54,985 nt of DNA. Origin: a virus. Below are positions 1-54,985 of the stretch, piece by piece (within the stretch, counting starts at the first letter, position 1; every line of letters begins with the position of its first letter). Both the position numbers and the translations under genes were made by a program. The stretch spans positions 1 to 54,985 of IMG/VR virus record IMGVR_UViG_3300010396_000013; one strand, 5' to 3'. Under the pieces are notes generated by a model. The model searched no databases, was not told the DNA's origin, and worked only from the letters and a program-made list of their open reading frames with translations.

Positions 1-300
1 GCCCTCGGGCAGGGCGGTGATGCCGGTGCCGCGCAGGTCGAGCGAGCCGCCGACGCTGAGGCCCTCGGGCAGCGCGGTGATGCCGGTGCCGCGCAGGTCG
101 AGCGAGCCGCCGACGCTGAGGCCCTCGGGCAGCGCGGTGATGCCGGTGCCGCTCAGGTCGAGCCAGCCTGCGACGCTGAGGCCCTCGGGCAGCGCGGTGA
201 TGCCGGTGCCGCGCAGGTCGAGCGAGCCGCCGACGCTGAGGCCCTCGGGCAGCGCGGTGATGCCGGTGCCGCTCAGGTCGAGCCAGCCCTGCACCTGCAA
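1..300. repeat. 60-bp tandem coding repeat, five units
   Basis: Five near-identical 60-bp units start at 1, 61, 121, 181 and 241, each encoding one 20-residue LRR unit on the minus strand. Two sequence variants alternate, differing at a few positions (GCGCAGG versus GCTCAGG, and GCGAGCCGCC versus GCCAGCCTGC). More units lie at the far end of the window, so the array spans the ends and its true copy number may have been collapsed in assembly. Confidence 0.95.
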
Positions 301-360
301 GCCCTTCGACGCCATGAAGCGCTCCACGGAAATGCGGTGGCCATCAATGTTGATCATCAT
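1..360 (-). CDS. Leucine-rich-repeat protein, 5' part (gene crosses the window ends)
   Basis: The minus strand starts with ATG at 360 and encodes a short N-terminal segment followed by tandem 20-residue units with the core LDLRGTGITALPEG. The gene runs off base 1. If the 32 bases shared by the two window ends are merged, it continues in frame at 54953 and stops at 54657. The start has AAGGA about 8 nt upstream and overlaps the stop of the preceding gene (TGATG). The units alternate between GGSLDLRG and AGWLDLSG types. LRR proteins usually bind other proteins; no target can be named here. It lies in the leftward accessory operon. Confidence 0.7.
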   Translation of the reverse strand, partial: MMINIDGHRISVERFMASKGLQVQGWLDLSGTGITALPEGLSVGGSLDLRGTGITALPEGLSVAGWLDLSGTGITALPEGLSVGGSLDLRGTGITALPEGLSVGGSLDLRGTGITALPEG

Positions 361-515
361 CAGACGATTTCCTTGTTGCTCTCGGCCACCACCATCCGCG
401 CCCACATCACGCTGGCCGCGGTGATCATGATGTAGTCGTCGCCGTCCGCGATGTCCGTGTAGCCCTGGTGGTGGGCTTCCAGCAGGAGGCGGGCGCGGGG
501 GAGGGGATCACTCAT
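360..515 (-). CDS. Small hypothetical protein, 51 aa
   Basis: This short frame begins MSDPLPRARLLLEAHHQGYT and ends EIV-stop. It is coupled at both ends: its ATG lies inside the last codons of the upstream gene (ATGAGTGA) and its stop overlaps the LRR start (TGATG). I do not recognise the family. No membrane segment or metal motif is visible. The tight coupling is the main support for it being real. Confidence 0.6.
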   Translation of the reverse strand: MSDPLPRARLLLEAHHQGYTDIADGDDYIMITAASVMWARMVVAESNKEIV

Positions 516-684
516 CGTCATACCCCTTCGCCAGCATCACAGGATCGCAGTTCGGGCACCTCGCCTCGCATACACCTCGTGCATCCTGGGGCGGCGAGCC
601 GGCGCAGACGTAGGACATCGGAAATGTGTTGCGGACCGTGATGAAGCCTGTGTCTTCGCAGTGGGGGCAGTTGAAGTCATCCAT
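508..684 (-). CDS. Zinc-ribbon-like small protein
   Basis: It encodes about 58 residues with Cys pairs CPHC near the N-terminus and CPNC near the C-terminus, plus two central cysteines. This suits a treble-clef or DnaJ-like zinc site. GGAG lies about 9 nt upstream of the ATG at 684; alternative ATGs exist at 690 and 699. It overlaps both neighbours by a few bases in the leftward operon. The function is unknown; small zinc-ribbon proteins are common in phage accessory regions. Confidence 0.6.
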   Translation of the reverse strand: MDDFNCPHCEDTGFITVRNTFPMSYVCAGSPPQDARGVCEARCPNCDPVMLAKGYDDE

Positions 685-877
685 GACCATGCGCTCCATA
701 TTTTGCGCGACGTGTCGCCCATGCTCGGGCGCGAATTTCAGCCGTCACTGCGGGATGTTTCGGCTCGGCCTTCTTGCGCGCCGGCAAATCCGGGCCGTCG
801 TCCAAGCCGCTGTTGTCGGGCTGGTGATCGTGCCGGAACGGAGATTCGCAGCCGCAGACGGGGCATAGCGCGCTCAT
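677..877 (-). CDS. Small Cys-motif protein, 66 aa
   Basis: It begins MSALCPVCGCES, with a CxxCxC motif followed by two histidines (FRHDHQ), so the N-terminus may bind a metal. The C-terminus is basic and reads ARAWATRRAKYGAHGHG. The chosen ATG at 877 overlaps the stop of the DUF1643 gene (ATGA), which supports it over the ATG two codons earlier. No specific family was recognised. Confidence 0.6.
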   Translation of the reverse strand: MSALCPVCGCESPFRHDHQPDNSGLDDGPDLPARKKAEPKHPAVTAEIRARAWATRRAKYGAHGHG

Positions 878-1365
878 TTCCACGCCTCCAAAGGTTGATC
901 TCCACGCACATACAAAGGATGCCTTGGGTGGCCGTCCTTCGTCTTGCCAAGGCAGACCAGTTGCGCGCCTGTTTGCATAAGCAACGCTGTATGCCGGTTG
1001 GTGTTGTTACCGAGCGCACCCCATGCGCAGACGATTGGCGAATTGACGCTCGCAGCCCATCGGCCCAATTCCAGTAGGTGCGCGTCATTCTCGGGGCCGT
1101 GCGGATCGCGTTGCCCCCACAATTCGGCAGGCTTTGTCGCTCGGTAGGCGTAGACATTGCACACGATGATGCCGCCCGCGCCTTCACGCCGAGCGAAGCC
1201 CATGCATCGGCGAATGGTCGGGTCATCGAGTTCGGCATCGGCGGTGCTCGGGTTCAGCATGACAAAGCCAAGCCGGGGACGCGTCCCCCAATAGCGATCA
1301 AGCCGATAACGGTAGCGGCCATCCGACGAAATGACGGCATGTTTGCGGACTGGAAAGTCGTCCAT
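874..1365 (-). CDS. DUF1643 domain protein
   Basis: This 163-residue protein begins MDDFPVRKHAVISSDGRYRY and contains the DUF1643 signature GFVMLNPSTAD, followed by DDPTIRRC and a conserved NVYAYRATKP segment. The family occurs in bacteria and phages; its biochemical role is not established. The length matches a complete single-domain member. The start at 1365 overlaps the upstream stop (TGATG). The longer open frame upstream of this ATG is antisense-like and was excluded. Confidence 0.8.
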   Translation of the reverse strand: MDDFPVRKHAVISSDGRYRYRLDRYWGTRPRLGFVMLNPSTADAELDDPTIRRCMGFARREGAGGIIVCNVYAYRATKPAELWGQRDPHGPENDAHLLELGRWAASVNSPIVCAWGALGNNTNRHTALLMQTGAQLVCLGKTKDGHPRHPLYVRGDQPLEAWK

Positions 1366-1757
1366 CACCCCGCCTCCCCGGACTGCGCGAGGGCGGCGCG
1401 GGCGAGGTCGTTGACGCGCCAAACCGTGGCCCGGTTGACATCCAGATATCCTGACGCGGCGCGGGTGGCGTTCTCGATATCGGTCAGCGCCGCCCTGAGC
1501 GCCGCAATCTCCGCGTCGCGCGGATCGGCGGGGATGGGGATGGCGCGGATGGCATTGGCGCAATAGCCGGCAACATTCGCGGGATTACATCCGGCAAAAT
1601 TGGCCGGATACGACCGTGCGGGCAGTCCTTCACATGTTTGCGCCGCCGCATCCCGCATCCCCTCGGCGGCCGACTTCGGGGCGGTCACGCCGGCCCCCAT
1701 CAACTCCGGATCGGCCGCGCCCTGCTCGGCCAGCATCAGGCGGAATTCGCGGGTCAT
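1365..1757 (-). CDS. Hypothetical protein, 130 aa
   Basis: It begins MTREFRLMLAEQGAADPELM. The C-terminal half holds a helical segment (DAEIAALRAALTDIENATRA) and a possible helix-turn-helix stretch around YLDVNRATVWRVNDLARAA. The ATG overlaps the stop of the upstream SPOUT gene (ATGA) and the stop couples to DUF1643. No family was recognised; a DNA-binding role would be a guess from the C-terminal pattern alone. Confidence 0.6.
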   Translation of the reverse strand: MTREFRLMLAEQGAADPELMGAGVTAPKSAAEGMRDAAAQTCEGLPARSYPANFAGCNPANVAGYCANAIRAIPIPADPRDAEIAALRAALTDIENATRAASGYLDVNRATVWRVNDLARAALAQSGEAG

Positions 1758-2251
1758 GCCGCCCTCTCCTGTTGAGCAAATTCACGACGCGCACGCAATG
1801 CCTTGGCAACGCGGTCGTAGAGAACGACGTTGACGGCAGCAGCAAGGTTCAAACATGCTTGCGCGGGGATGATGACGGATCGGGCGCAGCGACTAGTAAT
1901 GGCTTTACCGAGCGTACCGTCTTCCGGGCCAAAAACGTAAAACGACCGGGGAAGATGGAAAAACTCATCCAGCATGACAGCGCCGGGCACGATATCGACG
2001 GCAACCGGCTCGCAATCATACGGACAATAGGCCAGCACATCATCGCCATGAAACAGCGGCCGGTGCCGGGTTGTGTGCATCGTATCGGTAGATACCTTGT
2101 GGTAGCGGTGCCCTGAGACGGCTACGAACGCCGCATCGAAACAGAACGCCGCACGAAGCACAGCGCCGACGTTGTGGCTGGTTTTGGGGCTGACCAAGCC
2201 GATTGCACAAAAGCCACGGCGGGGCATTTCGACGCCTGCAATCGGTCCCAT
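1754..2251 (-). CDS. SPOUT (SpoU/TrmH-type) RNA 2'-O-methyltransferase
   Basis: This 165-residue protein has the three SpoU motifs in order: NVGAVLRAA (motif 1), FYVFGPEDGTLGKA (motif 2) and IPAQACLNLAAAVNVVLYD (motif 3), which form the knotted SAM site. The length is close to minimal family members such as TrmL, which methylate tRNA position 34. The exact RNA target here is unknown. It starts at 2251 in TGATG overlap with the upstream gene. An RNA methyltransferase is unusual phage cargo and may act on host or phage tRNAs, since this genome encodes tRNAs. Confidence 0.85.
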   Translation of the reverse strand: MGPIAGVEMPRRGFCAIGLVSPKTSHNVGAVLRAAFCFDAAFVAVSGHRYHKVSTDTMHTTRHRPLFHGDDVLAYCPYDCEPVAVDIVPGAVMLDEFFHLPRSFYVFGPEDGTLGKAITSRCARSVIIPAQACLNLAAAVNVVLYDRVAKALRARREFAQQERAA

Positions 2252-2472
2252 CACCCCATCCTCCCAGCCCGCACCGCCGCCAGCCGCTTGATCACCTCGT
2301 CCAGCGCATCGCCGGAGAGAAATACCGTCTGCGTCTGCATCCGGCCGCACATGTCGCGCTCGACGCGGATGCTGATCTCGTCGCAGTCGTCGATCTCGAT
2401 TTCGATGGCCTCGGTGCAGAGGCCCTCTTCGCTGGGGATGATGATGGGGTGGGTGTGGAGGTGGGGGGTCAT
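2251..2472 (-). CDS. Hypothetical acidic protein, 73 aa
   Basis: It begins MTPHLHTHPIIIPSEEGLC. A strongly acidic central stretch, AIEIEIDDCDEISIRVERD, looks beta-rich, and a C-terminal helix (GDALDEVIKRLAAVRAG) follows. The ATG at 2472 is coupled to the upstream stop (TGATG). The function was not recognised. The family resembles small phage proteins found beside recombination genes, but I cannot name it. Confidence 0.6.
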   Translation of the reverse strand: MTPHLHTHPIIIPSEEGLCTEAIEIEIDDCDEISIRVERDMCGRMQTQTVFLSGDALDEVIKRLAAVRAGRMG

Positions 2473-2924
2473 CACACCCCCTCCACACAAAACGGAGCCG
2501 CACCGGCCATCTCGCCGGCCCGCGCACATGCCGCCTCATGGAACTCGCGGACCTCGGCGGCCGAGAAATCGCGGCGCGTCAGGTCGGCCATGGTGCAGCG
2601 CGTGTGCTGGTCCACGAGATCGATAATCGCCAGCGCCATGCGGCGGATCATGGTGTCGCGGTGGACGGTGGCGCGGCTGACGATCCAGGCTTCGGCGGCA
2701 GCGAACGCTTCGGGCCACGTTGCGCCGAAAACGAATTCTCCGTTGCCAAGAATGCCGGTCGGGTAGATCGAAACAGTCGCCGGCCGTTCTTCACGGTCCT
2801 CATTGCCGCTCATCGTTCCGACACGCGATTTGTGACCAAGCATCTTGCCAAGCCGCACGCATTCGGCGCGGAGATCAGCCGCCGTCATGGCATCGGCCAG
2901 CGGGGCTACGGTGTTGGTGTTCAT
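2472..2924 (-). CDS. Hypothetical protein, 150 aa
   Basis: It begins MNTNTVAPLADAMTAADLRA. A compact segment around TVSIYPTGILGNGEFVFGAT is followed by a helical portion with AAAEAWIVSR and DTMIRRMALAIIDLV. No catalytic motif or membrane segment is visible. It is coupled to the upstream gene through overlapping start and stop codons near 2924. I do not recognise the family. Confidence 0.6.
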   Translation of the reverse strand: MNTNTVAPLADAMTAADLRAECVRLGKMLGHKSRVGTMSGNEDREERPATVSIYPTGILGNGEFVFGATWPEAFAAAEAWIVSRATVHRDTMIRRMALAIIDLVDQHTRCTMADLTRRDFSAAEVREFHEAACARAGEMAGAAPFCVEGV

Positions 2925-3205
2925 TATTCGGCTTCCCGATCATTCTGCATCGCCGTCTCCAAATCCGGCATGTCGTCCAGCGCGCCAAGCCAGTCGGCCA
3001 GCTCGTCCTCGGTGTAGCGACGGGCACGGCGCATCTCGGAGCACACGGCGGCGCGCAGTTCGGCTCGCAGCTTGTTCAGCCGTGCCACGTCTGGGCCGGT
3101 TTCGTCCGGGGCGTCGTAGCCTGCGGGCATGCGGTGGTGGGGGGCGAGGATGGTGTTCATGGCGGCGGTATCCGTCTGTGGTTTCAGAACCTTAATTCCA
3201 CTCAT
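2924..3205 (-). CDS. Hypothetical protein, first gene of the leftward operon
   Basis: It has up to 93 residues starting at ATG 3205, or 78 residues from ATG 3160 (MNTILAPHHRMPAGYDAPDE); neither start has a strong ribosome-binding site. The rest is helical and charged (LNKLRAELRAAVCSEMRRAR, then ELADWLGALDDMPDLETAM). It is the first leftward gene facing the Cro-like gene, so it is probably expressed early. No repressor-type DNA-binding motif was seen. Confidence 0.55.
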   Translation of the reverse strand: MSGIKVLKPQTDTAAMNTILAPHHRMPAGYDAPDETGPDVARLNKLRAELRAAVCSEMRRARRYTEDELADWLGALDDMPDLETAMQNDREAE

Positions 3206-3284
3206 CCGCCCTGTCCAGAGAAAAACGAACGCGCGATAACTTTTTTAGGTTGCGGAATGTCGGAGCATGCGCATAGGATACGGC
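3206..3284. promoter_or_regulatory. Divergent control region with paired GCATGCGC sites
   Basis: This short gap separates the leftward and rightward early operons. The octamer GCATGCGC, with palindromic core GCATGC, occurs at 3265-3272 and again at 3283-3290, 18 bp apart; the second copy covers the ATG of the Cro-like gene. A TTGCGG at 3250-3255 followed by CATAGGAT is a possible weak rightward promoter. No consensus leftward promoter stands out. An operator role is inference from position and repeat only. Confidence 0.35.
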
Positions 3285-3482
3285 ATGCGCGATCAAATTC
3301 TCACCGAAATCCTGTCCCGCCGCAATGCGGTCAAACACATCGCGGAGGCATGCCGCATCACGCCGGCAGCCGTATCGCAATGGTCGAGGGTGCCGCGATG
3401 GCACGTCGAAACCGTGGCGGCGCTGGTGAGCGTCAAGGCCGAGGATATTCGGCCCGATTTGTATCCTGCGGGGATGGAGTGA
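3285..3482 (+). CDS. Cro/YdaS-like helix-turn-helix regulator
   Basis: This 65-residue protein begins MRDQILTEILSRRNAVKHIA. Its helix-turn-helix reads AVKHIAEACRITPAAVSQWS, and the tail ends DIRPDLYPAGME, as in YdaS/Cro-like phage regulators. AGGA six bases upstream favours the ATG at 3285 over the one at 3267. As the first gene of the rightward operon beside a divergent gene, it occupies the cro position. A partner CI is not directly adjacent; the best repressor candidate lies at 12.2-12.8 kb. Confidence 0.75.
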   Translation: MRDQILTEILSRRNAVKHIAEACRITPAAVSQWSRVPRWHVETVAALVSVKAEDIRPDLYPAGME

Positions 3483-4042
3483 TGGCTCCTCCCAGCTACG
3501 TCCTCACCGATGACATGCGCGCCAATATCCGCCAGATGCGCGAGAACGGCATTTCGTGGACCGCCATCGCCGGGCTGATCGGCGTCTCCAAGTGGACGAT
3601 CGACATCATATCGCGGGAGTTCCGCAGCGTCGGCATCGGACGCGTTCATGCCTCACCGACCGGGCCTCGGCTGCCGTGGACGCAAGAGCGTGATACCGAG
3701 ATGGTGCGACGCTTTGCGCTGGGCGAGAACAACGCGCGCATCGCGCAGGCGCTGGAAACCAGCAAAGCGGCCGTGACGGCGCGGATGGCGATCTTGCGAG
3801 AACGCGGGCTTTCCGTCACGCGCGGGGAATGTCGGGACTGGGGCGGCGCTGCGTCCGTCGAACTGCCCCCGATGCCGTCGCGGAGTTGGGCGACGCCGCC
3901 AGCGATGCGGGCCAAGCCGGTGACGACGATGCGACGTTGTCTCGGCACGGAATGCGGGGGGGGCAGTTTCCCATCGGTCGGCCCCGGCAACAGGCTATGC
4001 TCGCGGTGCCTTGGCACAACGTCTCGGGTAGGAATAATGTAA
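3482..4042 (+). CDS. GcrA-like regulator with two HTH segments and a Cys-rich tail
   Basis: It has 186 residues. An N-terminal helix-turn-helix (ISWTAIAGLIGVSKWTIDII) is followed by a second Myb/GcrA-like segment (PWTQERDTEMVRRFALGENN, then ARIAQALETSKAAVTARMA). The C-terminus carries CLGTECGGGSF followed by NRLCSRC, a probable zinc knuckle. GcrA proteins are alphaproteobacterial regulators that read methylated GANTC sites; this match is by layout and pattern. TGATG coupling to the Cro-like gene sets the start. It may be an early transcription regulator. Confidence 0.65.
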   Translation: MAPPSYVLTDDMRANIRQMRENGISWTAIAGLIGVSKWTIDIISREFRSVGIGRVHASPTGPRLPWTQERDTEMVRRFALGENNARIAQALETSKAAVTARMAILRERGLSVTRGECRDWGGAASVELPPMPSRSWATPPAMRAKPVTTMRRCLGTECGGGSFPSVGPGNRLCSRCLGTTSRVGIM

Positions 4043-4182
4043 TGTCCTGGTGGGTTCTCGTTCCGCTTGTGTGGATCAGCGCGCTACTTTGGGTGGTGGG
4101 CTGGATTTATCTGGTGTCGGAGCGGAAACCGCCGTGCAATGCGCTGCGGGACAAGGACGGGTGGAGGGGGACGGATCAATGA
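4042..4182 (+). CDS. Small single-pass membrane protein, 46 aa
   Basis: It begins MSWWVLVPLVWISALLWVVG, one long hydrophobic segment, followed by a polar tail (SERKPPCNALRDKDGWRGTD). The start overlaps the previous stop (TAATG) and the stop overlaps the next start (ATGA). The role is unknown. Tiny early membrane proteins in temperate phages sometimes modulate host functions or exclusion, but nothing specific shows this here. Confidence 0.55.
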   Translation: MSWWVLVPLVWISALLWVVGWIYLVSERKPPCNALRDKDGWRGTDQ

Positions 4183-4442
4183 TCGACCGTGACGCCGAGA
4201 TTGCGACGATGGTGGATGAGTATTTGGTGAAAACCAGTCGATTTGGGCACGCGCCGACGGAGAAGCATTCCGCTGCTGGGCGCGCCGCCGGACACACCGC
4301 ATATGCGCGATACTGGCAAGCGAGAATGGGCATGAAAAACACAGAAATCCCGCCAATGCCGGAAGATTTCGTGATCTTGCCAGACGAAACCCCGGCCGAG
4401 GATGTCGAACGGCGCGGCGTAATCGGGACTGAAACGGAATGA
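4179..4442 (+). CDS. Hypothetical protein, 87 aa
   Basis: It begins MIDRDAEIATMVDEYLVKTS. It is hydrophilic with an Ala/Gly-rich middle (EKHSAAGRAAGHTAYARYWQ) and an acidic C-terminus (ETPAEDVERRGVIGTETE). It is ATGA-coupled on both sides within the rightward early operon. No family, membrane segment or metal motif was recognised. Confidence 0.6.
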   Translation: MIDRDAEIATMVDEYLVKTSRFGHAPTEKHSAAGRAAGHTAYARYWQARMGMKNTEIPPMPEDFVILPDETPAEDVERRGVIGTETE

Positions 4443-4705
4443 GCGCGCCAGAATTCAAAATACGGACTATTGCGGATATCCGCGCGATACCGATCGAAAA
4501 GCGGGATGCATTTTTGACCGATCTCAAATATTGGCTAGAATTTCTTGACGATAACGAGAAAATTGTCGCAGAAATTGCGACTGATCTTGGCTTGCCGTCA
4601 AACTCTATAATCATGGACGACGACCGTGAATGCATGACATGGATTGACGACGGCGAACATAAAACTTTCATTGTCCTTCATCCGGCAGAGAGTAAACAAC
4701 CATGA
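4439..4705 (+). CDS. Hypothetical acidic protein, 88 aa
   Basis: It begins MSAPEFKIRTIADIRAIPIE. The segment FLTDLKYWLEFLDDNEKIVA is helical and is followed by IMDDDRECMTWIDDGEHKT. It is less GC-rich than its neighbours, which suggests a separate acquisition. ATGA coupling to the preceding gene fixes the start. The function was not recognised; small acidic early proteins can be DNA mimics, but that is speculation. Confidence 0.6.
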   Translation: MSAPEFKIRTIADIRAIPIEKRDAFLTDLKYWLEFLDDNEKIVAEIATDLGLPSNSIIMDDDRECMTWIDDGEHKTFIVLHPAESKQP

Positions 4706-4824
4706 CGTACGCGGCGCAATCGGGCGTGTCAGCTTTTGGACCGGCCGGCACGGACGACGCCGCGCAGACCCACGCCAGCGGGCCGAGGGCTTCGGGCCTA
4801 CGCGCTGGCGTGGTGCTTATCTGA
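4702..4824 (+). CDS. Possible small protein, 40 aa
   Basis: A short frame starts at an ATG overlapping the previous stop (ATGA) and ends in TGATG overlap with the next frame. It reads MTYAAQSGVSAFGPAGTDDA at its start and has a low-complexity Ala/Gly/Thr composition. Translational coupling at both ends is the only support. It may simply bridge ribosomes towards the DpdA-like gene. Confidence 0.3.
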   Translation: MTYAAQSGVSAFGPAGTDDAAQTHASGPRASGLRAGVVLI

Positions 4825-4997
4825 TGCAATGGTGGTGGTGGCCCATGACGGCAGCTGTAGCGTGGGGCGTTGATGCAATTCTTTCTCGGCGTGCATCAGC
4901 CCAGCGACGCCGCGCGAGCGCCGAGAGCATTCGTATCGATCAACCGCATTCGCAATCGCAAATCTCCATTTCCCGTAAGGGAGTGGATCATGGATAG
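4824..4997 (+). CDS. Possible small Trp-rich protein, 57 aa
   Basis: It starts MQWWWWPMTAAVAWGVDAIL, with a run of four tryptophans and a short hydrophobic stretch, then a basic Arg/Ser-rich tail. It begins in TGATG overlap with the preceding small frame but overlaps the DpdA-like gene by about 125 nt in another frame. It could be a coupled leader or membrane peptide, or a chance frame. Confidence 0.3.
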   Translation: MQWWWWPMTAAVAWGVDAILSRRASAQRRRASAESIRIDQPHSQSQISISRKGVDHG

Positions 4998-5745
4998 CGG
5001 GGCATTCACGACCGTCAACAAATTCGGCGGCTATCCCGAGGAACCGGCGGTGTATGCCGCGCAAATTCGGCGGTGGGCCGATAATGGCGAGCTATTGGCT
5101 GCGGTGTCTCAGGATTACATGTGCGAACCGTTCGTCTTGGCGCGGACTGGTCTGACGATTGCCGATCATCAGCGGCTCACAATCGAGCGATACGACGCGC
5201 TGCTGGAAGCGGGGACTGCGGGTGTCTACGTGATGCCGGTCCTGCAAGGCTATGCGCCGGCTGATTATGTCGCGCATATCCGGCAATATGGCCCGCGATT
5301 GGCTCACGGCGCATGGGTTGGCGTCGGCAGTGTGTGCAAGCGCAATGGCACCCCGAGCGCGATCGAGTGCGTGTTGCTGGCGATCAAAGCCGAGAGGCCC
5401 GATCTGCGGCTGCACGGATTTGGGGTCAAGATCACGTCGCTTGGCTCACAGCTGGTGCGCGATCTGCTGCACAGCGCGGACTCGATGGCGTGGTCTTACG
5501 CGGCGCGGATGACGGGCGGCGATGGCAACGACATCCGCAACGGCATCCGGTATGCGCGGCGGGTCGAGACGATGGCGACGCAGGAAAGTTTCTTTGGGAT
5601 TGACCAATTCGGCCCCGTCTATCTGGCGCCGATGCAGGGCGGGGCTGCGGCTCCCCGTGCGTGTGACGATGGTTCGTCCCTGAAACTGGCCGCCGATGCC
5701 CCGAGTGTCGGCGGTCCCTTTTCGAGGGAGTGGTGGGAAATATGA
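4873..5745 (+). CDS. dpdA: DpdA-like 7-deazaguanine DNA-modification transglycosylase
   Basis: This 290-residue protein resembles the TGT-superfamily proteins of phage DpdA type, which exchange guanine in DNA for 7-deazaguanine bases and so block restriction. The candidate catalytic aspartates are D41 in IMDSGAFTTVN (compare DSGGFQ in tRNA-guanine transglycosylase) and D81 in VSQDYMCEPF. Further conserved-looking stretches are YVMPVLQGY, GVGSVCKRNG and HGFGVKITSL. GGGG lies just upstream of ATG 4873. The gene overlaps the next, a DNA methyltransferase, by ATGA. No preQ0 synthesis genes (folE, queD, queE, queC) are visible in the window, so the base would have to come from the host. Confidence 0.75.
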   Translation: MQFFLGVHQPSDAARAPRAFVSINRIRNRKSPFPVREWIMDSGAFTTVNKFGGYPEEPAVYAAQIRRWADNGELLAAVSQDYMCEPFVLARTGLTIADHQRLTIERYDALLEAGTAGVYVMPVLQGYAPADYVAHIRQYGPRLAHGAWVGVGSVCKRNGTPSAIECVLLAIKAERPDLRLHGFGVKITSLGSQLVRDLLHSADSMAWSYAARMTGGDGNDIRNGIRYARRVETMATQESFFGIDQFGPVYLAPMQGGAAAPRACDDGSSLKLAADAPSVGGPFSREWWEI

Positions 5746-6557
5746 GCCGGGTCGAGGTCATCGGGAATGCCAAGCTTTATCTCGGCGATTGTCGGGAGAT
5801 TTTGCCTACGCTGGGGCGGGTGGACGCAGTTGTTACGGACCCGCCGTATGGGAATGCCAACCACGACGGGGATTGGAATGCGCGCCTGAACGACCATCGC
5901 GGCATCGAGAATATGCCCATTGCCAACGACACGGCCGATGCGATGCGAGCAGTTATGGATGACATGCTCCGGGCTGTCGTGCCGCTCTTGAGCAAGCAGG
6001 CGTCGGCGTGCTGCTGCTTTTGTGGCGGGGGGGGGGGGGCTCGTCCTGTGTTCGGGTGGTTGGCCGAACGCATGGACCGCGAGGGACTGCAATTCTTTCA
6101 TTCTCTGGTCTGGGACAAGCGCAATCCGGGCCTCGGACAACGCTATCGGCGGCAGCATGAAATGGTGATGATCGCGCATATCACGGGCGGTCGCATTCGG
6201 TGGAATGCCGACAACAGAAAGGTACCCAATGTCCTTTCAGGGATGCCGCCGCGCGACCGCCTGCATCCCAACGAAAAGCCCGTCGAGATCGTTGAGATAT
6301 TAGTCGCCACACATTCCAATGAGGGCGACCTAATTCTCGACCCCTTCATGGGCAGCGGTACCACCGGCGTTGCCTGCGCGCGTCTCGGCCGCTCCTTCAT
6401 CGGTATCGAGATCGACGAGAAATATTTCGACATCGCGGTGCGAAGGATAGAGCAAGCCCAGCGCCAGGCCGACCTTTTCATCCACCCCGCCGACCCCGAG
6501 CGCGGCTACCAGCAGGCGGCGCTGTCGCTGCATGACGTCGAGGACCGCGCACCATGA
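5742..6557 (+). CDS. Site-specific DNA methyltransferase (N6-adenine/N4-cytosine type)
   Basis: It has 271 residues. The catalytic motif DPPY is at 32-35 and the SAM motif DPFMGSGTTG comes later near residue 200, the beta-class order seen in many m6A enzymes. HPNEKPVEI precedes the SAM motif, as usual. A run of 13 G (6027-6039) encodes the glycine stretch in CCCFCGGGGG and keeps the frame open here. The ATG at 5742 overlaps the DpdA-like stop (ATGA) with GGGA upstream, so the two DNA-modifying genes are translationally coupled. No restriction partner is visible; a solitary protective or regulatory enzyme is likely. Confidence 0.88.
   Translation: MSRVEVIGNAKLYLGDCREILPTLGRVDAVVTDPPYGNANHDGDWNARLNDHRGIENMPIANDTADAMRAVMDDMLRAVVPLLSKQASACCCFCGGGGGARPVFGWLAERMDREGLQFFHSLVWDKRNPGLGQRYRRQHEMVMIAHITGGRIRWNADNRKVPNVLSGMPPRDRLHPNEKPVEIVEILVATHSNEGDLILDPFMGSGTTGVACARLGRSFIGIEIDEKYFDIAVRRIEQAQRQADLFIHPADPERGYQQAALSLHDVEDRAP
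6027..6039. repeat. 13-bp poly-G tract inside the methyltransferase gene
   Basis: Thirteen consecutive G residues lie inside the coding sequence. Tracts of this kind can gain or lose bases by slippage, which would switch the reading frame. The tract encodes part of a glycine-rich segment, so it may also simply reflect codon choice. Homopolymer length is prone to sequencing error. Confidence 0.95.
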
Positions 6558-6964
6558 TCCGCACCATCTGCCGCACCCTCCACATCCCCTACCGCCCCGC
6601 ATACAGCCCGGATGGTCCTGTGGTGCTCTACACCCGCGCCCAGGTCGCCGCACGCAAGGCGCTGTGGGCCAAGCTCGGCGCCGCTGCTGTGGTCTGCACC
6701 GTCGCCGCCACAGGCTACGCCGCCGCCCAGCACGCACCGGCCGCCTGGCTCGGCATCCCCGAACCGCTCCCCGCGATCCACGCGCCGGTGCCGCTCTGGC
6801 GCGGGATGCCGCCGGAGCCGACATGGCGGGCTACGGGGGAGCCGGTGCATGCGGTGCCGGAGCCGGCGTCTGCGTTGGTGCTGGGGATGGCGATTGCTGC
6901 CCTCGCGCTGCTGCGTAAACCCGCGCCGGGCGGTTCCCCGGTCAATGAGGAAAATACTCAATGA
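6554..6964 (+). CDS. Membrane or exported protein with PEP-CTERM-like tail
   Basis: This 136-residue protein has a hydrophobic segment (LGAAAVVCTVAATGYAAAQH) near residues 41-60. Its C-terminus follows the PEP-CTERM pattern: VPEP, then SALVLGMAIAALALL, then RKPA. PEP-CTERM signals direct exosortase (EpsH) processing in Gram-negative bacteria with exopolysaccharide loci. The middle is Pro/Ala-rich without a recognisable domain. It is ATGA-coupled to the methyltransferase. A phage protein with this tail is unusual; chance similarity of a Pro-Glu-Pro plus membrane anchor is possible. Confidence 0.6.
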   Translation: MIRTICRTLHIPYRPAYSPDGPVVLYTRAQVAARKALWAKLGAAAVVCTVAATGYAAAQHAPAAWLGIPEPLPAIHAPVPLWRGMPPEPTWRATGEPVHAVPEPASALVLGMAIAALALLRKPAPGGSPVNEENTQ

Positions 6965-7476
6965 ATGACATGATGACTTCCGAACCCACGGCTATGACCA
7001 AGCGCGGCAAGGCTCCCGCCGCAATCACCGATATCGAGGCGCGCACGGTGACCCACAATGGCGCCGTCTATGCTCTTGACGGCCTGCCGGCGCACATCAT
7101 CACCGGACTGGCGCTCAAGGGCCTGCGGCTGGAACTGGTTGGCACCGATACGCCGTCCACGCGCTATGCCGACCTTCTGTCCGGAGAGCGCGCCATGGTG
7201 CGCACCGCCAAGCCGAAGACTGCGGCGATGACCGATATCCAGATCGGGCTGGCGACCACGCTCGCAGAAGAGCGGATCAAGGTCGAGAAGGTCTCCGGCA
7301 TCGACAAGGCGCGTCGTGCTGCGCTGCTGGACGAGGCCAAGGCGGATATCATGGCGCTGGATCGGGCGTCGCTGGCGCTGGCGAAGTCGTGCGCGCTGGC
7401 GCGGCGGTCGCTGCTGACGATCCCGGCACTGGCTGGGACGGGCGCCGGCGACGATGGCAAGCGCGAGTCGGCGTGA
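6961..7476 (+). CDS. Hypothetical early protein, 171 aa
   Basis: It begins MNDMMTSEPTAMTKRGKAPA. The middle, VYALDGLPAHIITGLALKGL, looks like a compact alpha/beta segment. The C-terminal half is helical and charged (GLATTLAEERIKVEKVSGID), suggesting a coiled coil or nucleic-acid-associated protein. It is coupled to neighbours by ATGA at the start and TGATG at the stop. No known family was recognised. Confidence 0.65.
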   Translation: MNDMMTSEPTAMTKRGKAPAAITDIEARTVTHNGAVYALDGLPAHIITGLALKGLRLELVGTDTPSTRYADLLSGERAMVRTAKPKTAAMTDIQIGLATTLAEERIKVEKVSGIDKARRAALLDEAKADIMALDRASLALAKSCALARRSLLTIPALAGTGAGDDGKRESA

Positions 7477-7682
7477 TGAACATCAAATCCGACTTCGCAA
7501 TCCTTGACGTTCTTACCGGCCGTGGCGCTCTGAACAAACTCATCCCCCGCAAGCGCGTGCCGGTCACGATCACCGGCTTCATCACCCACGCGCATGGCAG
7601 CTTCGACGGCACATCGCAGGAATTCACGGTGGATGTCACCGGGGTGGAGTGCGGCGAGCCGGAGAAGGTGGTGAAGGGCTGA
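7476..7682 (+). CDS. Hypothetical protein, 68 aa
   Basis: It begins MNIKSDFAILDVLTGRGALN and has a beta-rich, basic character (IPRKRVPVTITGFI, then QEFTVDVTGVE). Overlapping TGATG junctions on both sides place it in the coupled early operon. It resembles small conserved phage proteins of unknown role; I cannot name a family. Confidence 0.6.
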   Translation: MNIKSDFAILDVLTGRGALNKLIPRKRVPVTITGFITHAHGSFDGTSQEFTVDVTGVECGEPEKVVKG

Positions 7683-7885
7683 TGGCGAGCCTCGCAGACA
7701 TTTACAGCAATTTGCGTAGTGCCTGCGAGGCATCCGGCGGACAGCGCGCATGGGCGCGGAAGCATGGAATCTCGGAGCAATACGTCAGTGACGTTCTGAG
7801 CGCCCGGCGCGATCCCGGCGGCAAAATTCTGACCGCGCTCGGCTATGTCCGGCGCGTGACCTATGAACGGAGCAACCACGCATGA
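7682..7885 (+). CDS. Small HTH (XRE-like) protein, 67 aa
   Basis: A helix-turn-helix pattern is visible in GGQRAWARKHGISEQYVSDV, and the tail LSARRDPGGKILTALGYVRR is typical of XRE/Cro-like phage regulators. It starts in TGATG overlap with the upstream gene and ends in an overlap with the GapR-like gene. It is probably a DNA-binding regulator of early genes, but the target is not evident. Confidence 0.7.
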   Translation: MASLADIYSNLRSACEASGGQRAWARKHGISEQYVSDVLSARRDPGGKILTALGYVRRVTYERSNHA

Positions 7886-8148
7886 CCGAGATCGGTGACA
7901 ACAGCGGCATCGTCGCGGAACCTTTGGCGGCTGATCGGCTGCGTTCTTTTGTCGAAAGATACGAGCGCATCGATGAGGAAGTTGCCGAGCGACGCGCGGA
8001 TCAGAAGGACTTGATGCAAGAGATCGCCAGCGCCGGCTTTGACAAAAAAGCGGTGCGACAACTGATCCGCATCCGCAAAATGGACCCGGCCGAGGTCGAA
8101 GAGCAGGAAACGCTGCTCGATGTCTATCGCCGCGCTTTGGGGATGTAA
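7882..8148 (+). CDS. GapR-like DUF2312 protein
   Basis: This 88-residue protein matches DUF2312/GapR along most of its length: DRLRSFVERYERIDEEVAER, a coiled-coil middle, then FDKKAVRQLIRIRKMDPAEV and a final LLDVYRRALGM. GapR is a nucleoid protein of alphaproteobacteria that binds overtwisted DNA during replication and transcription. A phage copy could support replication of the phage chromosome or displace host GapR. It lies upstream of the nuclease and replication genes. The host range of the family supports an alphaproteobacterial host. Confidence 0.85.
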   Translation: MTEIGDNSGIVAEPLAADRLRSFVERYERIDEEVAERRADQKDLMQEIASAGFDKKAVRQLIRIRKMDPAEVEEQETLLDVYRRALGM

Positions 8149-8161
8149 AAAGGGAAATGCC

Positions 8162-8356
8162 ATGAGCACTGCATCATCGTCGTCTTCGTCCGGCATCGGG
8201 TTTGGTGGTCTCCTGACGATTCTTTTTGTCGGTCTGAAGTTAACCCATTTTATCGACTGGTCATGGTGGTGGGTGCTATCTCCGTGCTTGATTCCGCTTT
8301 GCCTTATCCTCGGGATACTCGCGGTCGTGGGCTGCGTCGCATTGGCATGCAAGTAA
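8162..8356 (+). CDS. Small two-pass membrane protein, 64 aa
   Basis: A Ser-rich N-terminus (MSTASSSSSSGIGFG) is followed by two hydrophobic stretches, GLLTILFVGLKLTHFI and WWWVLSPCLIPLCLILGILA. The start is spaced 13 nt after the GapR-like stop, with AAAAAGGGAAATGCC upstream. Proteins with a 'IDWSWWWVLSP' centre are recurrent small phage membrane proteins; the role is unknown. Confidence 0.6.
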   Translation: MSTASSSSSSGIGFGGLLTILFVGLKLTHFIDWSWWWVLSPCLIPLCLILGILAVVGCVALACK

Positions 8357-8359
8357 ACC

Positions 8360-8860
8360 ATGCGCACAGAAGACGACCTCCAAAAGCGCGTCCGGGCCTT
8401 TCTGGACCATCATCTGCCCGCCGGCGCGATCTGGACCGCGATCGACAAGGGCGTTGTCTACAGCGGCGACCAAATGCAGCGGATACGAACGGCAGCACGA
8501 ATGAAGGCCAGGGGGGTGAAGAATGGTACTGAGGATGTCCAGGTCATCTATGGCCAGCGCATCCGCGCCGTCGAATTGAAGACCGGCACCAAGCAGAGCG
8601 AAGCACAAGAAATCCGCCAGGGCGGGCTGATCGCCAATGGTCACGCCTATGCGGTGTGTCGATCGGTGATGGACGTGCACGACTTCCTACTCCGCGACGG
8701 TATGCCGATCGAGCCGGCGGCCAGGATCGCGGCGATGCGGTATGATGCGATGGGAGCGCCGGCTGTCAAAGGCAAGCGCGCCTCGACCCCCCGCGCCGAG
8801 AAGCCGAAGCAGCGGGCGCTCGCCAAGGTCGCGGCCATGAGGGCGAGGACCATGTTTTGA
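8360..8860 (+). CDS. VRR-NUC domain nuclease
   Basis: This 166-residue protein has the VRR-NUC core: an N-terminal helix (EDDLQKRVRAFLDHHLPAGA), then GTEDVQVIYGQRIRAVELKT with the acidic D and E-x-K pattern of PD-(D/E)XK nucleases, then SEAQ and HAYAVCRSVMDVHDFL. VRR-NUC proteins in phages act in replication or recombination, possibly on branched DNA. The C-terminus is basic (RAEKPKQRALAKVAAMRART). It lies upstream of the replication protein and overlaps the next gene by four bases. Confidence 0.8.
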   Translation: MRTEDDLQKRVRAFLDHHLPAGAIWTAIDKGVVYSGDQMQRIRTAARMKARGVKNGTEDVQVIYGQRIRAVELKTGTKQSEAQEIRQGGLIANGHAYAVCRSVMDVHDFLLRDGMPIEPAARIAAMRYDAMGAPAVKGKRASTPRAEKPKQRALAKVAAMRARTMF

Positions 8861-9210
8861 CCGACATCCCCCCCACCGACGCCGACTACGTCCCGCTCCG
8901 CATCGTCGGCGACCAGCTCACCATCGGCACCGTGGCGTGGGACATCCGCCACCGCCGCAAAGCCGGGGGAGTCCTGCGTGCCGAGGTGCGCCCAACCGCA
9001 GAGGGCGGCGACTGGATCGATCTGACGGTCTCGGTCGCCGGTAAGGACGCCGATGGCTTTCACGGCAAGATGTCGATCGGCGATGTGCCGTGGCTGGTGC
9101 GGCGCTGGGGCGAGGGGGTGAACGGCACCTGCGCCGAGGCCGGCCCGGTGTCGGATGAGGAATTCGAGGATTTTGCGTCGCGGATGGGTAGGAAGGTGAG
9201 GGCTGGGTGA
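8857..9210 (+). CDS. Hypothetical protein, 117 aa, TTG start
   Basis: The frame starts with TTG at 8857, overlapping the nuclease stop (TTGA). It contains a beta-rich segment (LRIVGDQLTIGTVAWDIRHR, then WIDLTVSVAGKDADGFHGKM) and an acidic C-terminus. The coupling supports the non-ATG start. No family was recognised; its position beside replication genes suggests an accessory replication role. Confidence 0.6.
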   Translation: MTDIPPTDADYVPLRIVGDQLTIGTVAWDIRHRRKAGGVLRAEVRPTAEGGDWIDLTVSVAGKDADGFHGKMSIGDVPWLVRRWGEGVNGTCAEAGPVSDEEFEDFASRMGRKVRAG

Positions 9211-9527
9211 TGGTTGAAATGCCGGTGGCTTTGCTTGGCTGGAAAGAAATGAAACGAAATTCTCTGCGGGGGTTCGCGAAAGTCCGTGTCGGGAAGGCGC
9301 TGATCCTGCATGACGTGACCGTGCATGTCGCGAACGGCAAGCGGTGGGCGACCCCTGCCAGTAAGCCGCAGATCGGGGCCGATGGCGTCGCGCTCAAGGA
9401 TGATCGGGGCAAGATCAAATACGCTCCGATTATGGAGTGGGGCGATCGCGAGACCGCTGATTCCTTCTCCGCAGGAGTGATCGCGGCTGTCGAGCGCGAG
9501 CATCCCGGCGCTACGGCAGCGGATTGA
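9210..9527 (+). CDS. Small replication-neighbour protein, 105 aa
   Basis: It begins MVEMPVALLGWKEMKRNSLR and continues GFAKVRVGKALILHDVTVHV, then ANGKRWATPASKPQ. This order (a strand rich in basic residues, 'LHDVTVH', 'NGKRWA.P') recalls SpoVG-like small DNA-binding proteins, but the similarity is weak. TGATG coupling on both sides ties it to the primase-helicase gene. It may be a DNA-binding accessory factor. Confidence 0.6.
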   Translation: MVEMPVALLGWKEMKRNSLRGFAKVRVGKALILHDVTVHVANGKRWATPASKPQIGADGVALKDDRGKIKYAPIMEWGDRETADSFSAGVIAAVEREHPGATAAD

Positions 9528-11596
9528 TGATGCCCACCGGCACCCCGCAGGAAGTCCATGCGCTCCGAGCGCAGCTTTGGGACGCTGGCTTTCGGCCGGT
9601 GCCGGTGTACAATCACGACGACGCGCACCCGTCTGCCGGCAAAGCTCCGATGGGCAACGCCTGGGGGGACGAAGCGCGGCGCGACCCGCCGGATGCAGTT
9701 TCCCGGCCGGCGCACCCTCGCGCGCTTAATACCGGCTTGTTGTGTGACGGCCTTCGTGCCATCGACGTGGACGTAGACAACCCTACCATCGCCGCGTCCA
9801 TCCGCGCCAAGGCGCTGGATCGCTTCGGTGAGGCGCCCATGCGCTACCGGGACAATTCGCCACGTGTGCTGCTGCTCTACCGAGCGACCGAAGGCGCGCC
9901 GCCTAAGAGGTCCATTGTCGGCCCCATGGGCAAGGTGGAAATCCTCGGCGCTGGCCAGCAATTTGTGGCGTTCGGTGTTCATCCGTCTGGGGCTGACCTA
10001 CGATGGATGCCGGAGCCGCCCGGTAGCGAGATGTTGGCGTCCCTGACCGCGATCAGCGAAGCGGACGTCGATGTGTTTCTCGCGGACGTGGCATCATCCA
10101 TTGGTGCCGTGATGCTGCCCAAGGCGGCCAACGGCACGCAGGCATCGTCGCCGCGTGGCCTTGGCGCTGACCCGCTCCAAGTCGTGGCGGCGCTATCGGC
10201 CATCCCGAACAACGGCCCTGCGGATTGGGAAGGCTGGAACCGCATCGGCATGGCGACGTGGGCAGCGACTGGTGGCGGCGAAGCAGGGCGTGCGGCGTTC
10301 CATGCCTGGTCGCAGGCGCACCCAGCATACGACGCGCAGGCCACGAATGAGCGGTGGGACCATTACCGCACAAGTCCGCCAACCCAGATCGGCGCGGGTT
10401 CGCTATTCTATATGGCGAAGATGGCGACGCCCGTTGGGAATGGACGGCCGGAGGAAACGCCGCGCGAGGAACAGGAACCGCCGCGCGCCAAGTCTCTCCC
10501 CGTCATCTATTTCAACGATATCCGCGCCCAACTGGACGCCGCCGATTTTGTCGAAGGACTGCTGACCGATGCCGCCATGGCCGTCGTCTACGGCCAGTCG
10601 AACAGCGGCAAGACCTTCTGGACCCTTGATCTGGCGCTCCATGTCGCCGCCGGCAAGGAATGGAACGGCCGGGCGATCGAACAGCGCGGCGTGCTATGGC
10701 TCGCCATGGAGGGCAGTTTTGGCGCGCAAAACCGCGTCATCGCCTGGTGCAAGCATCACGAGATTGACGCCGAGACCCTGCCGTTCGCCATCATCCCGGT
10801 TGCGCTGAACCTGCTGGACCCGGAGGCTGATACCGAACGCCTTCTCGCCACTATGGCCGAGGTCGGGGCACAATTTACCATCCCGGTCGGCTGGACCGTC
10901 GTGGACACGCTCAGCCGCGCCATGGCCGGCGGCAATGAGAATGCACCGGACGATATGGGCGCGCTCGTCACCAACGGCACCAGGCTGCAACAGGTCGGCA
11001 AGACGGCCATCCTCTGGATACATCATGCCGGCAAAGACGACGCCAAGGGCGCGCGCGGCCACAGCCTACTCAGGGCCGCAACAGACACCGAAATAGAGAT
11101 CACCGCCGAGGGACCGCAGCGCATGGCGCAGGTCAAAAAACAGCGGGAAATGGATTGCGACGGAGTTTTTGCATTCACCCTCAAGGTGGTCGAACTCGGT
11201 CTCAATAAGCGCGGGAAGCCGGTTACTTCCTGCGTGGTCGAAGGCTCCGATGCGGGTCATACGGCGGGCGCCGTTCTCGCACCGAAGCTGAAAGGTCACA
11301 CCGGGCGGGCGCTCAGTGTGTTGCACGACCTGCTTAGCGAAAGCGGTCGCGCTGATTATCCAGGCGTGCCTATGGGTCTGCCATCCGTTCCGGAGGATTG
11401 GTGGAGGCAGCGTTTCTACGACCGGACTATCGACGACGGGAAAGCCGACGTGAGCCAAAACGGGAAGCGCATGGCGTTCAATCGAGCCGTTCAGGACCTC
11501 GCCGACAAGCGCTTGGTAGGCGTCACCAAGGGGCGTGTTTGGGCGTGCAGACCCGCACAAACACCCGCACAGAAAGCCGCACATTTTGATGATTGA
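9527..11596 (+). CDS. Prim-pol / PriCT / RepA-type helicase replication protein
   Basis: This 689-residue multidomain protein begins with a bifunctional primase-polymerase N-terminus (GFRPVPVYNHDDAHPSAGKA, NTGLLCDGLRAIDVDVDNP). A PriCT-like segment follows (WEGWNRIGMATWAATGGGEA). The ATPase domain has Walker A GQSNSGKT near residue 361 and a Walker B-like GWTVVDTLSRAMAGG; ILWIHHAGKDD follows. Such proteins prime and unwind phage or plasmid DNA. The start is ATG 9527 in TGATG overlap. The last 45 bp lie in a cluster of CCGCACA repeats that may be the origin. Confidence 0.88.
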   Translation: MMPTGTPQEVHALRAQLWDAGFRPVPVYNHDDAHPSAGKAPMGNAWGDEARRDPPDAVSRPAHPRALNTGLLCDGLRAIDVDVDNPTIAASIRAKALDRFGEAPMRYRDNSPRVLLLYRATEGAPPKRSIVGPMGKVEILGAGQQFVAFGVHPSGADLRWMPEPPGSEMLASLTAISEADVDVFLADVASSIGAVMLPKAANGTQASSPRGLGADPLQVVAALSAIPNNGPADWEGWNRIGMATWAATGGGEAGRAAFHAWSQAHPAYDAQATNERWDHYRTSPPTQIGAGSLFYMAKMATPVGNGRPEETPREEQEPPRAKSLPVIYFNDIRAQLDAADFVEGLLTDAAMAVVYGQSNSGKTFWTLDLALHVAAGKEWNGRAIEQRGVLWLAMEGSFGAQNRVIAWCKHHEIDAETLPFAIIPVALNLLDPEADTERLLATMAEVGAQFTIPVGWTVVDTLSRAMAGGNENAPDDMGALVTNGTRLQQVGKTAILWIHHAGKDDAKGARGHSLLRAATDTEIEITAEGPQRMAQVKKQREMDCDGVFAFTLKVVELGLNKRGKPVTSCVVEGSDAGHTAGAVLAPKLKGHTGRALSVLHDLLSESGRADYPGVPMGLPSVPEDWWRQRFYDRTIDDGKADVSQNGKRMAFNRAVQDLADKRLVGVTKGRVWACRPAQTPAQKAAHFDD

Positions 11597-11697
11597 TCCG
11601 CACAAACGCACATCCGCCAAAATCCCCACCCCCCGCACAACCCGCACATCTCCCCGTAAGGGGGATGTGCAGGGTGCGGGGAGGGGATGGCCGCACA
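11553..11697 (+). other. CCGCACA iteron-like cluster, candidate replication origin
   Basis: Seven perfect copies of CCGCACA, all in one orientation, start at 11553, 11565, 11577, 11598, 11633, 11642 and 11691; ACGCACA adds one near-copy at 11606. The first three are spaced exactly 12 bp apart. The cluster covers the 3' end of the replication gene and the gap after it. Iterons beside or within an initiator gene are a common origin layout; no binding evidence exists here. Confidence 0.55.
11631..11681. repeat. Long imperfect inverted repeat
   Basis: The left arm CCCCGCACAACCCGCACATC and the right arm GATGTGCAGGGTGCGGGG pair over about 20 bp with small bulges, continued by CCCC/GGGG around a GTAA loop. 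It lies inside the CCGCACA cluster. Without a following T-run it is a poor terminator; an origin hairpin or mRNA structure is more likely. Confidence 0.6.
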
Positions 11698-11727
11698 TTT
11701 TTAGGGACGGCACTGGAAGGGGATATT

Positions 11728-11988
11728 GTGATCGAACTACCTGACGGTTTCCATCTGGTGCATCGCGGTCAGACCTATCGGCTCGTTGGGACGCGCCCCC
11801 ACGAGCGCAAGGATGGTCAGATCACGACGCTAATCGACTGGGATACGAATTGCCCGGAGTGCGGCGTCGCGTTCCGCGTTTCCACGACGCCGAAATGGGA
11901 GCCGAACCGCCGGTGTGAATCGTGTCGATCACCCGGCAAGCGCGTCGGATCGCACACCCCACCCCGACCCCACCGGACGCACCCATGA
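11728..11988 (+). CDS. Zinc-ribbon-like small protein, 86 aa, GTG start
   Basis: It starts GTG at 11728 with GGAAGGGG well placed upstream and reads (V)IELPDGFHLVHRGQTYRLV. Two Cys pairs, CPEC and CESC, lie about 25 residues apart and form a likely zinc ribbon. The C-terminus is basic and Pro/His-rich (SHTPPRPHRTHP). The longer frame upstream covers the hairpin region and was not used. The function is unknown. Confidence 0.6.
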   Translation: MIELPDGFHLVHRGQTYRLVGTRPHERKDGQITTLIDWDTNCPECGVAFRVSTTPKWEPNRRCESCRSPGKRVGSHTPPRPHRTHP

Positions 11989-12228
11989 CCCCTACGCCGC
12001 GTTCCGCATATCCGGCGCTCTCTCCCGCTCGACGGCGGTGGCTACACGCCCACGCAATCGCGATATCCGGGCCGCTGAGGGGGGTTGGCGCGGTTGGTGG
12101 GTGTTGGGTGCCGGATGGGGCGGAAACGGCCCCCACGGGCTTCCTATACCCCGCGCGCGCGGTGAGAATGCGGACGCAGGCGCGGGCGGGTTGGTGGCGG
12201 TCGCACCCTGACCGCGTGGGGACGGCCC
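11989..12228. other. Region without a confident gene
   Basis: An ATG at 11985 overlaps the preceding stop (ATGA) and opens a long plus-strand frame. That frame runs on antisense through the HTH gene and becomes Arg/Pro-rich, so I do not call it. A short coupled peptide ending here cannot be excluded. No clear terminator or repeat was seen. Confidence 0.4.
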
Positions 12229-12615
12229 TTATACGGGCGGCTTACGAGGTGGTGGGTGCGCGGCGAAATACAGTTCGCGCTTTGCCGTCTGGGCATCGGC
12301 GTATCGCGCCATGCCGGTCAGCCAATCGGCCACGCGCTGCGGCACCGGGTATTCGCCAGCCGCCCAGCGCCGGACCTGGCGTTCGTCCATGTCCAGTCGC
12401 AGCGCGAGGTTGCGCTGGCTCCATCCGAGGGCGTGGAGCGCGGCGCGGAGTTGGTCGGGGGTCATGTGGGCGCGTGCCACCGCGGCAGTTTCCTTTGGGT
12501 TTAGCAGGCGTTGCGTCACTTCGACCACGATCTGCGGGCCGCCTAATGCCTCCGAATGCTTGCGCCACCCTTCCAGCACCCACGGCGCAAACGGAGCAGA
12601 CCAACCGCCCTTCAT
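12229..12615 (-). CDS. HTH protein, candidate phage repressor
   Basis: This 128-residue protein has an HTH of XRE/plasmid-regulator type in its C-terminal half: MTPDQLRAALHALGWSQRNL, then ALRLDMDERQVRRWAAGEYP, then VPQRVADWLTGMARYADA. The N-terminal part (APFAPWVLEGWRKHSEALGG) is not recognised. The start at 12615 overlaps the upstream gene's stop (ATGA). It runs opposite to the surrounding early genes, from a promoter with a palindrome in its spacer, which suits a lysogeny regulator. It lacks a LexA/CI-type peptidase domain, so it would not be RecA-cleaved. Confidence 0.65.
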   Translation of the reverse strand: MKGGWSAPFAPWVLEGWRKHSEALGGPQIVVEVTQRLLNPKETAAVARAHMTPDQLRAALHALGWSQRNLALRLDMDERQVRRWAAGEYPVPQRVADWLTGMARYADAQTAKRELYFAAHPPPRKPPV

Positions 12616-12824
12616 GCCGCGAAACTCGGGAAAGCGTCGAGGCGCAGAGTCGCGCCGTCGCGCACAATCCATCCATCGTCAAACAGGTCGGCGACGCACC
12701 GGCTGTTCAGCGGGGTGGTGCCGGCCAGCCAATAGGTGCGGCTCGGGCCGTTGTGGATGGTGGCAATGTTGCCGCTGTCGCGGATGGCGCGGGCAGTGGC
12801 AGCCATCTGTTCGATATCGCGCAT
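12612..12824 (-). CDS. Hypothetical protein, 70 aa, upstream partner of the HTH gene
   Basis: It begins MRDIEQMAATARAIRDSGNI and ends LRLDAFPSFAA; TTPLNSRCVADLFDDGWIVR lies between. GAGG sits about 9 nt before the ATG. It is the first gene of a two-gene leftward operon and is ATGA-coupled to the HTH gene. It could be a cofactor, an antitoxin-like partner, or simply the first gene of the operon; no family was recognised. Confidence 0.6.
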   Translation of the reverse strand: MRDIEQMAATARAIRDSGNIATIHNGPSRTYWLAGTTPLNSRCVADLFDDGWIVRDGATLRLDAFPSFAA

Positions 12825-12872
12825 CGTCTTAACCCTCATCCCGGCTGGGCCAACCCCCTCGCCTCTGAGCGC

Positions 12873-12901
12873 AGAATGTCCTATCCACGAGGACAAGTCA
12901 A
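12873..12901 (-). promoter_or_regulatory. Leftward promoter with palindromic operator
   Basis: On the minus strand a TTGACT -35 box (12901-12896) is followed by a 17-bp spacer and CATTCT (12878-12873). The spacer holds the inverted repeat TGTCCT-ATCCACG-AGGACA (12877-12895). It lies about 50 bp upstream of the two-gene HTH operon, as expected for an autoregulated repressor promoter. The binding protein is inferred from position. Confidence 0.6.
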
Positions 12902-12932
12902 CCGAGAAAATGGCAATGAAAAGGAAAATACG

Positions 12933-13409
12933 ATGGATGACGTAATCCACGCATCTGACTGTGGGATGCACAATGGTCCCGCATTCCCGGCGGCCGAATG
13001 CGACTGTGGTGCGATCCTCGCAGCCGGCCTGCGCAAACTGGCGGCTGAGCGGATGCGGGACGCTCACGAGCTGCTCGCTGGTCTGAATGCCCTGGCTCAG
13101 GAGGGGCGTGCTGCACGGGCGCGCTACGAAGCCACCTGCGCCCCGCCGCCACCAGGCGCCAAATACATCCCCTTCGTGCTGAACGTGGGCGAACTGGAGG
13201 CCGGCATCCCAATGGATGCCGCGCTCACGCTGCACGAGGACGGCAGCATCACGGTGGACTGGCAGAGGCTTGAAATCTACGCGCGGGTGACGCCGGTCGA
13301 TCTGGCCAACTGCCGCGACATAGATTTCCGGCTCGGCTGCATGGTCCGCGCGCTGCTGGCGATGCGGGATGGGCGGGTTGAGGTGGTCGGTGTGGAGGCG
13401 GCCCAATGA
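12933..13409 (+). CDS. Hypothetical protein, 158 aa
   Basis: It begins MDDVIHASDCGMHNGPAFPA and has an N-terminal Cys/His cluster (DCGMHNGPAFPAAECDCG) that could bind a metal. A helical middle and a beta-rich C-terminus (GSITVDWQRLEIYARVTPVD) follow. AAGGA precedes the ATG. It is transcribed away from the HTH operon and starts a rightward run of small genes ending before the late region. No family was recognised. Confidence 0.6.
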   Translation: MDDVIHASDCGMHNGPAFPAAECDCGAILAAGLRKLAAERMRDAHELLAGLNALAQEGRAARARYEATCAPPPPGAKYIPFVLNVGELEAGIPMDAALTLHEDGSITVDWQRLEIYARVTPVDLANCRDIDFRLGCMVRALLAMRDGRVEVVGVEAAQ

Positions 13410-13912
13410 TCGACCCCTCCGACATCAAGGCCGGCGCGCAATTCGTGGTGACGGTGGCGAAAGATGGAGTGGATGAATGTGGATGGATCGAGATTTTAGG
13501 AGAGGGAGGCCGCAGCTATTTTGTGCGTAAAAAAGCCATTTCCCGTCTCCCCACCCCATCCCCCACAGCCGAGATCGACGCGGAGATTGTGGAGGCGGTA
13601 GGGAAGCTGGTGGATAATATCCGCTCGGATGGGGATGGCGTGGAGGCTTTGTATGTGGGGTTACGCGGCCTCATAGACCGCCGCCGCGCGCTCCTGAAGC
13701 CGAAGGACGCGGTGGGGGAGTTGCTGGAGGCGGTGGCACGCGCAAAAGACGCGGAACTGCCGCCGTTAAGATCAGTCCGGGCGGTTGAGACGAGAGCGTG
13801 GCAGGAACTCGTTGAAGCCGCCGCTCGCGTGCGCAAGGAGCGGGGGAATCAGGGCGTAGTATCCGTTCTTATCTCTGGCACCGCCCGCGTGCGCAAGGAG
13901 CGGGGAGAATGA
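13406..13912 (+). CDS. Hypothetical protein with duplicated C-terminal motif
   Basis: It has 168 residues. The N-terminus (MIDPSDIKAGAQFVVTVAKD) looks like a small beta domain. The helical remainder (EIVEAVGKLVDNIRSD) ends with a repeated RVRKERG sequence; the second copy reads TARVRKERGE. The DNA encoding these is a direct duplication of about 20 bp around 13826 and 13884. The ATG overlaps the previous stop. The function is unknown. Confidence 0.6.
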   Translation: MIDPSDIKAGAQFVVTVAKDGVDECGWIEILGEGGRSYFVRKKAISRLPTPSPTAEIDAEIVEAVGKLVDNIRSDGDGVEALYVGLRGLIDRRRALLKPKDAVGELLEAVARAKDAELPPLRSVRAVETRAWQELVEAAARVRKERGNQGVVSVLISGTARVRKERGE

Positions 13913-14136
13913 AGTGGCAACCGATCGAGACCATCCCCGAAGGCGTCCACGTCCTGCTTTATTTCCCGGTCGGAGAGCGCGGCAGCGGCGGCATCGAAGC
14001 CGCGACAGTGCTTCGCGCAGGCGATGGCTTTTCGTATTGGACGCATGGCGGCCCGAACTCTGGGATGGACTGGTATCCGCACGACAACGAGATGCCGAGC
14101 CATTGGGCTGCACTCCCGGAGCCACCCACGTCATGA
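13909..14136 (+). CDS. DUF551-like protein, 75 aa
   Basis: It begins MKWQPIETIPEGVHVLLYFP and ends MPSHWAALPEPPTS, the 'W.pI...P.g..VLv' start and 'HW.pLP.PP' end typical of DUF551, a small phage family of unknown function. It is ATGA-coupled on both sides. A second protein with this layout is encoded at 54021-54347 on the other strand. Confidence 0.75.
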   Translation: MKWQPIETIPEGVHVLLYFPVGERGSGGIEAATVLRAGDGFSYWTHGGPNSGMDWYPHDNEMPSHWAALPEPPTS

Positions 14137-14285
14137 CCCTCGTAATCGGCCGCTACTCCGGCTGCTCATGGGCCGTGTTCCGGCGCGACGGCTCGGTGTT
14201 CTACGACGATCGGGGGAAATGCTTGGCCCCGTCAGACTGGCACGACGCGACAGAGGATGAGATGAGGAAAATGGAGCGGAAATGA
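14133..14285 (+). CDS. Hypothetical protein, 50 aa
   Basis: This small frame begins MTLVIGRYSGCSWAVFRRDG and ends MRKMERK. The start overlaps the DUF551-like stop (ATGA) and the stop overlaps the next start. The sequence looks like a short beta-hairpin protein (SVFYDDRGKCLAPSDW). No family was recognised. Confidence 0.55.
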   Translation: MTLVIGRYSGCSWAVFRRDGSVFYDDRGKCLAPSDWHDATEDEMRKMERK

Positions 14286-14752
14286 CCAATGAAGCCCCCG
14301 ACTTCGGTGCTCTCGGCCCCGACGATCCGCGCCGCGCTGGTGAGGTGGTCCTGGTCTCCCGCCTCCGCACCGGCCGCGTGGTCGAAGCGATGCGCTACAG
14401 CGATGCCACGCTCTACGACCGGATGCACGCCCGCGCACAGCTATCGGACCGCCAGCACGAGGCGGCGGAGCGGCTGCATCGAATGTGGACAAGCGCCAGG
14501 CTGAATCCGCGTGTGGTGGCCGGCATCGATGTGGTGCGGGAGCGGGTGGAGGACGAGGAGCCTCCACACGAGCAGACCGACGACGACGAGACGCCGCACG
14601 ATCGCTATCGGCGGCTCATGGGCAGCCTGTCGGAGGCGGCGTGCCTGCGATTGGAGGCCATGCTGTGCGAGCAGCATCCGGGGGTGAGATGGCTCGGCAG
14701 CCTGCAAGCGGCGCTGGACGATCTGGCGGATAGGTGGGGGATGGAGAAATAA
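14282..14752 (+). CDS. DUF6456-like helical protein, possible late regulator
   Basis: It has 156 residues. The middle, LSDRQHEAAERLHRMWTSAR, followed by LNPRVVAGIDV, resembles DUF6456-type sequences of alphaproteobacterial phages. The C-terminus has an HTH-like helix set (LMGSLSEAACLRLEAMLCEQ). It is the last early gene before a terminator and the late region, the place of an antiterminator or late activator in lambdoid phages; that role is inference from position. Confidence 0.55.
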   Translation: MTNEAPDFGALGPDDPRRAGEVVLVSRLRTGRVVEAMRYSDATLYDRMHARAQLSDRQHEAAERLHRMWTSARLNPRVVAGIDVVRERVEDEEPPHEQTDDDETPHDRYRRLMGSLSEAACLRLEAMLCEQHPGVRWLGSLQAALDDLADRWGMEK

Positions 14753-14834
14753 TCCTTGCGTTCCCCGCAAAAAGAGCGTCCATAATGCCGTGGGGCGCAT
14801 TGCGTCCAATCCACATCACCACGCAAACCGACGC

Positions 14835-14857
14835 AACCCGCTGTAATGGCGGGTTTT
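14835..14857 (+). terminator. Hairpin with short T-run after the early operon
   Basis: AACCCGC pairs with GCGGGTT around a 7-nt loop and is followed by TTTT. It lies between the last early gene and the split small gene, where late gene control would act. A CATAAT at 14781-14786 upstream is a possible -10 element, with a poorly spaced TTGCGT. Confidence 0.6.
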
Positions 14858-14991
14858 CTCGTTGCGCAGGAGTATGACATGGCCGTTTTGAACGCCAAAT
14901 CCCGCAACAAGTTGATGCCCGCCCAGTTCGCCGGGCCGGATAAATCGTATCGGCGATTATATACTTTGCACCACAAGGGACTAGATGTTGA

Positions 14992-15273
14992 TCACTGGAC
15001 CTGCTTGAGGTCGGACGGGGGTGGGACGGGATCAAGGCCGTTCTCTTTCAGGAAACTGTAAAGCCCTGCGGCAAGTCCTTGCGCGCCAGAAATCGGCATC
15101 ACGACGCGCCCAATGACGACCCGCTTTTGGTGTGCTGGTGCGGACGAATTATCGAACCGATAAGAAGTCAGGGTTATAGTTATGGTTGAAGACCCAGAGG
15201 AAAAGAAGCTTGCTTCTGCGGCGTATACTTCCGGGGCGAACAAATTTTCCACGGTCGGTATGGTGTCAGTCAT
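14992..15273 (-). CDS. IS passenger: DUF3467-like protein, 93 aa
   Basis: It begins MTDTIPTVENLFAPEVYAAE and contains ITITLTSYRFDNSSAPAHQK, then RVVIGRVVMPISGAQGLAAG and LYSFLKENGLDP. This resembles DUF3467-type small proteins ('RvvigRlvMp..gAq.la..l..fL'). AAGGA lies upstream of the ATG. It ends about 40 bp inside the left end of the element. Its role in transposition or host physiology is unknown. Confidence 0.7.
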   Translation of the reverse strand: MTDTIPTVENLFAPEVYAAEASFFSSGSSTITITLTSYRFDNSSAPAHQKRVVIGRVVMPISGAQGLAAGLYSFLKENGLDPVPPPSDLKQVQ

Positions 15274-15285
15274 GGCGGCGCTTCC

Positions 15286-15462
15286 TTATGGGGATGGTTT
15301 GGTGCGCTTTGTCGCGCCAGATGGCGTTTCTTTCTTGGGTGCCGACTCGTCCGCTTCTTTGTCGCGCGCGGGCTTTGCGCTCAGTAGCCGCCGAACAACG
15401 TCGTCAAGCTTAACGGAAGGGTCTAGTTCGATGTCGGCTGGTGTTGGCGGTGATTTAGCCAT
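15286..15462 (-). CDS. IS passenger: small charged protein, 58 aa
   Basis: It begins MAKSPPTPADIELDPSVKLD; the middle is DDVVRRLLSAKPARDKEADE and the C-terminus is Lys/Thr/Pro-rich. AGGAG is well placed before ATG 15462. The longer open frame upstream overlaps the larger passenger gene and was not used. It was not recognised beyond a resemblance to small companion proteins near IS elements. Confidence 0.6.
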   Translation of the reverse strand: MAKSPPTPADIELDPSVKLDDVVRRLLSAKPARDKEADESAPKKETPSGATKRTKPSP

Positions 15463-15539
15463 CGAGATTACTCCTGATATTTTGAGACGTGGGGTATCTG
15501 TGCTTCGCGACGGAATCGGAGATGAAGACCGCTGCACAC

Positions 15540-16061
15540 TTAATGACCCGGAGGCGCTGCGCGATGCATTTTTGGTGATGTATGAATTACTAAAGACGGA
15601 GACCACACAAAAACTTCCTTTGCCAAAATCATAATTGCGTCTGCAATGCCATCAACGTTGCTAAGTTGATACTCCTCTATATTTTCAAAATTGAAACCAT
15701 AGGCGTCATCTTCAGAATCATGTATGAAATACATTTTGTTATTTTTATGATACCCAAGCGCATGCATAAATAAATTTCTTTTCTTAGACAGATTAGATGC
15801 TCGTTTCATAATGTTATTAAATTTACCTTGAGGGTCATCGCAAAAAGTAAAGAGAATTTGGTTTAGCAATTTCTGTCGCGCCCTGAAATTTGGTGAAGAC
15901 GCCCAAATGAGACGCGCTCTAAAATGGTCTACTGTAAGCATTTTCTCTAATACTAACACTAAACTGCCTTCGAAGTAGGCCCATGCTCTGGCTACGCGCC
16001 CAAATGCTCTTAATTGTTCGTGAGTCCATTTCGCTTTTTCATATTCTTCGCTCTCCTCCAT
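15540..16061 (-). CDS. IS passenger: AT-rich hypothetical protein, 173 aa
   Basis: It begins MEESEEYEKAKWTHEQLRAF, with GRVARAWAYFEGSLVLVLEK, then NLSKKRNLFMHALGYHKNNK. It is helical, with a Leu-rich segment and conserved-looking R..H/N positions in 'KRNLFMHALG', reminiscent of small HEPN-like helical proteins; that is only a suggestion. Its base composition is clearly richer in A and T than the phage, pointing to an origin outside this host group. It lies just downstream of the transposase. Confidence 0.65.
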   Translation of the reverse strand: MEESEEYEKAKWTHEQLRAFGRVARAWAYFEGSLVLVLEKMLTVDHFRARLIWASSPNFRARQKLLNQILFTFCDDPQGKFNNIMKRASNLSKKRNLFMHALGYHKNNKMYFIHDSEDDAYGFNFENIEEYQLSNVDGIADAIMILAKEVFVWSPSLVIHTSPKMHRAAPPGH

Positions 16062-16085
16062 CTCAAAAACTTCCTCGCCAGTTTC

Positions 16086-17006
16086 TTAATTCGCCCGCGT
16101 TCCAACAGTCCGCCGATAGGTGAGGCGCTTGCCTTCGATGCCCGCCAACAGCATGTCGGCTCGACGGCCATCAGTGAAGCCAAGCTTGGAACGATGGTTG
16201 TAACGGAAGTCAAACTCGGCAGCGTAGCGGTGCAAATGCTGTTCGCCGCAGTGCTGATAAATGCCGATCATACCGCGCTTGAAGATGCTGTAGAAGCCTT
16301 CGACGGTATTGGTGTGAATATCGCCGCGCCCATACTCACCGTCGCTATGACGGGTAAATCCATGCTCGGCAAATAGCTTGCCCAGTTTGGTGTATTGCTT
16401 CGCTTCATCGGTCATAAGGCGGCTTTCGCGGTCGATATTGGCTTTCACGATAGGCGCGATTTCAGCCACGACCGGACGTTCGATATGGAAGGACATCAGG
16501 CGACCGCCACGCTCTACCAGCGTGAGGACAGCCATCTTGTGATAGTAGCCGCCACGCGCTTTCGCGACGCCAGCTTTGCGACCGATGAAAGTTTCGTCCA
16601 CTTCCACGATTTTGCCAGCGCCGCCCATGGGAGTATCGAACGTCCCGGAACGCATGGCTTCGCGAAGGCGGTGGGTCATGAACCAAGCCGATTTGTAAGT
16701 CACGCCCAGCATGCGCATAAGCTGGTGGGACGACATGCCCTTCTTGCTCGCGGCAAGCAGATAAGCCGCAAGGAGCCACTTATGCAGCGGAATATGGCTG
16801 GACTCGAACAGCGTGCCGACCTTCACCGTGAAGTCTTTACGGCAGCCCTTGGACGCGCAGCGATACTTGCCGGGGCGCTTCGTCGCATAAGCTGCATTCA
16901 CCGTGCCGCAGTGCGGGCAGACCGGGCCAGACGGCCAGCGAATGCCCTCAAGGTAGGAGCGGGCGGCGTCTTCGTCGGTGAACTGCGGATCGGTGAGGGA
17001 TGTCAT
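16086..17006 (-). CDS. IS1595-family (ISXO2-type) transposase
   Basis: It has 306 residues. An N-terminal zinc ribbon (CPHC at about 31-34, CASKGC at about 51-56) is followed by an HTH-like region (MSSHQLMRMLGVTYKSAWFM). The DDE-type catalytic core has VEVDETFIGRKAG (first D), LMTDEAKQY (second D) and NTVEGFYSIFKRG, then LHRYAAEFDFRYNHR, the order of ISXO2-like DDE domains. The length is typical and the frame intact, so the element is probably active. Confidence 0.92.
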   Translation of the reverse strand: MTSLTDPQFTDEDAARSYLEGIRWPSGPVCPHCGTVNAAYATKRPGKYRCASKGCRKDFTVKVGTLFESSHIPLHKWLLAAYLLAASKKGMSSHQLMRMLGVTYKSAWFMTHRLREAMRSGTFDTPMGGAGKIVEVDETFIGRKAGVAKARGGYYHKMAVLTLVERGGRLMSFHIERPVVAEIAPIVKANIDRESRLMTDEAKQYTKLGKLFAEHGFTRHSDGEYGRGDIHTNTVEGFYSIFKRGMIGIYQHCGEQHLHRYAAEFDFRYNHRSKLGFTDGRRADMLLAGIEGKRLTYRRTVGTRAN

Positions 17007-17216
17007 AGCGCCCGGCCTTGGATGATAGGGAAACCCTACATCTTGGGGCTTGTGGCGTCAAGTATATAATCGCCATCGTATCCGGTTCCTGACAAGTCCC
17101 ATGCCGCCAATGCCAAGGCGCGGGCAACACAGGCCGTGAATGCCGGGCGCATGTCGCCGGCCATGGAGAAGAAGATCGACGCCAGGGCTGATAAGGTTTT
17201 GGCGAAGAAGAAGTAG

Positions 17217-17291
17217 GCCAGTCTGGCCGAATGGCGAGGCTGCGGTTTTGTAAACCGCCCGATAGAAGTTCGATTCCTTTGACTGGCACCA
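17217..17291 (+). tRNA. tRNA-Thr (anticodon UGU)
   Basis: The acceptor stem GCCAGTC/GACTGGC is perfect and the CCA is encoded. The D stem is GCC/GGC, the anticodon stem GCGGT/ACCGC with loop TTTGTAA, giving UGU. The T loop TTCGATT is standard, with a somewhat weak T stem (AGAAG/CCTTT). It begins directly after the stop of the split small gene and is followed by a terminator hairpin. Confidence 0.88.
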
Positions 17292-17296
17292 AATAG

Positions 17297-17327
17297 CGCC
17301 GCTCCCTAACCGGGGCGGCGTTTTGCA
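17297..17327 (+). terminator. Rho-independent terminator after tRNA-Thr
   Basis: CGCCGCTCC pairs with GGGGCGGCG (one G-T pair) around a short loop and is followed by TTTTGCATTT. It separates the tRNA from the late structural operon that starts at 17386. Confidence 0.7.
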
Positions 17328-17385
17328 TTTCTGCGGCAGGCTCGCCGCCAACCACGCGGCATAGCCGCACACAGGAGAAACTGAT

Positions 17386-17865
17386 ATGGCCGGCTTGAGC
17401 ACGAACGGGCTTCCCCCCGTCGCCTACAACGTCAACCCGTCGCTGTCCTATCCGCAGCTTTCCGGCCGTGCGCTGGTTGCCGCTGATACCCAGTCCTCGC
17501 AGGGCGCTGGCCCCCAGTCCGTGGCCGCTACCGCGTTCCAGATCGCGGCTCGTGCGGCCGTGATGTCGATCAACACCGCGACCAGCACCGTAGGCGCGAC
17601 GACGCAGAACACTCTGCTTGGCCGGTGCGTCACCGAGGCGCTGACAACCGCTGTGGGTGCCACCTACACCTACACCCTGACCAACAGCGTGGTCGCCGCC
17701 ACCAGCACCGTGCAGGCGCAGATTTTCAGCCTGACGAACACCGTGCCGGGGATGCAGTTGACCTCCGTGACGCCTGCCGCCGGCTCGGTGGTGTTCGTGT
17801 TCACCAACAACGGTGCGGCGGCGCTCAATGGCACGATGTGCATCGTGTTCGACGTGAACCCGTAA
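17386..17865 (+). CDS. Putative virion protein at the start of the late operon, 159 aa
   Basis: It begins MAGLSTNGLPPVAYNVNPSL. The rest is rich in Thr, Ala and Val with beta-strand character (GATYTYTLTNSVVAATSTVQ, VVFVFTNNGAAALNG), as in phage decoration or fibre-associated proteins. AGGAG precedes the ATG. It lies immediately upstream of the terminase small subunit. No named family was recognised. Confidence 0.6.
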   Translation: MAGLSTNGLPPVAYNVNPSLSYPQLSGRALVAADTQSSQGAGPQSVAATAFQIAARAAVMSINTATSTVGATTQNTLLGRCVTEALTTAVGATYTYTLTNSVVAATSTVQAQIFSLTNTVPGMQLTSVTPAAGSVVFVFTNNGAAALNGTMCIVFDVNP

Positions 17866-17869
17866 CGCG

Positions 17870-18340
17870 ATGGCTAAAGGCGGGGGCACTCGGCGCGGCA
17901 ATGGTTCCGGCTGGGGCGGTCCAGCGAAGGGTGCTGGCAGTAAAACGCCGGCCCACCCTCCGTTTGAACCGGGCAATACTCTCGCGGTAGGCCAAGGCAA
18001 TGCGGGACAGGCCGGACGTGAAGCCGCCAAGACCGCGCGGGAACTGGTCATCTCCAAGGCTGTCGCCGCCGCTCAGGTCTGGATCGATGTGATGGAGGAC
18101 AAGAGCCAGCCCGGCGCAGTGCGCGTCGCTGCGGCGGCGAAAGTAGTGGAGCACGCGGAAGGAACGCCGATCGCGCGGAGTGTGAATGTCCATACCGATG
18201 CAACCGACGCCCTCTCCGATGCCGAACTTGAAGCCGCAATCGCCGCTCTCCGAAAAGATATTGCTGCTGACAAAGCTAGAGCAGACCGAGACGCGCAGGA
18301 AATCGCTGCGGAAACTGCTGGATTACCGGCCCTACACTAA
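17870..18340 (+). CDS. Terminase small subunit
   Basis: It has 156 residues. A Gly-rich basic N-terminus (MAKGGGTRRGNGSGWGGPAK) is followed by FEPGNTLAVGQGNAGQAGRE and a helical region (RELVISKAVAAAQVWIDVME) with VRVAAAAKVVEHAEGTP, the usual layout of small terminases in such phages. It would recognise the packaging site. The gene is followed, with a 155-nt overlap, by the large subunit. Confidence 0.8.
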   Translation: MAKGGGTRRGNGSGWGGPAKGAGSKTPAHPPFEPGNTLAVGQGNAGQAGREAAKTARELVISKAVAAAQVWIDVMEDKSQPGAVRVAAAAKVVEHAEGTPIARSVNVHTDATDALSDAELEAAIAALRKDIAADKARADRDAQEIAAETAGLPALH

Positions 18341-19658
18341 GCAGCGGATATTCCACGCTTTGGGTGCGACAAAGCGCGAGCGGTTGCTGCGCGCTGGCAA
18401 CCAGCTTGGGAAAACGTATACCGGCGCTGCCGAAATGGCGATGCACCTGACGGGCATTTATCCCGACTGGTGGACTGGTCGCAGGTTCGTAAAGGCCGTG
18501 CGGGCGTGGGCCGGCGGCAAGGATAGCCTGAGCGTCCGAGATAGCCTGACGACGCTGCTTCTCGGCCCTATTGGCGACCGTCCCACCGGGTTCATTCCGC
18601 CGGATCGGGTGGTCAATGTCATTACGGCGCGCGGCATCCCAAACGGGGTCGATACCGTCACGGTGAAGCATGTAAGCGGCGGCATATCGACGCTGGCGTT
18701 CAAGTCCTACGACCAGGGACGCGAGCGGTGGCAGGCGGCAACGCTTGATCTGGTATGGCTCGATGAAGAGCCGGGCGAAGACATTTACCTTGAGGCACTG
18801 AGCCGCACCAACGCGACTGGCGGCATGCTCTACATGACGTTCACGCCCCTTTTAGGGATGAGCACGGTTGTCAGGCGGTTCTTGATGGAGGCCAGCGAAG
18901 ATCGGTCGGACACCAATCTGACCATCGAAGACGCCGAGCACATCTCAGAATCTGAACGTCGAAAGATCATCGCCGGATATCCGGCGCACGAGCGGGAAGC
19001 GCGAACGCTGGGTATCCCGTCCATGGGCTCCGGCCGCATCTTCCCTGTGGATGAAAATAACATCAAGATCGCCGCATTCCCGATCCCGGCACATTGGGCG
19101 ATCATCGGCGCGCTTGACTTCGGCTGGGACCATCCGACTGCGGCGGCCAGGCTGGCATGGGATCGCGATACCGATACGGTCTACGTCACCCACACCCACA
19201 AGCTGCGCGAGGCGGTTCCTGCGGTGCATATCGCGGCGCTACGGTCATGGGGCGAGCAGATGCCGTGGGCATGGCCGCACGACGGGCTACAGCACGACAA
19301 GGGAGCCGGGGTTCAGATCGCCGAGCAGTATCGGCGCGGTGGCCTCAGGATGCTCGCTGAGCGGGCGCAGTATGCCGGCGAGCGCGGCAGCAGCGTAGAG
19401 GCCGGCATCAGCGACATGCTGGAGCGAATGGAGACTGACCGCTTCAAGGTGTTCAGCCATCTGAACGACTTTTTCGAGGAGTTCCGGCTTTACCATCGCA
19501 AGGATGGAAAGGTCGTCAAGGAGTTCGACGACGTGATTTCGGCAATTCGCTACGGAATCATGAGCCTGCGTTTTGCCAAGCCGGTCGGCGGCGAGCCGAA
19601 GAAAAAGCCTTCGGTGCCGCCCAATCGGCAGCCCAGCAGCACATCATGGATGGGGTAA
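18186..19658 (+). CDS. terL: Terminase large subunit (P22 gp2-like)
   Basis: This 490-residue packaging motor is close in size to P22 gp2 (499). Walker A GNQLGKT is at 71-77 and Walker B LVWLDEEP near 189-196. The nuclease domain starts with ALDFGWDHPTAAA (D311 and D315) and ends with FDDVISAIRYG. P22-type motors package by headful, which fits a circularly permuted genome. The start overlaps the small subunit; nearby ATGs could give a slightly shorter product. Confidence 0.93.
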   Translation: MSIPMQPTPSPMPNLKPQSPLSEKILLLTKLEQTETRRKSLRKLLDYRPYTKQRIFHALGATKRERLLRAGNQLGKTYTGAAEMAMHLTGIYPDWWTGRRFVKAVRAWAGGKDSLSVRDSLTTLLLGPIGDRPTGFIPPDRVVNVITARGIPNGVDTVTVKHVSGGISTLAFKSYDQGRERWQAATLDLVWLDEEPGEDIYLEALSRTNATGGMLYMTFTPLLGMSTVVRRFLMEASEDRSDTNLTIEDAEHISESERRKIIAGYPAHEREARTLGIPSMGSGRIFPVDENNIKIAAFPIPAHWAIIGALDFGWDHPTAAARLAWDRDTDTVYVTHTHKLREAVPAVHIAALRSWGEQMPWAWPHDGLQHDKGAGVQIAEQYRRGGLRMLAERAQYAGERGSSVEAGISDMLERMETDRFKVFSHLNDFFEEFRLYHRKDGKVVKEFDDVISAIRYGIMSLRFAKPVGGEPKKKPSVPPNRQPSSTSWMG

Positions 19659-21841
19659 AATCCTTTATGTCCGACGCGCCCGCAACCGCCATGGACGAAG
19701 ATGCTAAAATCGTCCGTGAAGCACAGAAGCGGACGGATCGCGCGTTGGAACTGGAATCCTATGCGCGCGACAATCTCGTAAATGATGTTAAGTTCGGCGT
19801 CGGTGATGCTCGGAACGGCTATCAGTGGCCCGACGATATGCGCAAGTCGCGTCAGGTCGATCAGCGGCCGTGTCTGACCATCAACAAAACGGAGCAGCAC
19901 TGCCTCCAAATCGTCAATGATGCCCGCCAGAACAAGGCCGGCATCAAGGTCCGCGCTGTTGGTGACGAAGCCACGTTCGAGGCTGCGCAGATTTTTGAAG
20001 GCATTATCCGGCACATCGAATACGAGTCGAACGCGCAGGCGGCTTACGACACCGCGACATGGTGGCAGGTCTTCGGGGGCATCGGCTATTTTCGTGTCCT
20101 GACCGAGTATGTGTCCGATAAGAGCTTTGACCAAGAAATCCGTATCCGCCGCATCCCTGATCCGTTGACGGTGGTGATGGACAACAACACCCATAATTAC
20201 GATGGGTCGGACGCCAAATGGGCGACCGTGTTTACTCAGATCACGCATGATGAGGCCAAGGCACAATATCCGGATGCCGATTTTTCATCCGACACGCTCG
20301 GCATCGAGGTCAGCAGCGCGTGGATTGATGACGACATGGTGCGCGTCGCGGAATATTTCCGCAAAAGCGAGAAGGCCGACACGCTGTATGCGCTGGTGGA
20401 CGGAACGACCGTTCTAGCCAGCGAGTTGCGCAAACAGGGCATCCCGCTGCCGCCCAAGGCGATGATCGAACAGCAACGCAAAGTCACGGCCGATCAGGTC
20501 GAGTGGTTCAAGATCGTCGGCAACAAGATCGTGGAACGCCGCGAATGGCCGGGGAAATACATCCCGATCTGCCGCGTCGTTGGCCAAGAGACCAAGCTGG
20601 ATGGTCGCATCGACCGCAAGGGCCACGTCCGCGCTCTGCTCGATCCGCAGCGGATGTATAACTATAATTCGTCGTCCGCCATCGAGAATATGTCGCTGCA
20701 AACCAAAATTCCTTGGGTGATGGAGGCGGCGGCAATCGAGGGGCGCGAGGAAGATTGGGAGAACTCCAATACCGTCAACAAAGCCGTCTTGACCTATAAC
20801 GGCTGGGACGACCAAGGGAGTCGCACGATTGCGGCACCCCAGCGCATCCAGCCGCCAGTCCAGTCCGCCGCCTACATGCAGGGGATGCAGGTAGCGCAGC
20901 AGGAAATGATGATGGTGTCCGGCCAGTATCAGGCCGTGATGGGCGCGCAGTCGAATGAGACCAGCGGCAAGGCGATCAACGCCCGGCAGCGGCAGGGTGA
21001 CAACGCGACCTATCATTTCATCGACCATCTGGCGCAGGCGATCCGATATTGCGGGCAGATCATTATCGACATGATCCCCCGCGTCTATGATACCCCGCGC
21101 ATCGTCAAGATCATGGCCGAGAGTGGCGACCAGGCGACGGTGCAGCTTGATCCGAACGCGGCAGCCGCACACACCGTCAATGGTCGGCCCGGTGCTACGG
21201 ACGAAAGCGGCCCGACACTGCAACAGTTGGCACAGCAGGCGCAGATCGTGTTCAACCCGAACATTGGCCGCTACGACATTGAAAGCGATGTCGGGCCGGC
21301 TTATGCGACGCAGCGTCAGGAGGCGTTCAACGCGATCACGCAAATTCTGACGCAGGCTCCGCAACTGGTGACGATCATCGGCGATCTGCTGTTCAAGTCG
21401 GCTGACTTCCCCGGCTCGGATGAGATTTCCAAGCGCCTGAAAAACATGGTGCCTCCGCAGGCGATGGGCGGTCCTGATCCGCAGACCCAGCAGCTACAGG
21501 GCGAAGCGCAGAAGATGCAGGCGTCTATCGTGGCGCTGACGCAGGCGCTTTCGGATGAGAAACGCAAGGCGGCTGACAGGGCGTCGGCAATCGCGGTTGA
21601 TGACTTCCGCGCCAAGACGGAGCGGTTCAAGGGCGTCATTGAGGAAATGCGGTTGGCCAAAGAAGGCCGCATCGATGATGCATCCGACGAATACCGCGCC
21701 GAGACCGACCGGCTGAAAGTGCTGGCCGTCGCGATGGGGCCGGAAGCGTTCATGGCGGTGACGCAGGAGGCCGTGATGCAGGCGATGCAGACGCAGTTGC
21801 CGGCGGTTGAGGCTGCGCCGGCTATGCAAGGCGCGATGTGA
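19646..21841 (+). CDS. Portal protein (P22 gp1-like)
   Basis: This 731-residue protein is close to P22 gp1 (725). Typical portal features are ESYARDNLVNDVKFGVGDAR followed by the QWPDD segment, PCLTINKTEQHCLQIVNDAR, and QYQAVMGAQSNETSGKAINA with a following RQRQGDNATYHF. The C-terminus has a long helical barrel-like region (AQKMQASIVALTQALSDEKR). It forms the dodecameric vertex through which DNA is packaged and ejected. ATG 19646 overlaps the terminase stop; ATG 19667 is an alternative. Confidence 0.93.
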   Translation: MDGVKSFMSDAPATAMDEDAKIVREAQKRTDRALELESYARDNLVNDVKFGVGDARNGYQWPDDMRKSRQVDQRPCLTINKTEQHCLQIVNDARQNKAGIKVRAVGDEATFEAAQIFEGIIRHIEYESNAQAAYDTATWWQVFGGIGYFRVLTEYVSDKSFDQEIRIRRIPDPLTVVMDNNTHNYDGSDAKWATVFTQITHDEAKAQYPDADFSSDTLGIEVSSAWIDDDMVRVAEYFRKSEKADTLYALVDGTTVLASELRKQGIPLPPKAMIEQQRKVTADQVEWFKIVGNKIVERREWPGKYIPICRVVGQETKLDGRIDRKGHVRALLDPQRMYNYNSSSAIENMSLQTKIPWVMEAAAIEGREEDWENSNTVNKAVLTYNGWDDQGSRTIAAPQRIQPPVQSAAYMQGMQVAQQEMMMVSGQYQAVMGAQSNETSGKAINARQRQGDNATYHFIDHLAQAIRYCGQIIIDMIPRVYDTPRIVKIMAESGDQATVQLDPNAAAAHTVNGRPGATDESGPTLQQLAQQAQIVFNPNIGRYDIESDVGPAYATQRQEAFNAITQILTQAPQLVTIIGDLLFKSADFPGSDEISKRLKNMVPPQAMGGPDPQTQQLQGEAQKMQASIVALTQALSDEKRKAADRASAIAVDDFRAKTERFKGVIEEMRLAKEGRIDDASDEYRAETDRLKVLAVAMGPEAFMAVTQEAVMQAMQTQLPAVEAAPAMQGAM

Positions 21842-22908
21842 TGGCCACCACCACCGAACAGCAAATGAACGCGCTGCTGGATTACTACGGCGGCGGCCTC
21901 AATGGCGGTCCCAATGCGCCGTCGTCCACTTCGACGGGGGATTTCAGCACCCATTCCGCCGCGCCGAATGAAATGGCGATTGCTCAGGCTTTAGGAATCG
22001 ACCCGACCGCAGCATCAATCGGTATGACTGGTCTCACCAGCATGATGGGGCCGGTAGGAACCGCTCTCGGCGTCGCCAACAGCATCGGCAATGCGGTCAA
22101 TACCAGTTCCAACACCAACATGCTCGGCAGCCTCGGAACCAGTCCTAGCGCGATGCAGTCGCTTGGTGGCGCGTTTGGCATGAACGCGCTGGCCGGGAAC
22201 TATACGGGCGCGCTGAACATGGCTTTGGGCGATAAGATGTCTGGATTCCAAGGTATGGAAATCGGGCAGGCACCCGGTGATTATGGGCCTGGGTTTGCCG
22301 GCTCTCCGACCGCTTCGCCCGCCGATGTGATGGCCGGCTATGGACCGGGCGCGGTATCGTCTTCCGACCTTGGCGCGCCAAGCGGCGGCGGCGGCAATGG
22401 CGGGGGCGGCTCGGACAACGGCAATGGAGCCAACGACAACAGTGGGGGCGCCGATCCCGGGGGCGCGGCGAGCGAAGCGGGGTTTGCACGCGGCGGCCTC
22501 GTGATGGGCAACCGGCTGGCGCAGGGAACCCCTCGCACCGGCCTCATACAGGGCGCTGCGCCCGGTCAGGCCGATAGCCGGCAGATGACGGTGCCGCGCG
22601 GGGCCTATGTGGCTCCTGCGGCTGCTGTGGCTGCTGTGGGGCAGGGCAACACCTCGGCGGGCGCGAAGGCCCTGGACAACGGAGCCAAGACCGCCAGCGG
22701 TGCCGATCCGGTGCAGGCCAACGTATCGGACGGCGAGTTCGTGATTGATCCGGCGCGCGTGATGGCGATCGGTGGCGGCGACATGAAACTCGGCGCGGCG
22801 AGATTGGATCACCTGTTCAGCATCATCCGCCAACACGGTATCGACGGCATGATTCCGGAAGGGCGGCCGTTCGTGCTGGAAAACCTGTTTGTGAGGAAGT
22901 CGGCATGA
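21841..22908 (+). CDS. Conserved structural-region protein, 355 aa
   Basis: A low-complexity Gly/Ser/Asn-rich protein. The middle has a glycine-rich linker (SGGGGNGGGGSDNGNGANDN), and the C-terminus carries PVQANVSDGEFVIDPARVMA then IGGGDMKLGAARLD, a motif seen at the C-terminus of several phage structural proteins. It lies between portal and scaffold genes and starts in TGATG overlap. It is likely a virion or assembly protein; the precise role is unknown. Confidence 0.65.
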   Translation: MATTTEQQMNALLDYYGGGLNGGPNAPSSTSTGDFSTHSAAPNEMAIAQALGIDPTAASIGMTGLTSMMGPVGTALGVANSIGNAVNTSSNTNMLGSLGTSPSAMQSLGGAFGMNALAGNYTGALNMALGDKMSGFQGMEIGQAPGDYGPGFAGSPTASPADVMAGYGPGAVSSSDLGAPSGGGGNGGGGSDNGNGANDNSGGADPGGAASEAGFARGGLVMGNRLAQGTPRTGLIQGAAPGQADSRQMTVPRGAYVAPAAAVAAVGQGNTSAGAKALDNGAKTASGADPVQANVSDGEFVIDPARVMAIGGGDMKLGAARLDHLFSIIRQHGIDGMIPEGRPFVLENLFVRKSA

Positions 22909-23177
22909 TCCGCACCCACGTCATGGTCGCCAAGGTCGCCAAAGGCATTGCCGCTGCGGCCTATGAAGACCTCGCCCGCGATGATGCGTTCTTCAAAATG
23001 CATCCCAACCAGCGGGTTTTCGTGCGCACGAAGTGGAAGCATTTCGTAGAGCCGGCGGTGAAGACCCTCGGCTCCATGCTTGGCGGCAACTACTCGGAAA
23101 CCTACAAGGCCGAGATTTACGAAGCATTGCTCAAGCATTGGGCATTGCAGGGTAAGGACGTGCAGGAGATTCATTGA
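22905..23177 (+). CDS. Hypothetical protein, 90 aa
   Basis: It begins MIRTHVMVAKVAKGIAAAAY and continues DDAFFKMHPNQRVFVRTKWK, then HFVEPAVKTLGSMLGG. It is ATGA-coupled to the preceding gene. Small conserved proteins of this kind occur between portal and scaffold genes in alphaproteobacterial P22-like phages; the function is unknown. Confidence 0.7.
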   Translation: MIRTHVMVAKVAKGIAAAAYEDLARDDAFFKMHPNQRVFVRTKWKHFVEPAVKTLGSMLGGNYSETYKAEIYEALLKHWALQGKDVQEIH

Positions 23178-23260
23178 ACTGTTCCATTTCCTGTTCCGCT
23201 CAATCGAACAGAATACCCTCCCGGCAGGGCAAGCCGGTGCGACCAACCCCATGAGGGACC

Positions 23261-24046
23261 ATGAGCGAGACCACCGAAGCCGCCCCGGCAACCGAGGCGA
23301 CCGAAACCGATGACGCCAACAAATCCGCCCCCGAGACCGCATCGGGCGCGGAACAGGCAGAAGCGAAGGGCGAAGGTGAAGGCGACAAGCCCGAAACCGA
23401 AGCGGACGCCGACCCAAAGCCCAAAGCAGCCCCATGGTGGGACAAGCGTATTGCGGTCCTGACGGCGAAGAACGCCAGCGCTGAGCAAATGCTGGCCGAG
23501 GCTAATGCCCGGCTGGCGGCGCTGGAAGGGCGTCGAGAGGAACCCGCGCAGCCCAACGGCGAGATGACCGAGGCCGAATTCAACCGCCGCGTCGAGGAAC
23601 GGGCGGCGCAGAAAGCCGCGCAACATGCCCATGCGACGCGGCTGCAACTGATGATCGAGACCGGCAACAAGGAGTTCACGCCGGCCGAGTTCACCGCCAA
23701 AAGCAACACCCTCGCCGGCATGGGCGCGACCGAAAACGCCGCGTTCATGGCGGAGCTGACCGATTCCGAAAATGGCCACAAGATCGTGGCATATCTCGGC
23801 GATCATCCCGAGGAAGCGGAGCGCATGCTGGCGCTGCCGCCGAACCGCATCGCACGCGAGATGACGAAGCTGGATATGAAGGTTGGCCAGGCGCCGGCCG
23901 CGAAACCAGTGTCACGCGCCCCGGCCCCGGTCAATCCGGTGAATGGCGGTGGACGGCTTGAGGCCAGCCTTGAAGACCCAAACCTTCCTGTTGAGAAGTG
24001 GATTGAACTCCGCAACAAGGAAATCGCGAAGAAAAAGGGCCACTAA
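23261..24046 (+). CDS. Scaffolding protein
   Basis: It has 261 residues. The N-terminus is acidic and disordered (Glu/Ala/Thr/Pro-rich, residues 1-60), followed by a coiled-coil stretch (NASAEQMLAEANARLAALEG) and helices with EFNRRVEERAAQKAAQ. The C-terminus is short and basic (RNKEIAKKKGH), as in coat-binding tails of scaffolds. The position immediately before the coat gene matches P22 gene 8 (303 residues). Confidence 0.8.
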   Translation: MSETTEAAPATEATETDDANKSAPETASGAEQAEAKGEGEGDKPETEADADPKPKAAPWWDKRIAVLTAKNASAEQMLAEANARLAALEGRREEPAQPNGEMTEAEFNRRVEERAAQKAAQHAHATRLQLMIETGNKEFTPAEFTAKSNTLAGMGATENAAFMAELTDSENGHKIVAYLGDHPEEAERMLALPPNRIAREMTKLDMKVGQAPAAKPVSRAPAPVNPVNGGGRLEASLEDPNLPVEKWIELRNKEIAKKKGH

Positions 24047-24154
24047 CGCCTTTCGTGCCTAAGCCGCCGGCCGGATAGCCGTGTGACGTGCCGTGCCTGT
24101 GACGACAAGTGGATGTGGCTGTCTGAAACATTCTTCCACGCTGTCAACGAATAC

Positions 24155-24190
24155 GGCCCCGATAACCGAAAGGTGAGGGGCCTTTTCTTT
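24155..24190 (+). terminator. Hairpin with T-rich tail before the coat gene
   Basis: GGCCCC pairs with GGGGCC; the loop contains a nested ACC-GAAA-GGT hairpin, and TTTTCTTT follows. It lies in the 188-bp gap between scaffold and coat genes, where it may lower read-through or protect the coat mRNA 5' end. No clear promoter was seen in the gap. Confidence 0.55.
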
Positions 24191-24234
24191 GTGGCACGCG
24201 CCATGCCTACGGGCGGCGCGAGTGGAGAACTCTC

Positions 24235-25449
24235 ATGGCCAATGCTCTTCTCACGATCGACATGATCACCAATGAGGCCGTGCGCCTCTGGAAAAACTCC
24301 AACCTGTTCATCCAGAATATCGATGTGCAGTACGATGACCAGTTCGCGGTGGCCGGTGCCAAGATCGGCGACACCCTGCGCATCCGGCTGCCGAACGATT
24401 ACGTGCTGCGTACCGGCGCCGCCGCGAGCGTGCAGGACACCGCTGAGCAGTCCACCACGATGACGGTGGCGACCCAGCAGGGCGTCGATATGTCGTTCAC
24501 CTCCAAAGATCTGACCATGTCGTTGGACGATTTCAGCCGGCGCATTCTTGCTCCGGCCGTGAACACCACTGCGGGCGGCGTGGCGTTGTCGATCATGGCC
24601 GGCGCTGATGGCGGCGTCTCCAACTACGTCGCCAACACTGACGGCTCGGGCAACATCATCGCGCCGACCATCGACACTGTGCTTCAGGCGCGCGCGATCC
24701 TGGCGGAAAACTCGGCCCCCGGCATGGCTCGCAAGTTCGTGCTTGGCCCGCGTTCGATGGCGCACGCCACTTCGACGCTGGCCGGCTTGTTCAACCCGTC
24801 GCAGGCGATTGGTGAGCAGTATCGCAGCGGCGAGGTGAAGAACGCGCTGGGCTTTGATTGGTATGAAGACCAGACCGTTCTGGCCCATACCACGGCGTCT
24901 TATTCCGGCAGCCTGACCGTCAACGGGGCTGGTCAAAGCGGGACCGCCATCACCGTCAATGCGATCACTGGCGGTCTGGCGCAGGGCGACATCATCACCT
25001 TCGCCGGGGTGTATGCCGTCAACCGCATCACCAAGCAGACGACTGGCCAGCTTCGCCAGTTCGCTGTGACGGCTGCGGTTCCGAGCGGAGGCACCACCAT
25101 CAACGTCTACCCGGCGCTGGTGCCCGCCAACAACGGCAACGCGGTGCAGTATCAGACCGTGACGGCGTCGCCGGCCAACTCCGCCGCGATCGTGGTGGCG
25201 TCGGCCTCTGGTGCCATCTACCGCAAGAACATCGCCTACGTCCCGGAAGCCATCACCATGGCGACCGCCGACCTGGTGATGCCGCCGAACGTGGAAGCGA
25301 GCCGGAAGGTCTACGACGGCGTTTCGATGCGCATGATCCGCCAGTATGCGATCGGCACCGACCAGCTCATCACCCGCATGGATGTCCTCTACGGCTTCAA
25401 ATACGTGCGGCCGGAATGGTGCGTGGTGGTGGCCGATACCCCGAACTAA
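24235..25449 (+). CDS. Major capsid protein (P22 coat-like)
   Basis: This 404-residue protein has the P22 gp5 layout: an N-terminal helix region (MITNEAVRLWKNSNLFIQNI), then YDDQFAVAGAKIGDTLRIRL and a core ending YKNI-like in the family (here YRKNIAYVPEAITMATADLV), followed by a C-terminal MRMIRQYAIGTDQLITRMDV. A Thr/Gly-rich insertion near 230-290 (INAITGG-like segment, then VPSGGTTINVYPAL) corresponds to the variable I-domain region. GGAG precedes the ATG. It is slightly shorter than P22 coat (430). Confidence 0.9.
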   Translation: MANALLTIDMITNEAVRLWKNSNLFIQNIDVQYDDQFAVAGAKIGDTLRIRLPNDYVLRTGAAASVQDTAEQSTTMTVATQQGVDMSFTSKDLTMSLDDFSRRILAPAVNTTAGGVALSIMAGADGGVSNYVANTDGSGNIIAPTIDTVLQARAILAENSAPGMARKFVLGPRSMAHATSTLAGLFNPSQAIGEQYRSGEVKNALGFDWYEDQTVLAHTTASYSGSLTVNGAGQSGTAITVNAITGGLAQGDIITFAGVYAVNRITKQTTGQLRQFAVTAAVPSGGTTINVYPALVPANNGNAVQYQTVTASPANSAAIVVASASGAIYRKNIAYVPEAITMATADLVMPPNVEASRKVYDGVSMRMIRQYAIGTDQLITRMDVLYGFKYVRPEWCVVVADTPN

Positions 25450-25473
25450 ACCCCAGCCGAATGAGAAAGCCCT

Positions 25474-25728
25474 ATGACGAATATGCCGCGCCCTTACATG
25501 GAATACCCGAAGTGGGTGACGCCGCCTGATGGCGTTGCTCGCGTCGTGGAGACACCAGAGGAAGAGGCATCCGTCATGGGGCTTTCTGATGCTCCTGACC
25601 CGCAATCGAACCCGCTGAGCGAGCGTGACGACCTCGCACGTGAGGCGGAACGGCGCGGGATGCAGATCGACAAGCGATGGGGGGTCGAGCGGTTGCGTCT
25701 CGCCCTTTATCCCCCAACGGAGGAATAA
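25474..25728 (+). CDS. Hypothetical head-region protein, 84 aa
   Basis: It begins MTNMPRPYMEYPKWVTPPDG and ends with a helix (DKRWGVERLRLALYPPTEE). 'EYPKWV' starts are common in small proteins just after phage coat genes; the C-terminal part resembles Rho-N/HeH-like helices (LAREAERRGMQIDKRWG). It may help head completion. The function was not established. Confidence 0.65.
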   Translation: MTNMPRPYMEYPKWVTPPDGVARVVETPEEEASVMGLSDAPDPQSNPLSERDDLAREAERRGMQIDKRWGVERLRLALYPPTEE

Positions 25729-25731
25729 TCG

Positions 25732-26454
25732 ATGACGGTAGGCGATCTGATCCGCATGGCGCTGAAAGAATGCGGTGTGCTGGGTGTGGGTCAGACCGCT
25801 TCCGCCGAAGACTCGAACGATGCCTTGATCAAGGCCAACTGGATGATCGGGCAATGGAACCGCAAGCGGTGGCTGGTATTCCGCACCCTTGACGCCTCTG
25901 TGGTGGCGACGGGTGCGCTCACCTATTCCATCGGCGTAGGGGGCGACATCAACGCCGCGCGCCCGGATCAACTGGAAGGCGGCTTCGTTCGGCAACTGGT
26001 CAATGGTGGCAACCCGACAAATCTGGTTGATTATCCGATATCGCTGATTACGGCGCGAGAGGATTACAATCGGATCGCGCTTAAGACGCTGACACCGTTT
26101 CCGCAGTATTATTTCTATGATCCGACCTTCCCGCTTGGCACGCTGTATCCGTGGCCGGTGCCGCAGGCGTCTATCTATGAAATTCATGTCTCTCTCAAGG
26201 CGGAACTGACGACATTCGGTGGACTGACGGATACCATTGCTTTGCCGCCCGAGTATTTCGAGGCGATCCTTTACAATCTCGCGGTGCGGTTGGCTCCTTC
26301 CTACGGGCTGGAAGCGCCGATGACGGTCAAGGCGCTTGCGAATGCGTCTCTGGCAACGGTGCGAGGCGCGAACATGCAGATCAAGCGGGCAACGTTGCCC
26401 GCTGCCGTGCTGCCGCGTGGATCGTCTTATAACGTGTATTCGGATCAGTCCTGA
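25732..26454 (+). CDS. Head-to-tail connector (P22 gp4-like)
   Basis: It has 240 residues. It starts MTVGDLIRMALKECGVLGVG and contains ANWMIGQWNRKRWLVF, YSIGVGGDINAARPDQLEGG, and LPPEYFEAILYNLAVRLAPS, the pattern of P22 gp4-type tail accessory factors that close the portal after packaging. It is followed directly by the gp10-like gene, as in P22. It is longer than P22 gp4 (166) but typical for this branch. Confidence 0.85.
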   Translation: MTVGDLIRMALKECGVLGVGQTASAEDSNDALIKANWMIGQWNRKRWLVFRTLDASVVATGALTYSIGVGGDINAARPDQLEGGFVRQLVNGGNPTNLVDYPISLITAREDYNRIALKTLTPFPQYYFYDPTFPLGTLYPWPVPQASIYEIHVSLKAELTTFGGLTDTIALPPEYFEAILYNLAVRLAPSYGLEAPMTVKALANASLATVRGANMQIKRATLPAAVLPRGSSYNVYSDQS

Positions 26455-27995
26455 TGTCCCGCATCCCGCTGACGCAGGGGGCCTACACGGCGCGCAGTCT
26501 GATCGCCGCATGTCAGCGTTCGGTCAATCTCTACATCGAGCCGAACCCATCTGATAGCCCGGTGCCGTTCACGCACTATCTGACGCCTGGCACAGTGGTT
26601 CAGGGCCATCCCGCCGATGGTGTTGTCAGGTGCCTCTACAGGGCCACCAACGGCAACCTCTACATGGTGGTCAATCAGGCGGTCTATGCGGTGTCAGCGG
26701 CCTATGCGTTCACCCAGATCGGCACGCTGCTCACTGAGGGCTATAACCCGGTGAGCATGGCGGACAATGCCACGGTGATCGTGATCGTGGATGGCTCGCC
26801 GAATGGCTACACCGTAGACATGGCCAGCAACGCCTTTTCTCAGATCGTCAGCACGGCGTTCTATGGGGCGGATAAGGTCGATTATCTCGACACCTATTTC
26901 CTGTTCAACAAGCCGGGAACATCGATCTTCTATTCCTCGGATAGCAACGCTACGACATTCGATCCGCTCTGGTTCGCCGCGAAGGTTGGCTATGCCGATC
27001 CGCTGCAAACCTTGGCTGTCATGCACCGCGAAATCTATCTGATCGGCGCCCTGACCACGGAAGTCTGGTATAACGAAGGCGGTGCGAATTTCCCGTTTGC
27101 GATCATGCAAGGCACCTTCATTGAACATGGATGCGCCGCGAAATATTCGGTGGGCAAGTTCGGCAACTCCCTGTTTTGGCTCTCGCAGGAGCTTGAGGGC
27201 CACAAGGTAGTTGTCAAGCTATCAAACTATCAGTCGATCAAAGTCAGCACGCCGGCCATCGACTACGAGATTGAGCAATACTCCAAGGTTGATGATGCCA
27301 TCGGGTATGTCTACCAAAAGGAGGGGCATCCTTTTTATGTCCTGACCTTCCCGAGTGCGGATAAGACCTGGGTCTACGATATCCTGAACAACATGTGGCA
27401 CGAGTGGGTTTGGTTCGACGATAACGGAGCCGAGCATCGCCACCGCTCCAACTGTTCCGCGTTCGCCTATGGTCAAAATCTTGTCGGGGATTTCGAGAAC
27501 GGGACGCTTTACGCGCTCGATTTTGACACCTATACTGATGCCGGGACCATTGCGCCTATCACGCGCATTCGGTCCTTCCCGCACATGATGAACGATGGTA
27601 AGCGCGTCCGCTATACGCAGTTCATCGCGGATATGCAGGTTGGCACCGTCACTGGTGTTGGGGAGCAATCATTCAGTTATATCGTTGCCAGCGACCCGGA
27701 CCCTTCGGTTTTGGTGCTGAGCGATGGCGGCCCGGGCTTCTACATCGGCGCGGACCAGGCGCTACAGGCATCCTCGGTTGCGCCGGCTGTGTCGCTGCGA
27801 TGGTCCGATACGCGGGGGGCCTCATGGGGCAATCCGCTGACATCCACGCTCGGCGCGACGGGTGAGTACCTGACATCGATCCAGTTCCAGCGGCTCGGCA
27901 TGGCGCGCGATCGCGTCTTTGAACTTTCATGGGCGGCAGACTGCATGACGGCGCTGAATGGTGCCTTTGTGCAGATGCAGCCGGCGAGCACGTAA
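26454..27995 (+). CDS. Packaged-DNA stabilisation/tail hub protein (P22 gp10-like)
   Basis: It has 513 residues. The opening MSRIPLTQGAYTARSLIAAC and QRSVNLYIEPNPSD are typical of gp10-like hub proteins. The body is beta-rich and contains WYNEGGANFPFAIMQGTFIE and ATKYSVGK-like (here CAAKYSVGKFGNSLFWLSQE) segments of the family. It assembles onto the gp4 ring and holds the fibres and needle. It starts in TGATG overlap with the gp4-like gene. Confidence 0.88.
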   Translation: MSRIPLTQGAYTARSLIAACQRSVNLYIEPNPSDSPVPFTHYLTPGTVVQGHPADGVVRCLYRATNGNLYMVVNQAVYAVSAAYAFTQIGTLLTEGYNPVSMADNATVIVIVDGSPNGYTVDMASNAFSQIVSTAFYGADKVDYLDTYFLFNKPGTSIFYSSDSNATTFDPLWFAAKVGYADPLQTLAVMHREIYLIGALTTEVWYNEGGANFPFAIMQGTFIEHGCAAKYSVGKFGNSLFWLSQELEGHKVVVKLSNYQSIKVSTPAIDYEIEQYSKVDDAIGYVYQKEGHPFYVLTFPSADKTWVYDILNNMWHEWVWFDDNGAEHRHRSNCSAFAYGQNLVGDFENGTLYALDFDTYTDAGTIAPITRIRSFPHMMNDGKRVRYTQFIADMQVGTVTGVGEQSFSYIVASDPDPSVLVLSDGGPGFYIGADQALQASSVAPAVSLRWSDTRGASWGNPLTSTLGATGEYLTSIQFQRLGMARDRVFELSWAADCMTALNGAFVQMQPAST

Positions 27996-27996
27996 A

Positions 27997-28401
27997 ATGT
28001 CCGATTCCGCATCCAATCAAGGCACATCCCAAGGCTTCCCGAACAACATCTTCGCCTTCGTCAACCCAGATACTGGCCAGCTAACGCCCATGGCCTATCG
28101 TTTTCTTTTGGCGATCTGGACACGGACCGGCGCGGGTGGCGGCTCCAACGCCAACGTCACCAGCGGGCTGCTGACGATGACGGACGTTGAAGATGCGCCG
28201 ACGATGAATGCCGGCGCGATGCTTCTCATGGATGATGTTACGCCGGATTCAATTCCGCAATCGCTCCTGCTGATGGCCGAAAGCGCCGATACCGTGGCAC
28301 CCGCACCGAACCCTGTCATGGCTGCCGAAATGGCGACCATGCAGGACGCGCCGACGAACTATCCTGGCCTGTGGGCCATGGTGATTACCGACGAATCCTG
28401 A
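27997..28401 (+). CDS. Tail-region protein, 134 aa
   Basis: It begins MSDSASNQGTSQGFPNNIFA and includes NPDTGQLTPMAYRFLLAIWT then RTGAGGGS, an N-terminal pattern shared with small tail and fibre proteins. It sits where P22 encodes the tail needle gp26, but it is shorter and lacks an obvious long coiled coil, so that assignment is weak. Confidence 0.6.
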   Translation: MSDSASNQGTSQGFPNNIFAFVNPDTGQLTPMAYRFLLAIWTRTGAGGGSNANVTSGLLTMTDVEDAPTMNAGAMLLMDDVTPDSIPQSLLLMAESADTVAPAPNPVMAAEMATMQDAPTNYPGLWAMVITDES

Positions 28402-28423
28402 CCCTCCGAAAAGGAAAACCACC

Positions 28424-29074
28424 ATGGCCACAGAATCGATTGTCGTCACCGGCCCGACGTTTCAGCAGAAGAAACTCGGTTCGCTCGCTCTGGTGCCGAC
28501 TGGCGCGGTGACGCAGCAGAGCCTTGCGGATATGCTCTCGCCAATCGCTGGAGGTACCACGCCGCTGACGGTCCGGGCCGGCAGCGCCGCATCGGGCCGC
28601 TCCCGGTATTCGACTGTGCCCGTCGGTTCCGTGGCCTATGCGTCCATGGGCACCGATACCACCCTTGTCGCGGGCACCATCTATTGGGCTGAGGTCGCCA
28701 TCCCGCGCAATATCACCCTCACCGGCATCGCGGTCCTGAATGGCGGCACCGTGGGGACCAACAAGGGCATTGTCGGGCTTTACAACAGTGCCGGCACCCT
28801 CGTTGCCAACTCCGCGCTGGTCGGCGCGATTGCTGCGGGCGCGAACGCCTTTCAGGCTTATGCGTTTACCGCAACCTACGCTGCCGTTGGCCCTGCGCGC
28901 TACTGGGTAGCCTATCAGGCCGATGGCGCGACTGCGACGCTGCGAACCATCGCGGCCAGCACGTTCATTGATTCGCTGACCAAGAGTGCGACCGGCGCAT
29001 TCGGCACCCTCACCGCGCTGACCGTTCCGACCACGATCACGGCGGATGTCGGTCCCATCGCCTACGTCTATTGA
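28424..29074 (+). CDS. Virion-associated protein, 216 aa
   Basis: It begins MATESIVVTGPTFQQKKLGS. The body is Gly/Ala/Thr-rich and beta-like (ATFTATYAAVG-type stretches such as QAYAFTATYAAVGPARYWVA). AAAAGGAAAACC precedes the ATG. It probably forms a tail or decoration structure. No named family was recognised. Confidence 0.6.
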   Translation: MATESIVVTGPTFQQKKLGSLALVPTGAVTQQSLADMLSPIAGGTTPLTVRAGSAASGRSRYSTVPVGSVAYASMGTDTTLVAGTIYWAEVAIPRNITLTGIAVLNGGTVGTNKGIVGLYNSAGTLVANSALVGAIAAGANAFQAYAFTATYAAVGPARYWVAYQADGATATLRTIAASTFIDSLTKSATGAFGTLTALTVPTTITADVGPIAYVY

Positions 29075-29085
29075 GGGCTTGAACG

Positions 29086-29433
29086 ATGGCCGCGAACAAC
29101 ATCATCCCGGCGGTTCTGCAACCCGGCGTCCAGCTTACGATGTCGGCTGTGGCGATTGTGACTTGTCCGGTGAACGCTCAGGTAATCATCAAGCGCGCGG
29201 TGTTCACCAATGTCACATCTGGGGCGATCACGATCACGATCTATCGGGTGCAGTCTGGTGGCACGCCGGGGGCCACGAACACGATCACCTCGGCCTATTC
29301 CGTGGCGGCTGGGACGGCCTATGTCGCCCCGGAATTTGCCAACATGGTCCTGAATGCCGGAGACACGATCCAGGCTTTGGCGAGTGCCACGGCTTCGATC
29401 AATGCCTTCGCCTCGGGGCTGCTGACCTCGTGA
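29086..29433 (+). CDS. Virion-associated protein, 115 aa
   Basis: It begins MAANNIIPAVLQPGVQLTMS and has beta-rich segments (VIIKRAVFTNVTSGAITITI and MVLNAGDTIQALASATASIN). Such jelly-roll-like small proteins occur near the tails of this phage group. GTGA coupling joins it to the next gene. The function is unknown. Confidence 0.6.
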   Translation: MAANNIIPAVLQPGVQLTMSAVAIVTCPVNAQVIIKRAVFTNVTSGAITITIYRVQSGGTPGATNTITSAYSVAAGTAYVAPEFANMVLNAGDTIQALASATASINAFASGLLTS

Positions 29434-29894
29434 CCTATCGCATCGGCCCCGCGACGCATCGTGAAGCGGTGGCAATCATGCCGTTGCTGCGCGCTGAGTC
29501 GCGGGCCGAACTCGGCGCGCTCGGCGATGACGACATGGAAGCGGCCCTCGTGCGGCTGGTCTGCGGCTGCCCCTACACGTTCTGCGGTGCTGATGATGAT
29601 GGCCCCCTGTTCATCGGGGGCGCTGTGCCGGATGGCACGCCGGGCACCGCGATCGTGTGGATGCTGATGTCAACGCGGATCACGGATCATCAACTGTTTT
29701 GCCTCCGTGAAATGCGCAAGCAGGCCGCTGCGATGTCGGAGAAATGGCCGGTGCTGCGGAACTATACCAACATCGGTCATGACCGCACGACGGATTGGTT
29801 GACATGGCTTGGGTTCAAGGTTGGCGACCCGATGGTGCATCCCCAGACCGGCAACGTCGTGCTGCCGTTTGAGAGGCGCGTAGAGCATGTGTGA
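29430..29894 (+). CDS. GNAT-like/DUF2833-type internal protein, 154 aa, GTG start
   Basis: GTG at 29430 overlaps the previous stop (GTGA). The protein (V)TYRIGPATHREAVAIMPLL resembles GNAT-fold proteins of the DUF2833 type found with ejection genes, including WMLMSTRITDHQLFCLREMR and YTNIGHDRTTDWLTWLGFKV. In T7, a DUF2833 protein (gp13) helps assemble the internal core. The C-terminus ENV-like 'VVLPFERR' matches the family's end. Confidence 0.72.
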   Translation: MTYRIGPATHREAVAIMPLLRAESRAELGALGDDDMEAALVRLVCGCPYTFCGADDDGPLFIGGAVPDGTPGTAIVWMLMSTRITDHQLFCLREMRKQAAAMSEKWPVLRNYTNIGHDRTTDWLTWLGFKVGDPMVHPQTGNVVLPFERRVEHV

Positions 29895-30621
29895 TCTATC
29901 CACGGCGATCATTGGTGCCGGCGCTCTCGGTTCTATCGCGTCCGGGTTGATCGGCTCCAGCGCGGCTACCAGCGCGGCCAAGACGCAGGCGGCTGCGGCG
30001 ACGAACGCCGCCAACATGGCGCAGGCGCAGTATGGCCAGACCCGCGCCGATCTGCTGCCTTACAATCAGGCTGGACAGTATGCGACCAATCAGCTTGTGG
30101 GTGCACTGCCGGGTCTGACGGCTCCGTTCAATATGACGGAGGCCAATCTTGAGGCGACGCCGGGGTATCAGTTCCAGTTGGATCAGGGCCTCAAGGCGAC
30201 ACAATCGGCCGCAGCCGCCAAAGGCCAAGGCATCAGCGGCGCGGCTCTCAAGGGCGCTGCGCAATACGCGACCGGGTTGGCGGACTCCAACTATCAGAAC
30301 CAGTTCAATAATTACCAGACCACGCAGAACAACGCCTATAACAAGCTGTTGGGTATCGGTCAGTTGGGCGAGAATGCCGGGGCGCAGACCGGCAACCTCG
30401 GACAGCAGGCGACGAACACGGCGACGAATGCGCTAACCGGCGGCGCTGCTGCATCGGCGGCCGGCACTGTGGGGGCTGCGAACGCGCTCTCCAATTCCAT
30501 CAATGGCGTCGGGACCGCCGGGTTGAACTACCTGCTGTTGCCGTCTCTGCTCAGCCGGTTGAATGGTGGCGGCACGACGGGGGCATCCACGCAAAACGCC
30601 ACGAACGGGCAGGTGTTCTAA
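29887..30621 (+). CDS. DNA ejection (internal) protein, P22 gp7/p32-like
   Basis: It has 244 residues. The N-terminus is a hydrophobic helix (STAIIGAGALGSIASGLIGS), followed by the characteristic 'GYQFQLDQGLKA' and GISGAALKGAAQYATGLADS, then QNQFNNYQTTQNNAYNKLLG of phage DNA-transfer proteins. These are packed in the virion and injected with the DNA. The position (first of three ejection genes) and size match P22 gp7 (229). Confidence 0.8.
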   Translation: MCDLSTAIIGAGALGSIASGLIGSSAATSAAKTQAAAATNAANMAQAQYGQTRADLLPYNQAGQYATNQLVGALPGLTAPFNMTEANLEATPGYQFQLDQGLKATQSAAAAKGQGISGAALKGAAQYATGLADSNYQNQFNNYQTTQNNAYNKLLGIGQLGENAGAQTGNLGQQATNTATNALTGGAAASAAGTVGAANALSNSINGVGTAGLNYLLLPSLLSRLNGGGTTGASTQNATNGQVF

Positions 30622-30622
30622 A

Positions 30623-32119
30623 ATGGCACTCGATCCCGGCATTTCGCTCCAAGTCGGCCAGGGCGTCACGCCGCCGCCGAACCCGCTTGCGATGGTCGGC
30701 CAGTTCGCTTCGACCGCGAACGCGCTGGATCAGAATCGGCTTATCAACCAATACACCGCGAACGCGCAGCAGCAGAATGTGGGCATGCGGCAGGATCAGG
30801 GGCAAAAGTCTCTGCTCGGCACAAACCAGATTCTCGCCGGACTGCTGAACAACCCGGACTTGAAAGCCGGCAAGCCGATCACGGATCAGATTATTGGTTC
30901 GGTACTGCAAGCCGGCCAGATGGGGTTTCTGCCTCCTGACGCTGTCAAGGCGGCGCTCTCCAACGTGCCCGGCGATGCGGCTGGACAGCAGGCATGGCTC
31001 CAAGGCCATTACGATCAGTCTGAGGCGCTCCTGGGCCGCGCTGGACCGAACACGTTTGGCACGACCGGCACCGTCAGCAATGGCCGCGCCGTGCAGCCTG
31101 TGGTGGTTGCGCCGGCTCGGCTAGGTGGCGGCCTCACTCCTGCGGGCGGTCCGATTACGCAGTATATGTCGCCGGCCGACCTCGCGACGCGCACCCCGGT
31201 TGGGTACGATACCAACGGCAACCCGCAATACGGCCCGCTGGGCAATGTCACGCCGGGCGCGCTGTCTGGCGGCGCTGTGGCCCCCGCACCCCTCACCGGT
31301 GCATCTGGCGCCGTTGGCGACGGTCGCTACCCCGGCGTTCCTCAGTCGTTGCGCAACCCGAATGCCAATCTCCCGTTGCCGCCTCAAGTGCCTCCTGGTG
31401 CGCCGGCTGCCGGCGGTCCCGTTCCGACTGTCGGCGGTCCCGCGCCAGACCCAACCATCGTTACCGCTCCGGGCGCGGCTCGCACTGCGCAGCTCACGAC
31501 GCAGGGCACCCAAAGCGCCGGGGCGTTTCAGCAGATTGCCGACCAAGGCGTGCAGGCTCGGGGACAGAATGCCATCCTCGGCACCATGCTTGCCGATGCA
31601 AGCCAGTTCGCGCCTGGCCCAGGTCAGGACAAGGTCAAGGCATTCAAATCCGCGATGGTGTCGTGGGCACCGGGCATCGCCAAGGCGTTCGGCGTCGATC
31701 CCGCATCCGTGGCGGCCAACGAGTCCTTCGACAAAGTCGCGGCGCAAATCCAGAATGCGCAGGGCGCTGGCAGCGATGCCCGCCTCGCCGTGATCCAGCA
31801 TGCCAACCCGTCGTCTTCGCTGACGCCGGCCGGCATCGACCTGATCGTGCGCGGCCTACAGGGCAACGCCGATTATCTGCAAGCCCGCGCAAAACTGGCG
31901 GCGTCGTACCCGGATCAGACGAATCGCGCCGGGTTCGAGTCCAGCATCGGCACCAACCTTGATCCACGCGCCTTCCAACTGTTCCGCATGACGCCAGACC
32001 AGCGGGCCACGTATTTCAACAGCGTGGGCAGCGAGGCGGACAAGACGGCGCTGAAACAAGCCTACATCTACGCCCAGACCCATGGCCTGTTCCCCGGTGC
32101 CGGAAATGCCGGCCCCTGA
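30623..32119 (+). CDS. Second ejection protein (P22 gp20 position)
   Basis: It has 498 residues. It begins MALDPGISLQVGQGVTPPPN and is rich in Gln, Gly, Ala and Pro, with a Pro-rich middle (LPLPPQVPPGAPAAGGPVPT) and a helical C-terminus (RATYFNSVGSEADKTALKQA). It lies between the gp7-like and transglycosylase ejection genes and is close to P22 gp20 in size (471). The assignment rests on position and composition. Confidence 0.65.
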   Translation: MALDPGISLQVGQGVTPPPNPLAMVGQFASTANALDQNRLINQYTANAQQQNVGMRQDQGQKSLLGTNQILAGLLNNPDLKAGKPITDQIIGSVLQAGQMGFLPPDAVKAALSNVPGDAAGQQAWLQGHYDQSEALLGRAGPNTFGTTGTVSNGRAVQPVVVAPARLGGGLTPAGGPITQYMSPADLATRTPVGYDTNGNPQYGPLGNVTPGALSGGAVAPAPLTGASGAVGDGRYPGVPQSLRNPNANLPLPPQVPPGAPAAGGPVPTVGGPAPDPTIVTAPGAARTAQLTTQGTQSAGAFQQIADQGVQARGQNAILGTMLADASQFAPGPGQDKVKAFKSAMVSWAPGIAKAFGVDPASVAANESFDKVAAQIQNAQGAGSDARLAVIQHANPSSSLTPAGIDLIVRGLQGNADYLQARAKLAASYPDQTNRAGFESSIGTNLDPRAFQLFRMTPDQRATYFNSVGSEADKTALKQAYIYAQTHGLFPGAGNAGP

Positions 32120-34616
32120 TTACAGCCAAGCCTTTGACGATGCCGGGCGCGAATGGAACGTCGATCCTCGCCTGCTCCGGTCCGTCATGGGGCAGGAAAG
32201 CGGCGGCAACGCTGGTGCTGTAAGCCCAAAAGGTGCGTCAGGCTTGATGCAGGTGATGCCGCCGACTGGCGTTGATCTTGGCGTCACGAACCTGAAAGAC
32301 CCATATCAGTCCATCTTTGCCGGGGCGAAATACCTCAGCCAGCAGTTGGACAAATACAAAGACCCCGCTCTTGCGCTCGCCGCCTACAATGCCGGCCCTG
32401 GGCGCACTGACGACTATCTGAATAAGCGCATTCCTCTGCCGGCGGAAACGCTCGGTTACGTGCCGTCTGTCATCGCCAGATACGCGCAGACTAAAGCGCA
32501 ACCAGCCGCAGGAGTGCCCGCAGTGCCGCAGACAGCAACCAACCCGGCATCTGCGGTGCCCTCGGATACTGACTTTTTGAAGATGATCGGGGCCGCGCCG
32601 GCCGCGCCTCCGGCCGCTGCACCGACGGTCAACAACGCCGGCGAGGTCGTCTCGCCGCCGGCCACGATGGTTATCAAAGCGTCGCCGGCCGCCGGTGGGT
32701 TGCCGTCCGATGCTGATTTCCTGAAAATGATCGGCGCTTCTGCCGCCCCCGCTCCGGCTGCCGCCCCTGCGCAGCAGCTTATTCCGGACCCGAACACCGG
32801 GGGGTTAACCGCCATTCCGGCCGCCGCGCCGGCAGCGCCGACGCCACCGTCTCGCGTCGATCTTCCCGCATGGGCCGGCGGTCAAGGCACCGTCACGGCC
32901 GAACCGACGCCCCAACAGCCGGGCGTCTTGCAGCACATCGGGCAGGCCATCGCGTCTCCGTTCGTGGATGGCGGTCCGCTCGGCCCGGACACTTCCACCG
33001 GAACGCTGTTCAACGGCCCCTGGGGTCATACGAACAGGTTGATGATTGCGCAGCCTCTGGCGCTCGCTGATGCCATCGGACGCGGTGGGCTTGGGGCATG
33101 GCGCGGCCTGGTGGCGGCGGGCTCAGAGGGGCTACAGGGCCTCGGCGCATCGCCCACCAGCGCGGCGAATTTTGAACGCGACCTCGGCGGTATCGCTCCG
33201 AATGCTCTAGCGCCCCTGACGATGGGTGCCGATGCGGCATTAATAGCTGGCGTGAAAAACGCCGGAGCGCCAGATGTTGCGGCTAACCGTCTCGCAGCAC
33301 AGACCGATATTGCGAACCGCTTGCAACAGAACATCGCCAACGATGTCCGGGGTCCAGCGCGCGGGGCGTGGCTGCTCGATAAGATCAAGACCGCGATCAA
33401 TGACGCCGATATGCCTGCGCCTGATGCGAACGTGCCTACAGGTGGCGTTGCGCCCGGAATGGGTGCGCCGCGTTCCGCTGGCGCGGCTGCGACGCCGACC
33501 GATGCGGCGATAATGTCGCCGGCCGAGGCGCGGGCGCAGCAGTCTACCGCCGAGATGCAAAAGCTCATTGAACCGCAACCCGCCGGCCCCGATACCAACC
33601 GCTATGTGCCCGGCGTGCGACCCACCGAAGCCCAGATGGTCCAGAACGCACGGACCTCGCGCAATGAGAAGCTGACCGCGTCCGAGATGCCGCAAGGCTT
33701 CGCTGATCTGGCCCGTGACAACAACGATGCTCGGATGAACTTTTTGCAGGATATTGCGGGCACGCCGACGCTGCAAAAGCGCCTAATGGATGATCGTAGT
33801 GCGCAGGCTGAACAGGACTTGGCATCGACTTGGCAGAACAAACAGCCGGCGGACCTCACTCCGGTGGCGGATATGGCGGCCAATATCCTGAATTCGCCAG
33901 ACGGTCGCCGGCCGCTGGTGCGCACGGCCGTTGATGGCGTCATGCGCGAACTCACCGGGCCTGACGGCAAGCCTCTGACCGATCCGGAAATGCTTTATGG
34001 CGTCCGGAAGCATATCGATGATCTGATCCAGGGCGCGAATGATAGCGCCGCCGGAACGCGCGCGGTCGCCCAGCTACAGCAACTGAAAGACACGCTTGAC
34101 GGCACGATTGAACAAGCCGCGCCGGGATTCCGCCAGTATCTCTCGAACTTCGCCGCCGCATCGAAGCCGATCGATGAAATGAGCGTCTTGCAGGCGCAGA
34201 TTCCCAAAATCGTTGATAGTCAAAACCGCATCACCTATTCCGGGGTGCAGCGGATGATGAAGAATCTTGTGACCGCACGTGGCGGCCGAGGCATCGATCC
34301 CGCCAAGTCGATCTCTGACGATACGATGAACAATCTATGGGCGTTGCGCGATGACTTGCGCCGCGTGGCATCGTCCGACGATCTGGCCAAAGCCAAAGGC
34401 TCGGACACCTTCCAGAACGCGCTGGACTTCGTGAAGGGCGCGGCCACAAAGGGCGGTATCGGCCTAGCGCATGTAGTCGCAAACGCAAAGGCACCCGGTA
34501 TCGGGTCTGTGGCGGTCAATCTTGTAACAAACAAACTGCGTCAGGCAGCGGTAGCTAAAGCGGCTGATCGCGCCCTGAACCCAAAGATAAACCGTCTCAA
34601 TCCGCCGTCAGACTAG
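32082..34616 (+). CDS. Ejection protein with lytic transglycosylase domain (P22 gp16 position)
   Basis: It has 844 residues. The N-terminal SLT domain has the catalytic glutamate E39 in SVMGQESGGNAGAVSPKGAS, then GLMQVMP and ALALAAYNAGPGRTDDYL. The remaining part has Pro/Ala linkers, a repeated 'SDADFLKMIGA' type motif (DTDFLKMIGAAPAA and DADFLKMIGASAAP), and helical regions. It would open the peptidoglycan during DNA entry. The start may be ATG 32082 or 32106; both overlap the previous gene. Confidence 0.85.
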   Translation: MACSPVPEMPAPDYSQAFDDAGREWNVDPRLLRSVMGQESGGNAGAVSPKGASGLMQVMPPTGVDLGVTNLKDPYQSIFAGAKYLSQQLDKYKDPALALAAYNAGPGRTDDYLNKRIPLPAETLGYVPSVIARYAQTKAQPAAGVPAVPQTATNPASAVPSDTDFLKMIGAAPAAPPAAAPTVNNAGEVVSPPATMVIKASPAAGGLPSDADFLKMIGASAAPAPAAAPAQQLIPDPNTGGLTAIPAAAPAAPTPPSRVDLPAWAGGQGTVTAEPTPQQPGVLQHIGQAIASPFVDGGPLGPDTSTGTLFNGPWGHTNRLMIAQPLALADAIGRGGLGAWRGLVAAGSEGLQGLGASPTSAANFERDLGGIAPNALAPLTMGADAALIAGVKNAGAPDVAANRLAAQTDIANRLQQNIANDVRGPARGAWLLDKIKTAINDADMPAPDANVPTGGVAPGMGAPRSAGAAATPTDAAIMSPAEARAQQSTAEMQKLIEPQPAGPDTNRYVPGVRPTEAQMVQNARTSRNEKLTASEMPQGFADLARDNNDARMNFLQDIAGTPTLQKRLMDDRSAQAEQDLASTWQNKQPADLTPVADMAANILNSPDGRRPLVRTAVDGVMRELTGPDGKPLTDPEMLYGVRKHIDDLIQGANDSAAGTRAVAQLQQLKDTLDGTIEQAAPGFRQYLSNFAAASKPIDEMSVLQAQIPKIVDSQNRITYSGVQRMMKNLVTARGGRGIDPAKSISDDTMNNLWALRDDLRRVASSDDLAKAKGSDTFQNALDFVKGAATKGGIGLAHVVANAKAPGIGSVAVNLVTNKLRQAAVAKAADRALNPKINRLNPPSD

Positions 34617-34892
34617 ATCGCGGCCGGGGCGATCATCGTTGAACGCGATGTCGGGAATGCTGCGCTGGCGCACCCACATCGGAATGCTGGCGATTGCCCA
34701 TGATATCGCCAGCGCGACAGCCAGGAACAAGAGTAACGGTGCCGCATCCGAATTGCGCCCTCCAATCGCTACGACGATGAACGTGAGAAACGCGCCGCAG
34801 GCCAGAAACATGAGAACTCGGCCAAACCAGTGACCGAGCAGCCACACATACAGAACCGCCGCGCCTAGCATTAAGCCGGCCAGAATAACCAT
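34608..34892 (-). CDS. Leftward membrane protein, candidate exclusion moron
   Basis: It has 94 residues from ATG 34892 with GGAGAG upstream. Three hydrophobic segments are visible (VILAGLMLGAAVLYVWLLGH, FGRVLMFLACGAFLTFIVVA, PLLLFLAVALAISWAIASIP), followed by a polar tail. It is transcribed against the late operon, between the last ejection gene and the fibres, where P22 carries immI with sieA. A prophage-expressed superinfection-exclusion role is inferred from position and membrane topology; no sequence family was recognised. Confidence 0.65.
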   Translation of the reverse strand: MVILAGLMLGAAVLYVWLLGHWFGRVLMFLACGAFLTFIVVAIGGRNSDAAPLLLFLAVALAISWAIASIPMWVRQRSIPDIAFNDDRPGRDLV

Positions 34893-34903
34893 CGCACTCT
34901 CCG

Positions 34904-34931
34904 AGGCCCTCCGAAATGGGGGCCTTTTTTT
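34904..34931 (+). terminator. Strong hairpin with T7 tail
   Basis: AGGCCC pairs with GGGCCT around a short loop and is followed by seven T. It lies between the start of the leftward membrane gene and the first fibre gene, so late transcription would partly stop before the fibres. Confidence 0.75.
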
Positions 34932-34948
34932 GTTGTCAAGGAACCACC

Positions 34949-36514
34949 ATGGCATCCATCCTTCCGAATGGAGTTACACAATTCTGTGATGCCAATGGTG
35001 TGCCTTATGCATCGGGGGCGATCTATTTTTATGTCCCGAACACGCTGACGTTCAAGGATACCTATCAGGACATCGGCCAACTCGTTCTGAATCCCAATCC
35101 CGTGGTGCTGGATGCCGCCGGCCGCGCGGTGATCTGGGGCAATGGTGCCTATCGGCAGAGGCTATTCGATAACCTCGGCAACCTGATTTGGGATCAGGAG
35201 ACAACGAGCGTCGTTTCGCAGGCTATGGAAGCCGTGGTAGGCGCTATCACGCTTTCAGCGGCGATGACGGCGCTGGGCATATCGGTCGCGATGCAACCAG
35301 TGGTCGGGGCATCCACTTTGGCGGCGGCGCGGACTGCGCTTGGCGTCTTCGGGCCGAATGGAGGCATCGCTACCGGCAGTCCGTCGATCACAATCAACCC
35401 GATTGCCAATCCGTCGATCCCGACGCTGTCCACGCTTGGCGCGCAGGCTGCTACCGGCAGCAACACGACGCGCGAATTCCTCGGCGTCTTCGGCCTCACG
35501 ATCCAGAACGGCGCTTCTGCGACCGGCGGCAATCAGGACAAGGTCGCGCTCTATGCCGGGGCCAATATGGTGGCCGGCGCTGGTGATGGGTGGGCCATCA
35601 ACAGCGTCACCACGATTGCATCTGATGCGCCGGTCACATGCAACGCGCAGGGTTACGAACTCGATTTCAACAACCTGAATGCGCATCGTGGCGACGCTCT
35701 GGCGGGCGCTGGGCTTGCATCCCCTATCGCCTATGGGTTTTCGGTCACTGGTGCAGGTTCCTTTCGCTCCACGGCTGCGTTCCTTATCAGCGGGCCGGGG
35801 ACGGGCATCTGGAACCGTGGCATTGTTATCGCCAACACCAGCGTCGTGCAGGCCAGCTTCCAAGACCTCAGCAACGCCGCGACCTCGCTGGAAATCTTCG
35901 GCTCTCACACCTATGGCTTCGACGCGCAGGACGCTTCCTTTTCCGGTGGCCCGATCCGCATCGGTAACAGCGCCTTCATGCTCGCCCGCAACGCCGCGAA
36001 CTCTGCCGATTTGCGCCTGATTGGGCTGGACAATGCCAACAACTTGAATCTGGGTGGTTCGGGGTTGGCGGCAACGTTCGTCTACTGCCAATTCCTGCCG
36101 AATACCGATAACAGTTTCACGCTCGGCGGCCCTTCAAATCGATGGTCCGTGGTCTATGCCGGCACTGGCGCGATCAATACCTCTGACGCGACGGAAAAGG
36201 TAATTCGGGGAGCGCCCAATACCGCAGAGTTGGCGGCGTGGGCGACCGTTGAACCTAAGGTGTTCACCTTTATTGACGGCACGCGATCGCACGTCGGCTA
36301 CGTCGCGCAGGAAGTCGCGGCGGCACTCACTGCACAGGGTTTGAAGCCTGCTGATTACGGCTTCTGGTGCAAAGACGACTGGACCGATTCGCAGGGCGCT
36401 CCTCATACCCGCCAGGGCCTCCGCTACGAGGAATGCGCGGTGATGGAAGCGGCACTGACGCGCCAGACGATTGCGGCTTTGACCGCCCGTATCGCCGCCT
36501 TGGAGGCCAAATAA
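34949..36514 (+). CDS. Tail fibre with S74 chaperone domain
   Basis: It has 521 residues. The N-terminal ~95 residues (MASILPNGVTQFCDANGVPY, YFYVPNTLTFKDTYQDI, NPVVLDAAGRAVIWGNG) resemble the virion-binding domain of podovirus fibres. The C-terminal ~100 residues form an intramolecular chaperone of the Peptidase_S74 type: TSDATEKVIRGAPN, then SHVGYVAQEVAAAL, then a terminal coiled coil (TIAALTARIAALEAK). S74 domains trimerise the fibre and then cut themselves off. AAGGA precedes the ATG. Confidence 0.85.
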   Translation: MASILPNGVTQFCDANGVPYASGAIYFYVPNTLTFKDTYQDIGQLVLNPNPVVLDAAGRAVIWGNGAYRQRLFDNLGNLIWDQETTSVVSQAMEAVVGAITLSAAMTALGISVAMQPVVGASTLAAARTALGVFGPNGGIATGSPSITINPIANPSIPTLSTLGAQAATGSNTTREFLGVFGLTIQNGASATGGNQDKVALYAGANMVAGAGDGWAINSVTTIASDAPVTCNAQGYELDFNNLNAHRGDALAGAGLASPIAYGFSVTGAGSFRSTAAFLISGPGTGIWNRGIVIANTSVVQASFQDLSNAATSLEIFGSHTYGFDAQDASFSGGPIRIGNSAFMLARNAANSADLRLIGLDNANNLNLGGSGLAATFVYCQFLPNTDNSFTLGGPSNRWSVVYAGTGAINTSDATEKVIRGAPNTAELAAWATVEPKVFTFIDGTRSHVGYVAQEVAAALTAQGLKPADYGFWCKDDWTDSQGAPHTRQGLRYEECAVMEAALTRQTIAALTARIAALEAK

Positions 36515-37947
36515 TGACCACCGCGCTTCCTATTTCCGGCTTTCCTGCGGCGAATGGCGTAGCGTCTGGCGATGTGGGGCTATTCACGCAGGGCAGCACC
36601 GGACCCGGCACCGGCACGACACGCAAGGTATCCCTGACGCAGCTTTTCGGTTCGCCGGTTCCGATTGGGAATGTGGCTCCGAACACAGGCGCTTTCACCT
36701 CCGTCGAATTCAACGGCGGCGGTTCCTCCCGCCTACTCTCCTACGTCTCCGCCGACACCGCGCTGGAATATCAGGTCTCCGGAACCCCCCGCTTCCGCAT
36801 CAACGACGGTGGCGGCATCGTCTCAAACCTCGCGTTCGGCAACCAGGGCTCCGCGCTGGCGTTGACCTATTCCGGCGGCACCACGGCCATATTTACCCCC
36901 AAGGTCGCGGTCTCCGGCGCGCTGAGCGGGCAAATCGTCGGCGGCCCGGCTGCGGTGGGGGTGACGTCGTGGACCATCAACAGCGATAGTCTCGACACCA
37001 CGACTGGTGCTGGCGCGCCTCGCGGGATCAACGATTTTTATATCGGCCATACCATTTCGGCGGGGGCCACTGGCGGCCGCAACGGCGTCAACGTCTTCCT
37101 GAACCAGACCGGCGCAACCACGCTGGCGGCTGGCCAGTTCTATGTCGGCGTCGCGTCCAATGTGGTGGCCTCGTTCAATGCCGGCGGCACGTCGCTTGTT
37201 CCGAACGGCGCTGTCATGGGCTTCAATCCCCGTGCTGTTTTGCAGTCTGGGGCGACGTTCTTCAATTCGGCCGTTGGCATGGAGGTGGATTTCGGTGCCC
37301 GCGCGGGGAGTAGTGTCTCCTATAAATATGGCCTAACCGTCGTTCTGGATCAGCTTGATGCCGTTGATGCCTCGGTTAACAGCGCCGGTCTGGTATTCGG
37401 TCTCAATGCAAGCGCCGGTCCCACATCGCCGGGTCTCTTGTTCGGCGTCCAATACGGCGGCCCGCAAAACTGGTGGCCGATCAATCCCACATTGGGCACC
37501 CTGATCGGCGTCGCCGCCCCCATCAACGGCTCCGGCCCGGCTTACACCGCGCTGTATGGTGTGGATGTCTCTGCGGTCACTTTCAGCGGGGCCGCGTTCA
37601 AATCCACCGGCTTCCTCGTGGACCCGAACGGTCGCGTCACCACCACCGGCCGCGTCAAGGCCCTGCGCAATGTCACCGCGTCAGGCTCCGTCACGATCAG
37701 CAGCACCAGCGATGAAGTGGTGGTCATCAACAAGACCGCAGGTGCCGCAACTGCCGTCGCGCTTCCGGCCACACCGTCTACCGGCCGCGTCTACACGATC
37801 AAGGACGGCAAAGGAGACGCAGCGGCGAACAACATCACGATCAGCCCGGCCGCTGGCAATATCGACGGCGCGGCAACACTGGTGATCGCGACGAACTACG
37901 GTTCCGCATCACTGATCTATAACGGCACTCAGTGGAACGTGGTCTGA
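36514..37947 (+). CDS. Tail fibre/virion protein, 477 aa
   Basis: It begins MTTALPISGFPAANGVASGD and has the 'PIGNVAPNTGAFTSVEFNG' motif found in phage fibre shafts. The body is beta-rich and Gly/Ser/Thr-rich. The C-terminus (GRVYTIKDGKGDAAANNITI then a final NGTQWNVV) matches the common end of structural fibre proteins that lack an enzymatic tip. It starts in TAATG overlap with the S74 fibre. Confidence 0.72.
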   Translation: MTTALPISGFPAANGVASGDVGLFTQGSTGPGTGTTRKVSLTQLFGSPVPIGNVAPNTGAFTSVEFNGGGSSRLLSYVSADTALEYQVSGTPRFRINDGGGIVSNLAFGNQGSALALTYSGGTTAIFTPKVAVSGALSGQIVGGPAAVGVTSWTINSDSLDTTTGAGAPRGINDFYIGHTISAGATGGRNGVNVFLNQTGATTLAAGQFYVGVASNVVASFNAGGTSLVPNGAVMGFNPRAVLQSGATFFNSAVGMEVDFGARAGSSVSYKYGLTVVLDQLDAVDASVNSAGLVFGLNASAGPTSPGLLFGVQYGGPQNWWPINPTLGTLIGVAAPINGSGPAYTALYGVDVSAVTFSGAAFKSTGFLVDPNGRVTTTGRVKALRNVTASGSVTISSTSDEVVVINKTAGAATAVALPATPSTGRVYTIKDGKGDAAANNITISPAAGNIDGAATLVIATNYGSASLIYNGTQWNVV

Positions 37948-37948
37948 T

Positions 37949-40111
37949 ATGAGTTTCCTTCCGAATGTCATTACGGCGGCTGGGGCTACGACGGCGAGGA
38001 CGCTGGCGGCGTCTTTTGCGGATTGGAATAACGTAAAATCCGTAGGAGGCACCGGCAACGCGCAATACAAGGCCGCGACTGTCACCGCGACACTGAGCGG
38101 CACGACGATCACCACCGCCGAATCGCTGTGGGCCGCTTCGGATGTCGGTAAGCTGATCGTCATCACGATCACCTCCGGCGCCGTGGTTTTGCTGCCTGCG
38201 GGCACCACGATTGCCACCTACGTTTCGCCTACGCAGATCACGGTATCGGCGGGTGCGACGGTGGCTGAGACTGGCGCGCCTGCCTTCATCGGCTGGGGCA
38301 CCAACGACCTCACCGCACTCAACGCCGCCGCTGCGATCGGGCCGGTGTTCCTGCCTCCGGGGGGATATTATACCGGACAAAGCCTGTTCCTAACCGGCGG
38401 AAATAAGCAGTTCGGCAGCGGGGCCGGAGGCGCGCTCATCACGCTGGAAGGCACCGGGGCGCAGAAGCAGGCCAACCGCCTGAGCTACATCACGTCGCCC
38501 CCATCACCCCCGCTGAACGGCTTCTGGAATGGCGACTTTTCGAATGTCCAAGTCCAGTTGCAAACCTATGTCACCGGGGCGACAACGCTCACCAAGCCGA
38601 CGACGACTTATTACACCTCGTATGTGACGACGCCGCTTGTCGCGCAAGTCTACAATTCGTCGGGTTGGCAGGAACAGGTGCTCGGCAATGGGCGCACCGC
38701 GACCTATTTCGGGCATATTGGGCTGACGCAGGCCGGTCAGGGCGACATGATCGGGCTGAATATCACAGGCACAGTGAGCGGCCAGAACGCGGTAACGCCG
38801 ATCACGTGGCTGGGCAGCCCGACGATAGGCTTCGGAAATGCCGATTTCACTGCTGGGGCCAGCAATGTCTACATCGACTTGTTGGAGATGAATATTCACG
38901 ACGGCGGGTTTGATATCTCGGCGGCCGGCTTCGTCTTGAACATGTTCCGCACCAATTCCACCGCAGCCATCGGTCAACCGTGGATGGGACATCGGGTCGT
39001 CGGCTGGACGAATGCTATCGACGCCGCGTTCAGCATGGGCGGCAATATGCGGATCGGCGCGGACTTCGTGACCGCTTCGTTCGTGGATGGCAGTTCCACC
39101 CCGACGCGCGCCGCGATGACGCTGAAAAATGGGCAGGCTCTGTTCGGCAACGCTACCAATTTTGTGCAGAACTCGCTGCCCGGCGCGACGCAGTTTGGAA
39201 CCGAGTTGTTCGGCTGGCGCGATGCGGTCGGCTGGGAACTGGTGGCCAACTCAAGCACCATCCTTTCGGTGACACAGGCCGGCGCGACGGCAACCACCAT
39301 CGGCGCATCCGGCTCGCTGGGGAGCAGCACCACGGCGTTCGGCGTCACCGTGCAGGCGCGCGATGGCATTGTTGCAAAGACGGCGGTGGTCAACACCATC
39401 GCCCCCATCGGCCGAGGCGGTGCATTCGCTTCGATCCCGACGCTGGTTGTCGCTGCGCCGCCAGGTTCCGGCACGCAGGCGACTGCGGTTGTCGCGACCA
39501 TGGGCCTTTCGCGGCAGTCCTATACCAATATCGGCGGCGTCAGCGGAGGCACCGGCTATGCGGTGGGTGATGTGCTCACCCTGAGCGGTGGCACGTTCGG
39601 CACGGCGGCGCAGATCACCGTGGCATCCGTCGCCGGCACGTCGGTCAATTCCTCCACTGGGGCGGTGCAGACCTATACCCTCACTACGGTAGGCTCCTAC
39701 ACGGTGCTGCCGACTTCCCCGATCACGCTATCCGGAGGCACTGGCACCGGGGCGAAACTGCAAGGGCTGTGGAAAATCCTGACCGTTACCGTGACAGGTG
39801 CGGGCAGCAATTACCCGGAGTTTCCGCCGCCTGCCGTCACCACCTCGGGCGGCTCGCCGCTGACGAACTACGACTGCGCCTTCACCACCACCATGACCGC
39901 GACGCAGCAACCGCTCACCATCGGGGGCGGCGCTAATGTGGCGCTGATGGCGGCCGGCTCCTACGGAGGTGGCACGGGCGTAGTCTTCATCGCTAACGAT
40001 AGCGTCGATCCGACTACCAATCCTGTCGGCGGCGGGATACTCTATGTGAAGGCCGGGGCGCTGACATATCGCGGGTCCAGCGGGACCGTGACAGTGCTTG
40101 GGCCGGCGTGA
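37949..40111 (+). CDS. Tail spike/fibre protein, 720 aa
   Basis: It begins MSFLPNVITAAGATTARTLA. The N-terminal third ends with 'AAIGPVFLPPGGYYTGQSLF', a segment like the entry into the right-handed beta-helix of pectate-lyase-type tailspikes. The middle is beta-rich; the C-terminal part has VSGGTGYAVGDVLTLSGGT-like repeats (two GGTGTG/GYAVGD stretches). It probably binds or degrades surface polysaccharide; no catalytic residues can be assigned. Confidence 0.7.
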   Translation: MSFLPNVITAAGATTARTLAASFADWNNVKSVGGTGNAQYKAATVTATLSGTTITTAESLWAASDVGKLIVITITSGAVVLLPAGTTIATYVSPTQITVSAGATVAETGAPAFIGWGTNDLTALNAAAAIGPVFLPPGGYYTGQSLFLTGGNKQFGSGAGGALITLEGTGAQKQANRLSYITSPPSPPLNGFWNGDFSNVQVQLQTYVTGATTLTKPTTTYYTSYVTTPLVAQVYNSSGWQEQVLGNGRTATYFGHIGLTQAGQGDMIGLNITGTVSGQNAVTPITWLGSPTIGFGNADFTAGASNVYIDLLEMNIHDGGFDISAAGFVLNMFRTNSTAAIGQPWMGHRVVGWTNAIDAAFSMGGNMRIGADFVTASFVDGSSTPTRAAMTLKNGQALFGNATNFVQNSLPGATQFGTELFGWRDAVGWELVANSSTILSVTQAGATATTIGASGSLGSSTTAFGVTVQARDGIVAKTAVVNTIAPIGRGGAFASIPTLVVAAPPGSGTQATAVVATMGLSRQSYTNIGGVSGGTGYAVGDVLTLSGGTFGTAAQITVASVAGTSVNSSTGAVQTYTLTTVGSYTVLPTSPITLSGGTGTGAKLQGLWKILTVTVTGAGSNYPEFPPPAVTTSGGSPLTNYDCAFTTTMTATQQPLTIGGGANVALMAAGSYGGGTGVVFIANDSVDPTTNPVGGGILYVKAGALTYRGSSGTVTVLGPA

Positions 40112-40137
40112 CCTCCAACAACCCAACAGGACACAAG

Positions 40138-40353
40138 ATGAGCGAGACTACCGCACCCAAGACGCAGCCGATCGTCGTGCAGCCCGACGATTACGAAAAG
40201 ATCGTTGGGTATCTGCTGGAACAGCCGGCGAAGATTGTCATTCCCTTGCTGAACTATTTTCAGCAGGCGCAGGCTAAAGCGCAGCAGCTTCAGTCCATGC
40301 AGAAGCCCAAAGAACCGACATCCGCGCCGGGTGCAGACGATCCCGCTTCGTAA
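40138..40353 (+). CDS. Small protein between fibre genes, 71 aa
   Basis: It begins MSETTAPKTQPIVVQPDDYE and has an amphipathic helix (IVGYLLEQPAKIVIPLLNYF) followed by a Gln/Lys-rich stretch. The ATG at 40138 follows ACACAAG. It could be a fibre chaperone or assembly factor; the evidence is position only. Confidence 0.55.
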   Translation: MSETTAPKTQPIVVQPDDYEKIVGYLLEQPAKIVIPLLNYFQQAQAKAQQLQSMQKPKEPTSAPGADDPAS

Positions 40354-40392
40354 CTACAGCCGCCCGCATGTCGGGCAATAAAGGAGCCTGAC

Positions 40393-40848
40393 ATGACGGG
40401 CGTTGTGAGCACGAACCCACCGAACTACGGCGCGGCGAGCACGAATCAGGGATATAGTCTGACGCCGCAGGGCGGCTTGCGCACACAAGCGATGGCCGGC
40501 GGGGCGGACGTGTCGCCCACCAACCCCCTCCCCGTCGAAGTCGTTTCCGGCTCCGGTTCGCAAGTCACGATCCTCTCGCTTGATGTCTCCACCGTCACAA
40601 CCGGGGGCACTCCTGTCACCGCTCTCAGTGCAGGACATGCGACGGCTGGTGGCTGGATTCAGAACCCGCCGACTGCAACGACAAACCTTGGCATCAACCA
40701 GAAGGGCACCGCTGCGGGCACCACATCCTCCGGCGACACGACCTTCATCATTCCGGGGCAGACCTATCAACTATCTCCCTCGGCAAACGCTGTATCGGTG
40801 ATTTCCTCGGATTCGGCGCACGCCTTTAGCGGGTATGGGTTCCAGTGA
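40393..40848 (+). CDS. Tail/fibre-associated protein, 151 aa
   Basis: It begins MTGVVSTNPPNYGAASTNQG and is rich in Thr, Ser and Gly with beta character (PLPVEVVSGSGSQVTILSLD, FIIPGQTYQLSPSANAVSVI). AAAGGAGCC lies upstream of the ATG. TGATG coupling joins it to the glycine-rich gene. It may be a small fibre or tip protein. Confidence 0.55.
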   Translation: MTGVVSTNPPNYGAASTNQGYSLTPQGGLRTQAMAGGADVSPTNPLPVEVVSGSGSQVTILSLDVSTVTTGGTPVTALSAGHATAGGWIQNPPTATTNLGINQKGTAAGTTSSGDTTFIIPGQTYQLSPSANAVSVISSDSAHAFSGYGFQ

Positions 40849-41759
40849 TGAACAATTATGGGCCGGGGCCGGTTCCGCCGATTCCCCGTAAAGTCACGAC
40901 TTTCACATCCAACGGCACATGGACGCCAGCATCTGGCAGCACGCTCGTATGGGCGACACTGATCGGCGGCGGTGGTGGCGGCGGCGGCGGCGCATCCATC
41001 GCGCTCGGCGGCACTGGCTCCGGTGGTGGCGGCGGGGGCGGTGCGGCGGTGCAGACCATAGGGCCGTATCGCATCGCTGATCTTGGCACGATCAATGGCG
41101 CTGTGGTTGTGGGGGCGGGCGGGACTGGCGGTGCTGCAGGGGCGAACGGGGTTCAAGGCGCGCTATCGTCGCTCAATCTGGCGACCGGCATTTTTGTTGA
41201 AGCGGGAGGCGGCGGCCTCGGCTCTCTCGGTGCTTCTGCGACCAACAGCGGCGGGGGTGCCGGCGGCAGCCTCTATGGCAACGGCAACAATGCGTCGGGG
41301 GCGACAGGGGGTGCGGCTGGCGGATTTGGTTCTGGTGGCGGCGGAAGCGGGAGCAGTGGCGCGACAGTAGGAACGTTCCCGAACTGCGGGCCGGGCGCGG
41401 GCGGTTCCAACGGAACGACTGGCGCGGCTGGCGCGGCGGCGTTCTCACAAGGTGCTGCGGGCGCAGGCAGCGGTGGCGCTGGTGTCGTGGCTGGCGCGGC
41501 CGGAACGACAGCAGTCGGAGGCGTTACTCCCTATCAGCGCACTGGCGCGGCGGCTGGCGCGAACGGCGGCTCCAATCCCGTAGGCCCCGGCGCAGGCGGC
41601 GGCGGCGGTGCATCCGGCATCACCAGCGCCAACGGCAGCAACGGCGGCAACGGCGGCTCCTACGGCGGCGGCGGCGGCGGTGGGGGTGCATCTTCGGGCG
41701 GCACTGGCGGGACCGGCGGCACGGGTGGCAACGGTGTGGTGATCGTTTACGAAGCATGA
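40848..41759 (+). CDS. Glycine-rich fibre-tip/adhesin-like protein
   Basis: It has 303 residues. After a short N-terminus (TTFTSNGTWTPASGSTLVWA) the protein is dominated by glycine blocks (for example IGGGGGGGGG and GGGAGGSLYGNGNN), ending VVIVYEA. 'F...GTWT.P.G...V.v..iGgGGGGG' is the hallmark of the glycine-rich domain found in phage tip proteins and adhesins, which can fold as polyglycine-II bundles. Variable loops between the Gly blocks could contact the receptor. Confidence 0.75.
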   Translation: MNNYGPGPVPPIPRKVTTFTSNGTWTPASGSTLVWATLIGGGGGGGGGASIALGGTGSGGGGGGGAAVQTIGPYRIADLGTINGAVVVGAGGTGGAAGANGVQGALSSLNLATGIFVEAGGGGLGSLGASATNSGGGAGGSLYGNGNNASGATGGAAGGFGSGGGGSGSSGATVGTFPNCGPGAGGSNGTTGAAGAAAFSQGAAGAGSGGAGVVAGAAGTTAVGGVTPYQRTGAAAGANGGSNPVGPGAGGGGGASGITSANGSNGGNGGSYGGGGGGGGASSGGTGGTGGTGGNGVVIVYEA

Positions 41760-41764
41760 TAAAA

Positions 41765-41801
41765 GCGGGCCGGCCTTGTGCGCGAACACGCGGCCGACCC
41801 T
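41765..41801. other. Inverted repeat in the fibre-lysis gap
   Basis: GGCC...GTG and CAC...GGCC arms form an interrupted hairpin (GGCCTTGTGCGCGAACACGC then GGCC). No T-run follows, so termination is doubtful. It lies in the ~150-bp gap between the glycine-rich gene and the lysis cassette. Confidence 0.35.
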
Positions 41802-41907
41802 AACGAAAACGACGAAAGGACCGTCGCATGCGCTGCATCTATGATAAGCTTTCGTGGGGGATGCGATGCCAAGTGCACGCGAATGTGTATCGTGGGGATT
41901 GGGCGTG

Positions 41908-42297
41908 ATGGAGCGCAGCAAGTGGTCTGAGCCGGGGGCTATCGCTGCGGGTATCGTGGCCCTCGTTACAGTCGGCGGCTTGGTGTGGTCGGCGGCCACC
42001 ATCAGCGCGGCATCGGCAAATCTCGCCGGCAACTTCGATGACTTCAAGCGCGCCGTGACCACGCAAATTCAGGGGGTCCAAAACCAGATCGCATCCCTCC
42101 CGACACAAGGCGTGCGGCTGGACAATGTCGAGCACGGTCTGGCCGAAGTGCATATCCAAGACGCTAGCCAGCAAGGGGACATCAACATGCTGAAACAGGG
42201 ATTCGCGGTTCTGTCGTCCACCGTCGATACCGTGCGGCATGACGTTCAGGTGTTGCAGGATGCCGCCAATGGGCGGTTGCCGGGCCAGCGTAGATGA
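41908..42297 (+). CDS. Membrane-anchored coiled-coil protein (inner spanin/XhlA-like)
   Basis: It has 129 residues from ATG 41908; ATG 41866 with GGGGG upstream is an alternative. One N-terminal membrane segment (AIAAGIVALVTVGGLVWSAA) is followed by a heptad-rich region (DDFKRAVTTQIQGVQNQIAS and SQQGDINMLKQGFAVLSSTV). This fits an i-spanin or XhlA-like lysis accessory. It overlaps the next gene, a lipoprotein, by ATGA. Confidence 0.6.
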   Translation: MERSKWSEPGAIAAGIVALVTVGGLVWSAATISAASANLAGNFDDFKRAVTTQIQGVQNQIASLPTQGVRLDNVEHGLAEVHIQDASQQGDINMLKQGFAVLSSTVDTVRHDVQVLQDAANGRLPGQRR

Positions 42298-42560
42298 TGC
42301 GCGCAGTGGCCCTGACGCTGCTGCTGGCGGGGTGCGCCGCTCCGGTGGCCCCGCAGGTGCCGGCGCGGCTGCAAGTCTGTCCTGACCCTGTGTATGCGCC
42401 CGTTCCACCGCCGTCGCCGCGCACCGTGGCGCAGCTATTCCGGTGGGGATCGGCGGATGAGATTGCTCGACAGAAGACTGAGGCGGCGCGGCGGGAGTGT
42501 GCGACGCGGCTGGATGAGTTGAACTCGTGGATTCTGCAACATATGAAAACAATGAAATGA
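42294..42560 (+). CDS. Rz1-like lipoprotein (outer spanin candidate)
   Basis: This 88-residue protein begins with a lipoprotein signal, MMRAVALTLLLAGCAAP, with the lipobox LAGC. It continues Pro-rich (PVYAPVPPPSPRTVAQLFRW) and ends with a helix containing ARRECATRLDELNSWILQ, the pattern of Rz1-like spanins. Paired with the membrane coiled-coil gene just before it, it could span the periplasm and fuse the membranes at lysis. Confidence 0.7.
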   Translation: MMRAVALTLLLAGCAAPVAPQVPARLQVCPDPVYAPVPPPSPRTVAQLFRWGSADEIARQKTEAARRECATRLDELNSWILQHMKTMK

Positions 42561-42754
42561 TCGGGCTTTTGGTTATGCTGCTGATCGGGCTAATCGTGCT
42601 GTCGCTGTTCTACTACGTCATCACCACGATCCCGCTGCCACCGCCGATCCGGCAAATTGCCGTGGTGATCCTCGTAGTGATCGCGGCGTTATTTCTGATC
42701 TCGCTGTTGATGCCGTATGCCGGCATGGGCGGCGCGCTGGTTTGGAGGCGGTAG
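42557..42754 (+). CDS. Small membrane protein (Thivi_2564-like)
   Basis: This 65-residue protein has two membrane segments, GLLVMLLIGLIVLSLFYYVI and IAVVILVVIAALFLISLLMP, joined by TTIPLPPPIRQ, a pattern shared with the Thivi_2564 small membrane family. It is ATGA-coupled to the lipoprotein gene. In the lysis cassette it could act as a holin or holin partner; that is inference. Confidence 0.65.
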   Translation: MIGLLVMLLIGLIVLSLFYYVITTIPLPPPIRQIAVVILVVIAALFLISLLMPYAGMGGALVWRR

Positions 42755-42921
42755 ATGCTGCGGGCCGGACTCGACGGTGCACCGTGCTGTTCCGACTGGG
42801 CCTCTCGTATTTTGATGCGCGGCGGTAGAGGCCCGTATATCCGCGCTCGATTGCGTGTCTGAGATATTCTCCACGCCGCCGCAGCCACCCGACTATAACC
42901 ACTTCAACGTAGGATGCAACA
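42755..42921. other. Short gap without a confident gene
   Basis: A 35-codon frame from ATG 42755 is Arg-rich and unsupported by a ribosome-binding site. Nothing else coding was seen. AGGA just before 42922 serves the next gene. Confidence 0.4.
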
Positions 42922-43269
42922 ATGAGTTCCACCACGACCATCCCCGTCAATGAAGCGGAGAAAGCATCCGCGCCCGTCAACGCTGCGATCACTGCTGCCC
43001 GCGATATGCCCAGCCTGATCGCCAATCTGAAGACCGTGGACCCGGCGCTTGCGGCTCCGCTGGAAGGCAAGGCGTTGCTGGCCAGCAAAACGCCGTGGGG
43101 CACGCTCGCCGTTGCCGTGGTATCATGGGCGGCTTCACGCTACGGCTTCGGTTGGGATGACCAGACCTGCGCGCTGATCGCCGGTCTCGGCATCGTCGGC
43201 GGCTCCTACCTGATGCGCGCCCTGACTTCATCGCCCATTACGGGCTGGTTCAAGAAGGCAACACCATGA
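42922..43269 (+). CDS. Putative holin-like membrane protein, 115 aa
   Basis: The N-terminal half is soluble (MSSTTTIPVNEAEKASAPVN). Two hydrophobic stretches follow: TPWGTLAVAVVSWAASRYGF and CALIAGLGIVGGSYLMRALT, with a Trp/Asp turn between them and a basic C-terminus. Its place between spanin-like genes and the endolysin suits a holin. No named holin family was recognised. Confidence 0.55.
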   Translation: MSSTTTIPVNEAEKASAPVNAAITAARDMPSLIANLKTVDPALAAPLEGKALLASKTPWGTLAVAVVSWAASRYGFGWDDQTCALIAGLGIVGGSYLMRALTSSPITGWFKKATP

Positions 43270-43721
43270 ACATCACCCGCCGCCATTCGCTGATGGCAGC
43301 CACCGCACTCGGCCTCGCCGGCTGCACCACAACCCCGACGCTTTCGCAACTGGCGCAGTATGCGCAGGCCGCTGCCAATGCCGGTGCTGCTGTGCTGGCG
43401 CAGATTCCGAACCCGCCGGCCGTGCTGCAAACCGCGATTGCCGCGCTGAAATCCGCCGCCAGCGCCGTGATCGGTGCGGGCATCAACCCGGCCGCGTCGG
43501 TGGCGCAGCAGGTCTATGACGCGATCAAGGTGGTGCTGCCGCTGGCATCGCCGTTCGTGTCCGCCGTGCCTGGCGTGGGTATCGCGATATCGGCCATTGA
43601 GGCGCTGTTGCCGTTCATCGCGCAGGCGGCTGGGCTGACGGCGGCGGCTGCCTCCGCTCCGACCGTGCCGGGCGTGCCTGTGATGACGGTGCAGCAGGCA
43701 CTGAAGCTGTATGGAGGCTGA
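43266..43721 (+). CDS. Predicted lipoprotein, 151 aa
   Basis: The signal MNITRRHSLMAATALGLAGC contains a twin-arginine-like RR and a lipobox (LAGC, C20). The mature part is Ala/Val-rich with two hydrophobic helices (VLPLASPFVSAVPGVGIAIS and EALLPFIAQAAGLTAAAASA). It is ATGA-coupled to the holin-like gene. It may serve lysis or remain in the envelope of lysogens; the family was not recognised. Confidence 0.6.
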   Translation: MNITRRHSLMAATALGLAGCTTTPTLSQLAQYAQAAANAGAAVLAQIPNPPAVLQTAIAALKSAASAVIGAGINPAASVAQQVYDAIKVVLPLASPFVSAVPGVGIAISAIEALLPFIAQAAGLTAAAASAPTVPGVPVMTVQQALKLYGG

Positions 43722-43868
43722 CAGCAAAAGGGCCGCTCCGGTGTGGGGCGGCCATCTGTGCTGCGAGCGTCCGGGCGAAATATCCGAAACATTAAGCGAC
43801 TCTTGTTTCCAAGGCTCGCGGTGGCTTCCAACCGATGAAAATCTTACTCCACCTCACAGGCAAATGCA

Positions 43869-44615
43869 ATGCGCTTAGGCCGCCTCCCCGCCAACCACGC
43901 CGACATCGCCCGCGCGCCATCCCTCCGCGATCACCACTTTGCCGCGATGCCGCCGCCGGCAAAGCTCGACCGGCGCGATATCGACTTTCAGCCGCGCATG
44001 TTCGGAAACAACATATACCCGGACTGCTCTGCCGCCGGGCTGGCAAACGGGATGCTCGCCGTTTCCGCGCTGGACGGTCTCACGCCAGTCATCGCGGATG
44101 CCATGGTGCCGGCGTTCTATGCCGAGTGTGTCGGGGTTGCCAACACCGATGCGGCCATCGCGGCGACGGATGGGGCCGTGCTGCTGGACGTGCTGCGTCA
44201 TCAAGCGACGCAGGGGTTTTCGGTAGGGCAGCAGGTGTCGCTCGCCGGGCTATTCGGGACCGTGGCGCGCAACCGGACATCGCTGGCGCAGACGATGGCG
44301 GCGCTCGGGTTCGCCTATATCGGGGTGAACCTCTACGACCGGGACATGCAAACCTCGGGGATTTGGGATGATGATGGTAGAGACCCAGGACCGTTTATAG
44401 ACGGCCACTGTATCGACATCTGGGATTATCTCGGGCTGGCGGACACCGATACCGCGCGTGTCGCGACATGGGGCGGATTCCGCACGGTGACATGGCGGTG
44501 GATCGACGCTAGGCTTGATGAGTCATGGGGGCTGTTCTGGCGGCAGCTTACGCCGGAGCGGATGACGGTGGAGGATGATGATCGGCTGGCGGCTATGGTG
44601 AGGGGGATGGCATGA
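43869..44615 (+). CDS. Papain-like fold protein in the lysis cassette
   Basis: It has 248 residues. A possible catalytic Cys lies in NNIYPDCSAAGLANGM (about C53) and a His in FIDGHCIDIWDYLG, followed by TWGGFRTVTWRWIDARLDES. This order (Cys near the N-terminus, His then W-rich strand) matches papain-like proteins recurrent near alphaproteobacterial phage lysis genes ('GDC..AA..', 'GHa', 'TWG...T'). The substrate is unknown. It is followed by the lysozyme gene with ATGA overlap. Confidence 0.6.
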   Translation: MRLGRLPANHADIARAPSLRDHHFAAMPPPAKLDRRDIDFQPRMFGNNIYPDCSAAGLANGMLAVSALDGLTPVIADAMVPAFYAECVGVANTDAAIAATDGAVLLDVLRHQATQGFSVGQQVSLAGLFGTVARNRTSLAQTMAALGFAYIGVNLYDRDMQTSGIWDDDGRDPGPFIDGHCIDIWDYLGLADTDTARVATWGGFRTVTWRWIDARLDESWGLFWRQLTPERMTVEDDDRLAAMVRGMA

Positions 44616-45064
44616 CAGCCCTAGAAATCGCCGCCCGTCTCCTGCGCCAGTTGGAAGGCTGCGTCCTGACACCCTACCAAGACCAAGGCGGGACATGGAC
44701 CATCGGCATCGGGACGACGCATATCGATGGCCAGCCGGTGACCGGGGAGACGCCGCCGATCGCCACGGAGCAGGCCGAGGCTTACATGCAGGCCGAGTTG
44801 CAGCCCACAGCGGCCGAGGTTGACCGCGAAGCGCCGCCCGATGCCACGGATGCGCAGAGGGCGGCATGCTATTCGTTTGCGTATAACGAGGGCGTTGGCG
44901 CGTTCGCCGGCTCCACGCTGCTGCGGCTATGGCGCTCTGGGGATGTCGAAGGAGCGGCGGCGCAGTTCGATGCCTGGGTGTATGCCGGTGGCCATGTGAG
45001 CAAGGGGCTGGTCAACCGGCGCGCGCTGGAGAAGGCGGTATTTTTGGGGCAGGTGAGGGTTTAG
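44612..45064 (+). CDS. Endolysin, T4-type lysozyme (GH24)
   Basis: This 150-residue protein has the GH24 catalytic triad E15, D24 and T30 in QLEGCVLTPYQDQGGTWTIG, with the same spacing as T4 lysozyme. GIGTTHIDGQPVTGE and ACYSFAYNEGVGAFAGSTLL follow. No signal peptide is visible, so it needs a holin. It is the last gene of the rightward late operon and converges with a leftward gene that overlaps its end by about 50 bp. Confidence 0.92.
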   Translation: MTALEIAARLLRQLEGCVLTPYQDQGGTWTIGIGTTHIDGQPVTGETPPIATEQAEAYMQAELQPTAAEVDREAPPDATDAQRAACYSFAYNEGVGAFAGSTLLRLWRSGDVEGAAAQFDAWVYAGGHVSKGLVNRRALEKAVFLGQVRV

Positions 45065-45311
45065 CCTCCCACTCCCGCGCCGCCTCGGCATGCCGAGCCT
45101 GCGCCGCTTCCCATTCGGCTTCGATGAAATCTTCGCCGTCCAGAATCGCATCGCGGGTGTCGATCAGCGCGTTTTCGAGAGCGCCGGCCCAATCCTCCAG
45201 ATGGGCACGCAACACCGGGTTGGGTTCCGCTGCGGCGATCTGGCGCGCTCGGCGGACGGCATCCTGCTGGATTTCGATGGAGACGCCGGGCGGCGGGTTA
45301 GGGCTTTGCAT
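45012..45311 (-). CDS. Hypothetical helical protein, 99 aa
   Basis: It begins MQSPNPPPGVSIEIQQDAVR. The middle is helical and acidic (NPVLRAHLEDWAGALENALI then DAILDGEDFIEAEWEAAQAR), and the C-terminus is Pro/Lys-rich. It overlaps the endolysin 3' end in the opposite direction. The start lacks a clear ribosome-binding site. Composition supports coding, but the function is unknown. Confidence 0.5.
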   Translation of the reverse strand: MQSPNPPPGVSIEIQQDAVRRARQIAAAEPNPVLRAHLEDWAGALENALIDTRDAILDGEDFIEAEWEAAQARHAEAAREWEAKPSPAPKIPPSPARAG

Positions 45312-45480
45312 GGCAGGAGTGTAGACGGCGGACGGGGAGGCGGGAAGGGGGTAGGGATGGCGGGGGAGCGCCGGGCTTCCACCGGCTGCGATCCTGCGCA
45401 CGGGTCTCTGCACGCAAGCCGGACAGATTCCGGCGGATAGGCGCATCAGGTCGGCGCGCGCGCCTGATGCCGACGCAATT

Positions 45481-45557
45481 TGGTGCCGCCCGAGAGAATC
45501 GAACTCCCACACCCCTGATTACAAATCAGATGCCTTTGCCATCTCGGCCAGGCCGGC
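45481..45557 (-). tRNA. tRNA-Thr (anticodon UGU), second copy
   Basis: The acceptor arms GCCGGCC and GGGCGGC pair with one G-G mismatch, and CCA is encoded. The D stem is GCC/GGC, the anticodon loop TTTGTAA (UGU), and the T stem GGGAG/CTCTC with loop TTCGATT. It lies 2 bp downstream of tRNA-Met. Its sequence differs from the tRNA-Thr at 17217, so the two are not a recent duplication. Confidence 0.85.
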
Positions 45558-45559
45558 AC

Positions 45560-45636
<77 letters not shown>

Positions 45637-45812
45637 ATCCAGCGTAGGCTGCTGCGGGCCGGATTGGATACCGGCTGGGTTCGTCAGCTTCGGCTCGCGT
45701 AGATTGCGGGCGCGCGGCATCGCTAATCCGCTTGCACGTCCACGGTAATCCGTGGCCCGACCCAGGTTCGCCTTCCCGCGTGTCCATCCACGCCGCTCGC
45801 AGCGCGCGCATT
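45637..45812. other. Gap upstream of the tRNA pair with a perfect inverted repeat
   Basis: No confident gene was seen. CCACGG-TAAT-CCGTGG (45740-45755) is a perfect short palindrome that could mark a processing signal, protein-binding site or hairpin upstream of the leftward tRNAs. A frame extends through here into tRNA-Met but looks non-coding. Confidence 0.4.
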
Positions 45813-46328
45813 CTATCCACGCGAAGGCGGCGAGGCAACAAATTTGCTGAAAAGGGGAGGGGGCTTCTTCGCCATCCTCGCCGCCTGCCTTGCATCGCTC
45901 CGAGCCTTGTACGCCGCGAAGCTGCCGCCTGAGGATCCATGCTTGGGGCGGCTTCGCGGCCGCGCTCTAAGCGCACCCAAGGCTTTGGCCATAGCCTCCT
46001 CAACCTCTCGCTCCTGGCGTAACCGCCGCACGCTTTCGCGGCTACCGAGAAACGGCAACTCTTTCTCAAAAACCGCATTGAGGGCATCTCGGACGGCATC
46101 GCAATCACGAAACCATTCACCAGTCACGCGATATCGCGCCAGCGTCGCGTGGACCTCCTTCTCGCGGCAGCCCGCGTCCCGCAGCACGCCAATGAGGCGT
46201 AGCGCAGCGCTATGAGATGTCTGCATAGATCGCATGCGCTTCTTTGGGTTTTTGCTGCGACCCACCTTGAGATCGCCGGTAGCGCCCATGATGACGTAGA
46301 GATGTGCCCCCATTTGTGCCACCGCCAT
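45813..46328 (-). CDS. GIY-YIG-like (T5orf172/MUG113) nuclease-domain protein
   Basis: It has 171 residues from ATG 46328 (GTG 46340 and ATG 46313 are alternatives). The domain reads LYVIMGATGDLKVGRSKNPK, KRMRSMQTSH, then CREKEVHATLARYRVTGEWF, the order of T5orf172-type GIY-YIG domains. The C-terminus is basic (RPRSRPKHGSSGGSFAAYKA). It stands alone between attP and the tRNAs. It could be a homing-type or defence-related nuclease. Confidence 0.75.
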   Translation of the reverse strand: MAVAQMGAHLYVIMGATGDLKVGRSKNPKKRMRSMQTSHSAALRLIGVLRDAGCREKEVHATLARYRVTGEWFRDCDAVRDALNAVFEKELPFLGSRESVRRLRQEREVEEAMAKALGALRARPRSRPKHGSSGGSFAAYKARSDARQAARMAKKPPPLFSKFVASPPSRG

Positions 46329-46410
46329 GCGCCGATTCACCCTCTGTTCGCGCTATATGCGCAGGTCTAAGTGCTTGTATTGGCGCAATATATGGTATTA
46401 CCTCACTATT

Positions 46411-46480
46411 GTCCACGGTTTGCTAAACCGTTTAGGGGTGTAAAGCCCCTACGTGGGTTCGAATCCCATCCCCTCCGCCA
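46411..46480 (+). other. attP core: 3' part of tRNA-Ser(GCU)
   Basis: The sequence holds the anticodon arm (ACGGT TTGCTAA ACCGT), the long variable arm (AGGGG/CCCCT), the T arm (GTGGG TTCGAAT CCCAT) and the 3' acceptor strand with CCA, but no matching 5' half. Adjacent to the integrase, it is the identity block that restores a host tRNA-Ser gene on integration. AT-rich flanks suit arm-binding sites. An intact core within the circle indicates the unintegrated form. Confidence 0.85.
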
Positions 46481-46487
46481 CTTTCTT

Positions 46488-47597
46488 TTATTTATCAACA
46501 AGTTGCTTCCACTCTCTGCGCACCCTTTCGGGGCGTTTCGGTGTGTCGTTTTGGGTCGTCTGTGCCCCGGTTTGTGCCACCCCATGTTTCGCCTGCACCT
46601 GCTCGCGTCCGGTCAGGTGGGCTAGATAAATCTCAGTCGTCTTGATCGACGTATGCCCCAAGTGCTTGGACAGACTGTAGATGTCCCACCCCATGCGCAG
46701 CGACCGGATAGCGAATCCATGGCGGAGGTCATGGACCCGGAAGCGGCGGAATTGCCGGGCTGCATCGGCCTCGCGCACGATCAGTAAACGCACCGCTTGG
46801 CTGAAATTGCTGCTGAAATTGCGATATGGTTCGCCGCGCTCGTTGGTAAAAAGCGGGCCGCTCCGTGGGAGACCTGCTAAGACTGGCCCCGCGTCGCCGG
46901 CCGGCGTGCGCCAATCGATCGTGCGAGGGCGGTTGGTCTTGGTCTTACGGAGCGCGATTTGCCGGCGCTCCCATAGTATATCCTCGCCCGTCAGCGTCAC
47001 GGCTTCATTCTCCCGCATCCCTGTGGCGTGGAGCAGCCGCAGCACGGCGGCAATACCGGGCGGCACAGAAAGCAGCACAGCAGCCACGGCGGCATCCTGC
47101 GGCGGCTCTATCGGTTCGCGGCGCTCGCGGATCATGCCCCGGTCATAAGTCGTCACCGGGTTCGCCGGAATCCAGCCCCATGCGGTGCAGGCAGCCATCA
47201 TGCGGGAGAGGGCGGTCAGGTCGCGGCGGATCGTGGCATTCGTCACCAGATTGGCGCGGCTGCTGACGTATTCCCCTATCGTCTGCGCGGTGATTTGGTC
47301 TACCCGCAGCGAGCCAAAGACGGCTTCAAGCTGCGCGATGCTGGATAGGTAGCGGGTGGCGACGGCTGGCTTGACGGCGTTGGGCAGCACTTCGGTAGCC
47401 CACCGGACAACAGCGGCCTTGAATGTCGGGGTGTCCGGTGAGCCTAGCGATGCGCGTTCGAGTTTGAGCCGCCACGCCCTGAGCCGGCGAGCCGCTTCGC
47501 GCGCATCAGGCGTTCGTAGGCTTGATCGGTATTCGCGTCCGGCGATTTTGAGCCTGCCCCAATAGATGGTGCCGCGTAGGTAGAGATTGATCGGCAT
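46488..47597 (-). CDS. int: Tyrosine integrase
   Basis: It has 369 residues. An N-terminal arm-binding region is followed by a core-binding domain (VATRYLSSIAQLEAVFGSLR). The catalytic residues are visible: Arg in LLHATGMRENEAV, Lys in RKTKTNRPRTI, HxxR in VHDLRHGFAI, His in LGHTSIKTTE and Tyr in TEIYLAHL. The stop lies 8 bp from the tRNA-Ser core. It catalyses integration into and excision from the tRNA gene. Confidence 0.95.
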   Translation of the reverse strand: MPINLYLRGTIYWGRLKIAGREYRSSLRTPDAREAARRLRAWRLKLERASLGSPDTPTFKAAVVRWATEVLPNAVKPAVATRYLSSIAQLEAVFGSLRVDQITAQTIGEYVSSRANLVTNATIRRDLTALSRMMAACTAWGWIPANPVTTYDRGMIRERREPIEPPQDAAVAAVLLSVPPGIAAVLRLLHATGMRENEAVTLTGEDILWERRQIALRKTKTNRPRTIDWRTPAGDAGPVLAGLPRSGPLFTNERGEPYRNFSSNFSQAVRLLIVREADAARQFRRFRVHDLRHGFAIRSLRMGWDIYSLSKHLGHTSIKTTEIYLAHLTGREQVQAKHGVAQTGAQTTQNDTPKRPERVRREWKQLVDK

Positions 47598-47770
47598 GCT
47601 TGGCGCTCACGCTGGGTAATCCAGCGCGACAGTTTGTCAGGGTCGAACGTCCAGAGTCCACCCAGCTTCGCGGCGCCGGGTATTTTGCCGGCTGCCGCCA
47701 TGTCCTGCACGGCGCGTCGGCCGATGCTGGTCAGCCGCGCGACATCGGAAACGCGGATACGGGGGGTCAT
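47444..47770 (-). CDS. Excisionase/HTH protein upstream of the integrase
   Basis: This 108-residue protein has an AlpA/MerR-like winged helix: RVSDVARLTSIGRRAVQDMA, AAGKIPGAAKLGGLWTFDPD, KLSRWITQRE. It overlaps the integrase start by 154 nt, as many xis-int pairs do. Its likely job is directing excision and perhaps repressing int. Confidence 0.72.
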   Translation of the reverse strand: MTPRIRVSDVARLTSIGRRAVQDMAAAGKIPGAAKLGGLWTFDPDKLSRWITQRERQACRSISTYAAPSIGAGSKSPDANTDQAYERLMRAKRLAGSGRGGSNSNAHR

Positions 47771-47806
47771 GCCGCCTGCTCCGGGCTGAGCCAGCGGGGT
47801 TGAATG

Positions 47807-48349
47807 TCAACCATCCTCCAGCGCCTCCCGCTCAATCTCCGCGAACAATTCCGGGGCCAACACCCGACGTGCGATGCCTACGAACCGGCGCGAGAACTTC
47901 TTGGCCGAAGACGCCTGCTGTATCAGCGATTGAAGCCGCAGAGCCTCCACGCGCTTTGATTCTTTCAGGGCGGCGGCCTGTTCGTGCAGTCGCGCCTGTT
48001 TGGCGAGACCAACGGCCGGGTCTTTCTTCGAGCGTTGCGCAGGTCCGGTTGTTCCGGCGATCTGCTTCATCCGCTGTTGCAGGCGCTTCATGATGATACT
48101 CTTGGCCACGCGCGCCTTGCATGCTCGCGTGAACCACAGGCGTTTGGCCGCCGATATTGCCTCCACGCCATGCACACTGACATCAGCTTCGTAAGCAGTG
48201 ATCTGGATGTGGATTTGGTCCAGGTCCTCCTGCGTCTCGCGGATCATCGCGGCACAGGTGACTTCGTCCATGATCAGCGAAACGTCGTCGGTGAAGCGCT
48301 CGAAGGTTTCGTCGTCTAGGGTGGGGAGCGGGTGGGGGTTAGGCATCAT
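47807..48349 (-). CDS. Hypothetical helical protein, 180 aa
   Basis: It begins MMPNPHPLPTLDDETFERFT, from ATG 48349 with GGTGGGG upstream. A long charged helical region follows (IRETQEDLDQIHIQITAYEA, KRLQQRMKQIAGTTG, KQARLHEQAAALKESKRVEA), probably coiled coil. The function was not recognised. It lies between the Lar-like and excisionase genes in the leftward operon. Confidence 0.6.
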   Translation of the reverse strand: MMPNPHPLPTLDDETFERFTDDVSLIMDEVTCAAMIRETQEDLDQIHIQITAYEADVSVHGVEAISAAKRLWFTRACKARVAKSIIMKRLQQRMKQIAGTTGPAQRSKKDPAVGLAKQARLHEQAAALKESKRVEALRLQSLIQQASSAKKFSRRFVGIARRVLAPELFAEIEREALEDG

Positions 48350-48665
48350 CGTCATCCCCACCCAGCAGCCGCAACACGGCGTCGGCGCGATCCAGATGCG
48401 CTTTATCCAGCCGCGCGCAATGCCGGTCGTCGTGCCCTACCACGCATTTCGACCTGCAGCAGATTATCTCCGCCACTTCCTCGCGCGTCGGCAGCGGGGG
48501 CGCCGGCTGGGTGCGGCGGTTCCATGCGAGCGCGGCTTCGGATTCGGTCCGGTATTCGAGCGTCGCGATAAAGCATCTGGTGCATGCGATATAGAACTTG
48601 CGAGATGGCGGCTTAGACAGCCACCCACTGCTCCCGCACATCGGACACGGCGACAGCGCGATCAT
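48339..48665 (-). CDS. Lar-like restriction alleviation protein
   Basis: It has 108 residues. The N-terminus has the Lar family layout: PCPMCGSSGWLSK, then YIACTRCFIATLEYRTESEA and ALAWNRRT, a zinc-binding C4 domain. Lar of the Rac prophage modulates type I restriction. The C-terminal half (PTREEVAEIICCRSKCVVGH) adds another Cys cluster. With the DpdA-like and methyltransferase genes it would be a third anti-restriction candidate in this phage. Confidence 0.72.
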   Translation of the reverse strand: MIALSPCPMCGSSGWLSKPPSRKFYIACTRCFIATLEYRTESEAALAWNRRTQPAPPLPTREEVAEIICCRSKCVVGHDDRHCARLDKAHLDRADAVLRLLGGDDDDA

Positions 48666-49033
48666 TCCCCGCCCTCCGCCATGGCACGAAGCAGGGCAGC
48701 GAGACGGGCGGAGGGTTCGGTTTTCGCGCGGCCCTCTCCCCACCCCGTTCGTTCATCTCGGCATGCACGAGCGGCGAATTTATCGGGCCATTGCTCCAAT
48801 TCAGACAATACAATCCGCCCCGGCAGCGCGGCTTGGGCGTCGATGCTGGTGGTCAGGCATGGCGGCTGCGTGGCGTCAGCCCAATCGGTCTTGCTGGGCG
48901 GCAACAGCGTGCATTCGGCAGTATCGAAGACGGTCCAACCTATGGAGAGGCATATCTCGTTGTCAAAATCGCGCCCCGTCTCCCCGGCTTCCACCCTCTC
49001 CGCCAGCGCCAGCAGTTCGGTGCGGCGGGTCAT
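48662..49033 (-). CDS. Small accessory protein, 123 aa
   Basis: It begins MTRRTELLALAERVEAGETG, with RDFDNEICLSIGWTVFDTAE, and ends LRAMAEGGE. This layout (an N-terminal 'LLALAERVE...D.EI', a C-terminal 'RLAALLRAMA') is shared with the gene at 53665-54024 and with many phage proteins of unknown function. It is ATGA-coupled on both sides. Confidence 0.65.
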   Translation of the reverse strand: MTRRTELLALAERVEAGETGRDFDNEICLSIGWTVFDTAECTLLPPSKTDWADATQPPCLTTSIDAQAALPGRIVLSELEQWPDKFAARACRDERTGWGEGRAKTEPSARLAALLRAMAEGGE

Positions 49034-49236
49034 GACTGTTGTTCCCACACCACCACATCTGCGCGGCCTCGGAACACTAGCCAAGCGGCGCGCAGCCGGT
49101 GCGGGATACCAGTCCATCCCAAGGAGCGGGCCGGCACATAGCGGCCATCTGGCAGGCCCGTGGCGCATTGGGGAGCCATACGCAGAAGGCTTTCGATCGT
49201 CCAAATAGTCACACCGTAATTCATACGACGCATCAT
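49030..49236 (-). CDS. Hypothetical protein, 68 aa
   Basis: It begins MMRRMNYGVTIWTIESLLRM and ends VVVWEQQS, with ATGLPDGRYVPARSLGWTGI between. The start overlaps the upstream stop (ATGATGA). Nothing diagnostic was recognised; it belongs to the chain of coupled accessory frames. Confidence 0.55.
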   Translation of the reverse strand: MMRRMNYGVTIWTIESLLRMAPQCATGLPDGRYVPARSLGWTGIPHRLRAAWLVFRGRADVVVWEQQS

Positions 49237-49559
49237 GCCACGTCCTCCGGGAATGGGCGCGGGGCGCCGGCGAGCATGGCGGCGTAACCCTCCGGCCAAT
49301 CGATATCGGTGGACGATGTCCAATCCAGCCGTCGCACGGCGACGATCATGGTTTGGGTTACCGCCCCTGGCACCACCTGCCACCCCTCCACGTCGAGCAC
49401 GGCCAGCATGGCGAGCCGGGCGGCGCGGGCTTCTTCCCGCACAGAATGTTGGGTTCCCATATCTTCCAATTCCATATCGCACTTGTCTTCGTCTTCACGG
49501 CGAATGCTCCAAATCGCCCGCGCCATCGCCTCGTCGCAGCGGTCGGTGAGGGTGGTCAT
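49233..49559 (-). CDS. Hypothetical protein, 108 aa
   Basis: It begins MTTLTDRCDEAMARAIWSIR, continues REEARAARLAMLAVLDVEGW and QVVPGAVTQTMIVAVRRLDW, and ends FPEDVA. The middle resembles a recurrent phage accessory type ('A..A..aMi.al'). It is ATGA-coupled to both neighbours. The function is unknown. Confidence 0.6.
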   Translation of the reverse strand: MTTLTDRCDEAMARAIWSIRREDEDKCDMELEDMGTQHSVREEARAARLAMLAVLDVEGWQVVPGAVTQTMIVAVRRLDWTSSTDIDWPEGYAAMLAGAPRPFPEDVA

Positions 49560-49981
49560 GGGGTCGGTTCCTTGGTGATGGCGTCGAGAAGCGCGGTTGC
49601 CAAATTTCTCCACTCCCGCACGATCTTGTTGGCCTTCTCGCCGCGACGGTCCTGATGATGCCATTCCGCATGCGCCTCATCGTAGGACGCAGACACGGCA
49701 GCGAATGCTCCCCGCAAAGCCCCCACCAGCGCCGCCTCACGCTCCTTTGCGGCGGCGAGGTCGGCGGGTTTGGGGATTAGCATGAAATACCGAAAGCCAC
49801 TTTGGTAAGCGGTCTCCGGAGAATGCCAGCCCCCGCCATATAGTGACCAACCCCACTCGTCATCGAATGGCAATTTTTCCCACAGCACGATTCCAGGCGC
49901 ACCGCCGGCAACGTTCTCCAGCCAGTGGATGCGTTCCACACCCCTCAGTTCCTCCGGAGGCTCGCACCGTTCGTCGCTCAT
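49556..49981 (-). CDS. Hypothetical protein, 141 aa
   Basis: It begins MSDERCEPPEELRGVERIHW. The first half has an aromatic, beta-like patch (FDDEWGWSLYGGGWHSPETA), and the second half is a long helix (ADLAAAKEREAALVGALRGA). It is coupled at both ends by ATGA. No family was recognised. Confidence 0.6.
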   Translation of the reverse strand: MSDERCEPPEELRGVERIHWLENVAGGAPGIVLWEKLPFDDEWGWSLYGGGWHSPETAYQSGFRYFMLIPKPADLAAAKEREAALVGALRGAFAAVSASYDEAHAEWHHQDRRGEKANKIVREWRNLATALLDAITKEPTP

Positions 49982-50310
49982 GTCGTCGGCTCCTTGATGA
50001 GTGCGCGGATGGCGGCGGCTTTCCACACCAACACCGCTTTTACCGCCCGCATTTCCGATGCGGACAATTCGCCAGCGTTTAAGCGGATGGTTTGACGCGA
50101 CATATCGAGGCTATTTGCCGCTTCTTCCAGCCCCTGCCGGCGACCTTCCGCGAGGCCGGCATCATATGCCAGCACTGCGCGCAGATCGGCCGGGCTGGCG
50201 GCGACGTGGGCGATGTAGGTGCGGATCGCGGCCTCGATTGCTCCGGGCCATGCCGCGTTGCGTAATTCGTGCGTCGCTGCCGCCAGAGCCTTCGCGTCCA
50301 GATCACTCAC
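49978..50310 (-). CDS. Hypothetical helical protein, 110 aa
   Basis: It begins MSDLDAKALAAATHELRNAA and is Ala-rich and helical. An HTH-like stretch (EGRRQGLEEAANSLDMSRQT) lies near residues 54-75, and the end is VLVWKAAAIRALIKEPTT. It may be a small DNA-binding or assembly protein; the assignment is open. Confidence 0.6.
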   Translation of the reverse strand: MSDLDAKALAAATHELRNAAWPGAIEAAIRTYIAHVAASPADLRAVLAYDAGLAEGRRQGLEEAANSLDMSRQTIRLNAGELSASEMRAVKAVLVWKAAAIRALIKEPTT

Positions 50311-50467
50311 CGTCCGTCTCCTTCACCGTGATCTGGTCGCAGCGCCAGCCTTTGTCCGGTTGCGCATAGGTAAACCAGCACCGCGCATCAACTTCGGTTC
50401 GGAACCAGTGGCAGACGCCCTGATACTGCGGGTTCCACACCAGCCACATCGTCCGCTCACCGGCCAT
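50303..50467 (-). CDS. Hypothetical protein, 54 aa
   Basis: It begins MAGERTMWLVWNPQYQGVCH and contains WFRTEVDARCWFTYAQPDKG. It is aromatic- and Trp-rich, like a compact beta fold. The start lies 6 bp after the upstream stop, and its 3' end overlaps the next gene. No family was recognised. Confidence 0.55.
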   Translation of the reverse strand: MAGERTMWLVWNPQYQGVCHWFRTEVDARCWFTYAQPDKGWRCDQITVKETDGE

Positions 50468-50472
50468 GTCGA

Positions 50473-50733
50473 TCACTCCGAAGTATCTGTTGGGCAGTCG
50501 CGGGTATGCCAACTGTCGGGGCCTCCGCAATCTGGGCAGAAATATTTGGCGTGCGCGTATTGCTGGGCGATGAGCGTTGCCGTCTTAGCAGCGTCGCGCC
50601 TAACAATCTCCCGCCGCAGCACAGCATCGGACACGCTTGATAGATCGACATTATCGGCCATCGGCTTCACGCTTTTGCGGAGAGCCGCATCGAAAATACG
50701 AGGTAAACCCCGCTCGTTGATTTCACCGCCCAT
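50473..50733 (-). CDS. Small Cys-motif protein, 86 aa
   Basis: It begins MGGEINERGLPRIFDAALRK. The first half is helical (SSVSDAVLRREIVRRDAAKT); the C-terminus carries FCPDCGGPDSWHTRDCPTD with CxxC, His and Cys, a plausible zinc site. It overlaps the upstream gene by 11 bp. The function is unknown. Confidence 0.6.
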   Translation of the reverse strand: MGGEINERGLPRIFDAALRKSVKPMADNVDLSSVSDAVLRREIVRRDAAKTATLIAQQYAHAKYFCPDCGGPDSWHTRDCPTDTSE

Positions 50734-50890
50734 CGACTGCCTCCACATACGGCTTGTTCATCACCGGCTGATCATCGTCGAACACATAATCGCTGTAACT
50801 GCGATAGGTGATGGTGCGGTCGTCAGGGTCTTGCCAGCACGGCGGCTCGGGGCCGTCTCCGCGCCAGGCGTAGCGGTCATTGGTTGCCAT
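50723..50890 (-). CDS. Hypothetical acidic protein, 55 aa
   Basis: It begins MATNDRYAWRGDGPEPPCWQ and has an acidic, Tyr-rich middle (DDRTITYRSYSDYVFDDDQP). It overlaps both neighbours by 11-14 bp. No family was recognised; the charge pattern could suit a DNA mimic, but nothing more supports that. Confidence 0.5.
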   Translation of the reverse strand: MATNDRYAWRGDGPEPPCWQDPDDRTITYRSYSDYVFDDDQPVMNKPYVEAVDGR

Positions 50891-51065
50891 CGGCTGCCTC
50901 CCGTTCCGCGTCCACGATGCGCCAGGCGGCGGCGATGGCATCTTTTTCAGACCTGTAATCGTCTGTGATGGTTTTCCGATCCGGCGACACGGCAAACCTA
51001 TGTGTGCCGTTGGCCGAGGGAACTACAAACCACCCTTCCGGCAACTCGCCCCGCTCGCCGCTCAT
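50877..51065 (-). CDS. Small 'ELPEGW' family protein, 62 aa
   Basis: It begins MSGERGELPEGWFVVPSANG and ends with the helix EKDAIAAAWRIVDAEREAAD. The same frame, ELPEGW plus AIAAAWRIV, occurs in the gene at 54344-54535, so the two are paralogues. It is ATGA-coupled upstream. The function is unknown. Confidence 0.62.
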   Translation of the reverse strand: MSGERGELPEGWFVVPSANGTHRFAVSPDRKTITDDYRSEKDAIAAAWRIVDAEREAADGNQ

Positions 51066-51478
51066 GACTTCGCCTCCAGCGCGGCGATGGCGGCGCGGAG
51101 GCGTCGGATAGCGTCGCCGTTCGCATCGGCCGTTCGTGACGATTCCCATTCCGCCATAGCCGCCTTCACCTCCGCCACCTTATCGACCGGCGCGAGGGAT
51201 TTGGGGAGGGCGTCTACGGCTGCGGTCAGTTCGTCACACCGCTTGCTTCCAGCCGAAGTCTCTCCATGCAGGTCGCGCCACTTCTCCGCCGCCTCCAACA
51301 CCGCCTCCTGCTCCGCGGTGATGGCAGACGGCATCGCATGCAGCATCGTCGCCGGCACCTGATATCCAGCGCCATTGTCACCGACTGCCACCGAATACCA
51401 GCCCTGGCCGATATCACGCGCCACCAACACCATCGCCATCTGCGGCCACTTGTCGCCGGTTGGGGTCCAGGGGGCCAT
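51062..51478 (-). CDS. Hypothetical protein downstream of recT, 138 aa
   Basis: It begins MAPWTPTGDKWPQMAMVLVA, with RDIGQGWYSVAVGDNGAGYQ and a helical C-terminal half (EQEAVLEAAEKWRDLHGETS, RRLRAAIAALEAKS). The start overlaps the recT stop (TGATG), so it may be made together with the recombination proteins. No family was recognised. Confidence 0.6.
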   Translation of the reverse strand: MAPWTPTGDKWPQMAMVLVARDIGQGWYSVAVGDNGAGYQVPATMLHAMPSAITAEQEAVLEAAEKWRDLHGETSAGSKRCDELTAAVDALPKSLAPVDKVAEVKAAMAEWESSRTADANGDAIRRLRAAIAALEAKS

Positions 51479-52497
51479 CAGCGGCCTCCCTGCTGCGGCG
51501 CGAACCCGTGGCGAGCGGCGGTCACGGAAATGCCGACGCGCTCATGGTCCTCGGCGCTCAGCCCCTTCACCTTCGTCCGCGTCGCCGCGTTGTTCAGGAG
51601 CTTTTCCAGCGCGGCACTGTCGGGCTGGGCTTCGATCTGCTCGATCAGCCAATCGGCGTCGGATGGCGGGGTATCCAGTTGATCGATTACGCCATCCACC
51701 ACTTCGCCAGCCGCTTCCAGCGCGTCCAGCTTGCTTGCCTGGGCCGCCGGCTCCGGGGTGGCATCCATGGTGGGGCCATCGTGCGCAGGCGTCTGCTCGG
51801 CTTCATCATCGCGCCGCAGCAGGTCGTCTGCGTCGGCATCCATCGGCAGCCACTTGGACAGGCGGCGGAATACCGTCTTGCGTGCCATTTCGTCCCACCA
51901 GTCCACCCATGGGCCGCGATCCTTGGACCGGCTGACCTGGCGCACCTTTTCGATTGCGGCACGGTCCATCACCTCGAATTGCGGGGTGCCCCCATCCTTG
52001 AACTTCGCGACGGCATAAGCACCAATGGCCTGCCCACGGTCGCCAGGGAACAGTGGCGTATGCTCTAGCGTTGATTCGGTGCCCTGCCGCCAGATGAAAT
52101 GATCGTTCGCATAGATCACATGGGCCTCGATGCCGGCGATCTCACCCGAATTGCGCGCCCGCTTCTGGATGCCGGCGAGCATCGGCATATACTGCACCGC
52201 CTTGACCCATTCCTCGCGGCCGTCGCGCTTGACCTTCGTATTGAAGATCACCAGCGCAGCCTCGCGGCCATCGGGGATCAGGCCATCGGCGGCGCATTTG
52301 GTGCAGGACGCCAGCAGGGTTGTCCGGTCGGCAACCAGAAGGTCCGGGTTCTGCTGCACAACCGTCATCACCACGCGCTGGAATTTCTCCGGCTTGATGT
52401 GGCTTGGCAGCGCGTTCTTGAATTGGCTGGACATGCTGGAAAGCTGGGCGCGCAGGATTTCGGCTGGCGGCTTCCCGGCTGATGTGGTGACGCTCAT
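51478..52497 (-). CDS. recT: RecT-type single-strand annealing protein
   Basis: This 339-residue protein has the RecT core: ILRAQLSSMSSQFKNALPSH, FQRVVMTVVQQNPDLL, LASCTKCAADGLIPDGREAA, and QYMPMLAGIQKRARNSGEIA. The C-terminal part after residue 220 is acidic and less conserved. RecT anneals complementary strands made by its partner exonuclease. Here the exonuclease gene lies just upstream, and the recT start overlaps the exonuclease stop (ATGA). Confidence 0.93.
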   Translation of the reverse strand: MSVTTSAGKPPAEILRAQLSSMSSQFKNALPSHIKPEKFQRVVMTVVQQNPDLLVADRTTLLASCTKCAADGLIPDGREAALVIFNTKVKRDGREEWVKAVQYMPMLAGIQKRARNSGEIAGIEAHVIYANDHFIWRQGTESTLEHTPLFPGDRGQAIGAYAVAKFKDGGTPQFEVMDRAAIEKVRQVSRSKDRGPWVDWWDEMARKTVFRRLSKWLPMDADADDLLRRDDEAEQTPAHDGPTMDATPEPAAQASKLDALEAAGEVVDGVIDQLDTPPSDADWLIEQIEAQPDSAALEKLLNNAATRTKVKGLSAEDHERVGISVTAARHGFAPQQGGR

Positions 52498-53441
52498 GCG
52501 GCGCTCTCCATTTGGTCTGTGAATCGTGCAATGTATCGGCGCGTCTCAGCGCGGCCTTTGATGATCTCATCGGCCTTCGCGGGCCGATCCGGCTTCGCTG
52601 CCGTGATAGACACCGACAGGCTATAGCCGCTGCCCCAGGCCCGCTTGTGGCCTTCCAGCAGGGCTGCGGCGCGATTACGGGCATCGTCGTATGCCTCGCT
52701 CGCCGCCTTCTTGGCCGCTGTGGCATCGAGAAATGCCTGCACGGCCTCGGGGAACTCGTTGCTCTCCGAAAGGTCCAGCGCATCATCGGTCGGCTCCGGA
52801 TACAGTTCCCGCAGCACGTGCGCGGCGCTGTCCGAACCATCTACCGGGGGCGGCATCTTGCTTGACCAGAACGCGGCCACGCGGGCCTTGATCTGCGCAA
52901 TCAGTGCCGGGCGCGCGGCGTAGCGATAGACGCGCAGTTCGTTGCCGCCGATCAGGCTCGCGACCGCACCCCACTGCCAGCCAGTGCACGCAAGCTGCTG
53001 TTGCAGTTGCAGTAGGATGTGCAGCGGAGGCTCGCCATCGGTCCATGAGCGGCGATGAATGAGCCAGTCCACATTTTTGGTCTCCAGCACCCCAGGGCCG
53101 GAAAACTCGCCCTTCGGATCGGCGGTAATCTCGAAATCCAGGCTGGCCGCCATGCCGGGGCAGTCATCGCAGATGGCGTAGCGGCCCTTGGAGACTTCGA
53201 AGCCTTCTTCCTCGGCCGCCGCCAGCGCGACGACTTCTTCCAGCCTGTTGCCCCACGTGATCCGCTTACCTTCGACCTTCGGCGGTTCGGCCAACCCGCG
53301 CTTGACGTGCCACAGCGCGTAGTGGCTGAGGGCATAGGCCGGCTGGACACCCCAGAGCGCGGCGGTCTCGGATGCGCCGACGTAGCGCATGCGGTTGGCG
53401 AGCCATTCCTCGCGGCTGGCCGGCATCGGATGCAGGCTCAT
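52494..53441 (-). CDS. YqaJ/lambda-exonuclease family nuclease
   Basis: It has 315 residues from ATG 53441 with GGGGAG upstream. Conserved motifs are YVGASETAALWGVQP, ITWGNRLEEVVAL, the acidic SLDFEITADP and GVLETKNVDW (E-x-K), and ILLQLQQQLACTGWQWGAVA, all typical of YqaJ-type PD-(D/E)XK exonucleases. It resects DNA ends to give substrates for RecT. An ATG further upstream exists but is overlapped by the preceding gene. Confidence 0.92.
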   Translation of the reverse strand: MSLHPMPASREEWLANRMRYVGASETAALWGVQPAYALSHYALWHVKRGLAEPPKVEGKRITWGNRLEEVVALAAAEEEGFEVSKGRYAICDDCPGMAASLDFEITADPKGEFSGPGVLETKNVDWLIHRRSWTDGEPPLHILLQLQQQLACTGWQWGAVASLIGGNELRVYRYAARPALIAQIKARVAAFWSSKMPPPVDGSDSAAHVLRELYPEPTDDALDLSESNEFPEAVQAFLDATAAKKAASEAYDDARNRAAALLEGHKRAWGSGYSLSVSITAAKPDRPAKADEIIKGRAETRRYIARFTDQMESAA

Positions 53442-53665
53442 CGAACAATCTCCCCACCCATCCCACCCGGCACCCGCATGGCCGGATGCAGCGGCATCGC
53501 GTCGAGACACACGCCGTTGACGTGCTCCATCCGCTCGGCCTGGCGCACCGCCGCATCGAGCCGCTGCGCCTGCGCCCGGAGCGCGGATGCCGGGCCTTCG
53601 TCAACAACTGTCGCCTCGGCGCGGATTGACATGGCGATCTGGCGGAGGGTGTGGGAGAGGGTCAT
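53438..53665 (-). CDS. Hypothetical protein, 75 aa
   Basis: It begins MTLSHTLRQIAMSIRAEATV and has a helical middle (ASALRAQAQRLDAAVRQAER), ending GGMGGEIVR. It overlaps the exonuclease start by ATGA and follows the upstream gene by TAATG. It may be a regulator or partner of the recombination pair; position only. Confidence 0.58.
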   Translation of the reverse strand: MTLSHTLRQIAMSIRAEATVVDEGPASALRAQAQRLDAAVRQAERMEHVNGVCLDAMPLHPAMRVPGGMGGEIVR

Positions 53666-54024
53666 TACACGTTCCTCGCTTTGAGAGCGGCGATGCAGAG
53701 GGCGAGGGCGATGGCGGGGGTGGGGCCGCTGCAGTTCGACCAGTCGCAGCCTTCCTCAGACGCTGGCATGCAGCCCGCGACCGCCTCGCCGTTGTCGCAG
53801 TGCAGCGACCAGTCATGAGCGGGCGGGATCAATGTCAGGGCGGCGTCCACGCTGGCGGTGAAAAACGGCAACCGTTCCCATTCCGTCCCTGCGATCCATT
53901 GCCAATTTGTGGCGCTATTCCATTGCCGAACTTGACACCCAATCGCCCGCGCAATCTCCGCATCAAGCCGACGATCCGCCCCCGTCGCCGCCTCCAGCCG
54001 CGCGATGATTTCGGTGAGGGTCAT
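53665..54024 (-). CDS. Recurrent phage accessory protein, 119 aa
   Basis: It begins MTLTEIIARLEAATGADRRL, continues DAEIARAIGC and LPFFTASVDAALTLIPPAHD, and ends IALALCIAALKARNV. The pattern 'ARLEAATG.DR.LD..IA', 'FT.S.DAAL.L.P', 'A.ALCIAALKAR' defines a widespread small phage family of unknown function. It is coupled on both sides. Confidence 0.72.
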   Translation of the reverse strand: MTLTEIIARLEAATGADRRLDAEIARAIGCQVRQWNSATNWQWIAGTEWERLPFFTASVDAALTLIPPAHDWSLHCDNGEAVAGCMPASEEGCDWSNCSGPTPAIALALCIAALKARNV

Positions 54025-54347
54025 GATTGCACCGGAGGGGCTGGGAGGGGACGCCAGTGGGTGGGAGCGAGCATGCGGATCGCCATCGCATCAGATCCGA
54101 AACGCCGCCAGATGATCCACTCGCCGGAGCCGTCTTCGATGGCAGTCATCCAGCCGGCGACTGCCGTTTCTCCATCCTGCCGAACGAGGACTCGCGTCCC
54201 ATCCCTCGGCGCGCTCTCAATCCCCTCCCATGCCGCCGCATCAGCCGCAGCGAGGGCGGCGCGGATACGTTCGCGCCCGGCAGGGCTGTCCAGCAACCAC
54301 AGTTTCAGCTTTTCAAACGCGGCTTCAACCATGCGATCGGTGATCAC
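54021..54347 (-). CDS. DUF551-like protein, GTG start
   Basis: It has 108 residues. The GTG at 54347 overlaps the upstream stop (GTGA). A helical N-terminus (DRMVEAAFEKLKLWLLDSPA) is followed by a DUF551-like C-terminal half: WEGIESAPRDGTRVLVRQ, then GEWIIWRRFG and PTHWRPLPAPP. The family's role is unknown. It resembles the shorter protein at 13909-14136. Confidence 0.7.
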   Translation of the reverse strand: MITDRMVEAAFEKLKLWLLDSPAGRERIRAALAAADAAAWEGIESAPRDGTRVLVRQDGETAVAGWMTAIEDGSGEWIIWRRFGSDAMAIRMLAPTHWRPLPAPPVQS

Positions 54348-54535
54348 AGATCTTCTCCCTTGGCCTTGGCGATGGCGGCCGCTTCTTCGACCACGATGCG
54401 CCAGGCGGCGGCGATGGCTTGCGCTTCTGATGGAAAGCCGCCCGTCTTTAGACGTGCGTCTAAAGTGCTCGCGTAAAACAGACGCCGCCGCCCGTGCATC
54501 ATCCACCCCTCCGGCAACTCGTCCCGCTCGGTCAT
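54344..54535 (-). CDS. Small 'ELPEGW' family protein, 63 aa (paralogue)
   Basis: It begins MTERDELPEGWMMHGRRRLF and ends with EAQAIAAAWRIVVEEAAAIA. It shares the ELPEGW start and AIAAAWRIV helix with the gene at 50877-51065. It is ATGA-coupled upstream and GTGA-coupled downstream. The function is unknown. Confidence 0.65.
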   Translation of the reverse strand: MTERDELPEGWMMHGRRRLFYASTLDARLKTGGFPSEAQAIAAAWRIVVEEAAAIAKAKGEDL

Positions 54536-54657
54536 GGCAACCACCACCCAATCCCGAACACAGAAATCACCCCCGCCATGGCGACCAGCACGGCCAGCGG
54601 GATCAGCGGCAGCGTGCGCGAGACGTGGCGGATGCGGCGGCGGGTCGAGATGTGCAT
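54532..54657 (-). CDS. Small single-pass membrane protein, 41 aa
   Basis: It begins MHISTRRRIRHVSRTLPLIP and has one hydrophobic segment (LAVLVAMAGVISVFGIGWWL) after a basic N-terminus. The start overlaps the LRR gene's stop (TGATG) and the stop overlaps the next start. It may be a membrane partner of the LRR protein or unrelated. Confidence 0.5.
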   Translation of the reverse strand: MHISTRRRIRHVSRTLPLIPLAVLVAMAGVISVFGIGWWLP

Positions 54658-54985
54658 CACAGCATACCCGGCTCGGCCGCGATCACCCGTTCCGCCAGCG
54701 CCAGACACTCTCGATTTCCGGCCCAATGCTCGCGCGCCTCAGCGGCCGAGAAATTCCGGCAGCCGGCGATCACGCGCCAGCCATTGGCGAGACGGACGCC
54801 GAAGAACTCGTAGCCACGGCGGTCTTTGCCGACGCGGAATACGCCGGTCAGATTGGGGCAATCGCGCAGGTCGAGCGAGCCTGCGACGCTGAGGCCCTCG
54901 GGCAGGGCGGTGATGCCGGTGCCGCGCAGGTAGAGCGAGCCGCCGACGCTGAGGCCCTCGGGCAGGGCGGTGATGCCGGTGCCGC
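54657..54985 (-). CDS. Leucine-rich-repeat protein, 3' part
   Basis: This is the continuation of the gene starting at 360. It encodes the last LRR units (including GGSLYLRGTG), a capping unit (LDLRDCPNLTG) and a C-terminal domain (VFRVGKDRRGYEFFGVRLAN, GWRVIAGCRNFSAAEAREHW) of the type found in phage proteins that end in 'G.RVIAGCR'. The stop is at 54657. The frame is continuous with the 5' part only if the 32-bp end overlap is merged. Confidence 0.7.
   Translation of the reverse strand, partial: GTGITALPEGLSVGGSLYLRGTGITALPEGLSVAGSLDLRDCPNLTGVFRVGKDRRGYEFFGVRLANGWRVIAGCRNFSAAEAREHWAGNRECLALAERVIAAEPGML
54880..54985. repeat. 60-bp tandem coding repeat, far-end units
   Basis: Almost two further units of the 60-bp array lie here. 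The last 32 bases (54954-54985) are identical to bases 1-32 of the window. Confidence 0.95.

Follow-up and report, generated by a model that had tools for sequence, protein, structure and literature searches.

A putative phage replication origin at the 3' end of a PrimPol/RepA-like helicase gene, with iterons probably read by the helicase's own winged helix

Introduction

For most tailed phages, the site where replication starts has yet to be mapped. In the staphylococcal islands, the C-terminal domain of the SaPI/SCCmec Rep binds iterons lying directly downstream of its own gene (PMC7581432). Like the phage locus presented here, Rep and Cch2 combine a helicase initiator with short iterons directly 3' of the gene, the primase being fused or encoded nearby (PMC7581432). 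In the crenarchaeal plasmid pRN1, a stem-loop immediately past the 3' end of the gene for ORF904, a protein with PrimPol, helicase and winged helix, serves as the origin; this stem-loop was found by experiment to be required for replication, and its structure is conserved while its sequence is not (PMC4234260). In the PLE satellites of Vibrio cholerae, the DNA-binding domain of the initiator RepA covaries with the iterons of the ori, and the modules swap (PMC8263062).

The window, i.e. the whole stretch of 54,985 nucleotides analysed from an IMG/VR virus record, carries seven iterons and a hairpin at the 3' end of a gene for an AAA_25 RepA-like helicase with fused PrimPol. Regarding SaPI/SCCmec, sequence comparison recovers here both iterons immediately past the 3' end of the helicase gene and a specificity lying in the C-terminus, whereas the helicases of the islands are of the DUF927/SF3 (D5-like) type, and the constant hairpin core with iteron arms sets the window-type element apart. 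With pRN1, the window shares a protein combining PrimPol, helicase and winged helix as well as a stem-loop 3' of the gene, but pRN1 has an SF3 helicase, no iteron array and a stem-loop of about 100 nt with a large loop. PLE differs by its RepA_N initiator, its semi-palindromic iterons of about 30 bp and its N-terminal binding domain (PMC8263062). Because its helicase belongs to another family than that of SaPI/SCCmec and pRN1 is without iterons, the window element falls outside both classes; by analogy, it would work like the SaPI/SCCmec Rep, pRN1 and PLE origins while being a member of none.

Clustered direct repeats near helical-turn spacing beside an initiator gene, as in iteron origins generally, are present in the window. 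The initial annotation likened them to the origins of plasmids and lambdoid phages, a likeness that stands for the iteron array but not for lambda as the nearest parallel, since SaPI/SCCmec Rep and pRN1 have their origins 3' of a helicase gene. In lambda, the iterons are part of the O gene, whose product is not a helicase but loads the host DnaB. Initiator-proximal iterons in a temperate phage are common to lambda ori/O and the window, where the gene itself encodes a primase-helicase and four of the seven iterons plus the hairpin lie 3' of it. In the SV40 core origin, a hexameric helicase recognises short sites, two forward and two inverted, that surround a dyad; the paired sites and a presumably hexameric helicase are found again in the window-type element, unlike the SF3 family, the N-terminal origin-binding domain and the eukaryotic host of SV40. 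The oriV of RSF1010 (RepA/RepB'/RepC) brings together a RepA-type hexameric helicase, iterons and hairpins, but there the parts are separate proteins and a separate RepC binds iterons of about 20 bp. No account of the arrangement in the window was found in the open-access literature, subscription papers and preprints being outside the scope of the search, and its novelty is provisional as literature coverage is incomplete.

The replication gene and its phage

The window appears to come from a temperate phage, its genes including those for a portal of the P22 type, a terminase, a tyrosine integrase, RecT and YqaJ. The phage probably modifies its own DNA, as a DpdA-like gene (deazapurine in DNA) is followed by an N6/N4 DNA methylase at 4870-6557.

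The replication gene (9524-11596, + strand) encodes 690 residues, for which Pfam and PHROG matches and an AlphaFold2 model of residues 575-690 delineate a PrimPol domain (residues 18-165), PriCT_2 (223-298), an AAA_25 RepA-like helicase (330-506) and a predicted C-terminal winged helix (about 591-674; codons 11294-11545, + strand), the proposed reader of the iterons. Pfam returned AAA_25, PriCT_2 and Prim-Pol only, DUF927 and the Primase_Cterm/D5 helicase type being absent from the matches. The model of the C-terminus (mean pLDDT 85) has the order H-E-H-H-E-E (H17-33, E47-49, H50-63, H71-87, E91-94, E97-100), and its third helix, H71-87, is the predicted recognition helix (residues 645-661; 11456-11506, + strand), with R649 (11468-11470) and M650 (11471-11473) as fifth and sixth residues. 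Foldseek places the model mainly among winged-helix DNA-binding proteins (CRP/GlxR, FOXN1, E2F/DP, ORC), none of the matches having an E below 0.02 and the top-ranked row being a methyltransferase; the whole protein had no phmmer match in the PDB. A general domain scan of the ten neighbouring ORFs gave no RepC match. Past the element, the next frame (about 11729-11988) would encode a small zinc-ribbon-like protein with paired CPEC/CESC motifs and no Pfam match.

The iteron cluster

On the + strand, CCGCACA occurs as seven exact copies: iterons 1 to 3 at 11553-11559, 11565-11571 and 11577-11583, in exact 12 bp steps and forming the last codons of the gene, then, past the stop codon (11594-11596), iteron 4 at 11598-11604, iterons 5 and 6 at 11633-11639 and 11642-11648, and iteron 7 at 11691-11697. 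Three copies are thus inside the gene and four downstream of it. The seven perfect same-strand 7-mers in about 145 bp described by the initial annotation were all located exactly, and the count over the whole window that it proposed as a check gave 14 copies, all on the + strand, seven of them within 11553-11697; shuffles predict about 15, i.e. the word is clustered without overall excess. The annotation's density far above chance was borne out as well: the rate set by the seven copies outside the cluster predicts 0.0185 in 145 bp (Poisson P of about 1e-16), and first-order (Markov) shuffling of the window, repeated 60 times, never brought a 7-mer above four copies per 145 bp. With half of the copies of the window within 145 bp and shuffles never above four, the cluster is real. 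The only other 7-mer reaching seven copies is the simple, GC-rich CGGCGGC at 41548-41678 (131 bp), whose cluster (41548-41720) lies within or next to an ORF rich in GC (40845-41759).

The cluster is part of a larger element, at about 11550-11700, which also includes two features absent from the initial annotation: a degenerate eighth iteron, ACGCACA (6/7 identical; 11606-11612, + strand, CGCACA at 11607), and a hairpin at 11629-11685, with iteron 7 on its 3' side.

The hairpin and its core

The 5' arm of the hairpin, CCCCCCGCACAACCCGCACATCTCCC (11629-11654, + strand), holds iterons 5 and 6, and its 3' arm, GGGGGATGTGCAGGGTGCGGGGAGGG (11660-11685, + strand), holds imperfect complements of the same iterons, namely the inverted TGTGCAGG (11666-11673) and GTGCGGGG (11674-11681), with the loop CGTAA between the arms. 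In DNA folding, the region reaches z -3.4, beyond all 200 shuffles. Its core, CCCC-GTAA-GGGG (11652-11663, without strand), is the equivalent of CCTTTAGG and CCTATAGG in relatives. Among the 236 loci compared (see below), CCTTTAGG was found in 55, CCTATAGG in 32, CCTAAAGG in 10 and CCTTAAGG in 10, i.e. one of the four octamers, as a single copy each, in 107/236; their frequency is 8.3 per 10 kb at the gene 3' end vs. 0.17 elsewhere (about 48-fold enrichment), while eleven control octamers show a modest excess at most. The window has the variant CCCCGTAAGGGG, and two relatives (L184 and L293) have CCCCGTAGGGG. The core is directional, CCTTTAGG being on the coding strand in 55 cases and its complement in 10, and it lies 3' of most iterons in 90/96 loci, at a median of 116 bp past the stop.

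A second core type, with the stem ATATATC-TWC-GATATAT, is present in 11 loci and nowhere outside the zone in the 236 loci; TATATC-TWC-GATATA in place of CCTTTAGG was seen in L093, L015, L114, L181, L185, L186, L192, L208, L237 and L303. Carrying this core, L093 is a relative with 66% identity in whose genome the window element used as DNA query found no match, as expected for a fast-changing element.

When iterons and core were held fixed and the other bases shuffled, the hairpins were still more stable than the shuffles (mean z -2.7, n=105; z -2.7 in the window). From this excess beyond what a binding-site dyad requires, the hairpin or cruciform seems to be kept for its own sake. Between L184 and the window (ACATCTCCCCGTAGGGGGATGT and ACATCTCCCCGTAAGGGGGATGT), the core is common while the outer arms have changed jointly (GGG..CC vs. 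CGC..GC). By sequence comparison, the words vary among relatives and the centre of the hairpin stays constant.

The arrangement in related phages

A single-protein scan of viral contigs gave nothing and alignments were required to find relatives; about 400 loci were fetched from IMG/VR and GTDB genomes, the gene was located in each and 236 non-redundant loci were kept. In 174 of them, the top 7-mer count of the locus is at the gene 3' end, in 19 it is tied with a place elsewhere and in 43 it is lower, the near zone around this end making up about 6% of the counting windows per locus. The mean profile is flat at 2.3-2.5 copies with a single sharp peak of 5.2 at the stop codon. At least five copies of a 7-mer at the gene stop were found in 184/236 loci (132/165 viral contigs and 52/71 GTDB prophage or host contigs), with 105 different 7-mers serving these 184 loci; the 52 others are below five, and some, such as the Caulobacter locus GB2A (L008), have no array. 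In annotated phages, the words at the same site include GTATAAA (Roseobacter phages), CGTGACA (Rhizobium phage 16-3), CGGTACA (Idiomarinaceae 1N2-2) and TGGGACA (an uncultured myovirus). Iteron spacing in relatives peaks at 9, 10 and 12 bp, about one helical turn, and in some relatives the array is wholly 3' of the stop. As far as these comparisons reach, hundreds of related phages share the arrangement with differing words.

IHF-like sites amount to 21 in 19/236 loci, vs. 4.2 expected and a maximum of 9 in 100 shuffles, and their presence in these 19 relatives would fit an origin. Consensus sites (e.g. AATCAATGACTTA), about 5-fold over shuffles, lie between iteron groups in L006, L041, L043, L047, L057, L086 and L089; none was recorded for the window element.

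Besides, some arrays have other settings. L007, which is without 3' array, has TGAACGT about every 15 bp at 2317-2423, within the linker part of the gene, where the peptide shows ERAS/ERAT repeats; this may be an internal array as in lambda O. In L030 and L374, the gene end is preceded, at about 3.3 and 4.3 kb, by further strong arrays in which a 7-mer occurs 17 times within 300 bp. A search by pattern for arrays of CCGCACA gave 80 loci, the pattern itself being unspecific. In about a dozen of them, the array is found 175-210 bp 3' of an ORF, and these ORFs have a C-terminal tail in common; the majority of this dozen also match the RepA-like helicases compared here, and other loci are coding repeats or O-like genes. 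Arrays on both strands at this distance from a RepA-like helicase were noted in L411, L439, L450, L457, L461, L478 and L483, a group with a different C-terminal tail (RKRY...GPHG...WLGxQI). In L420 (4887, reverse strand) and the near-identical L432, L433 and L474, all in other prophages, CCGCACA recurs 12 bp apart within a gene for 315 residues that precedes one for a DnaB-like helicase, a lambda-O-like layout in which the word may have come into use independently.

The domain that reads the words

Similarity between iterons follows similarity of the last ~100 residues with the helicase core controlled (partial r 0.33, 0/500 permutations, scores that are inflated by the related sequences left in the set), vs. 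partial r -0.09 for the helicase core with the C-terminus controlled. Part of this correlation is linkage, as the C-terminal codons adjoin the array, which cannot account for a peak at a single residue. In 55 non-redundant proteins with the same type of C-terminus, the top MI column against the iteron is residue 649, its pair with iteron position 2 reaching z 15.2 and the next pair 5.8. With K649 position 2 is G (32/32), with Q649 it is C (9/9), E649 accompanies GGAGACA (2/2) and R649 is mixed (5 G, 3 C); the R649/M650 pair of the window with CCGCACA is a single case in the set. Over the 108 branches of a helicase-core tree, the residue class changed 11 times and the base 12 times, 7 of them on the same branch (hypergeometric 8e-6).

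Two more subfamilies, with different winged helices, show similar residue-to-base rules. In the second, the top MI column is the variable residue of the AK[T/Q/N/V/I]Y helix (z 10.7 vs. a median of 3.6). In the third, KRDTRKQ-H goes with TGCACC (8/8), and R, V, K or L with TGCAAC in 29/29 clear cases (12 unclear); there, MI on raw 6-mer labels showed no distinct peak, as a single iteron is split over several labels, and the cases were counted by word class instead. The core motif and the residue rules were first noticed in part of the data and then counted on all of them. On this covariation, the iterons are very probably bound by the winged helix at the C-terminus of the helicase itself, and the N-terminal region put forward for a binding test in the initial annotation is disfavoured.

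A putative origin and its mechanism

Very probably, the stretch at about 11550-11700 serves the phage as replication origin and as binding site for its own PrimPol/RepA-like helicase, whose C-terminal winged helix would read the iterons. The candidate origin proposed in the initial annotation thereby gains support from the array and hairpin at the same place in most of the 236 relatives and from the covariation of the array with the predicted recognition helix of the gene's own protein. GC skew, with no turn at 11.6 kb, is uninformative for origin placement. Regarding the mechanism, protomers would physically bind the direct array through their winged helices; through the pairs of two forward and two inverted iterons, helicase rings would come to flank the palindromic core and face it, hexamers being loaded there; the core DNA would open, perhaps via cruciform extrusion, the fused PrimPol would be brought to the exposed strand and prime there, and replication would start.

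Alternative explanations

The element could instead be an operator, through which the helicase protein or another phage regulator would control transcription of its own or the next gene, with replication starting elsewhere. Iterons often have both roles, and the covariation points to the probable reader of the repeats rather than to their purpose; yet the array occupies the 3' end rather than the promoter of the gene, no sigma-70-like promoter was found at 11400-12000, a conserved palindromic core within the array would be unusual for an operator and the IHF-like sites of the 19 relatives fit an origin, making this explanation unlikely. Slightly less likely still is another cis site for partition, incompatibility, packaging or recombination, set beside the gene by chance. 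The parS, pac and resolution sites can also have repeat arrays with palindromes, but the location tracks the helicase gene in 236 loci, the repeats covary with the helicase protein and the terminase of the window (18186-19658) is 6.6 kb off.

For a transcription terminator or structured RNA closing the rep operon, a GC-rich hairpin after a stop codon is what would be expected. A T-run follows the core in just 4/106 loci, however, and a terminator scan gives none on the + strand at the element, on which grounds the terminator was rejected; no Rfam family reaches threshold, and with either version, which we consider very improbable, the direct repeats and the link to the recognition helix are left unexplained. 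Chance or a coding repeat, suggested by the three copies within the reading frame, is scarcely credible given the four non-coding copies, the shuffles and the relatives with an array entirely downstream of the stop, and is refuted by the position of the array across the 236 loci.

Concluding remarks

If the reading as an origin is true, hundreds of phages and prophages, chiefly from Proteobacteria, would have an origin that can be located from sequence, namely where their RepA-like helicase gene ends. Tentatively, these elements may form an undescribed and very widespread class of phage origins. In such a class, a modular winged helix at the end of the protein would read a 7-bp word via one or two residues of its recognition helix, and a constant CCTTTAGG-type core with two forward and two inverted words would serve head-to-head loading of the helicase. 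Single amino-acid changes could then rewrite the word, so that phages may diversify their words against origin competition or origin-directed nucleases; the origin-directed nuclease Odn, which acts against PLE, offers a case for comparison (PMC8263062). The residue-to-base rules would open the specificity between initiator and origin to direct tests by point mutation, and the system would lend itself to asking why origin words diversify so fast.
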